NCBI GenBank assembly: GCA_001655195.1
Contig: LPNY01000158.1
Location: forward strand, 182,236 to 238,631
From: Arcobacter sp. EP1
Lineage (GTDB): Bacteria > Campylobacterota > Campylobacteria > Campylobacterales > Arcobacteraceae
Reading direction: 5' to 3'
DNA length: 56,396 nucleotides
In this document: positions 1-56,396 of the stretch, piece after piece
Numbering within the stretch: the stretch's first letter is position 1
Layout: each line of letters starts with the position of its first letter
Made by a program: the position numbers and the translations under genes
Notes under the pieces: generated by a model
Databases searched by the model: none
Told to the model about the DNA's origin: nothing
The model's input: the letters and a program-made list of their open reading frames with translations, nothing else

Positions 1-3000
1 GAATATTAATTAGTTTTAGTAATTCACTTTTTAATAAAGCTAACTTATCATTAATCTTCACGGGTGCTTTTCTTTTCAAAAAATCACTATTGTTTTTCAA
101 GTTATTGTTCTCAATCCATAAAGATATTATTCGAGAATACTCACCTGTAAAGTCTATTCCCCTTATTCTCTTTATATTTTTATTAAAAATTTTTGATTTT
201 GCTTTACTATATGAAGTTATCATTTTCACAGATACAGGATATTTTGTTAAATCAAGGTCTAATATAGGATTCTCTTCATTTGTTTTACAAATTCTATAAT
301 AAAATTTTATAATGTCATAATCTAATATATAATTGATATTTAAATATCCTGCCGTAGTAAACAAAAAATTAAGCATATCAATTTCTGTTTTCTTTTTTTT
401 GTTATAACTATTTCCAAAAGAACTTAATTCAGGAATCCTTCTTAATAAATTTATTTCATTGTCAGTTAATATTTTAACTGGTTCAAGAATATCATCAGAT
501 GATAAAACTCTATATTCTTCTACATAATTCTTTAATTCAAATGTAATATATTTTTGTGCATATCGTCTAATATTGTGATAATACAAAATCTTCGGGAAAG
601 ATAATGCTTTAATGTATGCAATGGAAGCTTCAAATTCAATCATTTTTGATATTGTATTATTTAAGTCATTTTCTATTTCATAATTATATTTCTTATAATA
701 GTATTCATAGAAATACTTCTTAACCTCAGCACAAAAATTCTTAACTTCAGATGCTACAAATTGATGACATTCTTTAATTGTATCAATATCACCAAACTTT
801 TCAATAGAACTATAAATAAACTCAACTGCAAAAAGTTTTAGAAAGTTATTAAAATCTCGAACAAGATCAATTGTATCATTCTCTATAAAATCATTATTTT
901 CTACTTGTAATTTTTCGACTCTTTTTTTAAACTCATTTTTTAGAAAAACCATCGATGAATCTTTCATAAGACCTTTTAAGCTTTTTTCTCTATTACATAA
1001 ATAGCAATCTTCAAAACTTGTTTTTATTGGCTTAGTATTTAGTTTAAGGAAATTAAAAAAATTGTTCTTCTCATAATAATTACTTATTATCTTAGCATCT
1101 TCATTTGATGTTCTATTAATTAAGGTAAATACTCCTTTAAACTTACTAACACCTATAATTGAATGAAGTAAACTAGAAAAATACTCTAATGTATTACCTG
1201 ATGAAATCTCATCATCAACAAAATAGAAATCATAATTTCTCTTATTATAAAAAGTTAAGTTTCCTAATTGATGAAGGTTTTGTTCTTTATATTTTAAACT
1301 AAATGGATGAATAATTGCATTATTCTTAAATAGTACCTTGTTAATTACTGTTATTAAACTATTATTGGTATGATGATTAGGAGACAATATAACAGATATC
1401 TTATCTGTATTTATAATGTTTTTCTGTTTACGAAAATAGCGTTTAACTTTACTGAGGTTATTATCAAGAAAATTTAATGTTTTAGTATAATATAAATAGT
1501 GATTATTCCCTCTTTTTACATGTCCAAAGTGAAGTGAGTTTCTCCATGAAACATTATTAACTGCACTTTTTTCAATGTTATAGATATTATCTAAATAAAT
1601 ATCCAAAATATTAAAACCACCTAATGATATTTCATATAATGGTTTTTCATCAGTATAATCATCAGAAAAACAATGGGGACAATTTTCATCTAAATGAATA
1701 CATGCGTCATTAAGCTTTTTTTCAAAAAGTGTAATAAAATCTGACTTATTACTATCTATATTATCGTATTTCAAATTTATTGCACAATAATAAAGAGAAG
1801 AACTTGAATCTACACTATCAAGATTAAAAAAATTTTTAATTCCATTACCACTCAATAAAATTGGAGAAAAAAACATACAACTTGTAACTGTATTTCCTAA
1901 GTATTCTTCAAAATGTCCTGTATGTTCAAAGTCATCTATTATATATACTGAGTTTGGAAGATTTAGTATCGATTTCATAATACTTATTATTAAAGCAGAG
2001 TATTTACCAAATCCTACAATCAACATATCATTTTTAATAAAACTCTCAAACTTTCTTGATAAATCAAATGCTAATCTATAAATCCACACTGAATTCTCAA
2101 ATATATTCTTAAAAAAATAAAACTTGTTTAAATGAAAACCCTTTTTTGTATCTACATGAATGTTTTTTGAATTAATCTCTAAATAATTCTCCATCATTTC
2201 TGTATATATATATTTAGTATTCACTTCCTTAGATTCTAATGATTCATCATTTGGTAAGGAGAAAAATAATTCGAAGGGAATAAATCTATTTTTATAAAAC
2301 AATTCTGACTTCAAAGATACTTCTTTATTTCCAGTATCACTAAATGGAAAAAAGTTCTCTCCATAATAATTATAATACATTGATAAATCTTGATTTATTT
2401 TAACCGCTTCTTCCCTACTCTTTGTACCTAAAAACATAACACTTGGATATGTGTCATCCATAAAGATAATATTTAATGGACTACCATAATACTCATTGTT
2501 ATCGGGATAAAGAATGTAACTTATTGTTTGTAAATAGTTTTGATTTAACTTTATAGGAAAGTTCTTTATAATAACATCTTCAGTGTTACTGATATATGTA
2601 TAATTAAATACTTCTCTTAAAAAATCACTAATTTTATTCTTAGAAAAGTATTTTCTGTAGTCAATAACAATGTGCTGATTCTTTTTCGTCGTTTTTTGTA
2701 AATTAAGAAGTTTAAATTTATTAATTTGATTTTGAATATTTTGTTTATTCTTATAAAAGTACTTATAATCAGCCTCTTTCAGGTTTAAAGGAGTAGCTTC
2801 TTTTAAATACTTATTATTTACTTCATTTTCAAACTCTTTTTTTACATTAATTGTAAAAGGGAACGACAATTTTATATACGTTCCAACAACACAAGATTTA
2901 GTAGCAAGCTCAATAGGTTCAATATTTGTTTCACCTTCACTATCATAAGAAATCACATAACACCTATTATTTCGATGTACATAAATTTCTAATTTTGCAC

Positions 3001-4294
3001 TAATAAGTTTATTTAGAATATTTAACAAGACAGGTATTCCGAAATGCATTGTAATTCTTCGTGCTTGATGCATTCCAATAGAGGTTTTTAAATGAAATAA
3101 ACCATTCAAAATATTTTTATCATCAGTAACAGTATTATTCTTTAAAGCAGTAATTTCAGTACTAAAGTCTTTAACAATGTCTATAAACTCTTGATGTTCA
3201 TTATTACTATCTTTATAATGAAGTTTTTCTATATTCCTAATAAATTCATTTATACTTCCATCTTTATTATAATTCTCAAGGCAAAGAAGGATATACCTTG
3301 AATATTCAGAGTCTTTTTTTACTTTCTCATTCTCTACTACTAATATATTTTTTAATTCAGTTATGAGTACATCAAGATAAGTATCTAAAAAACCTTTTTC
3401 ATAATTATCACAAACTAAAAACTCATTTCGTTTTGCTGATTTGTTTTTATAAAAAGAAATATATCCATTAGCATTATTAGTATGTTTTACTATATTAAAT
3501 ATACATTCACATAATATATTTTGTATAAATCTTGCTAAGTTTGCATTTTTATCTTTAATTACGTCTAAATGCAATATAAATATTTCATCTAATATAGTTC
3601 TTATTTTTTCAGAATAATCTTCATCGATATACTGTGATGAACTAGTCACTTTAAAGGAATGATAAAAACTTGCTCGATTTACTGATTCATCGTTATTTAA
3701 AGATATTCCATCAGTATCATCAATATTGTATAAAGGAGTGATTTGAACTATTGGTAGAAAGGGATAAGACACCCTATTCCCGTTTTTATCAATAACTCTA
3801 GAAAGAGTATTATAAGAATAATCTTTCTCACCCTTATATTTTAAATATACTCTATTATCAAAAGAAAAATAATCTGCTTCTTTAATATAAACATCATCAT
3901 TATATTCTAAAACAATTTTTTCGTAATCAATATACTGTAACAAATATATTAAAACAAAGTTTTGATTACGATATGGACTTTGTCCTTCTTTATAACATTT
4001 CTTTTTTTTAAGATTTGATAAATCAATTTTAAGAATCACTTTCCCTGGTAACTTTTCAACCTCGTTAATTAAATTCAATAAATAAATTAAAAACAATGGT
4101 TGTATAAACTCAACATCATCTTCAAATTGAATTCCAACTATTTTATTTTCTTTTTTTTCAGGTATTTTTTCTTTTATTTTTAAGATTGTTAAGTAGTATT
4201 TTTCAATAACATTTTCAAATTCATCATCTTCTACTAAGTTCAAGTCTTGATAGTTAATCCTAACAATATTTACATCATGTAATATCTCACTCAC
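1..4294 (-). CDS. Very large GHKL-like ATPase / phosphoribosyltransferase-like protein (C-terminus off window)
   Basis: An uninterrupted frame of 1431 codons starts at GTG 4294 and leaves the window at base 1. AAGGAG lies 7 bases before the GTG. I recognise no named family for the whole protein. Residues about 255–285 (NILCECIFNIVKH, then NANGYISFY) look like the N-box of a GHKL ATPase, and GTYIKLSFPF near 470 resembles its last glycine box. Near residues 740–780, IVGFGKYSALIISIMKS followed by IIDDFEHTG resembles a PRTase fold. Residues 1026–1036, VDDEISSGNTL, closely match a PRPP-binding loop (usual form VDDVxTTGxT). Cys pairs at ~868–873 (CPHC) and ~1092 (CYLC) could bind zinc. No membrane segment or signal peptide is visible. 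The gene looks more AT-rich than its neighbours and lies beside tRNA-Asn genes, which suggests acquired accessory DNA. A defence or stress role is only an inference. Confidence 0.72.
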   Translation of the reverse strand, partial: MSEILHDVNIVRINYQDLNLVEDDEFENVIEKYYLTILKIKEKIPEKKENKIVGIQFEDDVEFIQPLFLIYLLNLINEVEKLPGKVILKIDLSNLKKKKCYKEGQSPYRNQNFVLIYLLQYIDYEKIVLEYNDDVYIKEADYFSFDNRVYLKYKGEKDYSYNTLSRVIDKNGNRVSYPFLPIVQITPLYNIDDTDGISLNNDESVNRASFYHSFKVTSSSQYIDEDYSEKIRTILDEIFILHLDVIKDKNANLARFIQNILCECIFNIVKHTNNANGYISFYKNKSAKRNEFLVCDNYEKGFLDTYLDVLITELKNILVVENEKVKKDSEYSRYILLCLENYNKDGSINEFIRNIEKLHYKDSNNEHQEFIDIVKDFSTEITALKNNTVTDDKNILNGLFHLKTSIGMHQARRITMHFGIPVLLNILNKLISAKLEIYVHRNNRCYVISYDSEGETNIEPIELATKSCVVGTYIKLSFPFTINVKKEFENEVNNKYLKEATPLNLKEADYKYFYKNKQNIQNQINKFKLLNLQKTTKKNQHIVIDYRKYFSKNKISDFLREVFNYTYISNTEDVIIKNFPIKLNQNYLQTISYILYPDNNEYYGSPLNIIFMDDTYPSVMFLGTKSREEAVKINQDLSMYYNYYGENFFPFSDTGNKEVSLKSELFYKNRFIPFELFFSLPNDESLESKEVNTKYIYTEMMENYLEINSKNIHVDTKKGFHLNKFYFFKNIFENSVWIYRLAFDLSRKFESFIKNDMLIVGFGKYSALIISIMKSILNLPNSVYIIDDFEHTGHFEEYLGNTVTSCMFFSPILLSGNGIKNFFNLDSVDSSSSLYYCAINLKYDNIDSNKSDFITLFEKKLNDACIHLDENCPHCFSDDYTDEKPLYEISLGGFNILDIYLDNIYNIEKSAVNNVSWRNSLHFGHVKRGNNHYLYYTKTLNFLDNNLSKVKRYFRKQKNIINTDKISVILSPNHHTNNSLITVINKVLFKNNAIIHPFSLKYKEQNLHQLGNLTFYNKRNYDFYFVDDEISSGNTLEYFSSLLHSIIGVSKFKGVFTLINRTSNEDAKIISNYYEKNNFFNFLKLNTKPIKTSFEDCYLCNREKSLKGLMKDSSMVFLKNEFKKRVEKLQVENNDFIENDTIDLVRDFNNFLKLFAVEFIYSSIEKFGDIDTIKECHQFVASEVKNFCAEVKKYFYEYYYKKYNYEIENDLNNTISKMIEFEASIAYIKALSFPKILYYHNIRRYAQKYITFELKNYVEEYRVLSSDDILEPVKILTDNEINLLRRIPELSSFGNSYNKKKKTEIDMLNFLFTTAGYLNINYILDYDIIKFYYRICKTNEENPILDLDLTKYPVSVKMITSYSKAKSKIFNKNIKRIRGIDFTGEYSRIISLWIENNNLKNNSDFLKRKAPVKINDKLALLKSELLKLINI

Positions 4295-4334
4295 AAAATT
4301 CTCCTTATAAATGATATTTCATCATATATAACTT

Positions 4335-4358
4335 CTGTCACAGTTTCTGTCACAGAAA
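4335..4358 (-). promoter_or_regulatory. Tandem palindromic operator-like site upstream of the large ATPase/PRTase gene
   Basis: CTGTCACAG at 4335–4343 is followed by TTTCTGTCACAGAAA at 4344–4358. Each unit is an inverted repeat around a central C, and the two are 12 bp apart. They lie about 40–65 bases before the GTG start. An AT-rich stretch reading TATATGAT on the minus strand lies between site and gene and could be the -10. The layout suggests a repressor or activator site for the large gene. The regulator is unknown. Confidence 0.45.
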
Positions 4359-4541
4359 TAGGAAATACTAGAATTTTTTGCAATTTATAGATTAGTTCTA
4401 AAATTAATCTAGTGAATTAGATTTTGAAAGAGTTCGAGGCAAATTGATTCTTTTATGATGGAGCATACATGAAGTATGTAACTGAGTAAAATAATTGATT
4501 TAACGCTGAAATACTTTAAAAGATTTTTTAATAGATTGATT

Positions 4542-4559
4542 TTTTCACTAACGTGAAAA
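4542..4559 (-). terminator. Hairpin after the tRNA-Asn pair
   Basis: TTTTCAC (4542–4548), loop TAAC, GTGAAAA (4553–4559) form a 7-bp stem immediately downstream of the second tRNA-Asn in the minus direction. The following sequence is AT-rich without a clean T run, so termination or 3'-end processing is likely but not certain. Confidence 0.4.
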
Positions 4560-4563
4560 GAAG

Positions 4564-4638
4564 TGGCTCCGGCACCTGGATTCGAACCAGGGACCAAATG
4601 ATTAACAGTCATCTACTCTACCACTGAGCTATGCCGGA
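4564..4638 (-). tRNA. tRNA-Asn(GTT), copy 2
   Basis: The minus strand folds as a full cloverleaf. The acceptor arm TCCGGCA pairs with TGCCGGA, and the anticodon loop TGTTAAT carries GTT. The T arm is CCTGG-TTCGAAT-CCAGG, discriminator G, with an encoded CCA end. The 75-base gene is identical to the copy at 4679–4753, 40 bases away. It lies next to the AT-rich accessory gene on the left, so it could mark an integration boundary. Confidence 0.96.
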
Positions 4639-4678
4639 ACTTGTATGTATAAAAAAGTATTTAAAGTTGAAGTCTAAA

Positions 4679-4753
4679 TGGCTCCGGCACCTGGATTCGA
4701 ACCAGGGACCAAATGATTAACAGTCATCTACTCTACCACTGAGCTATGCCGGA
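4679..4753 (-). tRNA. tRNA-Asn(GTT), copy 1
   Basis: Identical in sequence to the 4564–4638 gene: same acceptor stem, GTT anticodon and encoded CCA. The two are probably cotranscribed in the minus direction with a 40-base spacer. The GTT anticodon reads AAC and AAU codons. Confidence 0.96.
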
Positions 4754-4826
4754 ATCTGGACTTCCCTTTAAATGGGTTGGAATTATAGTAAAAATAGAAT
4801 CCTTTGTCAAGGATTTTTTGAAGAAA

Positions 4827-5744
4827 TTAGCAAAATTTATAAAAATTTACGCCACCACTATCTACAACTGAAATTTTACTATTATTTACTAGCTTTTTAA
4901 GGATTTTTTGACTACTTTCATCAAAAAGATTCTCAATATCTTGTTCCGTTAATGGTCGTCTTTTTAACATGGCAAGGATTTCCTCTTCGTTAAAACTATT
5001 TGTTTGTTTAGGTCTATCTTTATAGGCGATGTTCACATTGATACCTGCAAAGGTATTTGCAACATGCTCTAAGGTTTCATAAGGCACTGGTTGCACATCA
5101 TATGCTGGTGGTCTATCTATGGTTCCAATATCTACTCTACTTGGATTGATTTGAGAAATAGTTTCATGGAGTAGTTTTATCTCATCTTCTTTATCATTTA
5201 AATCTTTGACAAACAGTACTTCTAATACAAACTGATTTGAAGTGCTCTGAGAGAAGCTTATCATGGCATCAATCATTTTTTCAATATCTATACCACTATG
5301 GATACGATCGAGCTTTTTAAAGCACTTAGAGCTCACACAATCTAAGGAAAGTTTAACCGTATCAAACTTAAGTAGTGTTTCAAAGGTTTTGTCATGGTAA
5401 ATGGTACTTCCATTTGATAAAATCAACGTTTTGGCTTTACCTTTGATATTATCAATTTCAGTGATTAACTCATCAAGCTTTGGATATAGAGTTGGCTCTC
5501 CATTTGCTGTTACAGTTATCACATCAATATTAGGATGTTTAGCAAAAGATTCTTTGATAGCACCAATGACGTCAAGAACACTTGGGTATGTAGTCATACT
5601 ATCAACAGTTTTTGCTTTTTCTAGTTCACAATAGAGACAATCAAAGTTACACTGTTTTGAAGATGGCGATAAATCAACACCTAATGAGATACCAAAACGA
5701 CGCGAAGGAATAGGACCAAAAATAATAGAATTTGAGTAAGACAT
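4827..5744 (-). CDS. Radical SAM protein, COG0731-like
   Basis: A 305-residue protein with the radical SAM cluster motif CNFDCLYC (Cys32, Cys36, Cys39), which binds the 4Fe-4S cluster that cleaves S-adenosylmethionine. The N-terminal GPIPSRRFGISLGVD stretch is characteristic of the COG0731 group, distantly related to the TYW1 wyosine enzymes. TANGEPTLYPKL matches the SAM-binding GEP motif. The last ~60 residues look like a winged-helix segment. The substrate cannot be told from the sequence. It stands alone between the tRNA-Asn pair and hemE, separated from hemE by a hairpin. Confidence 0.85.
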   Translation of the reverse strand: MSYSNSIIFGPIPSRRFGISLGVDLSPSSKQCNFDCLYCELEKAKTVDSMTTYPSVLDVIGAIKESFAKHPNIDVITVTANGEPTLYPKLDELITEIDNIKGKAKTLILSNGSTIYHDKTFETLLKFDTVKLSLDCVSSKCFKKLDRIHSGIDIEKMIDAMISFSQSTSNQFVLEVLFVKDLNDKEDEIKLLHETISQINPSRVDIGTIDRPPAYDVQPVPYETLEHVANTFAGINVNIAYKDRPKQTNSFNEEEILAMLKRRPLTEQDIENLFDESSQKILKKLVNNSKISVVDSGGVNFYKFC

Positions 5745-5770
5745 AGTTAGACTTTCAAAAGATAGGTTGT

Positions 5771-5792
5771 GTCTAGCCTAAAAAGGCTAGAC
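5771..5792 (-). terminator. Terminator-like hairpin after hemE
   Basis: GTCTAGCC (5771–5778), loop TAAAAA, GGCTAGAC (5785–5792) is a perfect 8-bp stem directly downstream of the hemE stop in the minus direction. No strong T run follows. Confidence 0.55.
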
Positions 5793-5804
5793 TGTATAGA
5801 AGAG

Positions 5805-6842
5805 TTATTTCTTAGATACTCGTTGACATTCACTTACAAAGTGTTTTGCGTTTTCAACTGGAACATCTGGTAAGATACCATGACCTAAGTTGAAGATATG
5901 ACCCTCACCTTGCATAGTCTCTTGGATTTTTTCAACACATTTTGTTGTCTCTTCTTTTGAGTATAATCGACACGGTTCCATGTTCCCTTGAAGAACATAT
6001 TTGTCACCTAATTTTTCTTTTGCCATTGACATTGGTGTTCCCCAGTCAACTCCAAATACATCAAAGTTTCCGTATACTCCACCCATATTAATAAATGCAG
6101 ATACCCCTTTAGGGAACATGATTACTGGAATTTCAGGATATTTTTCTTTTATATGCTCAGCGATTTCTACCATGTATTTCCATGAGAACTCATCATATCG
6201 ACCTGGTTCAATTGCTGCTGCCCATGAATCAAAGATTTGAACAACATCAGCACCTGCTTCAATTTGTTTAATCATATAGAATTTAACAACTTCAGTTACT
6301 TTTCTAAGGATTTTATGTAAAAGTTCAGGATTTGAATACATCATTTTTTTACAAATGTTGTATGTTTTTGTTCCTTGACCTTCAATCATGTATGTTGCAA
6401 GTGTCCAAGGAGCTCCTGTAAATCCAATAAGTGCTTTATCTTCTGGAAGTTGCTCTTTTAACAGTTTGATTGTTTCATATACGTATGTTAACTTATCAGC
6501 TGCTGCTTCTCCACCAAGTAATGCATCAACATCTTCTTCTGTAACAATTGGGTCTTTAAAGATTGGACCTTCACCTTTGATAAAATCTAAGTGCATTCCC
6601 ATCTCATTTGGAATAACTAAAATATCTGAGAATAAAATAGCTGCATCAACACCAACAATATCTAAAGGTTGAATCGTTACTTCGGCTGCTTTTGGGGGAT
6701 TGTGACATAGGTTTAAAAAGTTTCCAGCTTCTGCTCTAACTTTCATATACTCTGGTAAGTATCTTCCTGCTTGTCGCATCATCCATACAGGAGTGTATGG
6801 TGTCTCTTTTCTTAAACAAGCATCTACAAAAATTTTTGACAT
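5805..6842 (-). CDS. hemE: Uroporphyrinogen decarboxylase
   Basis: HemE decarboxylates the four acetate side chains of uroporphyrinogen III to give coproporphyrinogen III in cytoplasmic haem synthesis. The signature [10 protein letters not shown] near residue 23 contains the substrate-contacting arginines. [16 protein letters not shown] and [13 protein letters not shown] are other conserved family blocks. I place the start at ATG 6842 ([12 protein letters not shown], 345 aa). The frame is open for ten more codons, but AAAGGA is correctly spaced only from this ATG and the extra residues are not family-like. The length matches the usual ~345 aa. Confidence 0.96.
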
Positions 6843-6957
6843 CTTATATATTCCTTTAAAAATGGTTTCCATCTCTAAAGGAAACCCATTGTATTTTTTA
6901 TCTACTTTTTATGATTTTGAAATAGTGCCATAACACTATAAACGATTTATTAATCTT

Positions 6958-7470
6958 CTATTTTTTTCCAACTTTACTTAAAAAGTAAAGTCCCAGTGCT
7001 AGTAAACTAATAGAGAGTGCAAAATACAACATCTCCAACGCACTATCATAACTTGTATGTAATACTTTTTGAAAAAAGCTTACCACAAGAACCATAACGA
7101 TTACTTTTGCAATTTTATCTTTTAATTGATCCAGTGAGGTAATAGCCAAAATGTTAACACCTTTTGTACTATCTTCTGCCGCATCAATCTTTGAAATAAA
7201 AAGTTCATATAATCCAAACGCAAAAATAAGCATAACAACTGCAATAAGATATAAATCCACTGCACCAATAATACCGCTTACGATTACTTCATGGAAATCT
7301 TTTGGATGTAATCCATTGAAGTAAACATTTGTTACGTAAGCTAAAACATTGAAAATATCAACTGATGCCACTATAAATAGTATAACAGCACCAATTAGAC
7401 CAAAAATCACGGCAAATAGAATAAATAACCGTGTTTTCCACATTGTATTCTCAAACAGTTTTTCTATCAT
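6958..7470 (-). CDS. YqhA/UPF0114 family membrane protein
   Basis: This 170-residue protein has about four hydrophobic segments, near residues 13–36, 64–88, 118–135 and 146–165. The start MIEKLFENTMWKTRLF and the overall pattern match the UPF0114 (YqhA) inner-membrane family, whose biochemical role is unknown. Its start shares a base with the asd stop codon, so it is the third gene of a gyrA–asd–yqhA operon. An 85–115 base gap, depending on the hemE start chosen, separates it from hemE. Confidence 0.85.
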   Translation of the reverse strand: MIEKLFENTMWKTRLFILFAVIFGLIGAVILFIVASVDIFNVLAYVTNVYFNGLHPKDFHEVIVSGIIGAVDLYLIAVVMLIFAFGLYELFISKIDAAEDSTKGVNILAITSLDQLKDKIAKVIVMVLVVSFFQKVLHTSYDSALEMLYFALSISLLALGLYFLSKVGKK

Positions 7471-8507
7471 TAGTCACACTGCTCCATCTCAATCCATTTT
7501 AATGCGATTCGAACTGAGTTTGTTGCAGCACCTACTCGTACTTGGTCAGCAACATTGAAATAGTGTACTACGTTAGAAGCATAGATATCTTTTCTAATTC
7601 GTCCACAATAGGTAATATCAGTATCAGTTGAGATAATTGGCATTGGGTAAGCATTGTTTGCTAAATCATCAATCACTTCAACGTTTTCAAATCGTTCTAA
7701 TGAACTTCTTACCTCAGCAACATCCACATCAACACCATCTTCAAATGTTACAGTAATTGACTCTGAGTGAGACCGTAATACTGGAACTCGAACACACGTC
7801 GCTGCAACTTGAATCTCTTTGTGCATGATTTTTTGTGTTTCGTTTACCATTTTCATCTCTTCTTTGGTAAAGTCATTTGGTTGTTGAACATCAATTTGAG
7901 GAATAACATTTAAAGCAATTTGGTGTGCAAATGCTTCTTTTGCAGAGTCGTTAAGTTTAAATGCAAAGAAATCTTGCATTTGAGTTACTAACTCTTCCAT
8001 TCCTGCTTTTCCAGCTCCACTTACTGCTTGGTAAGTTGATACGTCAACTCTTTTGATACCATATAATTCATCAAGTGGTTTTAAACTTAATACCATTTGA
8101 ATTGTTGAACAATTTGGGTTTGCAATAATACCAGTCTCTTTCCATGAAGCAATATCTTCTGGGTTTACTTCAGGAATAACTAAAGGTACATTATCTTGCA
8201 TTCTAAAGTGGCTTGTATTATCAATAACAACTGCACCAGCTTTTACTGCATACTGTGCAAATTTTTCAGAAATAGAACCACCTGCACTAAAAAATGCAAT
8301 CTCTACGTTGTTCTCTTCAAAACACGTTTCAGTTAATTCTAATACTGTATACTCTTTACCTTTGTACTCAATTGAGCTTCCTGCACTTCTAGCACTTGCT
8401 AAGGGTACGATATTTTCAACTGGGAAATCATAAGCATCCATCACTCTAAACAGTTCTTCACCTACAGCACCAGTAGCTCCCACTACTGCTACATTAAATT
8501 TTCTCAT
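7470..8507 (-). CDS. asd: Aspartate-semialdehyde dehydrogenase
   Basis: Asd reduces aspartyl-4-phosphate to aspartate semialdehyde with NADPH, the branch point to lysine/diaminopimelate, threonine and methionine. The Rossmann motif GATGAVGEE is at residues 10–18. The catalytic cysteine is Cys133 in NPNCSTIQ. QVSGAGKAG-like substrate-site residues (QAVSGAGKAGMEEL) and HSESITV follow. The 345-residue length is normal. The ATG overlaps the gyrA stop by one base, so the two are translationally coupled. Confidence 0.97.
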   Translation of the reverse strand: MRKFNVAVVGATGAVGEELFRVMDAYDFPVENIVPLASARSAGSSIEYKGKEYTVLELTETCFEENNVEIAFFSAGGSISEKFAQYAVKAGAVVIDNTSHFRMQDNVPLVIPEVNPEDIASWKETGIIANPNCSTIQMVLSLKPLDELYGIKRVDVSTYQAVSGAGKAGMEELVTQMQDFFAFKLNDSAKEAFAHQIALNVIPQIDVQQPNDFTKEEMKMVNETQKIMHKEIQVAATCVRVPVLRSHSESITVTFEDGVDVDVAEVRSSLERFENVEVIDDLANNAYPMPIISTDTDITYCGRIRKDIYASNVVHYFNVADQVRVGAATNSVRIALKWIEMEQCD

Positions 8508-11077
8508 TATTCTTTTCCTTCACTATTCTCATCTATAATTGAACCATCTTCTTGTGTTGGTTCTTCTTTATCTTTTAAATTAAATTCGTCTAAATTTATT
8601 CCATCCATTGTATCTGCACTCTCAATATTTAACTCATCGTCGTCCTCTTTTGGACATTTTGCAATTGATACAACATGATCTTTTTTATCTACATTTACAA
8701 TAATAACTCCAGAAGTATTTCTTCCAGCTTTTCTAATTGTTTCCATATCAACTCGAATCATTTTTCCAATTGACGTCAATGCCATAAGGTCTTGAGTTTC
8801 ATCAACCATAACCGTACCAACAACATTTCCAGTTTTAGCACTTAGTTTCATAGAGATAACACCAGAACCTGCTCTATTTGTCTCTCGGTACTCTTCAATA
8901 GTTGTTCGTTTTCCAATACCTTTTTCAGATACGGTTAATATCTCTTGTTCCACATTTTCAATAACTTCTGCATCAACTACAAAGTCGGAGTCATGTTTAA
9001 ATTTGATACCTCTAACCCCTCTTGTGCTTCGTCCTTGTTCTCGTGTTTTTTCAATATCAAATCTAATACATTGACCAAGACTTGTGAAAATCATCAAGTA
9101 TTGTGACTCAACATTTGTAATCTTAGCTGTTACGATTTCATCTGCATCATCAAGAACAATTGCCCGTACACCGTTACTTCTAATGTTACTAAACTCAGTT
9201 AACGATGTTCTTTTTACAACACCATTTCGCGTAAAGAAGGCTAGTGATTTAGACTCATCAAAATCACTTGTTGGAATAATCTCCATAATCTTCTCATCAG
9301 GTCTTAAGTTGATTAAGTTAACAACTGCTTTACCTTTAGCTGTTCGTGAACCTTCTGGGATTCTATAAACTTTTAACCAGTACAGTTGTCCCATATTTGT
9401 AACGAACATCAACGTATCGTGAGTATTAGTTACAAAGAATCTTTCAATAAAGTCATCATCGTGTGTGGTTACAGCAACTTTACCTTTTCCACCACGTCGT
9501 TGTTTTTCGTATGATTTAATTGGAACTCGCTTCACATAACCATTATGCGTAATTGTTACTACCATTGGCTCATTTGGAATTAAGTCTTCAATATCAATTT
9601 CATCATAAGAGTCTTCAATATCAGTTCTTCTTTCGTCTGAATATTTCTCTTTGATTTCGATTAACTCTTCTTTGATAATTTCATTTAACTTATCTTCAGA
9701 TTTTAAAATTGTTTCAAGCTCTGCAATCAATGCCATTAACTCTTGGTATTCTGCTTCTAACTTATCTCTTTGAAGACCAGTCAATCGTCCTAATCTCATA
9801 TCAAGAATAGCTTGTGATTGGATAATACTTAATCCAAATCGCTCTTGTAATTTATCTTTTGCTTCCGCATCATTTGCAGATGCTCGAATGATTTTAACCA
9901 CTTCATCGATGTTGTCTAATGCAATTTTTAGACCTTCTAAGATGTGTGCTCTTGCTTTTGCTTTTTCTAATTCAAATATTGTCCGTCTGATAATCACTGT
10001 TTTCCGATGTGATAAGAAAACGTTTAAAATCTCAGGTAATGTAAATATTTTTGGCTCTTTATTATGTACTGCTAAAAGAATAATACCAAATGTCGTTTCC
10101 ATTGGCGTTGACTTGTAAAGATTATTTAATACAATCTCACCCATCGCATCTTTTTTTAGTTCAATAACAACTCGAATACCATCTCTATCAGACTCATCTC
10201 TTACTTCAGAGATACCTTCAACAGCTTTCTCTTTTGCTAAGTTAGCAATTTGTTCAATGAGCCGTGATTTATTTACTTGGTACGGAAGTTCATCTAAAAC
10301 GATAACCTCTTTTTTACCTTTTGTTTCAATATGGTGTTTTGCTCGAATTTTAACGCGACCACGTCCTGTGTTGTACGCATCAATAATTCCACGTCGACCA
10401 AAAATTGTACCACCAGTTGGGAAATCTGGACCTTGAATAAATTGCATTAACTCATCAGCTGTAGCTTCTGGATTATCAATGGTATGTAAAATTGCATCTA
10501 AAAGCTCTCCTAAGTTATGAGGAGGGATTTTTGTTGCCATACCAACAGCAATACCTTCTGAACCATTTAAAAGAAGTGTTGGTACTCTTGTAGGAAGTAC
10601 TGCAGGTTCTTTTAATGTATCATCATAATTGGCCGTAAAGTTAACTGTATCTTTATCAATATCTCGTAATATGTCTTCAGAGATTCTTGTAAATCGTGAC
10701 TCGGTATATCTCATTGCTGCGGCATTATCACCATCAACAGAACCAAAGTTACCTTGTCCATCAATTAATGGTGCTCGCATTGAGAAATCTTGTGCCATTC
10801 TAACAAGCGCGTCATAAACTGACGTATCTCCATGAGGGTGATACTTACCAATAACATCACCAACGATTCTCGCTGATTTTTTATAAGGAGCGCGTGCACT
10901 CATATTTAAGTCATGCATTGCATAAAGAATTCTTCTGTGAACTGGTTTTAGTCCATCTTTTGCATCAGGAAGTGCTCGACCTATAATAACACTCATCGAG
11001 TAGTCTAAATAGGAAGCTTTTACTGAGTCTTCAATCTTTATATCAATTATATCTTGGTCTTCGAAAAGATTTTCCAT
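8507..11077 (-). CDS. gyrA: DNA gyrase subunit A
   Basis: The cleavage and religation subunit of DNA gyrase, 856 residues. The catalytic tyrosine is Y124 in AMRYTESRF. The quinolone-resistance region reads [11 protein letters not shown] with Thr85, the unmutated type. The GyrA box QRRGGKG, needed to wrap DNA and introduce negative supercoils, lies near residue 527 at the start of the beta-pinwheel C-terminal domain. The final ~60 residues are an acidic tail rich in Asp and Glu. It heads an operon with asd and the yqhA-like gene. The ATG follows an AAAGGTATT-type binding site. Confidence 0.98.
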
Positions 11078-11200
11078 TAAATAATACCTTTAGTATAAAT
11101 TGAGATATTTTATCCAAAAAGGGCTTAGTATTTGTTGTATAATTTAATTTTTTAAGATAGTTTTCAGCGCAGGCTTATATAAAGGGAAAAAGAAGAAAAT

Positions 11201-11238
11201 AAAAAAAGGGAACAACCCAAAAAGTTGTCCCCTTTTTT
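11201..11238 (-). terminator. Rho-independent terminator after the DUF465 gene
   Basis: GGGAACAAC (11208–11216) pairs with GTTGTCCCC (11224–11232), with one mismatch. A-runs and T-runs on both sides make it a potentially bidirectional terminator. It separates the DUF465 gene from gyrA. Confidence 0.75.
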
Positions 11239-11258
11239 CTTATAAATTCTCCATTTTT

Positions 11259-11480
11259 TTAGAGGGCGTTTTGTCGTTTATAAGTTAAAATTGCTTGATA
11301 GATTTCATCTTTGATTCGCAGTTTCTCTTTTTTTTGTTTTTCTACTTCAAACTGGTCAGCATGCTCTTTTTCCATTGCAATGATTTGCTCATCTAGAATA
11401 TTATGTTTATCAAACATATTATTAAAATGTTTGTCTTTGGCTTTCATTTCGGTCATAATCTCTCTGTATTCGTGGAACAT
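11259..11480 (-). CDS. DUF465 (YdcH-like) small coiled-coil protein
   Basis: A 73-residue, highly charged, all-helical protein. The start MFHEYREIMTEMKAKDKHF and KHNILDEQI match the DUF465/YdcH family of short coiled-coil proteins of unknown function. A GGAT-type ribosome-binding site precedes the ATG. It is a single gene flanked by its own terminator and 240 bases of non-coding DNA, and lies near argJ and rpmB as in other Campylobacterota. Confidence 0.85.
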   Translation of the reverse strand: MFHEYREIMTEMKAKDKHFNNMFDKHNILDEQIIAMEKEHADQFEVEKQKKEKLRIKDEIYQAILTYKRQNAL

Positions 11481-11686
11481 GGGTCTATCCTTTTTAATTA
11501 TTTTATACCAAAAGTAATTTGGTAATAAGATAATTCATTATAACAATTTCGCACTTATAGTTTTTCATCAAAAACTCTATATCTTATGAAGTTTTTAAAT
11601 CTATAGAATTAGAATTTTTTGTTATTAGTTGAAGTATTTAGAAAAAAAGAGTCTTATTTTCAGTGTTGTTTTAAAAGAAAGATTTG

Positions 11687-11718
11687 AGATAAAATTAACC
11701 AAAAGGTTAATTTTATCT
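11687..11718 (-). terminator. Perfect 14-bp hairpin after argJ
   Basis: AGATAAAATTAACC (11687–11700), loop AAAA, GGTTAATTTTATCT (11705–11718). It begins three bases past the argJ stop. On the minus strand it is followed by CTCAAATCTTTCTTTT, a weak T-rich tract. It is probably the argJ terminator, or a 3'-end stabilising hairpin. Confidence 0.6.
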
Positions 11719-11720
11719 AC

Positions 11721-12902
11721 CTAGGTTCGGTAGTCTGCGTTTATCTCTACGTACTTGTAACCTAAATCACACCCATAGGCTGTAAAAGAGGCATCACCTT
11801 GTCCAATATCACAGGTGATTTTATACTTGTCATTTTCAAGAACTTGTGCCGCTTTTGCTTCTTGGGCTTCATCAAATAAAATTTCACCCTTTTTAAACAC
11901 AACCACATCATTATATGCAATAACTAAAGTCTCTTCACTACAAGTTATTCGGCTTGCTCCTATAGTTGAAGCAATTCGTCCAAAGTTTGGGTCTTCTCCA
12001 AAAAGTGCTGTTTTAACTAACAGTGAATTAGAGAGTGCTTTTGCGGCAGTTTCTGCTTCTTCTAAAGATGCTGCATTTTTCACTTCAAAAGCTACGGCTT
12101 TTTTAGCCCCTTCGCCATCTGCTACCATGAGCATTGCCATATCATGCATAACTAGCCGTAAGGCTTCAGAAAAGGCCTCTTTGTTATATGAACCTGACTT
12201 TTGATTAGCAAGTAATAATACCGTATCATTTGTTGATGTATCACCATCAACTGAAATAGCATTAAAAGTTGTATGAGAAGCACCTTTTAGTGCTTCTTGC
12301 ATATCTTCTTTTGGAACAGACGCATCAGTACAAATAAAACATAACATGGTTGCAAGGTTTGGGTTTATCATCCCTGCCCCTTTAGCAACAGCACCTATTT
12401 TAAAAGTTTCGCCATTTTCAAGTTCAACTTCATACATACAATGTTTTGAATAGGCATCCGTTGTCATAATAGCAGTACTAAGGTTTTCACCATTTTTTGC
12501 ACTCAAATCAAAAGAGTTGGCACCTTTGATGATAAGCTCTTTGGGTAGTGGGTTTCCAATAACCCCCGTACTACTCATGATAGGATTAGTAAGGTCATGA
12601 TTTAATGAAGAAAAAATTGTATCAATATCATCAAGTCCTCGTTGACCTGTCATAGCATTGGCATTTTTTGAGTTGATTAATACAAAGTTTGTTTTAAAAT
12701 CATTGGCATAGTTTTGGTAATGTTTTAAAGGGGCTGCTTGAAATCTGTTTTCAGTAAAAACAGCTTCCACTTCACATAGAGTATCACTATAAATAAACCC
12801 TAAATCGTTATTACCTTTTACTTTAAGTCCAGCATGGATTCCATCACAGTAGAACCCTTCAATTTGATCAATATATCCCTTAATTGGAAAAATAGAAAAC
12901 AT
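11721..12902 (-). CDS. argJ: Bifunctional glutamate N-acetyltransferase / amino-acid acetyltransferase
   Basis: ArgJ transfers the acetyl group of N-acetylornithine to glutamate in the cyclic arginine pathway. Many homologues also use acetyl-CoA. The precursor cleaves itself before the threonine of the ATML motif (Ala184–Thr185 in NLATMLCF), and Thr185 becomes the N-terminal nucleophile of the beta chain. SSTGVIG (residues ~110–116) and KGAGMI are conserved oxyanion and substrate blocks. 393 residues is a typical length. It overlaps the stop of the K+ channel gene by one base, so the two are cotranscribed. Confidence 0.96.
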   Translation of the reverse strand: MFSIFPIKGYIDQIEGFYCDGIHAGLKVKGNNDLGFIYSDTLCEVEAVFTENRFQAAPLKHYQNYANDFKTNFVLINSKNANAMTGQRGLDDIDTIFSSLNHDLTNPIMSSTGVIGNPLPKELIIKGANSFDLSAKNGENLSTAIMTTDAYSKHCMYEVELENGETFKIGAVAKGAGMINPNLATMLCFICTDASVPKEDMQEALKGASHTTFNAISVDGDTSTNDTVLLLANQKSGSYNKEAFSEALRLVMHDMAMLMVADGEGAKKAVAFEVKNAASLEEAETAAKALSNSLLVKTALFGEDPNFGRIASTIGASRITCSEETLVIAYNDVVVFKKGEILFDEAQEAKAAQVLENDKYKITCDIGQGDASFTAYGCDLGYKYVEINADYRT

Positions 12903-14038
12903 TATTTACAACACTCCTCTGGCGTCTCTTTTTCATTTACTAGGATTTTAGCTTTTGCTATCCCTTTTTGATTACCAACTAAGAGTAGTTTGCAATCCCC
13001 TTTAATAATCGTATTACCTTTAGGCATTTGAATAAAGTGCCCTTTTTTCTCCGTAATCCCAATAACCGATACCTTATACCTATCACGTAAGTGAATCTCT
13101 CGAAGTTGTCTATCCACTAACCATGAGTCATGCTCAACATAAACCTCTTCCATATCAATAGGAGTATCAGGTTTATATAAAAACTCATCCAGTACGTTTT
13201 CCATATCAGGACGAATTGCCATGGCACTCACACGTTTTGCCATAAGTGATGGTGGCGCAACCACTTTATCAGCACCTAGTTTTTTTAATCGAACTTTATC
13301 ATTTTGAGTCTCGGCATTTGAGATGATTAAGAAAGGATTATTTCGTCCAAGCTCTTTTTCATAGAGTCTCACTGAGGCAATCAATGTAATGTTATCAGAG
13401 ATATTTTTCGACAGTGAAATAACCCCTTTTGCACTAGAGAGGTGTGACTTTAAAAAAGCATCCTCTTTATAAGGCTCCTCTTTGACAAAATATGGATAGC
13501 CGTTCTCTTTTGCAATCTGTTCTATATCGTCACTAGGGTCAACAACCACAAATGGGATGTGATTTTGACGGAACTGTTTTGCTAACTGGGCGGTGTATTC
13601 ATTATGATGAAAAATAACAAAGTGCTTTCTAAGTCGTGCGATTTTATAAAGCATATTTCTTTCCTTATAAAGTTCAAAGAGTTTACCTTTAATAACTGCA
13701 TCAATCAAAATTGCTGTTGATAGTGTAAAAACAGCAAATCCAAAAATAATGAGTGTAATTGTAAAGATTCGTCCAGCAGGTGATATTTCACCTATTTCAC
13801 CAAATCCAACAGTTGTAAAGGTAATTCCAGTTTGATAAATAGCGTCTAATATATCGAAGTCATCAATAATAATGTATCCGATGGTACCTACCATCATTAT
13901 TATTTGAACAAGTACTAAAGGTAATCGAAAAGGCTTGAGTTGTTGATATATTGCGGAGTCTAGGTCGTATTCTGGCTTGGTATTACGTATTTCCCAGCCA
14001 AGTGCTTTTTTAAGTTTTCTAAAGAAGCTTAAGCTCAT
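12902..14038 (-). CDS. Potassium channel protein with RCK/TrkA-N domain
   Basis: A 378-residue inner-membrane protein of the two-TM prokaryotic K+ channel type. Hydrophobic helices lie near residues 38–58 and 92–113. Between them TTVGFGE (residues 75–81) is the K+ selectivity filter. From residue ~135 a TrkA-N/RCK Rossmann domain follows (HFVIFHHNEYTAQLAKQF; DADK-type GADKVV), then a TrkA-C-like C-terminus (~290–365). The nucleotide-binding glycines of the first RCK strand are weakly conserved (IFHHNE rather than GxGxxG), so the ligand may be different. It lies between rpmB and argJ. Confidence 0.9.
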   Translation of the reverse strand: MSLSFFRKLKKALGWEIRNTKPEYDLDSAIYQQLKPFRLPLVLVQIIMMVGTIGYIIIDDFDILDAIYQTGITFTTVGFGEIGEISPAGRIFTITLIIFGFAVFTLSTAILIDAVIKGKLFELYKERNMLYKIARLRKHFVIFHHNEYTAQLAKQFRQNHIPFVVVDPSDDIEQIAKENGYPYFVKEEPYKEDAFLKSHLSSAKGVISLSKNISDNITLIASVRLYEKELGRNNPFLIISNAETQNDKVRLKKLGADKVVAPPSLMAKRVSAMAIRPDMENVLDEFLYKPDTPIDMEEVYVEHDSWLVDRQLREIHLRDRYKVSVIGITEKKGHFIQMPKGNTIIKGDCKLLLVGNQKGIAKAKILVNEKETPEECCK

Positions 14039-14061
14039 AGAAGCACTTTATTTAGTGCCTC

Positions 14062-14250
14062 TTATGAGTGTTTTTTAAGAGTTCTTAACTCTTTAGCAGA
14101 AATTCGAATCTTTCTTGTAGTACCGTCATCTAAAGTAACTCTAACAGTTCTTAAGTTTGGTAAAAATCTTTTTTTAGTTCTGTTTTTCGCGTGACTTACG
14201 TTGTTACCAACCATAGGTCCTTTTCCAGAAATTGCACATCTTCTTGACAT
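14062..14250 (-). CDS. rpmB: 50S ribosomal protein L28
   Basis: A 62-residue basic protein starting [24 protein letters not shown], the hallmark of L28, with ending LRTLKKHS. It is part of the large ribosomal subunit. It is the first gene of the rpmB–K+ channel–argJ run, with a GGAACAGACA-type binding site. Confidence 0.97.
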
Positions 14251-14302
14251 TGTCTGTTCCTCATTTTTTCTAAAAATATTCGCGTATTCTATCTAAATTA
14301 AC

Positions 14303-15172
14303 TTAAGCTTTATTTAAATTTTCCACGATTGATTGTAATTTTTCCATTTGTTTTTCTAAGGTATACTGCTTTGCAACCTTACGATTAGTCTTCTTGATTT
14401 CATCTAAATCGGCTTTACGTCCCAGTAATGCATCCACTTTAAAAGGAAGACTTCTGTCCGTTGGTGAATTCATCGTAGCAAATACATCCACAACTTCACT
14501 TGAGCTTGAATTATCAGTTACAAACACTGCTGTTTTAAAAAACATCGCTTTTAAAATATTTGAAGCAAAACCATTTATGCGTGTTGGCAAAATAAAAATA
14601 TCCGCTGCTGAAAAGAGTAAGTTCATATTAGGGTAATCTTCTAACATGATAACTTTATCACCAAAATTATATTTAGATGTTTGAAAACGCAAGTTATTGA
14701 TTTGTATTTTATCCCCAGCAATGAATACTTGAATATGTTTATAGTTAATACTTTGCAATAAGTCACAAAACTCTTTTGCCCCATTTGATTTAAAGTTTTT
14801 TGCGGTGAAAAATAGGATTTTCTTTTTTTCATCAAACTCAAACTCTTCACACAGTGTTTTTTTTGAGACTTTAGATTTTAAATACTCATCACTAATTGGT
14901 GGATAGATAATATGAATATTCTTTTTACTCTGATTTGTATTGTCTAAAACTTCATGACATGATGATTTAGACGTTACGATAACTGCCTTTGCATTTTCAA
15001 TTGCCTCTTCAGCTTCTTTATCTAAAGCACCAGAGTGAAAATAGATATCAGCATACTCTTTTTTACGAAAAGCAACTTTATTGAGTAAGGATTGGGGCTT
15101 TAAAACCTCTACTCCTTCTAATTGTTCAAAATTTGCGATTAAATTGGTTTGATTTTTATAGGCAATTGTCAT
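14303..15172 (-). CDS. Glycosyltransferase family 4-like protein (short form)
   Basis: A GT-B fold retaining transferase of 289 residues. The C-terminal nucleotide-sugar half is well kept: KILFFTAKNFKSNGAKEF, then MNLLFSAADIFILPTRINGFASNILKAMFF, which resembles the GT4 E-x7-E region with the first Glu replaced. The N-terminal acceptor half is shorter than the ~350-residue norm. The first ATG overlaps the waaF stop (TAATG), so the short form is probably genuine. It is the last gene of the minus-strand LPS core operon. The sugar transferred is not identifiable. Confidence 0.75.
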   Translation of the reverse strand: MTIAYKNQTNLIANFEQLEGVEVLKPQSLLNKVAFRKKEYADIYFHSGALDKEAEEAIENAKAVIVTSKSSCHEVLDNTNQSKKNIHIIYPPISDEYLKSKVSKKTLCEEFEFDEKKKILFFTAKNFKSNGAKEFCDLLQSINYKHIQVFIAGDKIQINNLRFQTSKYNFGDKVIMLEDYPNMNLLFSAADIFILPTRINGFASNILKAMFFKTAVFVTDNSSSSEVVDVFATMNSPTDRSLPFKVDALLGRKADLDEIKKTNRKVAKQYTLEKQMEKLQSIVENLNKA

Positions 15173-16113
15173 TATTTATCCATTTCATTTAATACATCTT
15201 GGGCAGATATTAGTTTCATACACTCGTGGTGTTTTAATGGGCAACTTCGTTTCATACAGGGTGCACACTCTAAATTTTTGGTAATGATATGTTCATGGGG
15301 GTTGTTCCATTGGTTTGTTTCAGTAAACTTTGTAGGTCCAAAAATAGCATAAGTTTTTACTTTAAACGCAGCTGCTACATGCATAGGCCCTGAATCATTA
15401 GTAATAAACAAATCTAACCCTGCTATTTTTTCAATAAGTTCTGGTATGCTTGTTTTTCCTGCTAAATTGCTGTAGTTATGCACACCATTTTTATCAAGTA
15501 TTGTACAAATATCTTGAGCAATATCCGTTTCACCAGGACCTCCAAATATCACGATATCATGGGTTTTTGATTTTTCAATAGCTACTTTTGCAAACTCTTG
15601 AGGATACCAACGTTTGGCACTACCGTAAGTTGCTCCAGGGTTAATTCCTAAAGTGGGCTTAGAATAATCAAAAGGAGTAAAGTGAAGTTTTAAATCCTCC
15701 GGCTGATTACTAAAATTTAAAACATGATTAACAAAATCATTATAACGCCGTACTTGATGTATCTCTTCTTTGACTAAACGTTTATAGGAATATTTTTCTG
15801 TTGATTGAATAAAAAACATCATCAAACGGCTAGAGAAACTTCGCCTGAAAGATATGGCTAAATCAACAGAACCAATACTGCGGGCTAATTTAATGAGATT
15901 GAGATATCGGTTGCCACCTTTTTTGGTTTCATCAACGATAATCTTTTGCACATTTGGAATTTTTCCCAAAGCTTGCGTTGAGACGTAAGAGCCTAACATT
16001 ATAATTTGAGCCTTAGGAAACTCTTTTTGCAGGTTTTCAATAGCAGGCGTGGTCATGATTGCATCACCTAACCATGTGGGAATTTCAATAAATATTTTAT
16101 TTACTGTAGGCAT
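15172..16113 (-). CDS. waaF: ADP-heptose:LPS heptosyltransferase II
   Basis: A GT9 enzyme that adds the second L-glycero-D-manno-heptose to the LPS inner core at the cytoplasmic face of the inner membrane. FIEIPTWLGDAIMTTPAIENL and ITNDSGPMHVAAAFKVKTYAIFGPT are the donor-site blocks typical of WaaF. A C-terminal Cys-rich stretch (CAPCMKRSCPLKHHECM) is also common in WaaF. The start is placed at ATG 16113 (MPTVNKIFIEIP, 313 aa). Eleven more upstream codons are open but lie inside the preceding gene. The first bases overlap that gene's end. Confidence 0.9.
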   Translation of the reverse strand: MPTVNKIFIEIPTWLGDAIMTTPAIENLQKEFPKAQIIMLGSYVSTQALGKIPNVQKIIVDETKKGGNRYLNLIKLARSIGSVDLAISFRRSFSSRLMMFFIQSTEKYSYKRLVKEEIHQVRRYNDFVNHVLNFSNQPEDLKLHFTPFDYSKPTLGINPGATYGSAKRWYPQEFAKVAIEKSKTHDIVIFGGPGETDIAQDICTILDKNGVHNYSNLAGKTSIPELIEKIAGLDLFITNDSGPMHVAAAFKVKTYAIFGPTKFTETNQWNNPHEHIITKNLECAPCMKRSCPLKHHECMKLISAQDVLNEMDK

Positions 16114-17347
16114 AAATTGGACTCTCACTAATGCTAATATCGCCACTTAACTTTTTGCCAAACATGTCATACACCTCTTTGGCATCTTCCAAAGGAATTT
16201 CTCGACCTGTCGTCCATAATACATCAAATTTTTTATCTTTTTTATCTTTAAATTGTAAGATGTATAAATCTCCCGCTTTTTTGTATTCACAAAAAGTTGA
16301 CTCTTGTAAAAACTGAAGCATTATCTTAAAGACTTCAAAAGCTGGACGTTTTCGTAAACCCTTACGAGCATCTATTAAACCATAACCTGAAGCAATTAAT
16401 TGATGCCAATAAACAGTTTCAACCTTTTGTGTACCTAAAGCTAAAAGATAATAACGCAACATATAACGGGCATAAGTCTCTTCATCCACACACTCTTTTT
16501 CACTTGTCGGTGCATAAGGTGCTGTATTAGATAATGGCCAGTTTACTTCTGTAATAACTAACTTATTACTTGACATTTTAGCTAATGAAGCAAGAGAGTA
16601 TAAGAAATCAATCTTTTTTGTCGTATCAAATGTCATCATTTGAGTATTTTCAGGAGCTCCTCGTCTATCCACATAAAGAAGTGCCGCTACCTTGTCAAAA
16701 TAGACTGGCATCTTACTAAAGAGCGCACGTATAGCGTAGTGGTACTCAAAGTCAATAACACTAGGACCTAAAAGTTTATACTCTTTAAAACTCTCCTCTT
16801 TTATGTTGTGAACAATCAAATAGAAATCTAAATACTCTTGAACAGAGAAGAATCCCCATTTAGTACGGTTAATAGCATTACCAACTTGGAACTCTTCACT
16901 AATACCTTTAAAACTTTTAAAGATTTTTTCTATATCAGTTCGAAGTAGTACTTTATCTTCAATGTGTTCTCTATCTTGCAAAATATTAATAAGAATTTTG
17001 CACCCTTTAAACTCTTTTGCAAACGTTACATAATCTTGCAGGTTTTGTATATCACTTAAAGGAACACGAATCAGAATATTTTTACAGCCAAGTTCATCAA
17101 TAAGCTCTTTTTGTTTCTCACCTTTATCCAGGTTTACACTCATAGCAAAAAAGTTTTTTATCTCAATTTTTTGTGGTTTGAAAACACGTGAAAGCAAAAT
17201 ACCTAGAGGAAAAAGAAAAAGATTTTTAAAAATAAGTGAAACCCAATCCGCTTTATGTTTATTTCGCATCCTTTTTTTATACTCTTTATCTTTTAAAATA
17301 TAGGGTTGATCAGAATGATTATCCCATACAAATGGATTATTTTCCAT
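16097..17347 (-). CDS. Glycoside hydrolase-like TIM-barrel protein of the LPS cluster
   Basis: A 416-residue protein with one hydrophobic stretch near residues 38–58 that could anchor it. The rest reads as alternating strands and helices of a (beta/alpha)8 barrel. LVITEVNWPLS near residue 270 resembles the beta-strand-7 nucleophile of clan-A glycosidases, and FQVGNAINRTKWGF near 155 could hold the acid/base region, though Asn-Ala replaces the usual Asn-Glu. Such a protein inside an LPS core operon, overlapping waaF and a GT9 gene, may trim or remodel glycan, or may be a catalytically weak relative. The function is unproven. Confidence 0.6.
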   Translation of the reverse strand: MENNPFVWDNHSDQPYILKDKEYKKRMRNKHKADWVSLIFKNLFLFPLGILLSRVFKPQKIEIKNFFAMSVNLDKGEKQKELIDELGCKNILIRVPLSDIQNLQDYVTFAKEFKGCKILINILQDREHIEDKVLLRTDIEKIFKSFKGISEEFQVGNAINRTKWGFFSVQEYLDFYLIVHNIKEESFKEYKLLGPSVIDFEYHYAIRALFSKMPVYFDKVAALLYVDRRGAPENTQMMTFDTTKKIDFLYSLASLAKMSSNKLVITEVNWPLSNTAPYAPTSEKECVDEETYARYMLRYYLLALGTQKVETVYWHQLIASGYGLIDARKGLRKRPAFEVFKIMLQFLQESTFCEYKKAGDLYILQFKDKKDKKFDVLWTTGREIPLEDAKEVYDMFGKKLSGDISISESPIYAYSK

Positions 17348-18302
17348 TCAAAACCTCCACTAATCTATTTTCAATATTATTATAATTATCTTCTGAATAA
17401 TTTTCATTTAACATAAAGTTATTTTGATTTGTCTCTTCACTAATGGTTGCCCAACGTTTACTACTTGCAAAGAGGCTATCTCCAAAAAATGAAAGAGTTT
17501 TAACATTCACAGCCCCTGCAAGATGCATGGGTCCAGTTGATGTACTCACAAAAAGTTCAAAACCACTAAGTAATTTACAAAAGTCAATAATAGCTCCCTT
17601 TGATTCATAAAAAATAGCCTCAAAATCAACTCTATTTACCAGTTCATCTTTAACAGCTAAATCATCAGGACCAAAGGTAAAAACAACTTGAAAACCCAAA
17701 GAATATGTTCTCTTGGCTAATTTAATATAATCATCTAACGAGAGGTTCCCATCACTACTACCACCATAACCTGGATGAAAACCCACTATTCTTTTAGAAG
17801 GCTCAATTTTGTAGTTTTTTCTAAAGGCATCTATTGTATCACTGTTAGCAAACGATAACATAGGTTTTTCAAAGTTAAGTTCAAGGGAATCATCAAAAAC
17901 CTTTGCTAAATCAAGGTTATATTCAAATTCACGCTTTTCAACGCGACTTCTTCGTTGTTTAATGCGTTTGTTAAAAAAGATTTGCGCAATCTTGGTTGCA
18001 GGTCCAATACGTTTTTTAATTCCACTTAAAAAGAGTAACCATCCCAGATGAGTATTTATAAAACCACTAATACTCACGTCAATATTTGCTTCTTTGATAC
18101 GTTTTAATGTACCTTGAAAATCGTCTTTATCATATAAGATCACCTCATCAATAAACTCAAAATTTTGAGCAAACTCGTAGTTGATTTTTGAGACAAGAGC
18201 AAAAACTTTAATAGTGGGTCGTTGCGTTTTTATAGCTTTAAACAAAGGTAAGGTAACTACAAAATCCCCGATTTTATCATGACGTGTTATGAGTAGATTC
18301 AT
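17337..18302 (-). CDS. Glycosyltransferase family 9 (heptosyltransferase-like)
   Basis: This 321-residue protein starts MNLLITRHDKIGDFVVTLPLFKAI, the GT9 N-terminal signature with the catalytic-region Asp-Lys-Ile-Gly-Asp. VSTSTGPMHLAGAVNVKTLSFFGDS is the donor-binding block. It is a cytoplasmic, membrane-associated GT-B enzyme. The context suggests it adds a heptose or related sugar to the LPS core after WaaC and WaaF. Its ends overlap both neighbours by a few bases, so it belongs to the same operon. Confidence 0.85.
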   Translation of the reverse strand: MNLLITRHDKIGDFVVTLPLFKAIKTQRPTIKVFALVSKINYEFAQNFEFIDEVILYDKDDFQGTLKRIKEANIDVSISGFINTHLGWLLFLSGIKKRIGPATKIAQIFFNKRIKQRRSRVEKREFEYNLDLAKVFDDSLELNFEKPMLSFANSDTIDAFRKNYKIEPSKRIVGFHPGYGGSSDGNLSLDDYIKLAKRTYSLGFQVVFTFGPDDLAVKDELVNRVDFEAIFYESKGAIIDFCKLLSGFELFVSTSTGPMHLAGAVNVKTLSFFGDSLFASSKRWATISEETNQNNFMLNENYSEDNYNNIENRLVEVLNGK

Positions 18303-19063
18303 GATTTTAACTCTTTGTTTTTTTCATAGAGTTTAATATATTTGTAAAAGTTTGTCACAGCATGGGAAATGGCAATAACAAGTCCCACATAACCATCTAA
18401 GAACCCACGCTTAAAAATGTAGGTTTTAATAAATGAAAACATTCCATTAAAGAATGCTTTTAAGGGAGAAGAACTTTTTTTACCCACTTTTTCATTGGCA
18501 AATATTTCAGAGTAGCTATCTGCTTTTTGTACAAATTGACTAATACTACTATAAGGATAGTGCTTTAATTCACCATTAACAAGATCTATAGAAAAACCTT
18601 TACTGATTACCTTCTCATGTACCATGTTATCATTAAACGTAGTGAGTGCTTTGTTATAGACTCGTACAATTCTTTCTTCACCCCAACCACAATAGTTAAT
18701 TTTTTTGGTTTTATAGTAGTTTGAACGCCGTATTTCATAAACTTTTGTAGAATCAAGTTCTAAGTTACTAATCTCTTCAAACATCCCTTGACTAACAACT
18801 TCATCTGCATCCAAAGAGAGAATCCAATCATTTTTAGCATAAGTAGCTGCTTGATTTTTAGTTGTACCAAAACCTAGAAAAGAGCCTTCGATAATATTGA
18901 CATTTGCATACTCTTTTGCAATAGCAGCGGTACCATCTGTTGAGCCATTTTCATACAAAACAACATCATCAAACTGTTTTAGACTTTCTAAAACAGTTCC
19001 AATAGTGCTTGCCCCATTTTTAACAATAATAACAACTGAGATATGTGTAATTTTATTTTTCAT
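18299..19063 (-). CDS. Glycosyltransferase family 2, LPS core type (WaaE/KdtX/LgtF-like)
   Basis: A 254-residue GT-A enzyme. ISVVIIVKNGASTIGTVLESL opens the nucleotide-binding fold, LYENGSTDGTAAIA follows, and LSLDADEVVS is the metal-binding DxD region. The pattern is that of the WaaE/KdtX group, which adds glucose to heptose I of the inner core. The C-terminal ~60 residues contain an amphipathic, partly hydrophobic stretch (GYVGLVIAISHAVTNF) that may bind the membrane. It overlaps its neighbours by 1 and 4 bases. Confidence 0.85.
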   Translation of the reverse strand: MKNKITHISVVIIVKNGASTIGTVLESLKQFDDVVLYENGSTDGTAAIAKEYANVNIIEGSFLGFGTTKNQAATYAKNDWILSLDADEVVSQGMFEEISNLELDSTKVYEIRRSNYYKTKKINYCGWGEERIVRVYNKALTTFNDNMVHEKVISKGFSIDLVNGELKHYPYSSISQFVQKADSYSEIFANEKVGKKSSSPLKAFFNGMFSFIKTYIFKRGFLDGYVGLVIAISHAVTNFYKYIKLYEKNKELKS

Positions 19064-19806
19064 TAGTCAGTAACTTTTTGACCTTTCAATCGTTTTTTAA
19101 AGTTTTTGGTACGTTTATTTTTATTGGAATAAAAACAGACCCTTTGGGTAAAATCTATTTGTGTATCATAAAGACTTAGATACTCAGTTGCCATAATTTC
19201 TAATTCATCATCACGTGCCCACAGTTTTGAAAAATTCATTGCTCTGTCTTCTGCACCTAATTCAAAAAATTGCATACGGTTAATATCTACAATTTTAAAA
19301 ATAAACTCATTATCTTCTTTTTTAATTAAAATATTACCTGGAGAGTAATCTTTATGAAATATATTGTTTTCATGCAACTCATAAGTAAACCGGGCAAAAG
19401 CTTTTAGAATCTCTTCTTTAGCAGGAAAGTTATCATCAAGTAAAGGCTCGCGAATAGTAAAATCGTAATCAAACTTTTCACTGACAAAATAACTTTGTGA
19501 TAGTAAACAAGTATCAAAAAACTCTATATATCCAATTGGATTTGGCGTAAACCTTCCAATTTTTAAAGAGTATTCATAAGACTTCTTCGCTTTTGAAGCT
19601 CTAAAAAAGGAGTAAACAATACGGTTAATAATATTTGGAACTTTGAATGCTTTTACAACCGTATCAATATCTGCATGACTGATGATTTTTAACTCATTTC
19701 TTGCTTTATGGATTGTTGTATCATTTTTACTAAAAAAGGTTTGGATATTTAGGAAAAAATCTTTAAAACTATTTTCATATTTTGAATCTATTATATATTT
19801 AAACAT
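19063..19806 (-). CDS. LPS core kinase-like protein (InaA/KdkA/WaaP superfamily)
   Basis: Carries the protein-kinase-like catalytic core. HKDYSPGNILI near residue 157 contains the catalytic Asp and metal-binding Asn, and KIVDINRMQF is the DFG-equivalent (Asp-Ile-Asn). Members of this superfamily phosphorylate heptose or Kdo in the LPS core. ATG 19806 is preferred over TTG 19812. There is no clear Shine-Dalgarno, and a TACAAT -10 box (19819–19814) ends seven bases upstream, so the mRNA may be leaderless. It heads the minus-strand core operon and is divergent from the GT4 gene at 19880. Confidence 0.75.
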   Translation of the reverse strand: MFKYIIDSKYENSFKDFFLNIQTFFSKNDTTIHKARNELKIISHADIDTVVKAFKVPNIINRIVYSFFRASKAKKSYEYSLKIGRFTPNPIGYIEFFDTCLLSQSYFVSEKFDYDFTIREPLLDDNFPAKEEILKAFARFTYELHENNIFHKDYSPGNILIKKEDNEFIFKIVDINRMQFFELGAEDRAMNFSKLWARDDELEIMATEYLSLYDTQIDFTQRVCFYSNKNKRTKNFKKRLKGQKVTD

Positions 19807-19879
19807 AGGCAAGATTGTATCAAAAACCTACTTTCAATTTAGTTATGGTAAAATCGCCATTAAAAATACAAAGTAACCA

Positions 19880-20968
19880 ATGAAAAAAAATATATTAGAA
19901 TTTTGCTTATCCCCTGATTTAGGTGGACTTGAACTCTTTATGCTAAATTGTTTTACTCACTTCAAAGAAGAGACAACATGCAAAGTAATCGTAGCACCTA
20001 ATAGCAAACTTGATAATTACTTAGAAAATGAAGAAAAGTTTCATATAAAAAGAAATAAACTCTTTCCAATTATTCCAGCACTCAAGCTTGCATCTTTTAT
20101 TGATGATAATAATATTGACGTTATTCACTTTCATTGGACAAAAGATATTGCAACAGTTGTATTAGCACGAGTTATAAGTAAGAAAAAACCAAAGGTTCTT
20201 CAAACACGAAATATGACAATGACACGTTTTAAAGATGATTTTTATCATAAATGGCTTTATAAAAACATCCATACTATGCATGCAGTTACCCATCAAGTTA
20301 AAGCACAAATACAAAAATTTATTCCGCAAGATATTTGCCCTAAGGTAGAAGTTGTCTATATGGGAACAGAAACTAAAACTATCAATTGTGATAAACTGTT
20401 CTCTTTAAGAGAACAATATAAGTTAACAGATATGGATACATTTATTGTAGGAATTATTGGACGAATAGAAGAGGCAAAAGGACAATACCTTGTTATTGAA
20501 GCTATTGAGAAATTAAAAGATTTAAATATCAAAGCACTCATTGTTGGTCATACAATGGATGAAGAGTATTTAAATGGATTAAAACAAAAGATTAAAGAGC
20601 TAAATATTGAAGAAAAAATAATCTTCACAGGTTTTACCAAAGAAGTCAATGAACACATGAGCTTATGTAATACAACAGTTCTTGCCACACCAAAAGAAAC
20701 TTTTGGACTTGTTGTTATAGAATCCATGATCAATGGTGTACCTGTTATTGCAACGAATAATGGTGGTCCCTTAGAAATTATTAAAGATAATATTGATGGA
20801 CTTTTATTTAACAGAACGAGTGTTGATTTGGCACAAAAACTATCACAACTATACAAAGATAAAGAGTTAAAAGAGAAACTCTCTTTAAATGCTTTTAATA
20901 CTGCCAATGAAAAATTTAATAATGAAAAACAAATAGACAAACTATCTACTGTTATAAAAGGAATGTAA
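19880..20968 (+). CDS. Glycosyltransferase family 4
   Basis: A 362-residue retaining GT-B enzyme. LSPDLGGLELFMLNCF near the N-terminus is the glycine-rich acceptor-side loop. IIGRIEEAKGQYLVIEAIEKL starts the donor domain, and TPKETFGLVVIESMINGVPVIATNNGGPLEII is the classical E-x7-E GT4 motif. It probably transfers a hexose to LPS core or O-chain. It is the first gene of a two-gene plus-strand unit with the next GT9 gene (one base between stop and TTG start), convergent with the minus-strand genes beyond. Confidence 0.88.
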   Translation: MKKNILEFCLSPDLGGLELFMLNCFTHFKEETTCKVIVAPNSKLDNYLENEEKFHIKRNKLFPIIPALKLASFIDDNNIDVIHFHWTKDIATVVLARVISKKKPKVLQTRNMTMTRFKDDFYHKWLYKNIHTMHAVTHQVKAQIQKFIPQDICPKVEVVYMGTETKTINCDKLFSLREQYKLTDMDTFIVGIIGRIEEAKGQYLVIEAIEKLKDLNIKALIVGHTMDEEYLNGLKQKIKELNIEEKIIFTGFTKEVNEHMSLCNTTVLATPKETFGLVVIESMINGVPVIATNNGGPLEIIKDNIDGLLFNRTSVDLAQKLSQLYKDKELKEKLSLNAFNTANEKFNNEKQIDKLSTVIKGM

Positions 20969-20969
20969 T

Positions 20970-21992
20970 TTGAAATTAAACTTTAGAAGAGGAAGTGCCT
21001 TTGCTTCAAAAAAAGCAAAAGATTTTCTACAAGATAAACAACCTGAAGATTTTAAAAATATAACCGTTATTCGTCATGCAGCTATTGGTGACTTTATGAA
21101 TATTCGACCATTTTTAATAAATTTAAGAGGATATTTTCCAAATGCTAAAATTACACTTAGTGTCGATAGAAATGCGATGTATGGAATCCCAAATGACTTA
21201 ATAGATAATATTCATATTATTGATAAACGTAATAAAAAGACAAAAAACAGAAGTTCACTTTTAAATCGAATTAAACAAATAAAAGAACTTCCACCGCAAG
21301 ATATCATTTTTGATTTAACGGATAGTACACTCACATTATTACAAATAATTTTTTCTAATGCGAAACTAAAAATAGGCTACCCCTATAGAGGAATTAGAAG
21401 AGCTTTCTATGATATCGCAACACTTAGGAGTGATTTTGTAATTGAAGCAGAATCCACTCAACATATGCTAAATATTTTAGGTTCAAAAAACTTGACGCCC
21501 TTACAGTATGGTTTTGAAAAAAAATATCCTAAGGACTTAAAAAATAGAATTATCTATTTTGCAGGTGCATCAACGGCAAATAAATGTTGGGAAACTTCAA
21601 AATTTACTGCACTAATCAATAAACTCTCAAGTGAATACCTTGATTACGAGCATGTTATTCTTCAAGGTATTAAAGATGACGAGAAGTTTCAGGATATCTA
21701 CCAACCACTTAAAGATAAAAAGAATGTCTTAATTCAAGAACCTATGGAACTAGATGTTGTTATGCAATACTTAAGTGATGCAAAATGCGTGATATCTAAT
21801 GATACTGGTATTCGAAATATGGCAATTGCTGTAGAAACGCCAACAGTAGGCATATTTTTTGCAACAGGTGCATATAGGTATTGGCCAAGAGATGGGAAAA
21901 ATGTTTGTGTATTTAACAATGACTATCTAAGCCCATCTATTCAAGATGTTTGGGATGAGACAAAACATCTTTTAACTAAACTATATTCATAA
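20970..21992 (+). CDS. Glycosyltransferase family 9 (heptosyltransferase-like)
   Basis: A 340-residue protein starting at TTG 20970, directly after the stop of the GT4 gene, with AAAAGGAA upstream. ITVIRHAAIGDFMNIRPFLINL is the GT9 N-terminal block and ISNDTGIRNMAIAVETPTVGIFFATGAYRYWP the donor site. Here ND-TG-IRN replaces the usual NDTGPMH, so the donor pocket differs from WaaF/WaaC. The acceptor is unknown. The gene ends six bases from a convergent GT9 gene. Confidence 0.82.
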   Translation: MKLNFRRGSAFASKKAKDFLQDKQPEDFKNITVIRHAAIGDFMNIRPFLINLRGYFPNAKITLSVDRNAMYGIPNDLIDNIHIIDKRNKKTKNRSSLLNRIKQIKELPPQDIIFDLTDSTLTLLQIIFSNAKLKIGYPYRGIRRAFYDIATLRSDFVIEAESTQHMLNILGSKNLTPLQYGFEKKYPKDLKNRIIYFAGASTANKCWETSKFTALINKLSSEYLDYEHVILQGIKDDEKFQDIYQPLKDKKNVLIQEPMELDVVMQYLSDAKCVISNDTGIRNMAIAVETPTVGIFFATGAYRYWPRDGKNVCVFNNDYLSPSIQDVWDETKHLLTKLYS

Positions 21993-21998
21993 CTTAAT

Positions 21999-23042
21999 TT
22001 ATTTTAATTGAGTATAAAAACTTTTAAAACTATCTTTAAGTTCACTCATTAAAACTTTATTGGTTCCTAAAGGTAGTCCAAAAGGATCTTTATTATTAGT
22101 TGGCTCAAAATAAATTTGAGTGATTCCACTTGATGGTTTTACTAGTTCTGGATTTGAAAAGGCAAATACTGAAAATATTGGTATTCCAACAGATACTGCA
22201 ATATGATACAGTCCAGTATCAGGCACAATAATAAACTTACTCCATTTCATCAAGGATACTACTTCTTCAATATTTAAAGATTTTAATCGTATATAGTCAA
22301 TATTATTAGGTTCTAAATAGTTTTTAATCATCTCTTCTTGCAAGAACTCTTGACCTGGATTTAAAACTATCGAGGGTATTAATTGATATTCATCATATAT
22401 GAATTGAATTAATTCATATACTCTTTCTAACTCTAAAAGCTTTTCTAGTCCTCCTGAGCCTAATGAAATTATATATGTATTATCCTTTTGAAAACTTCTC
22501 AAATACTCTTGAATACTTTTGTCTGTACTTTCTTGTGAGTAGATAAACGGTTTAGTATCAAGTTGCTTAAATTGTATATCAAGAAAGGATAAAATTTTAT
22601 ACAATCTATTGGTATAGTGAAAAGGGTTCTCAAAAACATTGTCATTAATCTCTTGTATTTGAATGTTATTAGTTGACCAAACTTTCCAGTTTGAAAAACC
22701 TAAACGATACTTAACGCCACTTAGTTTAACCATTTTTATAGCAGATCCACTACCATATAAATCAATGAATAGATCCAAGTTTAAACTATATATTTTTAAT
22801 TGAGTTTTTATTTTATTAAAAATATATTTAAGTCTGTTTTTTTTAGTTCGATCAGTTACAATAACTTCTGTAACATTAGGATTTAATTTTAAAACTTGTT
22901 TACCAATAGGATCAACAAATACAAAAATTTCTGAATTTGGATAATTCTTTTTAATTTCATTTAATATTGGAGTACGCATTAATACATCCCCTAATAATCC
23001 ATACATTATTATCCCTATTCTTTTAATCTCTTTTTGTTCCAA
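21999..23042 (-). CDS. Glycosyltransferase family 9
   Basis: A 347-residue protein. RIGIIMYGLLGDVLMRTPILNEIKK is the N-terminal GT9 signature, with FVDPIGKQVLKLNPNVTEVI typical of the first Rossmann domain. FIIVPDTGLYHIAVSVGIPIFSVFAFSNPELV is the donor-site block, with LYH in place of PMH. It is the most downstream gene of the minus-strand O-chain block and 27 bases past the GT2 gene. The donor could be a heptose or another ADP- or dTDP-sugar. Confidence 0.82.
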   Translation of the reverse strand: MEQKEIKRIGIIMYGLLGDVLMRTPILNEIKKNYPNSEIFVFVDPIGKQVLKLNPNVTEVIVTDRTKKNRLKYIFNKIKTQLKIYSLNLDLFIDLYGSGSAIKMVKLSGVKYRLGFSNWKVWSTNNIQIQEINDNVFENPFHYTNRLYKILSFLDIQFKQLDTKPFIYSQESTDKSIQEYLRSFQKDNTYIISLGSGGLEKLLELERVYELIQFIYDEYQLIPSIVLNPGQEFLQEEMIKNYLEPNNIDYIRLKSLNIEEVVSLMKWSKFIIVPDTGLYHIAVSVGIPIFSVFAFSNPELVKPSSGITQIYFEPTNNKDPFGLPLGTNKVLMSELKDSFKSFYTQLK

Positions 23043-23069
23043 TTAAATAACCCTTTCTGAAATCCTATT

Positions 23070-23894
23070 TTACTTTTTAATTAAACCATTTATACAAATA
23101 AAGATATCACTCTTTGTATCCATTAAAGCTTCCGTTTCAGCCGTTATTTCAGGATTAAACACCTTCTTATGGTATAAATGGATCACGTTTGCACTATATC
23201 TACATGACTTCATCTTTATTCCAAAGTGTCTCAACCGTCTCTCAATATCAGTATCTTCCCCAGTAGTTGGAAGTACAAAATCTTCATCAAATCCATTGAT
23301 TTTAACAAGGTCTTTTTTCCATGATGACCAATGGCATCCTACAATATGATTCTCTTTTTTTCTCAAGTTATGAATAAGTTTCCATAAAAAAGAATTTGGT
23401 TTAAGACAGACACCGTCATCATAATGACGAATTTCATCAGCCTTAAGCTTGAAATAGCTTGTATAATAGTTATCTAAAAACTCTTTTATCTTCATAGTCC
23501 CACTACGTAGGGCTTTTGAAAACTCTGCTCCTGGTTCAGTACGTCTTCCACATAGAACACTTCTCTCTTCACGCAGTGCCATATGTGACTCTACTAACGT
23601 AGGGAAAGGTACACAATCACCATCAATCCAAATAATATAATCACTTTCTACTGCCCGTAATGCATTGTTACTTGATTTATTTCGTTGCCAACCATTATCC
23701 GGTTGAAAAGTATGTCTGATTTTTACATTGGGGATATTAATACTACGAACGAAATTCGCAATTGTATCACTATTGTTATCTTCAGCAATCACTATTTCAT
23801 TTGGCAAAACTGTTTGTTCCCCTAATGATTCAATAATTAACTTTAAGGCTTCCAAGTCTTTATAAATTGTTACCACGACAGCTGTTGTTATCAT
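23070..23894 (-). CDS. Glycosyltransferase family 2 (paralogue of the gene at 28578)
   Basis: A 274-residue GT-A enzyme. TAVVVTIYKDLEALKLIIESL, IVIAEDNNSDTI and WIDGDCVPFP (metal-binding D-G-D) define the fold. GRRTEPGAEFSK and TGEDTDIERRLRHFGIKMKSCR are acceptor-side and ED-type catalytic-base regions. It is strongly similar to the 28578–29408 product along its whole length, including NGWQRNKSSNNALR. The two copies bracket the nucleotide-sugar cassette. Its ATG overlaps the rmlB stop by 4 bases. Confidence 0.87.
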   Translation of the reverse strand: MITTAVVVTIYKDLEALKLIIESLGEQTVLPNEIVIAEDNNSDTIANFVRSINIPNVKIRHTFQPDNGWQRNKSSNNALRAVESDYIIWIDGDCVPFPTLVESHMALREERSVLCGRRTEPGAEFSKALRSGTMKIKEFLDNYYTSYFKLKADEIRHYDDGVCLKPNSFLWKLIHNLRKKENHIVGCHWSSWKKDLVKINGFDEDFVLPTTGEDTDIERRLRHFGIKMKSCRYSANVIHLYHKKVFNPEITAETEALMDTKSDIFICINGLIKK

Positions 23895-24898
23895 TTATAT
23901 CTCTTTAAATACCATTCTATTGTTTTAAGAATACCTGACTCAAAATTTTCATCTGCACTCCAACCTAACTGTGATTCTATTTTTGTTGCATCAATAGCAT
24001 AACGTCTATCATGTCCCGCACGATCCTCTACATAGGTAATAAGTTCTTTATAACTTTTTGAAGAAGGTTTCATTTCATCAAGTAATTCACAAATCTTATT
24101 TACAATATAGTTATTATCTCTTTCATTTCTTCCACCTATATTATAGGTCTCACCAACATTTCCTTTGTGATAAACTAAATCGATACCCTTACAATGATCC
24201 AAAACATATAACCAATCTCTAATATTTTTACCATCACCATAAATTGGAATTGTGTTACCAAGTAAAGCATTTCTAATAATTGTCGGTATCAGTTTCTCGT
24301 CATGCTGTTTTGGTCCATAATTATTAGAACAATTTGTAATCACTGTATTTAATCCAAAAGTTTCATTATATGCACGAATAATCATATCAGAGCTTGCTTT
24401 GCTGGCACTGTATGGTGAGTTTGGAGCATAAGGCGTTGTTTCCATAAATAGTCCTTCCTCTCCTAATGTACCATAAACTTCATCCGTAGAAATATGATGA
24501 AACCTACAATTTTCATACTCCGTTTTATAGGTAAATGGCTTTTCCATCCAGTACTTTTGCGCCACATCTACCAAAGTATATGTACCATTTACATTTGTTT
24601 CAATAAACACACCAGGATTTTTAATTGAGTTATCCACATGTGATTCAGCAGCAAAATGAATAACTCCTTGAATATCATATTCATTAAAAATAAACTCGAC
24701 TAATTCTCGGTTACAAATATCACCTTTAATAAATTTATAATTAAGATTATTTTCACACTCTTTTAAATTTTCTAAATTACCAGCATATGTTAAAAGATCT
24801 AAATTTATTAATTTATAATCAGTATATTTTTCTAAAAAATAAGGGACAAAATTACTACCAATAAACCCTGCACATCCAGTAACTAGAATATTTTTCAT
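23891..24898 (-). CDS. rmlB: dTDP-glucose 4,6-dehydratase
   Basis: RmlB/RfbB converts dTDP-glucose to dTDP-4-dehydro-6-deoxy-glucose, the shared intermediate for 6-deoxy sugars. The NAD-binding TGCAGFIGSNFV is at residues ~7–18. THISTDEVYG-type HHISTDEVYGTLG carries the catalytic Thr-Asp-Glu, and YSASKASSDM supplies the SDR Tyr and Lys. 335 residues is slightly short of the usual 350. It overlaps the 3-dehydrase gene by one base. Confidence 0.95.
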   Translation of the reverse strand: MKNILVTGCAGFIGSNFVPYFLEKYTDYKLINLDLLTYAGNLENLKECENNLNYKFIKGDICNRELVEFIFNEYDIQGVIHFAAESHVDNSIKNPGVFIETNVNGTYTLVDVAQKYWMEKPFTYKTEYENCRFHHISTDEVYGTLGEEGLFMETTPYAPNSPYSASKASSDMIIRAYNETFGLNTVITNCSNNYGPKQHDEKLIPTIIRNALLGNTIPIYGDGKNIRDWLYVLDHCKGIDLVYHKGNVGETYNIGGRNERDNNYIVNKICELLDEMKPSSKSYKELITYVEDRAGHDRRYAIDATKIESQLGWSADENFESGILKTIEWYLKRYK

Positions 24899-26202
24899 TA
24901 TAAACCTCTTTGGTTAAAAAACTTTTCAAAAACTTCAAATACGTATTGGTAGATTTCTTCATTAAGACCTGGCCATACACCAATCATAAAGGTATCATTT
25001 GTAATTTTTGATGCATTATCTAATGAATATTTCAATTCAAAATCAAACTGTTTATAAGCAGGATGATCTAATAAATTACCGGCAAAAAAGTTTCTTGTTT
25101 GAATTTTATTCTCTTCTAAAAACTCTACAATATCAGCTCTTTTAAAAGGTGCATCATCTTTAATGGTAATCGGGTATGAGAACCAAGAAGCATCTGTTCC
25201 TGAAGGAGTTGTAGGTAAAATAAAATATTGCTCATATTGTGATAAGAAACCATGTAAACATATATAATTATCTTTTCTTCTTTGGGTTAGATCATCTAAC
25301 TTTTTAAGTTGTGCTAAGCCCATAGATGCTTGAAGTTCTAAAGGTTTTACATTGTATCCAATTCGATCATATACATATCGATGGTCTGTAACAACACCTG
25401 TACCTAACCAATCAGCAAATCTTCGATTACATGCCCCTGTTGATGACAGGACATCTTTACCTGCACAAAAACAAGCTCGTCCCCAATCTCTGTAAGACCT
25501 TGCAACATTTGCGGCATTTCTTTGAGAAAATGCAACCATACCACCTTCACCAGTTGTTATATGATGCGCTGCATAAAAAGAGAGTGTTGCAGCATCAGAA
25601 TATTTACCAACAAGTTCACCATCATTATAGGTAGAATCTAATGCATCACAACAATCTTCAATTAAAAAACCACCTTTTTGCTTAATTAACTCATAATACT
25701 TTTTAGTGTTTGCAACAGGAATTCCTAATGGATGTGCATAAACAATTCCTATTACATCTTCATCATTAAAAGCATCCATTACTTGTTCATCATTTAAGTT
25801 ATAAGTTCCAAGTTCTACATCAACAAAAATAGGTTCAAAACCTAGTTGTAAGATCGGATTTACGGTTGTAGGGAAAGAGGCAGCGGTTGTAATAATCTTA
25901 TAATTTTTGTCTTCTATACAGTAAAGTTCTTTCATAGTTTCTAAAGCAATTAAATTAGCAGAAGATCCAGAGTTAACATAAACACCATAAGTTTTAGCAA
26001 GTCTTTGTGCAACTTTTGCTTCAAATTCTGAAGCTTGAGCTCCAAGTCCAAACCATCCGTCTAATACTGTGCCAATAATTGCAGTATATTCATCTTTATC
26101 AATCGTTGGACCAGTATATTGTACAACGGTTTCACCTGGAACAAATTTTTTTTCTTGAGCATCTACAAACTGTTCAACTAAATCTAAAATTTTTTCTTTC
26201 AT
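24898..26202 (-). CDS. Sugar 3-dehydrase of the RfbH/E1 type (DegT/DnrJ/EryC1 fold)
   Basis: A 434-residue PLP/PMP-fold protein very like RfbH (E1), the enzyme that removes the C3 hydroxyl from a 4-keto-6-deoxy nucleotide sugar. In SFYAAHHITTGEGG a His stands where aminotransferases have the PLP lysine, as in E1 and ColD. E1's [2Fe-2S] cysteines seem kept: EDCCDA, then RACFCAGKD and a third Cys before NRRF, though the last spacing is longer (11 rather than about 7 residues). RNFFAGNL is another E1 block. E1 works with a separate iron-sulfur reductase, which is not in this window. The linked rmlA and rmlB suggest a dTDP rather than CDP substrate. Confidence 0.85.
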   Translation of the reverse strand: MKEKILDLVEQFVDAQEKKFVPGETVVQYTGPTIDKDEYTAIIGTVLDGWFGLGAQASEFEAKVAQRLAKTYGVYVNSGSSANLIALETMKELYCIEDKNYKIITTAASFPTTVNPILQLGFEPIFVDVELGTYNLNDEQVMDAFNDEDVIGIVYAHPLGIPVANTKKYYELIKQKGGFLIEDCCDALDSTYNDGELVGKYSDAATLSFYAAHHITTGEGGMVAFSQRNAANVARSYRDWGRACFCAGKDVLSSTGACNRRFADWLGTGVVTDHRYVYDRIGYNVKPLELQASMGLAQLKKLDDLTQRRKDNYICLHGFLSQYEQYFILPTTPSGTDASWFSYPITIKDDAPFKRADIVEFLEENKIQTRNFFAGNLLDHPAYKQFDFELKYSLDNASKITNDTFMIGVWPGLNEEIYQYVFEVFEKFFNQRGL

Positions 26203-27125
26203 TAACTGTTTTCCTTATATAACTTATATGTTTCGTTTAATGCTTCCTCAATTGTATATTGAGGTACCCATTGCAATAAATTCTTTGCTTTTGAATTATC
26301 AATTGATGATAAAAAGATTTGATTTGATGGGTAATCTTTCTTAAGAGAAATCAAATTTGTTTGACTAACCTCTCCTACGATAGACACTATTTTTTTAATA
26401 CTTGTTGTTTTTCCAGTACCTATTAAAATCTCTTCAAATAAGCTTCTTTTTGTATTGAGACACAATTCAATTGCTTTCATATATGCAGAAACAACATCTT
26501 TTACATATATAAAATCCCATTCTTGTTCCCCTTTTTCTAGGGTGATAGTTTTATTATTTAATACTGAATCAATTAAAAAAGGTATTAATTTTAAATTATC
26601 ATTATATCCAAATGGGGCACCTAATTTCAATGTTAACATATTTAATTTACTACTTTTTGCATAAAATTTAAGAATACTATCAAAAGATGATTTTGTTGAT
26701 GAGTAGAGATTAAAGGGTGAGTTTTCACTTTTTTCATTAATAGGATTTTCAAAGGTACTGTACTCAAAAAATGTTCCTGTATTAATAAAAAAATCAACAT
26801 TAAATGAATTACAATACTCTAATAAAACAGAAGGAAATTTTACATTTGAGTCAATCATATTCTCAATATCTTTTTCAGAGTGTGATTTTACGTAATAAGT
26901 TGCTAAATGAATTACTCCATGTATTTCGTGTTTTTCAAAAACTGTTTTTAATGCTATTTTATCTAAATCATAGGCAATGATATTGTGCAGATTTTTTTCT
27001 ATTCTAAAAATATCAGAAGTACTTCGTTTTAGTATAACAATTTTATATTCTGGTTTTTGAACTAATGCATCAAGTAAGTAACTACCAATAAAACCTGTTG
27101 CCCCAGTAATAAGTAATGTTTTCAT
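26202..27125 (-). CDS. NAD(P)-dependent SDR reductase/epimerase (RfbJ/AscF-like position)
   Basis: A 307-residue extended SDR. The Rossmann motif TGATGFIGSYL is at residues 7–17. FINTGTFFEYS contains the catalytic Thr region and YSSTK the Tyr-x3-Lys pair. WDFIYVKDVVSAYMKAIE is the conserved substrate-side block. It is next to the RfbH-type dehydrase and rmlC, where 3,6-dideoxyhexose clusters place the final 4-ketoreductase (abequose synthase RfbJ, ascarylose reductase AscF). That role is an inference. It could also be an epimerase. AT-rich compared with its neighbours. Confidence 0.75.
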   Translation of the reverse strand: MKTLLITGATGFIGSYLLDALVQKPEYKIVILKRSTSDIFRIEKNLHNIIAYDLDKIALKTVFEKHEIHGVIHLATYYVKSHSEKDIENMIDSNVKFPSVLLEYCNSFNVDFFINTGTFFEYSTFENPINEKSENSPFNLYSSTKSSFDSILKFYAKSSKLNMLTLKLGAPFGYNDNLKLIPFLIDSVLNNKTITLEKGEQEWDFIYVKDVVSAYMKAIELCLNTKRSLFEEILIGTGKTTSIKKIVSIVGEVSQTNLISLKKDYPSNQIFLSSIDNSKAKNLLQWVPQYTIEEALNETYKLYKENS

Positions 27126-27137
27126 CTACTTGTCCTT

Positions 27138-27683
27138 CTAAAATAAAATTGCAGCACTTAAGAGGGGAAGCTCTTGATCTTTTTCAGAGATACAAATATC
27201 CTCAAAATTTACTGGTAAACTAATGTTTAATTTTTTATCAAAAATATTAAGTCCTGTATAGTTTTCAGGGGAATAATAGTCATCAAGTTTATAATGCATA
27301 ACAGCCGTATCACTTAAAGCTAAAAATCCATGGGCATAACCCTTTGGAATAAAAACTTGCCTATTATTATCACTGCTTAGTTCAATCGTAATATATTCAC
27401 CAAAAGTTGGTGATTCTTTTTTTATATCAACAATTATATCTAAGACTTTCCCATAACTCACACTAACTAATTTGGATTGTGCAAAATCACCAACTTGATA
27501 ATGTAAACCACGTAAGGTATTCTTTTTAGACTTTGATTCAAATTCTAATACAAAGTTAGTACTACATACGTTTTCACAAAACTCTGCATGTTTAAAACTT
27601 TCATAAAAATAACCTCTTTCATCGCTATATACATTAGGTTGAATAATAATTACATCATCAAACTTTGTTTTATTGTACGTCAT
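27138..27683 (-). CDS. rmlC: dTDP-4-dehydrorhamnose 3,5-epimerase-like (RmlC family)
   Basis: A cupin epimerase of 181 residues. [18 protein letters not shown] (His base) and [16 protein letters not shown] are the RmlC signatures, with a C-terminal Tyr region in [15 protein letters not shown] 27683 ([10 protein letters not shown]) is chosen because GAAGG lies eight bases upstream; six earlier open codons run into rmlA. The start overlaps the rmlA end by 14 bases. No rmlD is nearby, so its product may feed the 3-deoxygenation branch, as AscE does in ascarylose synthesis. Confidence 0.88.
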
Positions 27684-28581
27684 AGTCGTACCTTCCTTCA
27701 AGACTTTTATCTTTTGCTCTTCTAATTAAATATTGGCCATACTGATTTTTCTTTAATGGTTCAGCCAATTCAAGTAGCTTTTCTTTTGATATATATCCCA
27801 TTTCGTAAGCTATTTCTTCAATACAGGCTACTTTTAAGGACTGTCTATTTTCAATAGTTTGAATAAATTGCGATGCTTCAAGTAATGATTCATGAGTACC
27901 TGTGTCAAGCCAAGCATATCCTCTTCCCATAAGCTCAACTTTTAAACGAGAATCATCTAAATAGTTTTGATTTAATGTTGTTATTTCTAGTTCACCGCGA
28001 TTACTAGGTTTCACTTTTTTTGCTTTTTGTACAACATCATTAGGATAAAAATATAGACCTACTACAGCATAATTTGATTGAGGAATTTTTGGTTTCTCTT
28101 CAATTGAAGTAACATTTCCTTTTTCATCAAAGGCTGCAACTCCATATCTCTCGGGATCTTTTACATAATACCCAAAGACTGTTGCTTTATTTTCTTCTTT
28201 GACATTTCTAACAGACTGAGCTAATAATTGTGTTAAACCATGTCCATAAAATATGTTATCTCCTAGAACTAAACAAGCGTCATCACCAGCTAAGAATTCT
28301 TCACCTAAAATGAATGCTTGCGCTAATCCATCTGGATTTGGCTGAACAACATAGGAAAATTTCATTCCTATGTCAGTACCATCACCTAAAAGTTCTTCAA
28401 ATCTTGGTAAATCATGAGGTGTAGAAATAATCAATACCTCTTTTATTCCTGCTAACATTAATACAGATAAAGGATAATAAATCATTGGTTTATCATAGAT
28501 GGGAACTAACTGTTTGCTCACACCTTTTGTTATTGGATAAAGTCGTGTACCACTTCCTCCTGCTAAAATTATACCTTTCAT
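27670..28581 (-). CDS. rmlA: Glucose-1-phosphate thymidylyltransferase
   Basis: RmlA/RfbA makes dTDP-glucose from dTTP and glucose-1-phosphate. The nucleotide-binding loop [18 protein letters not shown] opens the protein. [10 protein letters not shown] holds the metal-binding Asp, and EEKP and [14 protein letters not shown] are conserved sugar-site blocks. 303 residues is slightly longer than the ~290 norm. It is the first nucleotide-sugar gene of the cassette and overlaps the upstream GT2 gene by 4 bases. Confidence 0.96.
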
Positions 28582-29408
28582 AACTTTTCTACTCCATTTT
28601 TACAAATAAATTGGTCTTTTTTCGATTGCATTAAATCGTAAGGTATTTTATAATCATTTACCTCTTCATTGGAATTAAAGACTTTTTCATGATGCAAGTG
28701 ATATACAATAGCTGCATTTCGACAACTTTCAATCTTAACACCAATTCCTCTTAGCCTTCTTTCAACGTCAACATCCTCCCCATACAATGGCATATTAAAA
28801 TCCTCATCAAAGCCATTAATTTTCAACAAATCATTTCTCCAAACTGACCAATGACAGCCAATAAGCCATGTTTTTTTACGTAAAACTTTTTTTAATAAGT
28901 TATAAAAAAAACCTTTAGGATCAAAATAAAGCCCCTCTTCATAATGTCTTGTATCTTTTGTAATATCAAATATATCTTTTATATAGTTTTTTTCAAATTT
29001 AGATATTTGAATAATCTTTTTACGCAATAACTTACTAAAAGTAGGACCTAGATAGACTCTTCTTCCGCATAATAATGTATTGTCTTTTGATAATAGTTTA
29101 TGTGCATATACTAATTTACTATGGGGTATACAATCCCCATCTAAGAAAATCAAATACTCACTTTGAGCAATACGTAATGCATTATTCGTTGATTTATTTC
29201 TTTGCCATCCTTCATCTTTTTGATAAGTATGTTTTATAGATACATTTGGAATATTGATTTTTAAAACAAAATCTTTTATTTCTTCACTTTCATTATCTTC
29301 TGCAATAATAATTTCAGTAGGAAGGACCATTTGATTTTTTATCGCATTTATAATAATTTTCAGTGATTCTAAGTCTTTATAAATAGTTATAACAATACCA
29401 ACTGTCAT
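28578..29408 (-). CDS. Glycosyltransferase family 2 (paralogue of the gene at 23070)
   Basis: A 276-residue GT-A enzyme. [21 protein letters not shown] and [10 protein letters not shown] (D-G-D metal site) are clear. [22 protein letters not shown] matches its paralogue's catalytic-base region. Together the pair may add two consecutive residues or use two related sugars. The start ATG lies inside the second unit, in transcription order, of a 17-bp tandem duplication. That duplication has separated what was probably an ATGA overlap with the upstream ligase/polymerase gene. Confidence 0.87.
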
Positions 29409-29430
29409 ACTTCACCAACTGTCATACTTC
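29397..29430. repeat. 17-bp perfect tandem duplication at a gene junction
   Basis: ACCAACTGTCATACTTC occurs twice back to back, at 29397–29413 and 29414–29430. On the minus strand the first unit met contains the TGA of the O-antigen ligase gene overlapped by an ATG. That ATG opens a six-codon frame ending in a TGA that itself overlaps the ATG of the GT2 gene in the second unit. Confidence 0.95.
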
Positions 29431-30648
29431 TAAACCTTCTTTCCCTTTTTCGAAAAAAGAAATCTTATTTAATAAACCAGCGAAAAGGGCAAAAAATACC
29501 ATTGAATTCATAAGATGAAAAGATATACCAATCATAGATAATAAGAAAAAGGTTGTATAAAAAGTTATATTTAAAACTTTAAATTCGTAACTAGAAAAAC
29601 GTAACTTAACTAGTGAATAAAAAATCATTATACATAAAAATACACCTACAATTCCCAATTGTACTGCAAAAGTAACAAAACTATTATGGTGATCTGCATA
29701 GCCAATCAAATGTTCTTCAAATCCCCTTTGTGTTGCATATTTCTTAATATCATTCATTTCATTACCAATACCACTTCCTAGTAAGATATTTTCACTAAAC
29801 TTGTCAAAACCTACAAGCCATAATGCAACACGCGTTGAAAAACTTCCTCTATAATTATTATCATAAATCATTTGTTGGGCATCTGTAATTGCTTGGTTTG
29901 TTCTTTCATTAAAGTTTTGACTAAGTGAATAGGCTGATAAGAAAATACACCCTAGTATTATTACAGAATAGACTATCGCTTTTAATTTGCTTTTTAAACT
30001 TAAGATAAAGGTTATAATTAATAATACTACAAAAATTACTTGCCCTGTTCTACCGCCATTAATAAATAGATTTCCTGTAACAGTTATAAAAAAAAGTGCA
30101 TAGATGATTTTTGATGTTAATTCTAAACTATTAAAAAATCTTGTTAATAATATTATACTTGTAAAAGCCAGATATGCACTATAATTAGTGTGGTCCATAA
30201 AAGGGCTAGGATCACTTGGAGAAACATCTTTATACGTAAAAATTTCAAAAAAGATTCCATATGAAAAAATTTCACTAATTAACATACCAATTAAAAAAGC
30301 TGAAAAAACATGTTGAATATATTTTTTATCAAACGAAGTATAAATAATTAAAATTACTAAAAAATGTCTATATTTGCCAACATAATCTAGAGCATAGGGA
30401 ATATTCACAGACCATAAGGATGCAATTAAACTAACTGCAATCAATAATACAATTGACATACTTAATAAATCATTTTTTAATACTTTAAATTTATCTTTCC
30501 ATGCTCCTTCTAGTAGCCAAAGAATTAACATAAAAACTTCAAAAAAGCTTATTCCCGCTTTTGAAATAGGTAAACTAAACGCATACCCTATTAACATATA
30601 ATTAATATACTTAGTTAAGTCATATTGATTTTGAAAAGGAGTTAACAT
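29422..30648 (-). CDS. O-antigen ligase / polymerase family membrane protein
   Basis: A 408-residue polytopic protein with about ten hydrophobic segments. It has the Wzy_C/WaaL pattern: a long periplasmic loop containing RVALWLVGFDKFSENILLGSGIGNEM and YADHHNSFVTFAVQLGIVG, with the conserved Arg and His residues expected of WaaL. It would join O-chain to lipid A-core at the periplasmic face, or polymerise O units. The ATG 30648 start is favoured over a frame extension into the upstream SDR gene. The ligase/polymerase choice is unsettled. Confidence 0.8.
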   Translation of the reverse strand: MLTPFQNQYDLTKYINYMLIGYAFSLPISKAGISFFEVFMLILWLLEGAWKDKFKVLKNDLLSMSIVLLIAVSLIASLWSVNIPYALDYVGKYRHFLVILIIYTSFDKKYIQHVFSAFLIGMLISEIFSYGIFFEIFTYKDVSPSDPSPFMDHTNYSAYLAFTSIILLTRFFNSLELTSKIIYALFFITVTGNLFINGGRTGQVIFVVLLIITFILSLKSKLKAIVYSVIILGCIFLSAYSLSQNFNERTNQAITDAQQMIYDNNYRGSFSTRVALWLVGFDKFSENILLGSGIGNEMNDIKKYATQRGFEEHLIGYADHHNSFVTFAVQLGIVGVFLCIMIFYSLVKLRFSSYEFKVLNITFYTTFFLLSMIGISFHLMNSMVFFALFAGLLNKISFFEKGKEGLEV

Positions 30649-30649
30649 C

Positions 30650-31516
30650 TTACATCCAATTTTTCGATTTGGATTCTTCAATATAGTTTTGAATTGTTCG
30701 TTGAGACTTCCATCCTAAAGCTTCGGTTTTTGCACTTACAACGTCTGCTAGCATTCTATTCCCTTTTCTCTCTGGTAATATTTTTATTTTACCGCCAAAC
30801 ATTTCAGCAATTTCTTTAATTGAATATGCTTCTGGACTTCCTATTCCAAATTCATCGCCATATCCGTTTTCCCCAACTAATACTAAACCATCAATAATAT
30901 CATCAATATGCGTAAAATTTCTTTTTTGTGTTCCTGGACTTACAATTGTTAAGTCCTCATTATTTTTCATTTTTTCTTTAAATAATGCAATTAACGTTGC
31001 ATACTTTCCTGTTTGTATTTCTCTTGGTCCATAAACATTATAAAAATAGGTTATTGCATAAGGAACATTAAACCAAGCTCCATAATTCATAACTAATTCT
31101 GTATTAGTTGCTTTGGTCCATGCATAAGGACTTGCACTTCGTCCTAGTCCACCATCTCCAAACTTAGTACTACTTCCAGCATAAAGTATTTTACATCCTG
31201 CATGTCGGACAAACTCTAATACTGCAAAAATTCCATCTTTGTTATATTCCCATACTTTATCAATATCATCAAAACTTTGTTCTACTCTACTATATTCACC
31301 CAAATGATATACCATATCAGGGGTAAAGTTAACTAAAGCCTCAATATCCTTTGTATCCCCTTTTATATATGTCACATTATCTACATGATTTTCGGTACTT
31401 CCTGTAAAATAATTATCTAAACTATAAACTTCATTATTTTTATTTTGGGCTAATCTCTCACACAAATGGCTTCCAACAAAACCTGCTCCACCTGTTACTA
31501 GTATCTTTTTTTTCAT
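30650..31516 (-). CDS. NAD-dependent epimerase/dehydratase (extended SDR)
   Basis: A 288-residue SDR. ILVTGGAGFVGSHLCERL is the NAD-binding loop, and YAWTK has the catalytic Tyr and Lys. YAGSSTKFG carries the Ser/Thr and RNFTHIDDIIDGLV is the C-terminal substrate block. The order resembles UDP-hexose 4-epimerases or dehydratases, but the protein is shorter than GalE. The ATG at 31516 has AAAGG six bases upstream and is preferred over TTG 31522. It probably supplies a nucleotide sugar for the O-chain. The substrate is not identifiable. Confidence 0.82.
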   Translation of the reverse strand: MKKKILVTGGAGFVGSHLCERLAQNKNNEVYSLDNYFTGSTENHVDNVTYIKGDTKDIEALVNFTPDMVYHLGEYSRVEQSFDDIDKVWEYNKDGIFAVLEFVRHAGCKILYAGSSTKFGDGGLGRSASPYAWTKATNTELVMNYGAWFNVPYAITYFYNVYGPREIQTGKYATLIALFKEKMKNNEDLTIVSPGTQKRNFTHIDDIIDGLVLVGENGYGDEFGIGSPEAYSIKEIAEMFGGKIKILPERKGNRMLADVVSAKTEALGWKSQRTIQNYIEESKSKNWM

Positions 31517-31525
31517 CGTCAACCT

Positions 31526-32290
31526 TTAGTCTTTTAATAACTCTTCATTTTTAGCATGTATCCATTTACCTCGAGGTTTGTCAATATATTGAAAATACTC
31601 ATTAGTAAAACTTCCTTGAGCACATGTAATTTTATTATGCCTATGGTTTACATTTGCATCACCTATTCCTATATTTAGTGCACTAGGTCCAGTTAATTGG
31701 TAAACTCCACCTTCAATATTTTTTTCTTTAATATTTGTTAAAATAATATCCATTGTTTTTTGAAGATACTTATTATTGGGAGCAGTTGCAATAAAATAGT
31801 TACTATAATTATGTTTTGTCATTAAAAAAACTTCTTTATCAGTTGGTTTGATAATTCCTGAAAGTGTCCAAACAGAGTGACCATCTATATCCATATAAAC
31901 TCCACCATAGAAATTTAATACAAAAAGCCTCCATAAATCAGCTTGTGCTGCACCATCTGTTAATTTTGAATAGGCTTCAAATATCTCTTTAGGAGCATTC
32001 TCTTTTAAAAAGGCATCTCGGACATCATGATTCATACAGTTATACTCAAAATCCGGTGACATCCATCTATTAAGTAAATAGTTTAAATAGACAGGTAAAC
32101 TAACCTTGTTAGTATAATTTGTTTGCCAAATAATTTTAGGAATTACTGTTTCCTTTGATGATTTAAATATTGCATCACTTTTTGTTGGAATAGTAAATCG
32201 CATTTTAGGAAAAATAAAATGAAATATATAACTAAATGCTTTTACAAACACTCCTAGAAACTTTATTAAACGGTTAACAATCAATGGCAT
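31526..32290 (-). CDS. Glycosyltransferase family 32-like (OCH1/capsular sugar transferase type)
   Basis: A 254-residue protein with a hydrophobic N-terminus (residues ~8–28). IPKIIWQTNYTNKVSLPVYL and QADLWRLFVLNFYGGVYMDIDGH are the GT32 'Gly_transf_sug' blocks, with the metal-binding DxD in YMDID. It probably uses a nucleotide hexose to extend the LPS glycan. It lies 27 bases downstream of the kinase-like gene and three bases before the SDR gene, so it belongs to the same operon. Confidence 0.82.
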   Translation of the reverse strand: MPLIVNRLIKFLGVFVKAFSYIFHFIFPKMRFTIPTKSDAIFKSSKETVIPKIIWQTNYTNKVSLPVYLNYLLNRWMSPDFEYNCMNHDVRDAFLKENAPKEIFEAYSKLTDGAAQADLWRLFVLNFYGGVYMDIDGHSVWTLSGIIKPTDKEVFLMTKHNYSNYFIATAPNNKYLQKTMDIILTNIKEKNIEGGVYQLTGPSALNIGIGDANVNHRHNKITCAQGSFTNEYFQYIDKPRGKWIHAKNEELLKD

Positions 32291-32317
32291 AATTTCCCCT
32301 CAAACTTTATTAATATT

Positions 32318-33112
32318 TTATAACTCTTGTAGTGACTTTAGTAAATAACAAAAGCCTTTAACGTCTCTAGGTAATAAGTTATGTATCCAAGAAACACTGT
32401 TCATACGTACTAAAAAATTTAATTTTCTAGCCAATATTTTTAGTTTACTGACAAAATCATCATTTTTTGTATATTCAATATACTTATTAATAATATCAGA
32501 ATAGCTAAACTCAAAATTATCCACTTTAGTCATAGAAAGCAAAAGTAGTAACAAGTCTCGAAATTGTAACGTCTCAATATCAACACTATGTTCGAAACTA
32601 TCTTCTAAATCTATAGCATAAACCTTCTCTTGGCTATAGGTAAAATTTCTACTTTGTGCGCCCCCATGAAAAAGCCCTACATTATGAATCTTAGCCACTT
32701 CTTGAATATACTTATCCAGATAATAATGGAACTCTTCACCTTTAACATCTTGTTTACGTAAATAGACATACACTTGCATACCACAATCACACATAACAAA
32801 CAAACTACTATTCGAGCCTACAACTTCTGGAGTATTTAATCCCTTTTCTTTGAAAGATATAAGTTTATTACTTTCAAATAAAACAGCTTCTTCTTCACTT
32901 TTTGAAACAACGGGTATTAAAAATTCAAAAGGGAGCAATTTATAACACAAATGATGAAATAAATTCGAAGCAGTTTTTCTTCCTTTTTTTACCCAATATT
33001 TTTCATTATTATACTCAATAGGAAAAATTTCCTTTTCATTTTTTTGGCTCTCTTGCATAACATAAGATTCTAGTTCTTTATCTTCAAATGGTTTAAAGGT
33101 ATTATTTTTCAT
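32318..33112 (-). CDS. Kinase-like LPS protein with altered catalytic loop
   Basis: A 264-residue BUD32/RIO-like fold. VGLFHGGAQSRNFTY stands where active kinases have H-x-D-x4-N, so the general-base Asp is replaced by Gly. IDLEDSFEH keeps the metal-binding Asp of the DFG position. HGGAQxRN proteins form a recognisable bacterial subgroup, so this is probably a family feature rather than a fresh mutation. It might phosphorylate a core sugar by a changed mechanism, or be a pseudokinase. It overlaps the acyltransferase gene by 11 bases. Confidence 0.68.
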   Translation of the reverse strand: MKNNTFKPFEDKELESYVMQESQKNEKEIFPIEYNNEKYWVKKGRKTASNLFHHLCYKLLPFEFLIPVVSKSEEEAVLFESNKLISFKEKGLNTPEVVGSNSSLFVMCDCGMQVYVYLRKQDVKGEEFHYYLDKYIQEVAKIHNVGLFHGGAQSRNFTYSQEKVYAIDLEDSFEHSVDIETLQFRDLLLLLLSMTKVDNFEFSYSDIINKYIEYTKNDDFVSKLKILARKLNFLVRMNSVSWIHNLLPRDVKGFCYLLKSLQEL

Positions 33113-34010
33113 CTAAAGCTCGCTTATAGAGTTCATCATGCTTATGTTTAAAACGTTTATGTTGCCAAAACCATAACTCTGGTTTCTCTTTGATTTGTTT
33201 TTCCACTAAACTATTTTGCATTTGGGTTAACTCTTGAATTTTATCTTCTGTTTTAAATTCAACTTCTTTCACGTCAATTGGCGTTCCAATCTTAATCGTA
33301 TAATCTCTAAAATCATTCATCACAGCAAATACAGGGATAATAACCGCATCAAATTTTAATGCCATTCGTGAAGTCGAATCGGTTGCCATAACTTTTTCAT
33401 CAAAAAAATCAATCTCAACACCAACACCTATATGCTGGTCAATAACCACAGCAACAAATTGGTCTTGCTTAAAAGCTTTAATCATTCCTTTTGCTGCAAC
33501 GCTTTTTTCTAACATGATGATATTGTTGTTATCTCGAGCTTGTGCATACATCTCTTGCATGTAGCCATTATTCATTTTACGGTTAACTACAGCAATTGTT
33601 CCATACTTTAATGCCATAAAAGGCAACGCTATTTCCCAGCCACCATAGTGTGCTGTCATAAATATGATCTTTCGATTATTTTTAATGGCATCTAAAATAA
33701 CTTTTTCATTAGTTATTTCTGCTTTGCCTAAAATACCCTCTTTATTTAAGTATTGGTTCTCAACAAATTCAAACATGTTAAACATAAGTGACCGATAAGA
33801 ACTACAAGAGATATTCTCTTTTTCTGTAATTGTTAATTGTTTTTTAAAAGCAATATCTAAATTTACATCGACAATTTTACGATGTTTTTTATTAAGTGTA
33901 TAAACTATTTTGGATAAAAGAACTAAAATATATTTTAATAAAAAGTTGGGTGTAATTCTAAATAAAAATACTAAAAATTTATAGATTAAAAAAACAAAAT
34001 AATCTTTCAA
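33102..34010 (-). CDS. Lipid A biosynthesis lauroyl/myristoyl acyltransferase
   Basis: A 302-residue LpxL/HtrB-family enzyme. A hydrophobic N-terminal anchor (residues ~5–30) precedes the catalytic FMTAHYGGWEIALP (H-x4-E). VAVVNRKMNNGYM and VVIDQHIGVGVEIDFF are acceptor and donor blocks. It adds a secondary acyl chain to Kdo2-lipid IVA at the inner membrane. Its presence here ties the cluster to lipid A-core assembly. Short gap of 43 bases after waaC. Confidence 0.9.
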   Translation of the reverse strand: MKDYFVFLIYKFLVFLFRITPNFLLKYILVLLSKIVYTLNKKHRKIVDVNLDIAFKKQLTITEKENISCSSYRSLMFNMFEFVENQYLNKEGILGKAEITNEKVILDAIKNNRKIIFMTAHYGGWEIALPFMALKYGTIAVVNRKMNNGYMQEMYAQARDNNNIIMLEKSVAAKGMIKAFKQDQFVAVVIDQHIGVGVEIDFFDEKVMATDSTSRMALKFDAVIIPVFAVMNDFRDYTIKIGTPIDVKEVEFKTEDKIQELTQMQNSLVEKQIKEKPELWFWQHKRFKHKHDELYKRALDEK

Positions 34011-34053
34011 TAAATGCCCTTATTTAAGTAAATCTTGATATTTTATCGAAATT

Positions 34054-35073
34054 TTATTTACAATCGACTTTAGGTGATATTTCCAAAAGCTCCATAGCTA
34101 ATTTAGCGACTATTTTTTCATCGATTTCACTGATTGAAAAGTCTTGTTTATCTAATTTGCACGGGTCTACTTTTGAATTGGATTCCAGCACTTTATTGAT
34201 TGTTGTTGTATAAGTATTTCTATATCCTGGAGTATTACCAAAAAGAGTAATTGAAGGGATATTTAAAGCCCATGCCATATGGGTAGGTCCAGTATCATTA
34301 CCAATAACTAAATTGACTTTTGAAACAACAGCTTTTAAACTATTTAAATCGAGCTTTGGTAAGACCTTAGTATCAGTTTGTTGTGCAATATACTCAGCCA
34401 TCTCTTTTTCATCACTGTTTCCCCAAGTAATGATAATATTTGCATCAAGCGCTTTGGCAACTTCGACAAACTTCTCTTTAGCATATATTTTACTTGACCA
34501 ACTTGCACCCACAACAAAAAGTATATTTTTTTTTGTAGTTGATAAATAGTTGTAAATAACACTCTCTTCATCTTTAAAGAATAGAAAAGGCTCTTTATTT
34601 AATATCGCTTTTTTGTCCATTTGCAAATTTAAAGGCGATAATAAAACTTTGACATTTCGATCAATGGCATTCTCTTCATAAGCAATATGGACTTTATGTT
34701 TATAAAATGAAGATGCTAATCCTTCACGAGTTGATTGTTTATCAAAACCAGCACTGTTTGAACACAACAGTCGTGATACAACGGCTGATTTCATCAATCC
34801 TTGTGCATCTATTACTAAATCATAATTAGCTTTTGAGTACTCTCGCAGAGCTTTTACTTCATTAAAAATTGCCAATTTGTCTTTTTTGATTGCTTTTAAA
34901 TGTACAGTGTAAATATTGTCAATGTGAGGATTATGTTCTAAGACCTTTGCAAAGGCTTTTTCAACAAACCAATCTATTTGGATGCTAGGATTAGATTTTT
35001 TGATAAATTGTAAGGCAACCATTGCATGGATAATATCACCCATAGCAGAAAGTTTTACAATGGCAACCTTCAT
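34054..35073 (-). CDS. waaC: ADP-heptose:LPS heptosyltransferase I
   Basis: A GT9 enzyme of 339 residues that adds the first heptose to Kdo2-lipid A. MKVAIVKLSAMGDIIHAMVALQFI is the WaaC-type N-terminus with the conserved S-x-M-G-D. IDWFVEKAFAKVLEHNPHID follows, and VIGNDTGPTHMAWALNIPSITLFGNTPGYRN is the donor site with the typical WaaC ending. The start overlaps the ppx/gppA stop (ATGA), so the LPS locus may be partly cotranscribed with the genes upstream. Confidence 0.93.
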   Translation of the reverse strand: MKVAIVKLSAMGDIIHAMVALQFIKKSNPSIQIDWFVEKAFAKVLEHNPHIDNIYTVHLKAIKKDKLAIFNEVKALREYSKANYDLVIDAQGLMKSAVVSRLLCSNSAGFDKQSTREGLASSFYKHKVHIAYEENAIDRNVKVLLSPLNLQMDKKAILNKEPFLFFKDEESVIYNYLSTTKKNILFVVGASWSSKIYAKEKFVEVAKALDANIIITWGNSDEKEMAEYIAQQTDTKVLPKLDLNSLKAVVSKVNLVIGNDTGPTHMAWALNIPSITLFGNTPGYRNTYTTTINKVLESNSKVDPCKLDKQDFSISEIDEKIVAKLAMELLEISPKVDCK

Positions 35074-36545
35074 GACTTAATCTTTATTTTCGAAAGTCCT
35101 TTTGGTAATTGAAGTTTCGCTATTTCATTTTTGATGATATATATCTCTTCTTCAAAATAGACTTTTAATTTGTCTTTTTTAACTTTATAATTAACCGTTG
35201 GATTAGAGTAGTCTTGATTAATTGTTAAGTTTAAAGAGATCATAAAAGATAACCACTGCATTGTCTCAAAACAAGGAAGGAGGTTTTGATACTCATGCAA
35301 ATCTTTTTTGTGGGGCAATGTTTTCTTTGAATACTTTAGCATATGTGCAATTGTTACTCGAGAAGAGTGTAAGAAATCATAGTTTAAACCATTTAATATA
35401 AAATCAAAAGAGTTATCATTAGATTTATAGAAGTTAAGCGTCGTACCTATTGTATTAAGCTTAGATGCAATCACTAACAAAGTTTTATAGCGTTCATCCA
35501 ATTTATGCAATGGTTGTAAAGCATCAAACATCTTTGCGGCATTATTGCCAAAATAGGCACTCAATCGTGCATCAATTTCAAAACGATCTAACATACTACG
35601 TACACTTACATTATAATTCGATGGGAAAATACCATTTGAGTTTCGAAGAAGGTCCGCTAAATAAACACCTTCACGTACTCCAGCTCCTGAAGTTGTAACT
35701 GTTTGAATATTAAACTCATCTAAAATCGTATCAAAGATAAGTGTACCTTCTTTAATCGTATCATAACGATCTTTTTTTATTCCAATATGACGCAGACTAT
35801 TTTTATTTTTTGCGTTGATAATACTTTGGAAAGTATGTCGATTAATATCTACACTATAGGTAAAGCCATGCAAGATATCCAAAGGGTAACTTGTTTTATC
35901 CATAATCACTTTACTAAGAGCCCGTATACTTCCCCCAATACCTACAACGGTATTAGGAACGTCAAAACCACAGCTTCTTAAAACTTCAAGTTTTTCTAAA
36001 ATATACCGCTTTGCACCAGCAATATCCCCTCGTTTAAAAAACAACTCATTTAATCGAACCGTACCAATATCTAAAGAGATACAGTGTTCAATTTTTCCTT
36101 GTTTAATAAAAGCAAATTCAGTAGAACCTCCACCAATATCAACAGTGATAAAATCTTGAGAATAGATTAAATTTTGAGCAGCAACACCGCCATAAAAAGC
36201 CTCTTTTGCGCCATCAATGACTTTTATATTTAAGCCTAACTCTTTTTTAACACGGTTAATAAAAAGTTTTGAATTAGGAGCATCACGCATAGCAGAAGTT
36301 GCCACACAAAAGATTTTTCTTGATTTTAACGAATTGGAAATACTTAAGAATGATTTTAGAGAGTTAAAGGCTCTTTCCATAGGAACAGTTTGTAAGTTCC
36401 CACCATTTTCATAAGAGCCTTCTGAAATTTTTACGCGCGCTTTTGTTTCATTAATCAAATGAAAAGCGAAGCGGCTACTTTTTTGTAAAACAACCATACG
36501 CATTGAGTTAGACCCAATATCGATTACAGTTGTAACCTTAGACAT
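35070..36545 (-). CDS. Ppx/GppA family exopolyphosphatase / pppGpp phosphatase
   Basis: A 491-residue ASKHA-fold enzyme. TVIDIGSNSMRMVV is the first phosphate-binding strand and DIGGGSTEFAF the second. GIGGSIRALSKV and TTSGAGVREGVYL are further Ppx/GppA blocks. The C-terminal ~170 residues form a helical HD-like domain (SRVTIAHMLKYSKK). It hydrolyses polyphosphate and/or pppGpp in the stringent response. The sequence does not separate the two activities. The last bases overlap waaC. Confidence 0.92.
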   Translation of the reverse strand: MSKVTTVIDIGSNSMRMVVLQKSSRFAFHLINETKARVKISEGSYENGGNLQTVPMERAFNSLKSFLSISNSLKSRKIFCVATSAMRDAPNSKLFINRVKKELGLNIKVIDGAKEAFYGGVAAQNLIYSQDFITVDIGGGSTEFAFIKQGKIEHCISLDIGTVRLNELFFKRGDIAGAKRYILEKLEVLRSCGFDVPNTVVGIGGSIRALSKVIMDKTSYPLDILHGFTYSVDINRHTFQSIINAKNKNSLRHIGIKKDRYDTIKEGTLIFDTILDEFNIQTVTTSGAGVREGVYLADLLRNSNGIFPSNYNVSVRSMLDRFEIDARLSAYFGNNAAKMFDALQPLHKLDERYKTLLVIASKLNTIGTTLNFYKSNDNSFDFILNGLNYDFLHSSRVTIAHMLKYSKKTLPHKKDLHEYQNLLPCFETMQWLSFMISLNLTINQDYSNPTVNYKVKKDKLKVYFEEEIYIIKNEIAKLQLPKGLSKIKIKS

Positions 36546-36548
36546 ATA

Positions 36549-36815
<267 letters not shown>

Positions 36816-36849
36816 CTAGTTTAAATTAAATTAATGGAGTTATAACGAA

Positions 36850-37578
36850 TTATTCTTTAATTATTTCTTTAATTTTATTAAATGCTTCAATATTTTTAGA
36901 AACTATTAGAAAGTTGTCATCTAAATAGGTATGTAAATCGTCACAAATATGTAGTGCTGCTTTAATATCAAACTCTCTAATTTTTCCTGCAAACAGAACA
37001 AAACTATAGTTTTTTGCATCTGCTAATGATAATGCGACTGCACCAGGACTTCTAAATTTTATATTATTTTCATAAAGTTTTTTTGTTACGGTTGGATAGT
37101 CATAAGCTTTTTCAAAAATAGCCAGTTTGGTAACCACTTGAACCTCTTTATTAATCAATTTTAAACTTAATAAATCAATTTGAATAGGTTTTTGGTTGTC
37201 AATTTTATAAATAAGTGTATGATTTGCTAAATTACAGACAATAGAAGCAACTGTTTTATTGTTCATTTCTAGTGCAACAGAGCTTCCATAATAAGGAAGT
37301 TTAGCCTTAAAGTTATTGCTTCCATCAAGAGGATCTATAATAATTCTATTATGATTAATATCCCCTTTGACAAAACCAGCCTCTTCTGTGTAAATATTAC
37401 CAAATTCTTTGAGATGGTCAATAAATATGTTTTCGCAAATTAAATCAATATTTAGGGAGTTATCTCCTCCAACACCAATGGTGTTAGAGTAGTTGTAGTC
37501 AGTTGCAGATATATGAGTTGTTATATACTCATATATCTTTTGGTTTGCTTTTATACACTCTTGAATAAAAGCATTCAT
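36850..37578 (-). CDS. Inositol monophosphatase family protein (SuhB/CysQ-like)
   Basis: A 242-residue Mg-dependent sugar-phosphate phosphatase. IIIDPLDGSNNFKAKLPYYGSSVAL contains the metal-binding D-P-L-D-G-S motif, and IYTEEAGF supplies the acidic Glu pair. REFDIKAALHICDDL carries the third metal Asp in place of the usual WDxAA. The protein is shorter than SuhB (~267 aa). Possible substrates are inositol phosphate, fructose-1,6-bisphosphate or 3'-phosphoadenosine phosphate. It sits two bases after gltD, probably in the gltB–gltD operon. Confidence 0.85.
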   Translation of the reverse strand: MNAFIQECIKANQKIYEYITTHISATDYNYSNTIGVGGDNSLNIDLICENIFIDHLKEFGNIYTEEAGFVKGDINHNRIIIDPLDGSNNFKAKLPYYGSSVALEMNNKTVASIVCNLANHTLIYKIDNQKPIQIDLLSLKLINKEVQVVTKLAIFEKAYDYPTVTKKLYENNIKFRSPGAVALSLADAKNYSFVLFAGKIREFDIKAALHICDDLHTYLDDNFLIVSKNIEAFNKIKEIIKE

Positions 37579-37580
37579 AA

Positions 37581-38954
37581 TTACGCTAGCGCTTTGATAA
37601 TCTCTTTAGCGGCTTCTCGTCCATCAGCAGCTGCTGTAACAGCTAAATGAGCACCTCGTTGACAATCTCCACCTGCATAAACCTTCTGGTTAGAAGTTTT
37701 ATAGTTTTGAGTCTCAACACCACCCCAAGAGTTTGTTTCAACATTTAACTCTTTTAAGAAATCAGGAGTTTCAGGAGAGAATCCTAATGCCATAATAATA
37801 ACATCAGCATCTTCAAGATATTCACTACCTTCAATAATCTCAACTCGTTGTCGTCCAGACTCATCAGGGTCAGTTAACCCAGTTTTTAGAAGTTCAACTG
37901 AAGTAGCCTTGTTATCGATTGTTATAATCTTATTTGGGCTTACATTAAATACAAATTCAACACCCTCTTCTTTTGAATTAACAACCTCTTTTTTACTTCC
38001 TGGCATATTTGCTTCATCTCTTCGGTAAAGACATTTAACAGATTTCGCACCCTCTCTAACAGAAGATCGTACACAATCCATAGCAGTATCCCCACCACCA
38101 ATAACAACAACTCTTTTATCTTTAACATCAATAAAGTCATCTACTTTGTTTCCAAAGTTTCGTTTTTGGATTCGTTTTAAGAAATCAATTGCTAAATGTA
38201 CATTTGAAGCGTCTTCTCCATCAATTCTTGCAAATCGACCTGCTGTTGCTCCAATACCTAAATAAATTGCATCAAACTCTTCATCTAATTCTTTAATTGA
38301 TTTATCTTTTCCAATTTCACAATTAACATGTAATCGCATACCAGCTTCTAGTAACCAGTCAATTCTTCGCTCAACAGCACTTTTATCAAGTTTAAATCCT
38401 GGGATACCATAAGTTAATAATCCACCAGCTCTATCATCTCTTTCAAACATCTCAACAGCAACACCTTTTCGTAAAAGGAATGTAGCAGCAGAAATACCTG
38501 TAGGTCCAGAACCAATAATTGCAACTTTTTTATCACCTTTAAGTTCAGCAAACTTAGGTTTCATACCATTTTCAAAAGCACGTTCATTTAAATGAGTTTC
38601 AACTGCACCAATAGATACAGCTCCATGACCTGTATTTAAAGAACACGCACCTTCACATAAAACATCTTGAGGACAAATTCGTCCTAAAATTTCAGGGAAA
38701 GGTGAAGTCTCATTTGATAAAGCAAATGCTAAATCTAAATTCTTCTCTGCTGTTTGTTTAAGCCATGCAGGAATAAAGTTATGTAAAGGACAACCTGTAT
38801 GACAGTATGGGTCACCACACTGCATACATCTATCAGATTGTTCTCTTGCTCTTTGTTTTCCAAATACATCATAAACTTCATTAAAATCTTTTAAACGTTG
38901 TAAAACATCTCTTTTTTCAGGGTTTATTCTTTCAAATTTTGTAAAATTTAACAT
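37581..38954 (-). CDS. gltD: Glutamate synthase small subunit
   Basis: A 457-residue FAD/iron-sulfur subunit that passes electrons from NADPH to GltB. The N-terminal Cys-rich domain has CMQCGDPYCHTGCPLHNFIP and CPQDVLCEGAC for two 4Fe-4S clusters. IIGSGPTGISAATFLL binds FAD, and VVIGGGDTAMDCVRSSVREGA binds NADPH. VYAGGDCQRGAHLAVTAAADGREAA is the C-terminal FAD block. It is three bases downstream of gltB. Confidence 0.97.
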   Translation of the reverse strand: MLNFTKFERINPEKRDVLQRLKDFNEVYDVFGKQRAREQSDRCMQCGDPYCHTGCPLHNFIPAWLKQTAEKNLDLAFALSNETSPFPEILGRICPQDVLCEGACSLNTGHGAVSIGAVETHLNERAFENGMKPKFAELKGDKKVAIIGSGPTGISAATFLLRKGVAVEMFERDDRAGGLLTYGIPGFKLDKSAVERRIDWLLEAGMRLHVNCEIGKDKSIKELDEEFDAIYLGIGATAGRFARIDGEDASNVHLAIDFLKRIQKRNFGNKVDDFIDVKDKRVVVIGGGDTAMDCVRSSVREGAKSVKCLYRRDEANMPGSKKEVVNSKEEGVEFVFNVSPNKIITIDNKATSVELLKTGLTDPDESGRQRVEIIEGSEYLEDADVIIMALGFSPETPDFLKELNVETNSWGGVETQNYKTSNQKVYAGGDCQRGAHLAVTAAADGREAAKEIIKALA

Positions 38955-38957
38955 CTC

Positions 38958-41900
38958 TTAATCTCCCTCATCTGGGTTTAATGGTAATACAGTCATATTT
39001 TTAGGTTTTACCATCCAGAAGTTTCTAATCTCTGCTCTGAAGTTTTCTAAGATTCCTTCAGCTCTTTCAGATTCAGTCTCATTTAAATAATCCATTAATA
39101 GTCGTTTTAAGAAAAGACGTTCTCTTTCTGTATCATCTGTATCAATTCTAACTGCTTCAATTAACTCTTGGTTCATTTTATCTACAAATGCTTTTTCTGG
39201 ATCGTATACAAATGATAAACCACCTGTCATACCTGCACCAAAGTTAACCCCAGTGTTTCCTAGAATTACAACAATACCACCTGTCATATATTCACAAGCG
39301 TTATCTCCTGTACCTTCAACAACTGCTGTACATCCAGAGTTTCTTACTCCAAATCGTTCACCAACAGCTGCTCGAATATAAAGTTTACCACCAGTAGCAC
39401 CATATAAACAGGTATTACCACCACCAGCAAATTCTGGACCTTGGTGTCGTGTATTAACGATGATTTTACCACCATTCATACCTTTACCAACATAGTCATT
39501 TGCAGCACCTTCAAGGTAAAGGTTCATACCCTTACTTAATAATGCTCCAAATGATTGACCAGCAATTCCTTTTAAGTAAATATTAATTGAGTTCTCAGGT
39601 AATCCAGTATCACCATAATACTTCGCAATCTCACCAGAAATCAATGTACCAAAACTTCTGTTTAAGTTAGTAATTGTCTCTTTAACTCGAATAGGAGTTG
39701 ATGGTTTTTCAATTGTTTTATGTACTTTTTTAAGTAACGCTTTTTCAAATTTATTTTTGTCAAATGGCTCATTTCGCTCTTTTTGACAAGTATCAATTCC
39801 ATCAATTCTTCGTAAAACATTTTGGAAATCAAATTTTTGAGCAAACTCGTCATCAATAACTTTTAATAAGTCACTTCTTCCAACAAGCTCTTCCATTGTT
39901 TTATATCCAAGTTCAGCCATGATACTTCGTACATCTTCAGCAATAAACGTAAAGTATGAAACGAGTCTTTCAACTGTACCAGTAAAGTGTTCTCTTAAAT
40001 CTTCATCTTGAGTAGCAACTCCCACCGAACATTTGTTTGTGTGACAGATTCGAAGGATTTTACAACCAAGTAGTGTTAATGCAGCTGTACCAAATGCGTA
40101 TGATTCAGCACCTAATAATGCCGCTTTTACTACATCCATACCTGTTTTTAATCCACCATCTGTTTGAACATGAACAAACTCTCGTAAGTGGTTAGCTTTT
40201 AAAGCATTATGTGCTTCAGAAAGTCCTAACTCCCACGGGTTACCTGTGTGTTTGATTGATGTTAAAGGAGCAGCTCCTGTACCACCATCAGCACCAGAGA
40301 TTACAATTCTATCTGCATATGCTTTTGCAACACCTGCAGCAATTGTTCCAACACCTATTGTTGATACAAGTTTAACAGTAATCTTAGCCTCAGGGTTAAT
40401 CTGTTTTAAATCAAAAATTAACTGTGCTAAATCCTCAATAGAATAAATATCATGATGAGGAGGAGGAGAAATCAGTGTAACTCCTGCAATAGTGTGTCTC
40501 AATGATGCAATTAACGGAGTAACTTTATGTCCTGGTAACTGTCCACCTTCACCTGGTTTTGCACCTTGTGCTACTTTAATCTGAATCTCTTCGGCACTTC
40601 TTAAATAACCTGGTGTTACACCAAATCTACCAGAAGCAACTTGTTTAATCTTAGAGTTTTTAAGCGTGTTAAATCGTGCTGGATCTTCACCACCCTCACC
40701 TGAGTTTGACATACCACCAATTGTATTCATCGCCATTGCCATAGCTTCATGAGCTTCAGGAGAAATAGAACCACATGACATAGCCGCAGTTGCAAATCGT
40801 TTGAAAATTTCATCAGCCGATTCAACTTCACTAATATCAATTGCTTTTCTATCAGAATTAAACTCAAAGAAATCTCGAATAAATTTCTTATCTCTTTTAT
40901 CAACAATCTCTTTTAATTTTTTAAAGTCAGAGATGTCTTCTTTATTTGTAGCTTGTTTATTATGCATTGCACGAGTTGTATCTGGACCGTAATCATGATA
41001 CTCACCACCATCAATATACTTATAGAATCCACCTAAATCTAATGGGAAGATATGTTTATCATCAAAGTAGGCATTGAAGTGTTGTTTTTCAATTCGTTCT
41101 TCAATATCAGCATACCCAAGTCCTGCTAAATCAGAATGAGATTCTGCAAAACAGTCCTCGATAATTTCATCATTAAGACCAATAACATCAAAGAGCCTTG
41201 AGTTTCTATATGAAGCGATTGTACAAATACCCATCTTAGACATAATCTTTAATAGACCAGCATTAACAGCTTTTTGAGTATTTTTAAGCACTCTTTGCAT
41301 CTCATATTTAGAGATACCTTTTCGCTCATATAATGCAACTGTTGAAGCATACATCATATATGGATACATAGCAGTAACCCCATAACCAATCATAACAGCT
41401 GCCATATGTGGGTCATAAACCTCACCAGTCACTGCAACAATTGATACAAGTCGTCGAGTACCCTCTTTTAATAATCTTTCATTAATAAATCCAACTGCCA
41501 TTGCCATTGGAATTAATTTAACATTTTGATTAATTGCTCTATCATCTAAAATTACAACACGAATATTTTCTTCTTTTACAGCTTTTAAAACATCAGAAGC
41601 TAATTGTTCTAATGCTGCTTTTAAATCAGATTTGAACGTTGTTGAGAAAAGTTTGTTTTTATAATAAGCATCATATCGTGGAGATGTAGCATTACCAAAT
41701 GAATTTAAAACATCAAATTTCTCTTTCATTAAAATAGGACTTGCTACTTTAAGTCTTTTTGCATATTCAGGTTTTTCATCAAGAATATTATGAATATGCC
41801 CAAATCCAGTCTCTAAAGACATTACGATTTTTTCTCTATATGGGTCAATTGGAGGATTAGTAACTTGTGCAAACTTTTGTCTAAAGAAGTCTGTAAAGTT

Positions 41901-43394
41901 TCTGTTTACCTTTGAAAAACATGCTAACGGTGTATCGTCACCCATAGAACCAACAGGTTCTTTACCATCTTTTGCCATTGGTTCAATCATTTGATCAATT
42001 GCTTCATAAGTGATATTAAAGTACTTTTGTTTTTTCTCTAACTCATCAAACTTATAATCATCAGTATCTAAGAATGACTCATCAATATACTCTTGTAAGT
42101 AGTCCATATCAGCATTTAACCACTTACCGTAGTTTTGCGATGATTTTAAATAATCATTGATATCTTCTTCTTTTAATACTTTACCATGCTTTAGGTCTAA
42201 TCCAATCATCTCTCCTGATTGTAATCGTCCTCGCTCTAAAATATTATCTTCATCTAATGATACAGTACCGTACTCAGATGTGATGTACATCTTGTGGTTT
42301 TTAGTAATTACATATTTAGAAGGTCGTAAACCATTCCGGTCAATTAAACATCCAATATGTCGTCCATCAGTTAATGACACTGCAGCAGGTCCATCCCATG
42401 CTTCCATTGCTGTTGATGCATACTCATAAAATGCTCTTAAATCTGCATCCATATGCGGCGCATTTTGCCATGGAGCTGGAACTAAACTTCGTGCCGCTTT
42501 GAAAAAGTCAACACCATTAGCCAATAAGAATTCAAACATATTATCAAGTGATGCAGAATCTGAAGAACCAACTTGTAAGATAGGTAAAATTCGTGCAATC
42601 TCTTCTTCTGTGAAAACTTCTGACTGAATATGTTCTGATTTAATTTGTACATTAAATCGATTTGCTTCAACTGAGTTAATCTCTCCATTGTGTGCAATAG
42701 CTCTAAATGGTTGTGCTAATCGCCATTGTGGAAGTGTATTTGTTGAGAAACGTTGATGAAATAATGCAAAAGAAATTTTAAAATCGTCATCTCGTAAATC
42801 AACATAAAAATTCTTAATGTGCGTAGGCATAATAAGCCCTTTGTACGCAATAACTTTAGATGAAAAAGTTGGAATATAAAAATCTTTTTTATCTATTAAT
42901 TTGTGCTCACACTCTTTTCGTGTAAGGTATAACATAGCATCAAATCTTCTTGATGACATTACTGAGTTAGCACAAACAAATACTTGAATAATATGTGGTA
43001 ATGTCTCTAATGCTTGCTCACCAAGTGCAGTTTTATCAACAGGAACTTCTCGTGTCATTAAAACCTTAAGGTCATTTGCTTCACAGAATTCTTTAAATGT
43101 CTCAATATCTTCTACATCTTTTGTAAAAATCATTGCTACTGCATAAGTTTCAGGTAAATCAATATTGTTATCACCAGCTACTTTTCTCATAAAATAATCA
43201 GGCATAGAAAGAAGTAAACCAGAACCATCTCCTGTTTTACCATCTGCTGCCACTGCACCTCTGTGCATCATTCGTTCAAGCGAATGTATAGCATCTTCTA
43301 AGTTACTATGACTTGGTCGATTTTTCAAATCTGCCATCAAACCAAATCCACAGTTATCTTTAAAAGACGTAAGTAAATCTAAATTACAACCCAT
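38958..43394 (-). CDS. gltB: Glutamate synthase large subunit
   Basis: A 1478-residue GOGAT alpha subunit, which makes two glutamates from glutamine and 2-oxoglutarate. Cys15 (KDNCGFGLM) is the N-terminal nucleophile after propeptide removal. The class II amidotransferase domain extends to ~residue 400. The FMN synthase domain (~780–1180) has GEGGEDPARFNTLKNSKIKQ and the 3Fe-4S cysteines CKILRICHTNKC near 1108. The C-terminal GXGXG beta-helix (~1230–1450) contains GATGGKLYIRAAVGERFGVRNSG-type repeats. With GS this assimilates ammonium. AAAGGACAATA precedes the ATG. Confidence 0.98.
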   Translation of the reverse strand: MGCNLDLLTSFKDNCGFGLMADLKNRPSHSNLEDAIHSLERMMHRGAVAADGKTGDGSGLLLSMPDYFMRKVAGDNNIDLPETYAVAMIFTKDVEDIETFKEFCEANDLKVLMTREVPVDKTALGEQALETLPHIIQVFVCANSVMSSRRFDAMLYLTRKECEHKLIDKKDFYIPTFSSKVIAYKGLIMPTHIKNFYVDLRDDDFKISFALFHQRFSTNTLPQWRLAQPFRAIAHNGEINSVEANRFNVQIKSEHIQSEVFTEEEIARILPILQVGSSDSASLDNMFEFLLANGVDFFKAARSLVPAPWQNAPHMDADLRAFYEYASTAMEAWDGPAAVSLTDGRHIGCLIDRNGLRPSKYVITKNHKMYITSEYGTVSLDEDNILERGRLQSGEMIGLDLKHGKVLKEEDINDYLKSSQNYGKWLNADMDYLQEYIDESFLDTDDYKFDELEKKQKYFNITYEAIDQMIEPMAKDGKEPVGSMGDDTPLACFSKVNRNFTDFFRQKFAQVTNPPIDPYREKIVMSLETGFGHIHNILDEKPEYAKRLKVASPILMKEKFDVLNSFGNATSPRYDAYYKNKLFSTTFKSDLKAALEQLASDVLKAVKEENIRVVILDDRAINQNVKLIPMAMAVGFINERLLKEGTRRLVSIVAVTGEVYDPHMAAVMIGYGVTAMYPYMMYASTVALYERKGISKYEMQRVLKNTQKAVNAGLLKIMSKMGICTIASYRNSRLFDVIGLNDEIIEDCFAESHSDLAGLGYADIEERIEKQHFNAYFDDKHIFPLDLGGFYKYIDGGEYHDYGPDTTRAMHNKQATNKEDISDFKKLKEIVDKRDKKFIRDFFEFNSDRKAIDISEVESADEIFKRFATAAMSCGSISPEAHEAMAMAMNTIGGMSNSGEGGEDPARFNTLKNSKIKQVASGRFGVTPGYLRSAEEIQIKVAQGAKPGEGGQLPGHKVTPLIASLRHTIAGVTLISPPPHHDIYSIEDLAQLIFDLKQINPEAKITVKLVSTIGVGTIAAGVAKAYADRIVISGADGGTGAAPLTSIKHTGNPWELGLSEAHNALKANHLREFVHVQTDGGLKTGMDVVKAALLGAESYAFGTAALTLLGCKILRICHTNKCSVGVATQDEDLREHFTGTVERLVSYFTFIAEDVRSIMAELGYKTMEELVGRSDLLKVIDDEFAQKFDFQNVLRRIDGIDTCQKERNEPFDKNKFEKALLKKVHKTIEKPSTPIRVKETITNLNRSFGTLISGEIAKYYGDTGLPENSINIYLKGIAGQSFGALLSKGMNLYLEGAANDYVGKGMNGGKIIVNTRHQGPEFAGGGNTCLYGATGGKLYIRAAVGERFGVRNSGCTAVVEGTGDNACEYMTGGIVVILGNTGVNFGAGMTGGLSFVYDPEKAFVDKMNQELIEAVRIDTDDTERERLFLKRLLMDYLNETESERAEGILENFRAEIRNFWMVKPKNMTVLPLNPDEGD

Positions 43395-43532
43395 TATTGT
43401 CCTTTGTAAAATTTTTTCATTTATATTCCCATGTGAAAGACCAAGAGGATACCAAAAGTATGTTTAAATATTGGTTAAAATGGACATAAGTAGGACATTT
43501 TGGCACTTACTTAGTTTAAATTTAAGTTTAGC

Positions 43533-43538
43533 TATGAT
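43533..43538 (+). promoter_or_regulatory. -10 promoter element for the DUF1566-like gene
   Basis: TATGAT preceded by GC and an AT-rich, T-phased upstream tract, the usual sigma-70 promoter form in Campylobacterota. It lies 30 bases before the ATG at 43568, leaving a leader of about 25 bases. The same 170-base gap must hold the divergent gltB promoter. Confidence 0.45.
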
Positions 43539-43567
43539 GGCATACATCGAATTTCAAAAGGAAATGA

Positions 43568-43939
43568 ATGACAAAAAGAAACATATTTTCAGCACTTAAA
43601 AAAATACTACTTTTAGCACTACTAATTGCAGTACAAAATGCAACAGCAAAAGAGTTTAAATGGACAGAAGAATCACCAAAAAGATTAAACTGGTACAAAG
43701 CAAAAAGTTACTGTCAAAATATTGAGGCAAGACTTCCAACCTATGAAGAGATTAAATCAGTTTGGTTAGCTCATGGCAAAGATTCAAATATTGATGGCTT
43801 TGATTTATCAGTCTCATATTGGACATCAACCCAAGAAAAAACGCGTCCAGAAGCAGCCCACCCATTCTATTTTGGTGAAGGAAAAATTGGATGGTACTAC
43901 AAAGACGACCACTACGGTGTTCGCTGCATCAAAAACTAA
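43568..43939 (+). CDS. Exported DUF1566-like (Lcl C-terminal-like) protein
   Basis: A 123-residue protein with a Sec signal peptide (basic start, hydrophobic ~10–25, ATA-K cleavage region). The mature part reads LNWYKAKSYCQNIEARLPTYEEIKS, SYWTSTQE, then GVRCIKN. This is the DUF1566 / formylglycine-enzyme-like pattern (RLPT..E, YWTST, RCV). The two Cys may form a disulfide in the periplasm. Usually a sugar- or surface-binding module, here standing alone. AAAGGAAATG precedes the start. Confidence 0.78.
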   Translation: MTKRNIFSALKKILLLALLIAVQNATAKEFKWTEESPKRLNWYKAKSYCQNIEARLPTYEEIKSVWLAHGKDSNIDGFDLSVSYWTSTQEKTRPEAAHPFYFGEGKIGWYYKDDHYGVRCIKN

Positions 43940-43972
43940 TCTACAACAAAGAGTTCATATACATTATATATA

Positions 43973-44006
43973 AAAGAGAAGATTTTCAATAATTTTCTCT
44001 TTTTTC
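43973..44006 (+). terminator. Rho-independent terminator after the DUF1566-like gene
   Basis: AAAAGAGAA (43973–43981) pairs with TTCTCTTTT (43996–44004) and runs into T residues. It ends the single-gene transcript before the TRAP genes. Confidence 0.65.
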
Positions 44007-44073
44007 AAATGCTACGTTAATGCTACGTTTCTCCATTTTTTATAGTCAAATTTACCAAATTATGTCATCATCC

Positions 44074-44105
44074 TACACAATACTTACATAACTTTATGCA
44101 ATACT
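44074..44105 (+). promoter_or_regulatory. Direct repeat and -10 box upstream of dctP1
   Basis: Two 11-bp direct repeats, TACACAATACT (44074–44084) and TACATAACTTT (44085–44095), are followed four bases later by an AATACT -10-like hexamer (44100–44105). The same arrangement with a better repeat occurs before dctP2. Direct repeats at about one helical turn next to the -35 region are typical of OmpR-family regulator sites. Confidence 0.5.
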
Positions 44106-44141
44106 TTTCTTGAAAACAAACAAAACAGACAAGGAGTCCAA

Positions 44142-45137
44142 ATGAAAAAATTTGTATTAGGAACAGTTGCAGCAGCTATGGTTGCTACTTCAGTAATGGC
44201 GGCAGACTACACACTAAAATTCTCACACGTAGTGAGTGACAACACACCAAAAGGTAAAGCAGCAAGATTCTTCGAAAAAAGATTAGAAGAGCTTTCTGGA
44301 GGGAAAATTGATGTTCAAGTTTACCCATCATCTCAGTTATATAAAGATAACGCAGTATTAAAAGCGATTCGATTAGATTCAGTTCAAATGGCTGCACCAT
44401 CATTTTCTAAATTTGGTAAAATTGTACCAAACTTAGCACTATTTGATTTACCATTTTTATTTAAAGATATTGGTCACTTACATAGAGTTCAAGATGGTGA
44501 AGTAGGTGAAAAACTTAAAGCAATGGTTACAAAAAAAGGGATTGTAGCATTAGCATTCTGGGACAACCACTTTAAACAACTTTCATCGTCTAAAAAAGCC
44601 TTAATCAAGCCAGCAGATGCAGCAGGTCAAAAATTCAGAATTATGTCTTCAAAAGTATTAGAAGCACAATTCAAAGCTGTTGGAGCTAACCCACAAATGA
44701 TGCCTTTCTCTGAAGTTTACTCAGGATTACAACAAGGTGTTATTGATGGACAAGAGAATACAAACTCAAACATCTTTACAAAAAAATTCCACGAAGTTCA
44801 AAAGTACTTAACAGTTACAAACCACGGTTACTTAGGTTACTTAGTTGTAATGTCTAAAAAATTCTGGAATAAATTACCAGCTGATTTACAAGCAAACGTA
44901 ACTCAAGCTATTAAAGAAGCAACAGAAAAAGAGAGAGAATATGCAGAAGAGTTAAATACTAAACAATTCGCAGAAATCAAAACATATGCAGAAAAAACTG
45001 GAAAATTAGAAATTATTACATTAACACCAGAGCAAAGACAAGCTTGGGCGGATGCAGTAAGTAAAATTTACCCAGAATTCTACTCTGACAGATTAATTGG
45101 TGAAGAGTTAATTAAAAAGACTTTAGCAACTAAATAA
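44142..45137 (+). CDS. dctP: TRAP transporter solute-binding protein DctP, copy 1
   Basis: A 331-residue periplasmic binding protein with a standard Sec signal (MKKFVLGTVAAAMVATSVMA, cleavage AMA-A type). YTLKFSHVVSDNTPKGKAA and GQKFRIMSSKV are DctP-family blocks; the Arg in the latter normally binds the substrate carboxylate. GVIDGQENTNSNIFTKKFHEVQKY is the C-terminal signature. C4-dicarboxylates are the likely ligands, but related carboxylates are possible. It is followed by a strong hairpin, then by a paralogue and the membrane genes. RBS AAGGAG. Confidence 0.93.
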   Translation: MKKFVLGTVAAAMVATSVMAADYTLKFSHVVSDNTPKGKAARFFEKRLEELSGGKIDVQVYPSSQLYKDNAVLKAIRLDSVQMAAPSFSKFGKIVPNLALFDLPFLFKDIGHLHRVQDGEVGEKLKAMVTKKGIVALAFWDNHFKQLSSSKKALIKPADAAGQKFRIMSSKVLEAQFKAVGANPQMMPFSEVYSGLQQGVIDGQENTNSNIFTKKFHEVQKYLTVTNHGYLGYLVVMSKKFWNKLPADLQANVTQAIKEATEKEREYAEELNTKQFAEIKTYAEKTGKLEIITLTPEQRQAWADAVSKIYPEFYSDRLIGEELIKKTLATK

Positions 45138-45145
45138 TCCACATC

Positions 45146-45171
45146 TTTCCCACTGAATTTTCAGTGGGAAA
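45146..45171 (+). terminator. Hairpin between dctP1 and dctP2
   Basis: TTTCCCACTGA (45146–45156) pairs with TCAGTGGGAAA (45161–45171). There is no T run after it, so it may act as partial terminator or mRNA stabiliser. It would let dctP1 be made in excess over the downstream membrane genes. Confidence 0.55.
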
Positions 45172-45288
45172 TCCTACACATTTTTGACATTTTTACACCC
45201 CTAAAACACCCACCAAAAGTTACCATTTTACCCCTATACAAGCCCTTTTCAGTACAAATTTTAAAAAATATTAAATATGTTAACAAAC

Positions 45289-45320
45289 TACATAACATCT
45301 ACATAACTTTACATTATACT
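45289..45320 (+). promoter_or_regulatory. Direct repeat and -10 box upstream of dctP2
   Basis: TACATAACATC (45289–45299) and TACATAACTTT (45300–45310) are 11-bp direct repeats. TATACT (45315–45320) is the likely -10. The repeat-to-hexamer spacing is exactly that seen before dctP1. dctP2 therefore has its own promoter under the same control. Confidence 0.55.
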
Positions 45321-45347
45321 TTTCTTATAACACAAAAAGGAGTTAGT

Positions 45348-46400
45348 ATGACGAAAGGCATGAAAGGTTTAGTATTTAGTACAACTTTTGCATCGCTTTT
45401 ACTTCTTACAGGTTGTGGTAGTGATGACACTAAAACAGCAGAAGTAAAAAAGGACGATGCAAGTTCTAAATACGTATTAAAGTTTTCTCATGTAGTTAGC
45501 CCCAATACACCAAAAGGTAAAGCGGCTGATTTCTTTGAGAAACGACTTGAAGAGCTATCAAAGGGAAAAATTGATGTTCAAGTCTATCCTTCATCACAAT
45601 TATATAAAGATAATGCCGTACTAAAAGCACTCAAGCTAGATTCAGTGCAAATGGCAGCACCAAGTTTTTCAAAATTTGGTAAAATCGTACCTCAATTAGC
45701 ACTCTTTGATTTACCATTTCTATTTAATGATATGGGTCATTTACATCGAGTTCAAGATGGAATTGTTGGTACAAAACTTAAGCAGATGGTAACAAATAAA
45801 GGTTATGTTGCATTAAATTTTTGGGATAACCATTTTAAGCAACTTTCATCTTCTAAAAAACCTCTTATTGCTCCATCTGATGCAGTAGGTCAAAAGTTTA
45901 GAATTATGTCTTCAAAAGTACTTGAAGCTCAATTTCATTCAGTTGGCGCAAATCCACAAATGATGCCTTTCTCTGAAGTTTATTCAGGATTACAACAAGG
46001 GGTTATTGATGGACAAGAAAACACTAATTCAAATATTTACACTAAAAAATTCCATGAAGTTCAAAAGTATATGACGTTAACTAACCATGGTTATTTAGGG
46101 TACTTAGTTGTTATGAGTGAAAAGTTTTGGAATTCACTTCCTGCTGATTTACAAGCAAATGTAAAACAAGCAATGAATGAAGCAACAGTTAAAGAGAGAG
46201 AGTTTGCTGAAGATTTAAATGTAAAACAGTTAAACTTAATAAAAGAGTATGCGCAAAAAACTGGAAAGTTAGAGATTTTTGAACTAACACCAGATCAGCG
46301 TGCACAGTGGCAAGCAGCCGTTAGTAAAATCTATCCAGAGTTCTATGATAACGCTATCATTGGAGAAGATTTAATAAAAGCGTCATTAAATACAAAGTAG
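45348..46400 (+). CDS. dctP: TRAP transporter solute-binding lipoprotein DctP, copy 2
   Basis: A 350-residue paralogue of the preceding DctP, nearly identical over long stretches (SQLYKDNAVLKA, MMPFSEVYSGLQQGVIDGQEN). Its N-terminus differs: hydrophobic stretch then the lipobox LLTGC with Gly-Ser after Cys, predicting lipid attachment and anchoring. A short charged linker (DDTKTAEVKKDDASSK) precedes the binding domain. The receptor would thus be tethered, while copy 1 is free in the periplasm. Eight bases separate it from dctQ. RBS AAAGGAG. Confidence 0.93.
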   Translation: MTKGMKGLVFSTTFASLLLLTGCGSDDTKTAEVKKDDASSKYVLKFSHVVSPNTPKGKAADFFEKRLEELSKGKIDVQVYPSSQLYKDNAVLKALKLDSVQMAAPSFSKFGKIVPQLALFDLPFLFNDMGHLHRVQDGIVGTKLKQMVTNKGYVALNFWDNHFKQLSSSKKPLIAPSDAVGQKFRIMSSKVLEAQFHSVGANPQMMPFSEVYSGLQQGVIDGQENTNSNIYTKKFHEVQKYMTLTNHGYLGYLVVMSEKFWNSLPADLQANVKQAMNEATVKEREFAEDLNVKQLNLIKEYAQKTGKLEIFELTPDQRAQWQAAVSKIYPEFYDNAIIGEDLIKASLNTK

Positions 46401-46407
46401 GTGTCTT

Positions 46408-47025
46408 ATGTTTCGATTAATTAGTTCTATTATTGGTCACGTTAACCAAAAAATTGCCGTAATGGGTATATTTTTAGGTGTAATTGCAGCCTTTGTAAAC
46501 GTTGTAGCAAGATATGTTTTTGATGCATCGTTAGTGTGGGCAACTGAGTTTACAATTTATGTTTTCTTATGGAGTGTATTCTTTGGAGCAGCATATTGCT
46601 TCAAAAAAGATGCGCACATTGCCGTAACTGTCGTCTTAGACAATGTTTCTTCACGTGTTGCTAAAGTGATGTTAATTATTTCACATACAATCACATTTAT
46701 TTTCCTAGCAGCTGTTGCATACTTTGGGTATGAGTATCTTTTATTAGTTATTGACTTAGATGAGAGATCAATTGACCTTTGGGATATGCCTATGTGGGTT
46801 ATCTACTTAGTAATTCCCGTATCATTCGGATTTGCAGCATATAGAGTAGCTGAAAGACTTCATACAATTCTTTCAACATCACATGACAAGATTTTAAAAG
46901 AGAGTGAAGCTGAAATGGTATTAGCAGAGCTTGGTGTTAAATCAAAAGATAATACAAATGAACATGTAAAAGAGTTAAATGATATGGTTAAAGAAGTAGA
47001 GAAAAAGACAGGAGGTATGCTATGA
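46408..47025 (+). CDS. dctQ: TRAP transporter small permease DctQ
   Basis: A 205-residue inner-membrane protein with four hydrophobic helices (~15–35, 48–68, 88–108, 128–148). VNVVARYVFDASLVWATEFTIYVFLWSVFFGAAYCFKKDAHI is spread over the second helix region and is the family core. A longer charged C-terminal tail of ~50 residues (ELGVKSKDNTNEHVKEL, MVKEVEKKTGG) is predicted cytoplasmic and helical. It overlaps dctM by 4 bases. Confidence 0.92.
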   Translation: MFRLISSIIGHVNQKIAVMGIFLGVIAAFVNVVARYVFDASLVWATEFTIYVFLWSVFFGAAYCFKKDAHIAVTVVLDNVSSRVAKVMLIISHTITFIFLAAVAYFGYEYLLLVIDLDERSIDLWDMPMWVIYLVIPVSFGFAAYRVAERLHTILSTSHDKILKESEAEMVLAELGVKSKDNTNEHVKELNDMVKEVEKKTGGML

Positions 47026-48305
47026 GTGTTGCAGTACTGTTTGGTATATTTTTCTTTTTAGTAATTTTAGGGACACCTATTGCAGTTTGTTTAGGTGCAG
47101 CAACATTTACAACATTAATGTTGTTTACAGACATTTCTCCTATTGAGATTTCATCAATGATGTTCGAAAAAATCGAACACTATTCACTAATGGCAATTCC
47201 AATGTTCGTTCTTGCAGGTAACCTCTTATCAAAGGGTTCCGCCGCACAAAGAATTATTGAGTTTGCTAAATCGTGTGTTGGACACCTTCCAGGTGGACTT
47301 CCAATTTCAGCAATTTTTGCATCGATTATTTTTGCAGCTGTTTCTGGGTCATCTCCAGCAACTGTTGTTGCTATTGGTTCGATTATGTTTGGTGCTATTA
47401 TGCAAGCAGGTTATCCTAAAAGATATGCGGTTGGTACAATTGCCACAGCAGGTTCTTTAGGTATTCTTATTCCACCTTCAATTGTACTGATTGTATATGG
47501 AGTTACAGCAGAAGTATCTATTGGAAAACTATTCATGGCAGGTGTTGTTCCAGGTATTGGTCTTGGAATTATGATGATGTTTGTTACTTACGTAGGTGCA
47601 CGAAGACTTGGATTTAAAAGAACAGAACCAAAACCATTTAAAGAACGACTAGCACGTATGAAAGATGCATCATGGGGACTTATGACAATTGTTATTGTTA
47701 TTGGTGGTATCTATGGTGGTATTTTCACACCAACTGAAGCAGCAGCAGTAGCAGCAGTATGGGCATTCATTATTTCTGCATTTGTTTATAAAGATATTAA
47801 GATTAAAGAGATATTTGCTGTAGGATTAGAATCTGCAAAAACAACAGCAATGATTATGTTTATTATTGCAAATGCAATGTTATTTGCTCACTTCTTAACT
47901 ATTGAAAATATTCCTCAGGGAATTACAAATGCACTGATTGAAGCAAACGTTGATAAGATTATGTTCTTACTTTTAGTGAACATTTTACTTATCTTAGCTG
48001 GTTCATTTATGGAACCATCAGCAATTATTATGATTATGGTACCGTTACTTTTACCAGTAGCAGTTGCACTTGGGATTGATCCAATTCACTTTGGTATTGT
48101 AATTACAATTAATATGGAGTTAGGAATGGTATCGCCGCCTGTTGGGCTCAACCTGTTTGTTACCTCAGGTTTAACAGGTATGTCGATTAAAGATGTTATT
48201 GTCGCAGCACTTCCATGGACGTTAACAATTCTGGTAGGATTACTCTTAGTAACTTACATTCCATCAATTGCCCTTTGGCTTCCAAACTTAATGTTTGCAG
48301 GATAG
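47022..48305 (+). CDS. dctM: TRAP transporter large permease DctM
   Basis: A 427-residue membrane protein with about 12–13 helices, the normal length. SGSSPATVVAIGSIMFGAIMQ and GSLGILIPPSIVLIVYG are the conserved DctM re-entrant hairpin blocks, and MVSPPVGLNLFVTSGL the C-terminal repeat. It forms the Na+-coupled transport channel with DctQ. It is followed by a strong terminator, so the TRAP unit ends here. Confidence 0.95.
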   Translation: MSVAVLFGIFFFLVILGTPIAVCLGAATFTTLMLFTDISPIEISSMMFEKIEHYSLMAIPMFVLAGNLLSKGSAAQRIIEFAKSCVGHLPGGLPISAIFASIIFAAVSGSSPATVVAIGSIMFGAIMQAGYPKRYAVGTIATAGSLGILIPPSIVLIVYGVTAEVSIGKLFMAGVVPGIGLGIMMMFVTYVGARRLGFKRTEPKPFKERLARMKDASWGLMTIVIVIGGIYGGIFTPTEAAAVAAVWAFIISAFVYKDIKIKEIFAVGLESAKTTAMIMFIIANAMLFAHFLTIENIPQGITNALIEANVDKIMFLLLVNILLILAGSFMEPSAIIMIMVPLLLPVAVALGIDPIHFGIVITINMELGMVSPPVGLNLFVTSGLTGMSIKDVIVAALPWTLTILVGLLLVTYIPSIALWLPNLMFAG

Positions 48306-48330
48306 ATAGAAAACAATCTTTATTTAAAAA

Positions 48331-48364
48331 GGGGCGAGAACAGATGTTCTCGCCCCTTTTTTAT
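48331..48364 (+). terminator. Rho-independent terminator of the TRAP operon
   Basis: GGGGCGAGAAC (48331–48341), loop AGAT, GTTCTCGCCCC (48346–48356) then a run of seven or more T. A perfect 11-bp GC-rich stem, also preceded by A-run so it may work on both strands. Confidence 0.92.
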
Positions 48365-48427
48365 TGTTCAATAACTTCTCAAAACACTCTTTGATATATT
48401 TAGATATAATCTTCATAAAGGAAAACA

Positions 48428-48547
48428 ATGGAAACATTTCAAAATGAACTACTCTCATTTACAGTCATAACTATCGTCATTCTTATGCTTGCTTATTTCA
48501 CTAAAAAGAAAGAAGACCAATACAAACAAGAGAACAAAGAGAATTAA
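48428..48547 (+). CDS. 39-residue single-helix membrane peptide
   Basis: ATG 48428 to TAA 48547 encodes METFQNELLSFTVITIVILM and a further 19 residues. Residues ~9–24 form one hydrophobic helix, followed by a strongly charged tail (KKKEDQYKQENKEN). An AAAGGAAA site lies four bases before the ATG. It is between the TRAP terminator and the convergent kinase gene. Candidate roles are a small partner of the transporter or of the kinase. No family is recognised. Confidence 0.6.
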   Translation: METFQNELLSFTVITIVILMLAYFTKKKEDQYKQENKEN

Positions 48548-48556
48548 TTAAGCCTC

Positions 48557-50122
48557 TTAAAATGGTGGTTTAATTGGAACAATAATTTCAAATCTTGCTC
48601 CTACTTTTGTGTTACGAACACGTAATTTTCCATGCATATTCTTATCAACAATTGTTTTTGACATATACAACCCAATACCAGTACCATCACTATCTTCTTT
48701 AGTGGTAAAGTAAGGCTCAAAGATTTTATTTCGTGGTTTGACTGTAATTCCACCACCATTATCTTCAATGAAAAGTTCAATTAAAGCACCCACTTTTTTA
48801 CACTCAATTGATATTTTTGGTTTCTCTATTTTATTTGAAATCATTACATCTTTTGCATTGGAAATGATATTTAAAATCACTTGTTCATACTCATTTTTAA
48901 AGGTATTCAGTTTAAGCTGTTTATCAATATCAATCTCGATTTCAATGTTGTTATTACTCAAAGCACTTGAAACAATAGTCATAACTGATTCAACCGACTT
49001 ATAAACATAAAACTCTTGGCGATCTTTTTTAGGCATGAAGAAATTTCTAAAATCATCAATTGTATGGGACATGAAATCAATAACCTGTTCAGCCTCTTTT
49101 GCTTTTTTATTCATCGTCTCATCATCAAGCTGACCAATATTGTGTTTGAACTTCATACTCATTAGTACTGAAGAGAGCTCTGAGAGGGGTTGTCGCCATT
49201 GATGAGCGATATTACTAATCATTTCGCCCAAGGCAATGAAACGAGATTTTTGAACAAGTAACTGCTCTTTTTCTCTATTCTTTTCAATCTCTTCATAAAC
49301 TCGTTGTTCCAATGAGTTATTCAACTCTTGAAGCTGTCGAGACTTTGCTTTTACTCTATCTTGATAATTTCTTAGAACCTCATCAATTTTTTGTGATACT
49401 AAAATAGAAATCACAATAGCAATAGACAAAAAGAGAACAAATAGCAAAATATTTTGAATCACTTGAGTTTTAACTCTTTTTTTCAAGGCTTTCTTTCGTT
49501 TTTCTATGGCATTTTCAATATCATCAATATAAACTCCCGAAGCAATAACCCAGTTCCAAGCAGGATAGTGTTTAAAATAAGAGAGTTTTTGTTGTATAGT
49601 TTGAGAGTGCAGTTTCTTATACGCATATTGGGTATAGGACTCCCCATTTTTTCGAATATCAGTCAAAAACATCTCTCGAAATTTTTTTCCATTGGCATCA
49701 GTATAGTTTGTAGAAATGAGTTGCCCCAATAAATCAGGACGGTTTGGATTTACGATTAATCGTGCAAAATCATCACCACCTGAAATATTTTGGATATCAT
49801 AAACAAAAACATAGTTACTTTTACTCTCTTGAAAAGTGATATTATTTAATAAGCGTACCATATCTTTTTTCAACTCATCTTCTGTTAAATCATTTTTGGT
49901 TGAGTTATACCGCAAAATATCAATAACTGTATCAATCTCTTTTTTTAAAAACTTCTTTTGATTTTCATAATACTCTTCAACAAATTTTTCCATCTGTAAA
50001 TCAAAATCATCATAGGTATTTTTAACATAAAAATAGGAGATAAAAAAAGTCATGGAAGTCATAATAATAATAAAAACATAAATGATAATTTTAGAAATAT
50101 TTTTTTCGGTGATAAGTCGCAA
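48557..50122 (-). CDS. Sensor histidine kinase with Cache-type periplasmic domain
   Basis: A 521-residue membrane kinase. A TM helix (~10–32), a periplasmic single-Cache region (~35–215; YVFVYD, GVYIDDIE) and a second TM (~222–243) are followed by a coiled coil. The H-box is SNIAHQWRQPLSELSSVLM, the phospho-accepting His. The ATPase has NAKDVMI (N), DNGGGI (G1) and GTGIGLYMSK (G2). TTG start at 50122 with GGAG six bases upstream. It is divergent from an OmpR-type regulator and downstream of the TRAP genes, so it may sense a carboxylate. Confidence 0.9.
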   Translation of the reverse strand: MRLITEKNISKIIIYVFIIIMTSMTFFISYFYVKNTYDDFDLQMEKFVEEYYENQKKFLKKEIDTVIDILRYNSTKNDLTEDELKKDMVRLLNNITFQESKSNYVFVYDIQNISGGDDFARLIVNPNRPDLLGQLISTNYTDANGKKFREMFLTDIRKNGESYTQYAYKKLHSQTIQQKLSYFKHYPAWNWVIASGVYIDDIENAIEKRKKALKKRVKTQVIQNILLFVLFLSIAIVISILVSQKIDEVLRNYQDRVKAKSRQLQELNNSLEQRVYEEIEKNREKEQLLVQKSRFIALGEMISNIAHQWRQPLSELSSVLMSMKFKHNIGQLDDETMNKKAKEAEQVIDFMSHTIDDFRNFFMPKKDRQEFYVYKSVESVMTIVSSALSNNNIEIEIDIDKQLKLNTFKNEYEQVILNIISNAKDVMISNKIEKPKISIECKKVGALIELFIEDNGGGITVKPRNKIFEPYFTTKEDSDGTGIGLYMSKTIVDKNMHGKLRVRNTKVGARFEIIVPIKPPF

Positions 50123-50158
50123 TGTTACTCCAATAAATCAATAGTTATATAATAGATA

Positions 50159-50177
50159 ATATGCTATGATAGCATAT
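50159..50177. promoter_or_regulatory. Perfect palindrome in the divergent kinase/regulator promoter
   Basis: ATATGCTATGATAGCATAT: 9-bp arms around one central G. It lies in the ~105-base gap between the divergent kinase and regulator starts. ATAGTTA (50141) and TAACTAT (50180) flank it as outer inverted repeats. It is a plausible operator for joint control. Confidence 0.5.
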
Positions 50178-50227
50178 CTTAACTATAGAGATGTTTTAAA
50201 TATTTTACTTTTAAATAAGGGTTGAAA

Positions 50228-50911
50228 ATGACAAAAGAGCTTTTAAATCAACTGAGTGGATTTAACCTATTGTATGTTGAAGATGAAGTTGGTATTCAAA
50301 AAAATATTCATGAAATACTTGATTGTATGTTTAAAAATATCTACCTCGCAAATGATGGTGAACAAGCTTACAGAATTTATGAAAAAGAGAAGCCCGATTT
50401 AATCATCACAGATATTCAAATGCCAAAACTCAACGGTATTGAACTAACCAAAAGAATTCGACGAACTGATTCAAAAGTACGTATTATTATCACTTCAGCT
50501 CATACGGATTTAAACTATATGCTTGATGCTGCAGAACTACACCTCGTAAAATATATTGTCAAACCAATCACGGAAGCAAAACTCACAGAAGCCCTACATA
50601 GTTTTATTGAAAGTTATGAAGGAGCAAAAGTTTATAACCTAACACACTCATGGATTTATGATGAGAGTAAATCACTCATTCGAGGACCCCAAGAAGAGTT
50701 TGTTTTAACCAAAAAAGAGAATGCCTTTTTAAAGCTACTTGTCATCAAAAAACGGCTTATTACTTATGAAGAGATTGAAAATATTCTATGGGATGATAAT
50801 ACAGTCATGACACAAAATGCCCTACGACTTTTTATTAAAAACTTTAGAAAGAAATTACCAGAAAATACCCTGAAAAATGTTCAAGGTACTGGTTATCGAC
50901 TCGTTTTATAG
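50228..50911 (+). CDS. OmpR-family response regulator
   Basis: A 227-residue regulator. The receiver domain has LYVEDEVG acidic pair, phospho-Asp in LIITDIQMPKLNGIEL, the Thr/Ser in ITSAH and Lys in YIVKPIT. The C-terminal winged helix (~150–227; TKKENAFLKLLV, NALRLFIKNFRKKLP, VQGTGYRLVL) is the OmpR/PhoB type. ATG 50228 fits better than TTG 50222. It pairs with the divergent kinase. Its likely targets are the 11-bp repeats upstream of both dctP genes. Confidence 0.92.
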   Translation: MTKELLNQLSGFNLLYVEDEVGIQKNIHEILDCMFKNIYLANDGEQAYRIYEKEKPDLIITDIQMPKLNGIELTKRIRRTDSKVRIIITSAHTDLNYMLDAAELHLVKYIVKPITEAKLTEALHSFIESYEGAKVYNLTHSWIYDESKSLIRGPQEEFVLTKKENAFLKLLVIKKRLITYEEIENILWDDNTVMTQNALRLFIKNFRKKLPENTLKNVQGTGYRLVL

Positions 50912-50931
50912 GTAGTGTGTAGAAACACTAC
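50912..50931. terminator. Bidirectional hairpin between convergent genes
   Basis: GTAGTGT (50912–50918) pairs with ACACTAC (50925–50931). It begins right after the regulator stop and overlaps the last codon of the convergent EI24 gene. The short T tracts make this a weak terminator. Confidence 0.4.
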
Positions 50932-51791
50932 TGTTCTACACGTTCATATCCGCCATTACTATTTGTATTCGCCTCTTTTTCCATCTTAATATCATCCATA
51001 TTATTAATCACACTACCTCGTAATTTATTGAGTTTTCCATAATAAGCATGCCCTAAATAAATAATATAAAATACAGCAGAAAAGAGAGTAATAAAAGGAA
51101 TCATAGAGATAAAATATAAAAATAGTGTTCTACCTCTAAAGGCCAATGAGTTTTTCTTATAAACTACTTCATACTCTTCTTCACTTAAAAGAGTTGACGC
51201 CACATCATAATTTAAGAGCTTATGGAAAAAGTAATACAAAGGAATATTAATCACAACTAAATTTAAAACAGGAATAAAATATAAAGGAACGAATAAAATA
51301 AATAATAGTATCATCACTAAAGTTGATTTTATCAATACCCACAATGGTGATATTAACGTACCATGACCATGAAGTTCTAAATGCTGATAGTGCCGCTTAT
51401 GTAAAACACTTAAAATTCCAGGCGTTAAAAATCCAATAACCACTAAGGTTAAAAAAACAGAGAACATCATCACAAAAACAGTACCCAAAGTATAAACTAA
51501 AAAGCCAACTAGTCCAGAAAGTATTGAGTATTGTACTAAAAACCCAAAAACTGTTGCCATCCAAATAAAATAAAAAGGTGCCGCAGGGTCAATTATCACA
51601 TCGTTACCTGCTTGAACTTGATCTAAATAGAGTTGTAATGCCTCCATTCCGTAACCAGCAGCTGTAAAAAAAACAACATACATCACTACCATTACAAATA
51701 GCAGCGGTATTAATGCAAACATCAACATCTTGGATGTAAAAAAATCTTTTATACTTTGTAGAATAATCTCAAATTCCGTATCGTGACTCAT
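50928..51791 (-). CDS. EI24/CysZ-like membrane protein
   Basis: A 287-residue protein with about six hydrophobic segments. The opening (FEIILQSIKDFFTSKMLMFALIPLL) and the block YYFFHKLLNYDVASTLLSEEEY match the EI24 domain family, which includes the CysZ sulfate transporters. The sulfate-uptake role is not established for this subgroup. The C-terminal 30 residues are charged. It is 37 bases downstream of the radical SAM gene, so they may be cotranscribed. Confidence 0.82.
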   Translation of the reverse strand: MSHDTEFEIILQSIKDFFTSKMLMFALIPLLFVMVVMYVVFFTAAGYGMEALQLYLDQVQAGNDVIIDPAAPFYFIWMATVFGFLVQYSILSGLVGFLVYTLGTVFVMMFSVFLTLVVIGFLTPGILSVLHKRHYQHLELHGHGTLISPLWVLIKSTLVMILLFILFVPLYFIPVLNLVVINIPLYYFFHKLLNYDVASTLLSEEEYEVVYKKNSLAFRGRTLFLYFISMIPFITLFSAVFYIIYLGHAYYGKLNKLRGSVINNMDDIKMEKEANTNSNGGYERVEQ

Positions 51792-51828
51792 TTAATTCCC
51801 TTAAATAATTTATCTTATTATATCTAAT

Positions 51829-52719
51829 TTATTGTGAAATAATTGCAGAACTATCAAAGCGTGTTCGGTAAGAACAGTGTTGGCATAACTCTTCAACTAC
51901 CCTATTCTCTTTAAAACCTTTTTGAATAGTTTTCACTCGTGAACTATCCAAAATTGTAGATAAAGAGTCTTCATTAATATTACCCAAATCTATTACGCCA
52001 TCTTTATCCAAACAACAAGGAGTTACTTTTCCTGAAGCTAAAATTGAAAAATGAGAATCAAGACCATAACAAAACCCTTTTTTAGAGACAAAATCATTCT
52101 CTAAACTTGGCCACTCAAAATAGTCATCAAAATTAAAAAATACTTTTGGTGAAATACGAATGTTTTTAGGTCGATTTGTATAAATCTCATTCATATTAAT
52201 TTGTGTATTAAAACGCTCATTTACATAATCAAAAACCGCTTGGTTAAATGCTTTTGCACTTTCATCTTCATCCAAATTCCAAATACGTAGATTGATAAAA
52301 TGGTTTTGTCTATTTTTAATGGCATACTCAATATAAGAAAGAATTGGATCTAAATACTCAATAAGTGTTTTTTTATGGGAGTTTGCATTATAAGAGTTAA
52401 CAGAAAAATTAATCTGTTTTAATACAGGATGTAATAGCATCTCAAACATCAGTTGGCTTAGGTTATTTGCTGTAGTTGTTACATTGACTTTCAAGTTATG
52501 TTTATGTGAAATATCAAAATACTCCCCTAAATTCGTCACCACCAAAGGATCACCCACTACATGATACGCTAACTCTTTAGTATACTCTTTTGCTTGGAGG
52601 TTAATTTTCTCAAATAAAGCTTTAGAGATACTTTGATTAGGTAGTATTTTAGGAGGGCAAAATGTACATTTTAGGTTACAGATATTGGTAATTTCTACAT
52701 GAATCTTTTTATACTTTAT
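51829..52719 (-). CDS. Radical SAM / SPASM-like protein with apparent AUA start
   Basis: The frame includes the radical SAM motif ICNLKCTFCPP (Cys14, Cys18, Cys21) only if it begins upstream of GTG 52557. The in-frame stop is at 52735. Between them there is no ATG, GTG or TTG. The codon ATA 52719–52717 lies six bases after AAGGA and gives xKYKKIHVEITNICNLKC, just where relatives have Met. The 296-residue product has a C-terminal SPASM-like Cys set (PCCLDKDG, ELCQHC) for a second iron-sulfur cluster. The substrate is unknown. If ATA is not used, the gene is effectively a pseudogene. Confidence 0.8.
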   Translation of the reverse strand: MKYKKIHVEITNICNLKCTFCPPKILPNQSISKALFEKINLQAKEYTKELAYHVVGDPLVVTNLGEYFDISHKHNLKVNVTTTANNLSQLMFEMLLHPVLKQINFSVNSYNANSHKKTLIEYLDPILSYIEYAIKNRQNHFINLRIWNLDEDESAKAFNQAVFDYVNERFNTQINMNEIYTNRPKNIRISPKVFFNFDDYFEWPSLENDFVSKKGFCYGLDSHFSILASGKVTPCCLDKDGVIDLGNINEDSLSTILDSSRVKTIQKGFKENRVVEELCQHCSYRTRFDSSAIISQ

Positions 52720-52828
52720 AACAAATCCTTTTCAAAATGAAGTATAACAAACTAAGATAATAAAACGCGTTAAACTCATAGTGAAAATTTTCAAAATTAT
52801 ATTGCTTAAAAGCTGGACATAAAAAAGA

Positions 52829-52863
52829 ATCCCCTACGAAAATCGGGCGACTTCATAGGGGAT
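52829..52863 (-). terminator. Terminator/attenuator hairpin upstream of the radical SAM gene
   Basis: On the minus strand ATCCCCTA (52863–52856) pairs with TAGGGGAT (52836–52829). The stem continues with three more base pairs after one mismatch and is followed by TCTTTTTT. It is a convincing intrinsic terminator lying 110 bases before the apparent radical SAM start. Confidence 0.7.
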
Positions 52864-52967
52864 AAATGGGTGTTTGTTTGATTTTATTTGCTTAAGGAAA
52901 GCACCATACTATCACAAACTTGGGAACTAAAAGGAAAAATTAGTTTTTAAGGAATGAATGGGGGAGA

Positions 52968-52990
52968 AATAAAAGTATAATACTTTTATT
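52968..52990. repeat. 23-bp perfect palindrome
   Basis: Two 11-bp arms, AATAAAAGTAT and ATACTTTTATT, surround one central A. It could be an operator or a weak bidirectional terminator. Confidence 0.6.
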
Positions 52991-53299
52991 GTGTAACTTG
53001 TTAACCTTTTAAAGTTCCCACTTTCATTGCAATAGTTCTCATAACAGTTTTAAAATTTATCTGTGTTATTCATACCTCCTTGCAATTAATCTTCTTAATT
53101 GTAACTCCTTTAATGTTAGAAAGGAACAAAAAAAGAAAACTAACATAAAAACAAAAGTTTAAATGACTAATTTGTTCTAAAACTCCTGACTAGTAGGCTT
53201 TTAAAAGCTTAATGTAAGCTGTAATTTTCACAAAACTTGGTTCTATTTTCATTATTAAATAACATTATAGTATTATTTATTATATGAAAGGATTGCATC

Positions 53300-54643
53300 A
53301 TGGCATTTTATTCATCATTTGGAGCAGCGTCAGAAGTAACAGGTTCTTGCCATCTGTTAGAGATTGGTCACATTAAACTACTCATCGATTGTGGTATGTT
53401 CCAAGGGAAAGAAGAAACACTCAACTATGAAGAGTTTGGCTTTGATCCTAGAAAAATTAACTACCTTATTCTAACCCATGCCCATTTAGACCATATTGGT
53501 CGTGTTCCTCTTTTAGTCAAAAAAGGATTCAAAGGTTCAATTATTTGTACAAAAGCTACCTTTGATATTGCAAAACTTATGCTAAAAAATTCTGCAGGTA
53601 TTTTACAAGAAAAAGAACACCCTCTTTACACAATGGATGATATTGAACCAGTATTAAATCTCTTTGATACCTTTTTAGAATACAACCAAAGTTTAAATTT
53701 AGAAGAAGATATTCGTATTAGTTTTAAAAATGCAGGGCATATTTTGGGTTCCGCATCTTTAAAAGTCAAATACGAAGAAGATGGCATGAAAAAAAGTGCC
53801 GTTTTTTCGGGAGACATCGGACAGCAGTCTCGTATTATAACCTCAGCTCTTGATTGTTGGCACAAAGCAAACTATATTTTTATAGAAGCCACCTACGGAG
53901 ATAGACAACATCCTAATCTTGCACTTTCAATCAATGATTTTAAGCAAAAAATAGTACAAAAAACACATCATGGAGGGGTTGTTGTTTTACCCTCTTTTGC
54001 ACTGGAGCGTACCCAAGAAATTCTCTATTTATTACGACAATTAAGTCTAGAAAAGAAACTTGAAAATATTCCTGTATTTTTAGATTCTCCTTTAGCTATA
54101 AATGTCACTAAAACCTTTACAAACTATCCTGAACTGTTTAACGAAGAGATTAAAACTATTTTAAATAAAGGAGAGAATCCTTTTTCTTTTAAAGAACTTA
54201 CTACCTGTTATACCAAAGAAGAATCCATACAAATCAATGAAACCCAAGGTGCAAAAATAATCATCGCAGGCTCTGGTATGTGTGAAGGTGGACGAGTTAA
54301 ATATCACCTAGCTAGATATTTGCAGGATAGAAAAAATATGGTTTTATTTATTGGCTATCAAGTGGGTGGAACACTTGGAAAAAAAATATTAGCAGGAGAA
54401 GATACCATAGAAATAGAGGGGCACCTAATTAAGATAAATGCAACCATTAGCTGTATTGATGGTTTTTCTGCCCATGCAGACCAAAAAGAACTCATTCATT
54501 TTATTAAAAATATTAAAGATATCTATTGTATTAACCTTATTCATGGTGATAAAACTAAATTAGAGATTTTTAAAGAAAAACTTTCTCATGAACTCAAAGA
54601 CAAAGTACATATTGTCAAAATGAAAGAGCGAATCTATATCTAA
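53300..54643 (+). CDS. Beta-CASP metallo-beta-lactamase RNase-like protein
   Basis: A 447-residue nuclease-fold enzyme. THAHLDHIGR (His60, His62, Asp64, His65) is the zinc motif. GHILGSAS and FSGDIGQ hold the next ligands. VLPSFALERTQEILYLL starts the beta-CASP domain, IIAGSGMCEGGRVKYHL carries its C-terminal part and GFSAHADQKEL the final His. These features match YSH1/CPSF73-like RNA-processing enzymes. AAAGGA lies seven bases before the ATG. It is followed by a small gene and a DEAD-box helicase, suggesting an RNA-metabolism unit. Confidence 0.92.
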   Translation: MAFYSSFGAASEVTGSCHLLEIGHIKLLIDCGMFQGKEETLNYEEFGFDPRKINYLILTHAHLDHIGRVPLLVKKGFKGSIICTKATFDIAKLMLKNSAGILQEKEHPLYTMDDIEPVLNLFDTFLEYNQSLNLEEDIRISFKNAGHILGSASLKVKYEEDGMKKSAVFSGDIGQQSRIITSALDCWHKANYIFIEATYGDRQHPNLALSINDFKQKIVQKTHHGGVVVLPSFALERTQEILYLLRQLSLEKKLENIPVFLDSPLAINVTKTFTNYPELFNEEIKTILNKGENPFSFKELTTCYTKEESIQINETQGAKIIIAGSGMCEGGRVKYHLARYLQDRKNMVLFIGYQVGGTLGKKILAGEDTIEIEGHLIKINATISCIDGFSAHADQKELIHFIKNIKDIYCINLIHGDKTKLEIFKEKLSHELKDKVHIVKMKERIYI

Positions 54644-54709
54644 ATGGGGCTATTATAAACAATTGGGTATTATTCTAAAAAAATTTACATAAACGTTAAA
54701 GGTTTCTTA

Positions 54710-55036
54710 ATGGAAATGATTTTAAATGAGAATGATATTGTTGTTGGTGCCCAATTTGAAAACGGTACAATCCAAGATTATATTGATGATGCACAAACTT
54801 ACGGTTTAGTCAGAATCAATGATGCAACAGTTAATTGGTTTTTGTACAACGATTTAGATAGCCCAGAAGATCTTCAAGAACTTTATAAACGTGTAGTAAA
54901 AAGCCCCAATCACTCTATTCAAGATGATCATGGAGAACAAGTTGTCATGTTTGATAAACAAGGAGATGTTACCTTTGAAGAGTTTGCTTCAATCATCGAT
55001 GCATATTTAGATGCTGAGATGGGTAACTACATATAA
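54710..55036 (+). CDS. Small acidic protein of unknown function
   Basis: A 108-residue, strongly acidic protein. It starts MEMILNENDIVVGAQFENGT and ends IDAYLDAEMGNYI. No signal peptide, membrane helix or Cys is present. AAAGG is seven bases before the ATG. It is 66 bases after the beta-CASP gene and 11 bases before the apparent AUU start of the helicase. I do not recognise the family. Confidence 0.8.
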   Translation: MEMILNENDIVVGAQFENGTIQDYIDDAQTYGLVRINDATVNWFLYNDLDSPEDLQELYKRVVKSPNHSIQDDHGEQVVMFDKQGDVTFEEFASIIDAYLDAEMGNYI

Positions 55037-55047
55037 AAGGATATCCT

Positions 55048-56331
55048 ATTAAAACATTTGGAAATATAGAACTTCATCCACAGATTCTAAAAGCACTCAA
55101 AGAAGAAGGCTACGAAAAACCTACAGAGATTCAAAAAAAAGCGATTCCTGTTATTTTAAAAAAAGTTGATGTAATAGGAACTGCACAAAGTGGTACGGGG
55201 AAAACAGCTGCTTTTACACTACCTATCTTAGATGAGTTACAAGCAACTATCAACCCTGAAAACAGAGTTATTAGAGCGTTAATACTTGTACCTACACGCG
55301 AACTTGCTATGCAAATTTCAAAAGCCATATCTCACTATGGACGTCATTTAGATATTAAACATACTACTGTTGTTGGGGGACTTAGCCATAAAGAGCAACT
55401 GCGAAAAATCAGCAATGGTATTGATATTTTAGTGGCAACTCCTGGACGACTCAAAGATCATTTAAGTAAAAAAGACATCAACTTATCAAGTATTCAAACT
55501 CTTGTATTAGATGAAGCTGATACTATGATGGAGATGGGATTTTTAGAAGATATTGAAGAGATGTTTGTTCAAGCTAGCCATAACCGGCAAATTTTGATGT
55601 TTAGTGCAACTCTTAATCAAAATGTTAAAAAACTTGCTAAAGAGTTTTTAAATAACCCAACAGTGATTCAAATACATAAACAACGTTCAACGGTAAAACT
55701 CATTGAGCATGAAATTTATAAAGTTGATGAAGATAAAAAAGCAGAAATGGTCTCTTTTTTAATCGGAAGCAAAAACTACCACCAAGTTCTTATTTTCGTA
55801 AATACTAAAAAACAAGCTAACACCCTTGTGGATCAATTTAATCTTGATGGATTACCTTCAGAGTGTATACATGGAGATATCAAACAACCAGCACGTGCAC
55901 GAGCACTTAAAAAGTTTAAAAGTGAACAGGTACGTGTTTTAGTAGCAACTGACATTGCTGCACGAGGTATTGATATTGAACAACTTCCTCATGTTATTAA
56001 TTTTGAACTTCCTGAAAGTGTTGATGATTTTACCCATCGTGTGGGAAGAACAGGTCGAGCAGGAAATGAAGGTCATGCAATTACGCTACTATGTACCAAA
56101 GAGTACAAATTTATGGCAGAGATTGAAAAAGAGTTGATTATTAATATTGAACGACAAATTCTTGAAGGATATGAACCTACAGAAAAAGAACCCCGTATGA
56201 TAAGATTCAAGAAAAAACAACTCAGTGAGAAAAAAGGTCAACGAAAACCAGAACGAAAACCTAAAAAAGCTCCAAAAGGTTCTAAAAAAACAACCAAACG
56301 TGACGAAAATAGAAATTTCAGAAGAAAATAA
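55048..56331 (+). CDS. DEAD-box RNA helicase with apparent AUU start
   Basis: A 427-residue ATP-dependent RNA helicase. The Q motif (PTEIQKKAIP), Walker A AQSGTGKT (46–53), PTRELA, VATPGR, LDEAD, FSATL, ATDIAARGID and HRVGRTGR are all present, with a Lys/Arg-rich C-terminal tail of ~60 residues. The only in-frame start upstream of the Q motif is ATT 55048, six bases after AAGGA; the next ATG (55309) would remove motifs Q and I. An in-frame stop at 55024 excludes a longer form. Relatives begin MKTFxxxxLHPxIL, so ATT replaces Met. It is probably coupled with the small acidic gene. Confidence 0.9.
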   Translation: MKTFGNIELHPQILKALKEEGYEKPTEIQKKAIPVILKKVDVIGTAQSGTGKTAAFTLPILDELQATINPENRVIRALILVPTRELAMQISKAISHYGRHLDIKHTTVVGGLSHKEQLRKISNGIDILVATPGRLKDHLSKKDINLSSIQTLVLDEADTMMEMGFLEDIEEMFVQASHNRQILMFSATLNQNVKKLAKEFLNNPTVIQIHKQRSTVKLIEHEIYKVDEDKKAEMVSFLIGSKNYHQVLIFVNTKKQANTLVDQFNLDGLPSECIHGDIKQPARARALKKFKSEQVRVLVATDIAARGIDIEQLPHVINFELPESVDDFTHRVGRTGRAGNEGHAITLLCTKEYKFMAEIEKELIINIERQILEGYEPTEKEPRMIRFKKKQLSEKKGQRKPERKPKKAPKGSKKTTKRDENRNFRRK

Positions 56332-56342
56332 AAAGGACAACA

Positions 56343-56396
56343 TTGAAACAAACATTTGAAACCAATAAAAGCGTGCAAGAAACAGCTAATGCAATC
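56343..56396 (+). CDS. Start of another gene (possibly DUF302), C-terminus off window
   Basis: TTG at 56343 follows AAGGA by six bases and opens 18 codons (MKQTFETNKSVQETANAI) to the window edge. The sequence FETNKSVQETANAI resembles the N-terminus of DUF302 proteins, but too little is visible to be sure. It lies 11 bases after the helicase stop. Confidence 0.45.
   Translation, partial: MKQTFETNKSVQETANAI

Follow-up and report, generated by a model that had tools for sequence, protein, structure and literature searches.

The window, i.e., the whole stretch of 56,396 nucleotides analysed here (G000:C68:182236-238631, from a genome of 3.0 Mb in 229 contigs), begins inside the gene of a giant protein which probably serves as the sensor kinase in a two-component defence system, with a receiver encoded downstream as effector or switch. 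Such a system probably represents a new kind of virus alarm. The pairing of a sensor kinase with a receiver protein points to two-component signalling and not to a stand-alone effector. A role in defence, which the original prediction had considered possible, now appears likely due to the patchy distribution of the giant genes, the low G+C content (24%), the remnants in further genomes and, among the relatives, a neighbouring Gabija system and Detocs-type effectors that combine a receiver with a PNP-type nucleosidase in one protein.

Gene structure and domains of the giant protein

The gene is read on the minus strand (4294..2) from a GTG start codon preceded by an AAGGAG-type ribosome-binding site, and its 1431 codons without a stop confirm the unbroken run of at least this length that had been reported. 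At 24% G+C, a stop would be expected about every 10 codons (log10 P of the run, -65), and the other five frames over the same stretch contain 89-262 stops. The first base of the window directly follows a scaffold gap of 70 N, so that the frame is cut there. Left of this gap it resumes for about 320 more residues (L004:14193-15166, minus strand), and this continuation can be aligned to the C-terminal ends of complete relatives and has a histidine-kinase ATPase (HATPase) at its own end. A second scaffold gap of 54 N falls within the final portion of this ATPase, the N-box of which is kept while the remainder is unreadable across the gap. Extended leftward as the original prediction had proposed, the locus runs through this HATPase into a receiver (REC) gene and an overlapping gene for a membrane protein. 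The full giant protein, previously unannotated, would comprise about 1,750 aa.

The AT-richness noted originally is borne out by 23.5-24% G+C in the gene region, as compared to 29-36% in the rest of the window. Adjacency to tRNA-Asn stood as well, albeit with two tandem genes (anticodon gtt; 4564-4638 and 4679-4753) instead of one. A copy of the tRNA tail was absent from 32 kb of the left flank and from the window; integration into tRNA-Asn was rejected on this ground, and the adjacency is no longer taken as a sign of acquired DNA. In the left flank of the locus, none of the genes was recognised as a known defence gene. The following features were located in the window:

4334..4357, no strand assigned: possible operator, TCTGTCACAG occurring twice with 12-base spacing, 5' of the start codon (sequence)
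2..4294, minus strand: giant protein, residues 1-1431, continuing left across the gap (open frame and full-length relatives)
3650..4294, minus strand: N-terminal alpha/beta region, residues 1-215, FIQPLFLIYLLNL..., conserved (alignment)
2849..3577, minus strand: GHKL ATPase, residues ~240-482 (predicted fold of the L009 equivalent and hhalign)
1640..2197, minus strand: alpha/beta segment, residues 700-885, possible degenerate PRTase, FxGxGKYS... (alignment, by appearance)
1670..1681, minus strand: C872xxC875 (invariant in eight sequences)
965..1642, minus strand: PRTase domain, residues 885-1110 (8-member profile; Pfam below cut-off)
1190..1219, minus strand: PRPP-loop motif VDDEISSGNT, residues 1026-1035 (DD invariant in 8/8 sequences)
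995..1006, minus strand: C1097xxC1100, after the PRTase core (invariant in eight sequences)
2..967, minus strand: linker, residues 1110-1431, mostly helical, conserved, with ALSFPK and YSxxKSKYF (alignment)

Residues 1-215 gave no profile match, and a STAS fold suspected there by eye was dropped for want of support. The GHKL-like region, originally seen at about 255-480, is placed at about 240-482 and identified by its predicted fold as a GHKL ATPase (Bergerat fold), with the motifs ExxxN (N-box, 263-267), D296...G301, HFGxP (417-421) and GTYIxLSFP (471-479). The structure predicted for its equivalent in the relative L009 (pLDDT 67.8, pTM 0.69) matched PDB entries with a Foldseek probability of up to 0.99 (best E 3e-3) and a best VIA-align Z of 7.9 (rmsd 3.5, 131 aligned residues). 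Single Z values are each below 8, yet all 50 matches listed belong to the GHKL superfamily, among them Hsp90, GyrB/ParE, topo II, CheA and sensor kinases. An hhalign comparison of this region with the HATPase at the C-terminus of the same family gave E 2.7e-4 at a probability of 42%.

Residues 885-1110 are assigned, with profile support, as a type I phosphoribosyltransferase (PRTase) domain. With a profile of eight family members, PRTases took the top ranks in a set of 241 ORFs (best E 8e-5). This set had been enriched for PRTases by means of a profile of the PRTases themselves, so that what is informative is how they rank against neighbours other than PRTases. Some 100 residues are aligned, the PRPP loop among them. 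At the same site, Pfam PRTase_2 matched three members (E 0.26, 0.029 and 0.0027) and Pribosyltran a fourth (E 0.066), all below the curated cut-off. The likeness to these Pfam families thus lies in the loop and its surroundings, whereas the domain of the giants sits inside a large kinase and is followed by a CxxC pair. The PRPP-loop-like motif described at 1026-1036 corresponds to VDDEISSGNT, around which this profile support was obtained; in the relative L018, the loop glycine is replaced (SIASSHT). Both cysteine pairs anticipated at about 868 and 1092 exist, their positions having been off by 4-5 residues. The separate PRTase-like segment proposed near residue 755 is not supported: residues 700-885 have an alpha/beta look, but showed no significant match. 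A tandem duplication of 700-885 and 885-1110, suspected from the CxxC ends, was discarded (hhalign 0.5%). AlphaFold prediction of residues 530-1130 with the window, L009 and L010 sequences reached a pLDDT of 38.6 and did not model the PRTase region reliably. The linker (1110-1431) matched no known family.

At the C-terminus, the giant is read as a sensor histidine kinase from its HATPase_c domain and a putative phosphoacceptor histidine. The HATPase_c match in L039 (G657) exceeds the Pfam cut-off (E 4.5e-10), and the C-terminal profile of the giant family also finds ordinary sensor kinases in other genomes. N-terminal to the HATPase, an invariant histidine (INHS/KGSH) occurs in the complete members and in the window's own C-terminal piece; the putative histidine-bearing helix domain is assigned from this single invariant residue. 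A GAF-like stretch (IGVIVIEH) before the HATPase of the giants was noted by eye.

Relatives and their receiver partners

Seven relatives, six of them complete (1,713-1,882 aa), are scattered in the Campylobacterota. A first scan of 397 genomes of the phylum yielded one of them, and searching the order, the family and a related genus by profile revealed further giants. A scan of genome contigs with two weak N-terminal patterns returned two Sulfurimonas MAGs, the same records as two members. The relatives and their partners are as follows:

L009: complete giant, 1713 aa; receiver partner, 275 aa
L010: complete giant, 1740 aa; receiver partner, 275 aa
L018: incomplete giant, 1245 residues, cut by the contig
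L020: complete giant, 1871-1882 aa depending on start choice
L037: complete giant, 1875 aa
L020 and L037, partners: REC fused to a C-terminal PNP/MTAN-type nucleosidase, 475 and 479 aa
L038: complete giant, 1751 aa; receiver partner, 341 aa
L039: complete giant, 1846 aa; receiver partner, 349 aa

In full-length alignment, most pairs share about 26-38% identity, with L009/L010 (78%) and L020/L037 (66%) being closer. The N-terminal GHKL ATPase, the PRTase domain with its PRPP loop and the two CxxC pairs are common to all seven, and the complete relatives feature the invariant histidine and the C-terminal HATPase. Giants are present in 5 of the 104 genomes covered for the window's family and in 4 of 399 for the order; fragments and one pseudogene occur in further genomes. 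No match to the giants was found in plasmids and phages by tblastn, nor any relative in scans of viral contigs. Pfam, NCBIfam, PADLOC and PHROGs assigned no family to the giants scanned except for the HATPase_c of L039, and the family profile had no match among PDB sequences, in agreement with the original remark that no characterised protein is known to have this layout. Annotation pipelines would label such kinases hypothetical.

Directly downstream of the giant lies a REC-like gene in all six members with downstream sequence, either next to the giant gene or sharing a few bases with it; a REC-like gene also follows in the window's genome. Those partners that were aligned keep the receiver aspartate; matches to Pfam Response_reg are weak (E 0.058, 0.34 and 0.018), most receivers being too divergent for the cut-off. 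Both receiver-PNP fusions (G630 and G648) were recognised by Pfam PNP_UDP_1 (E 7e-17 and 9e-15) and by PADLOC PDC-M60C (E 1.4e-60 and 4.8e-59), one of the families PDC-M60A/B/C which we take to be Detocs, going by gene sizes and domains. These two members form one closely related pair (kinases 66% identical) and are nearer to one observation than to two. The window's own receiver lacks a PNP domain; its gene, coding for 191 aa, overlaps that of a protein of 150 aa in which four segments are hydrophobic. With regard to the neighbourhood, the Gabija genes GajA and GajB adjoin L037, a SoFic-type gene lies near L020, and a MNT-HepT toxin-antitoxin pair precedes L009, L010 and the pseudogene locus L022.

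Comparison with Detocs and other readings

Detocs comprises three genes encoding the histidine kinase DtcA, the phosphate-buffering receiver DtcB and the response regulator DtcC, and its best-known form features a PNP cleaving ATP (PMC11249213; PMC11728103). Plasmid loci with a sensor of about 1,160 aa, a receiver of about 155 aa and a REC-PNP protein of about 400 aa show this layout. The giants resemble it by a large sensor with C-terminal HATPase and by the receiver partner(s) downstream, in L020 and L037 even by a receiver fused to a PNP as in DtcC. The DtcC-family partner of these two members and the gene order of kinase and receiver would suit a locus that is Detocs proper with a merely diverged DtcA, which we nevertheless consider unlikely. 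None of the giants scanned matched PDC-M60A, whereas plasmid DtcA-type proteins did so at E 1e-46 to about 1e-82 (best 2e-82). Comparison of the giant profile with four DtcA-type proteins by hhalign aligned only the HATPase N-box (probability 0.6%), and direct homology to DtcA was rejected as no shared sensor was found. DtcA, moreover, has about 1,160 aa and DtcA-type proteins show no PRTase match, while the giant sensor comprises about 1,710-1,880 aa with GHKL, PRTase and CxxC pairs. No DtcB-like second receiver gene stands beside the REC-PNP gene in L020 and L037, the window's locus has one receiver, and the other giants are paired with REC-helical proteins or with REC plus a membrane protein. 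Because matches to PDC-M60A and the DtcA profile as well as a DtcB are absent, the giant is not classed as Detocs; most likely, the system functions in the manner of Detocs but through another sensor, and is not a member of it.

With its PRPP loop intact, a PRTase domain lends itself to sensing PRPP or nucleotides. The giants might accordingly be metabolic two-component regulators which read PRPP or purine levels and control housekeeping effectors, and the window's copy, a single-copy chromosomal locus with housekeeping genes on its window side, would fit such a role. Nevertheless, the very patchy distribution, the pseudogenised remnants, the low G+C content, the Gabija neighbour and the defence-type effector of relatives make a regulator outside defence improbable. 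Least probable is that the PRTase itself is a toxin, e.g., modifying nucleotides or nucleic acids under the control of GHKL/HATPase: the invariant DD of the loop and the presence of PRTases among the domains of predicted and validated defence systems (PMC13092281) would agree with it, but receiver partners already supply effectors in at least two members and the glycine replacement in L018 argues for binding and not for catalysis.

Proposed signalling route and matching tails

In the preferred reading as a two-component defence system, the N-terminal part (GHKL ATPase and PRTase) would sense infection, presumably by phage, or its effect on nucleotide pools. The giant would then autophosphorylate the invariant histidine before the C-terminal HATPase, and the phosphate would pass to the receiver encoded immediately downstream, which may be the effector itself or a switch for one. 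In two relatives, the PNP-type nucleosidase fused to the receiver would presumably degrade ATP like its Detocs counterpart and shut down the cell. PNP is absent from the window's own copy, and we infer its effector: the 191-aa receiver would activate the four-helix membrane protein of 150 aa, perhaps by way of tails that match, and this protein would depolarise or permeabilise the membrane. Defensive two-component signalling would then appear to follow a modular plan extending beyond Detocs alone, with unrelated giant sensors driving the same receiver-linked effectors. A PRTase fold would take the place of the sensor in an immune protein, which would make nucleotide-pool sensing directly testable.

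The C-terminal tail of the window's receiver, INLYGDSKYIEKMDGNINEK, and the N-terminal start of the membrane protein, INLYDKSKYIEKLNGDINEG, are the same at 14 of 20 positions, whereas shuffles reach at most 9 of 20; this pair is the sole match at E < 0.1 in the whole genome. The match suggests a tail-templated activation of the membrane effector by the receiver. In bacterial amyloid signalling sequences (BASS), matching motifs are located on the termini of neighbouring receptor and effector (PMC8086366, PMC12261475). The likeness consists in matching tails of about 20 residues at facing ends, with one of the proteins being a candidate membrane effector; the tail is carried here by a response regulator and in BASS by an NLR. 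Amyloid formation by the tail pair is raised by this analogy purely as a hypothesis. The most far-reaching version of the proposal, which we regard as doubtful, is that the giant GHKL-PRTase kinases are a new class of immune sensors reading PRPP or nucleotide state via the PRTase pocket and signalling through receiver-linked effectors that are interchangeable; in the window's genome, a phosphorylated response regulator would switch on one such effector, a membrane pore, by amyloid-type tail-to-tail templating. If true, a two-component phosphorelay would feed an amyloid-style signalosome, a possible case of a phosphorelay triggering its effector via matching tails. At the DNA level, the tails are 73% identical and look like an old tandem duplication, and 6 of the 12 changed codons are synonymous, which suggests selection keeping the tails alike.

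Sequences beside the giant kinase gene

4564–4753, minus strand, two tandem tRNA-Asn(gtt) genes, 40 bases between them
4334–4357, two copies of TCTGTCACAG, spacing 12 bases, closely 5' of the giant gene

Both tRNA-Asn copies in the window are identical in sequence, and no repeat of the tRNA-Asn tail was found in the flanks examined. The TCTGTCACAG pair represents a possible operator.

Receiver, membrane protein and downstream genes

Left-hand continuation of the locus (L004):
13122–13574, minus strand, overlapping four-segment membrane protein
13561–14136, minus strand, receiver
10948–12273, minus strand, Tle1-like phospholipase (Pfam E 1.3e-55)

The 20-residue tails of the receiver and the membrane protein match, with no other such pair occurring in the genome. 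The phospholipase, whose start resembles that of a lipoprotein, is located 3' of the operon; its neighbours are an ORF for a coiled-coil protein and a regulator of the HTH_3 type.

Related loci

L037:13542–17890, minus strand, GajA, GajB and a third gene (584 aa), immediately 5' of the giant kinase
L022:7159–7824, giant-gene remnant alongside an apparent IS transposase fragment
L024:3897–8897, plus strand, Detocs-type locus on an Arcobacter plasmid

The third gene beside GajA and GajB weakly matches PDC-S71 (E 2.4e-11), and the three genes possibly form a three-gene Gabija variant. The L022 remnant is a decayed copy of the giant gene in the same type of site as in L009 and L010, loci of complete relatives, being preceded by the same MNT-HepT pair. 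In the plasmid locus, the sensor of ~1,160 aa seems to be split into two overlapping annotated frames, the second half of which matches PDC-M60A, the PADLOC model for DtcA-type sensors.

Follow-up and report, generated by a model that had tools for sequence, protein, structure and literature searches.

The question raised by this locus is how a gene for a radical SAM/SPASM protein could be translated from a reading frame that lacks a usable canonical start codon (ATG, GTG or TTG). The gene lies on the minus strand of the window (the whole stretch of 56,396 nucleotides analysed, from Arcobacter sp. EP1), and a reading made from the sequence alone had concluded that it needs an AUA start, leaving three choices: a rare start, a silencing ATG-to-ATA mutation or a sequence error. 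Start codons of this class (AUA, AUU or AUC, hereafter AUH) are, to our knowledge, known for very few bacterial genes. Our analysis supports the need for AUA and, among the three choices, the rare start: very probably, the codon is a genuine site of initiation by the ordinary fMet-tRNA, enabled by a strong Shine-Dalgarno sequence (SD) at a fixed distance, with low and probably IF3-sensitive expression. That ATA 52719 is the start is well supported by sequence comparison; the use of this start, the lowered expression and the role of IF3 are inferred, as there are no expression data.

The gene and its start region comprise the following features:

51829..52719, minus strand: radical SAM/SPASM protein of 296 aa, Pfam PF04055 and PF13186 above cut-off
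52717..52719, minus strand: presumed ATA start codon of this gene, the sole near-cognate codon at the right SD distance; AUH is found there in 74 of the 90 resolved family orthologs
52726..52732, minus strand: SD AAAAGGA, 6 nt before ATA, identified by sequence; the upstream stop ends on its first A
52732..52734, minus strand: in-frame stop TGA, five codons upstream of ATA
52741..52746, minus strand: -10-like hexamer TATACT, identified by sequence; putative promoter, with a short leader
52657..52680, minus strand: CxxxCxxC motif (CNLKCTFC), upstream of the first canonical in-frame start
52555..52557, minus strand: GTG, the first canonical in-frame start; the product of a start here would lack the radical SAM motif

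On the minus strand the frame reads TGA AAA GGA TTT GTT ATA AAG TAT AAA AAG ATT CAT GTA GAA ... TGT AAC CTA AAA TGT ACA TTT TGC. It contains no ATG, GTG or TTG from the upstream stop (52734-52732, and not 52735 as first given) to GTG 52557, and the motif is upstream of this GTG, just as the sequence-only reading had it. The six bases that it counted between AAGGA and ATA 52719 were found as well, the AAGGA core occupying 52730-52726. Its statement that ATA stands where relatives have Met holds for outgroups, in which ATG or GTG is located 8 codons before a conserved Glu, but not for near relatives, which carry ATA, ATT or ATC instead of a Met codon, mostly one codon earlier. The window protein is one codon shorter at its N-terminus than most of its sisters, with an unchanged SD-AUH distance.

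The product predicted from ATA matches Radical_SAM (PF04055, 35.4 bits against a cut-off of 29.5) and SPASM (PF13186, 49.6 bits against 21.5), whereas the product predicted from GTG 52557 loses the Radical_SAM match and keeps only SPASM. With the CxxxCxxC motif, the Radical_SAM domain and the SPASM auxiliary cluster domain, the protein qualifies as a radical SAM/SPASM protein. No equivalog fits it, every match to the NCBIfam models being below its cut-off. BtrN (chains 4m7s and 4m7t) is the nearest solved relative (match over residues 4-72, E 4e-8) and the only one detected by sequence at E 0.01; the CxxxCxxC motif and the SPASM-type C-terminal cysteines are features that it has in common with radical SAM/SPASM proteins.

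To see what stands at this codon elsewhere, we read the start region in all the Arcobacteraceae genomes that carry the gene (93 of 104). Three were left out as unreadable or unresolved (G024, masked; G101, cut; G074, unclear), which left 90 resolved members. An AUH start was found in 74 of them (51 ATA, 20 ATT and 3 ATC) and a canonical start in the other 16, so that the AUH state meets the test of conservation across species. A search for ATG in sister genomes, which had been proposed as a check that could refute it, thus leaves the rare start standing. All readable members of genera g1-g4 and g13-g20 have AUH, as do 14 of the 15 members of g9, where the exception is G064 (TTG). Both g6 genomes have ATG, and ATG or GTG was found in all read members of g7, g8 and g11, plus one of g12. 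Outside the family, the start was canonical in 92 of the 93 members read (samples of 53 and 40).

In a tree of the protein sequences starting at the conserved Glu, the distribution of AUH and canonical starts requires at least four changes, and G064 and the g6 pair fall inside the AUH clade in spite of their canonical starts. The number of AUH origins remains uncertain because support is weak for many branches and the tree brings long branches together. The sole AUH ortholog outside the family (L234, identical to L009) shows ATC preceded by TAAGGA at a spacing of 6 nt, and no canonical start; an independent origin of its AUH start is possible.

These data leave practically no room for a silencing mutation or a sequence error at 52717. 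The assembly is a single draft genome of 229 contigs, which could have harboured an error, but the same feature is present in 73 other family assemblies; as for silencing, the gene is intact, motifs included, and is under purifying selection.

We then examined whether the AUH codon itself marks the beginning of the coding sequence. The GG of the SD is located at -8, -9 or -10 in all 74 AUH orthologs. In 50 of them, the stretch that runs from the upstream stop beyond the first Cys of the motif is free of ATG, GTG and TTG, and eight have an in-frame stop only one codon before AUH. The double requirement of an AUH at SD distance and no usable canonical in-frame start is thus met in the window, and strictly in those 50 orthologs. 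Against this, 16 of the 74 have a canonical codon upstream in frame (in G010, G015 and G027, an ATG two codons before ATA, at a place that would coincide with the SD itself), and in 10 such a codon occurs between AUH and the motif.

Coding constraint was assessed, in the AUH frame only, from single-base codon differences at 71 AUH loci (1500 sampled pairs, window and g20 rows excluded). The synonymous fraction was 0.27 in the five codons before AUH and 0.78 just after it, for unconstrained expectations of 0.18 and 0.19, respectively (17-21% overall); the values for the motif and for the body of the protein were 94% and 69%. We conclude from this jump that coding constraint begins at AUH. In addition, a -10-like hexamer starts 22-50 nt upstream (-50..-22) in 57 of the 74 orthologs, compared to a mean of 15.8 and a maximum of 26 in 200 mononucleotide shuffles. 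The hexamer is absent mainly in g9, where another gene closely precedes the radical SAM gene.

The same data bear on the idea that translation enters from upstream, by readthrough, by frameshifting or by reinitiation after the upstream gene. Two situations are compatible with it: in most of g9 the stop of the upstream gene is a few codons away, and the ATT of the helicase described below is 11 nt past the stop of a 108-aa gene. However, in-frame stops occur at variable places just upstream of AUH, the onset of constraint coincides with AUH and the -10-like hexamers leave little room for an upstream ORF, while reinitiation would still use AUH. Altogether, we consider entry from upstream very improbable. 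A frameshift or an upstream start was rejected in view of the in-frame stops and the onset of constraint; the hallmark of a frameshift or readthrough gene, namely constraint that continues upstream of AUH, was not found in the AUH frame, the only one assayed.

The type of start codon proved to be tightly associated with the SD. Within the family, no canonical radical SAM gene (0 of 16) has an SD GG at -7..-11, compared to 74 of 74 AUH genes; over the whole tree set (143 resolved rows), the figures are 14 of 69 and 74 of 74. G064 and the g6 pair are among the canonical rows devoid of SD GG. The corresponding Fisher p value (9e-27) overstates the evidence because the rows are related. We interpret the association within the family as an indication that a strong SD is needed for AUH to be used. 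SD energies were computed with a generic anti-SD because the 16S 3' end was not found by exact pattern in this assembly.

To determine whether other genes share this arrangement, we scanned 430 kb of sequence from this genome, comprising 349 ORFs, for an AUH with an SD that precedes the first canonical codon by 15 codons or more. Four ORFs were flagged, encoding the radical SAM protein, an RNA helicase, an AEC-type permease and an MFS protein. Applied to 191 kb of another family member (G026), the scan flagged one of 174 ORFs, the AEC gene; in G416, which does not belong to the family, it flagged none of 153 ORFs over 191 kb. With only 4 of 349 ORFs flagged, an AUH feature shared by 74 of 90 family members is more than chance. 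The additional genes are as follows (the last two are given by locus and contig coordinates):

55048..56331, plus strand: RhlE-like DEAD-box RNA helicase of 427 aa (PF00270, PF00271), 2.3 kb from the radical SAM gene
55048..55050, plus strand: ATT start codon of the helicase; AUH in the best match of 53 of the 54 family genomes read
55035..55041, plus strand: SD AAAAGGA of the helicase, 6 nt before ATT, identified by sequence
L290:274-1188 = C76:95274-96188, plus strand: AEC-type permease (PF03547), ATC start behind AAAGGA
L276:3861-5012 = C68:22861-24012, plus strand: MFS transporter whose N-terminus lacks a canonical in-frame start, a situation found in this genome alone

The sequence-only reading of the radical SAM start was right, but it had missed both the family-wide spread of the feature and the ATT-initiated helicase close by. 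The nearest NCBIfam model of the helicase is RhlE, with a score under its cut-off. Its frame has no canonical start before ATG 55309, which sits past the Walker A motif. The helicase loci were drawn from 54 family genomes (the best 30 of a first search, plus 24 from another search, made in 28 selected genomes): the best matches start with ATC (30), ATA (14) or ATT (9), apart from G072 (ATG), and all 53 AUH helicases have an SD. The three second copies of the helicase found in the same genomes all have ATG together with an SD, which indicates that SD and canonical starts do coexist in the family. As regards annotation, ORF callers place the start of the helicase at ATG 55309.

The AEC gene has an AUH start in 47 of the 60 family loci read (26 ATC, 18 ATA and 3 ATT), with an SD in 46 of the 47 (L319 has ATA without a visible SD) and a stop codon directly 5' of AUH in four loci. 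The 13 other loci have a canonical start, two of them with an SD GG. The MFS gene was dropped as a conserved AUH member, the 29 other family loci read having ATG, TTG or GTG; its start in this genome may be a private AUH start, a mutation or an error. Extrapolated from 430 kb to the 3.0 Mb of the genome, the three conserved cases would correspond to an order of 20 such genes per genome, with a very wide margin. On the sequence evidence, the AUH start seems best read as a maintained family state, common to at least two unrelated genes besides the radical SAM gene, those of the RhlE-like helicase and the AEC permease.

Known systems resemble this one in part. In one report, the starts of Staphylococcus aureus ccpN (AUA), cvfC1 (AUU) and infC (AUA) are conserved and directed by a strong SD, and AUA and AUU reporters give about 10% of AUG expression (PMC13009471). 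Here as there, unrelated genes of one lineage combine AUH with a strong SD; the genes and the phylum differ, however, as does infC, which has AUA in S. aureus and TTG here, and the Arcobacteraceae set includes AUC and holds across the whole family. In E. coli, the AUU start of infC and pcnB acts as a translational brake against which IF3 discriminates (PMC9410913); neither gene is involved here, and IF3 dependence is only inferred in our case. The AUU start of Yersinia pestis RcsD-Hpt, which has a ribosome-binding site and was shown to be functional (PMC10191623), differs in that it is an internal start in one recently frameshifted gene and not a family-wide primary start. No AUH start in Arcobacteraceae or on these genes was found in titles and abstracts, nor any report of a family-wide set of AUH-initiated genes in the literature searched; subscription papers were mostly outside the search, and absence is thus unproven. 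In all likelihood, the AUH start is real, and it is the rule in its family. We see it as a variant of the infC/pcnB/ccpN type, carried by at least three unrelated genes.

Might this state be merely tolerated, that is, an ancestral product of drift, compensated by the strong SD, with normal expression and no regulation? The trade-off between SD and start type described above would fit, and so would the third base of the start codon, whose distribution (A/T/C 51/20/3) is roughly like that of the Ile codons of the gene (844/813/123). On the other hand, a single transition converts ATA into ATG, yet none of the 74 AUH orthologs has ATG at this place, while a nearby Lys codon underwent at least 16 A/G changes. 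With G at only 4.5% of the four-fold sites of the gene, however, drift should have produced no more than about three ATG in 74 cases; taken alone, these third-base counts are weak evidence for selection against ATG. Moreover, tolerance does not readily account for the same state in three unrelated genes, or for the expression cost of about 90% that the S. aureus reporters imply (PMC13009471). Mere tolerance thus remains a serious possibility, but an unlikely one.

Alternatively, the initiation machinery of the family could be relaxed, for example through IF3, making AUH a near-normal start. The presence of two other conserved AUH genes within 430 kb is in line with this, and the IF3 of this genome (L174) differs from 8jsg_A, which we take to be E. 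coli IF3, at four positions: R99 is replaced by Ser, Y107 by Ile, R112 by Lys and R116 by Glu. We assume R99, R112 and R116 to be arginines important for 30S binding. However, 2m71_A, presumably Campylobacter IF3, carries the same letters at the four positions, which therefore do not single out this family, and no ORF was flagged in the 191 kb scanned outside it; if the IF3 differences have a part in start-codon discrimination, it could extend to the order as a whole. Nor would a relaxed system require the strong SD to which AUH is tied, and we regard this explanation as improbable.

Two further candidates were rejected. The idea of a variant initiator tRNA reading AUH was abandoned, a pattern search allowing any wobble base having returned four initiator-type anticodon loops in this genome, all CAU; other genomes gave some single non-CAU matches (e.g. 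GGGTTAATAACCC), at a frequency like that of a reversed-pattern control. Likewise, infC does not belong with the AUH genes: TTG is its start codon in 26 of 30 family loci (L159-L188), the other four not being parsed. This conserved TTG differs from the AUU of E. coli infC, and IF3 autoregulation through an AUH on the IF3 gene itself is accordingly not seen in the loci parsed.

We thus favor initiation at AUH by the ordinary machinery. The 30S subunit would be positioned by the SD (A)AAGGA, whose GG is 8-10 nt upstream of AUA, and the ordinary fMet-tRNA(CAU) would pair with the A and U of AUA, with a mismatch at the third base. According to one study, nothing but Watson-Crick pairing is accepted by IF3 at the first and second bases of the codon, and weak pairs at the third base are rejected (PMC10158994). 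Expression of the radical SAM gene would thereby stay at a low level, limited by initiation and possibly adjustable through IF3; a low level is most likely because such starts usually give low translation that depends on IF3 discrimination. A regulatory role of the AUH start is inferred. Since a weak SD alone could give simple low expression, the pairing of a strong SD with a weak codon suggests some reason for retaining the discrimination step, but this is an argument and not data.

More tentatively, and with somewhat less than even confidence, we propose that Arcobacteraceae possess a standing set of AUA-, AUU- or AUC-initiated genes, perhaps tens per genome, all with the same AAGGA-spacer-AUH layout. 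They would make up a regulon sensed through initiation factors, by which an RNA helicase, a radical SAM enzyme and a permease respond to the condition of the translation machinery. Such genes would be truncated or missed by gene callers restricted to ATG, GTG and TTG, the only starts allowed in ORF calling for the A. butzleri genome, as stated in its genome paper (PMC2147049). This is a blind spot of annotation: called from the first canonical codon, the radical SAM protein lacks its catalytic motif and the helicase its Walker A. AUH with an SD on several genes of the family points to a shared, little-known way to set protein amount, and a family that keeps AUH on three unrelated genes with a strong SD provides natural replicates for studying function and IF3 discrimination.

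Finally, the radical SAM gene is probably cotranscribed with the gene that follows it:

50928..51791, minus strand: EI24/CysZ-like membrane protein (PF07264), next gene in the probable operon; same order in L198-L202

In these loci and in the window, the EI24/CysZ-like gene lies 2-38 nt downstream of the radical SAM gene or shows a short overlap with it. The neighbours of the radical SAM gene differ in the other loci compared, and the adjacency is limited to the core genera looked at.
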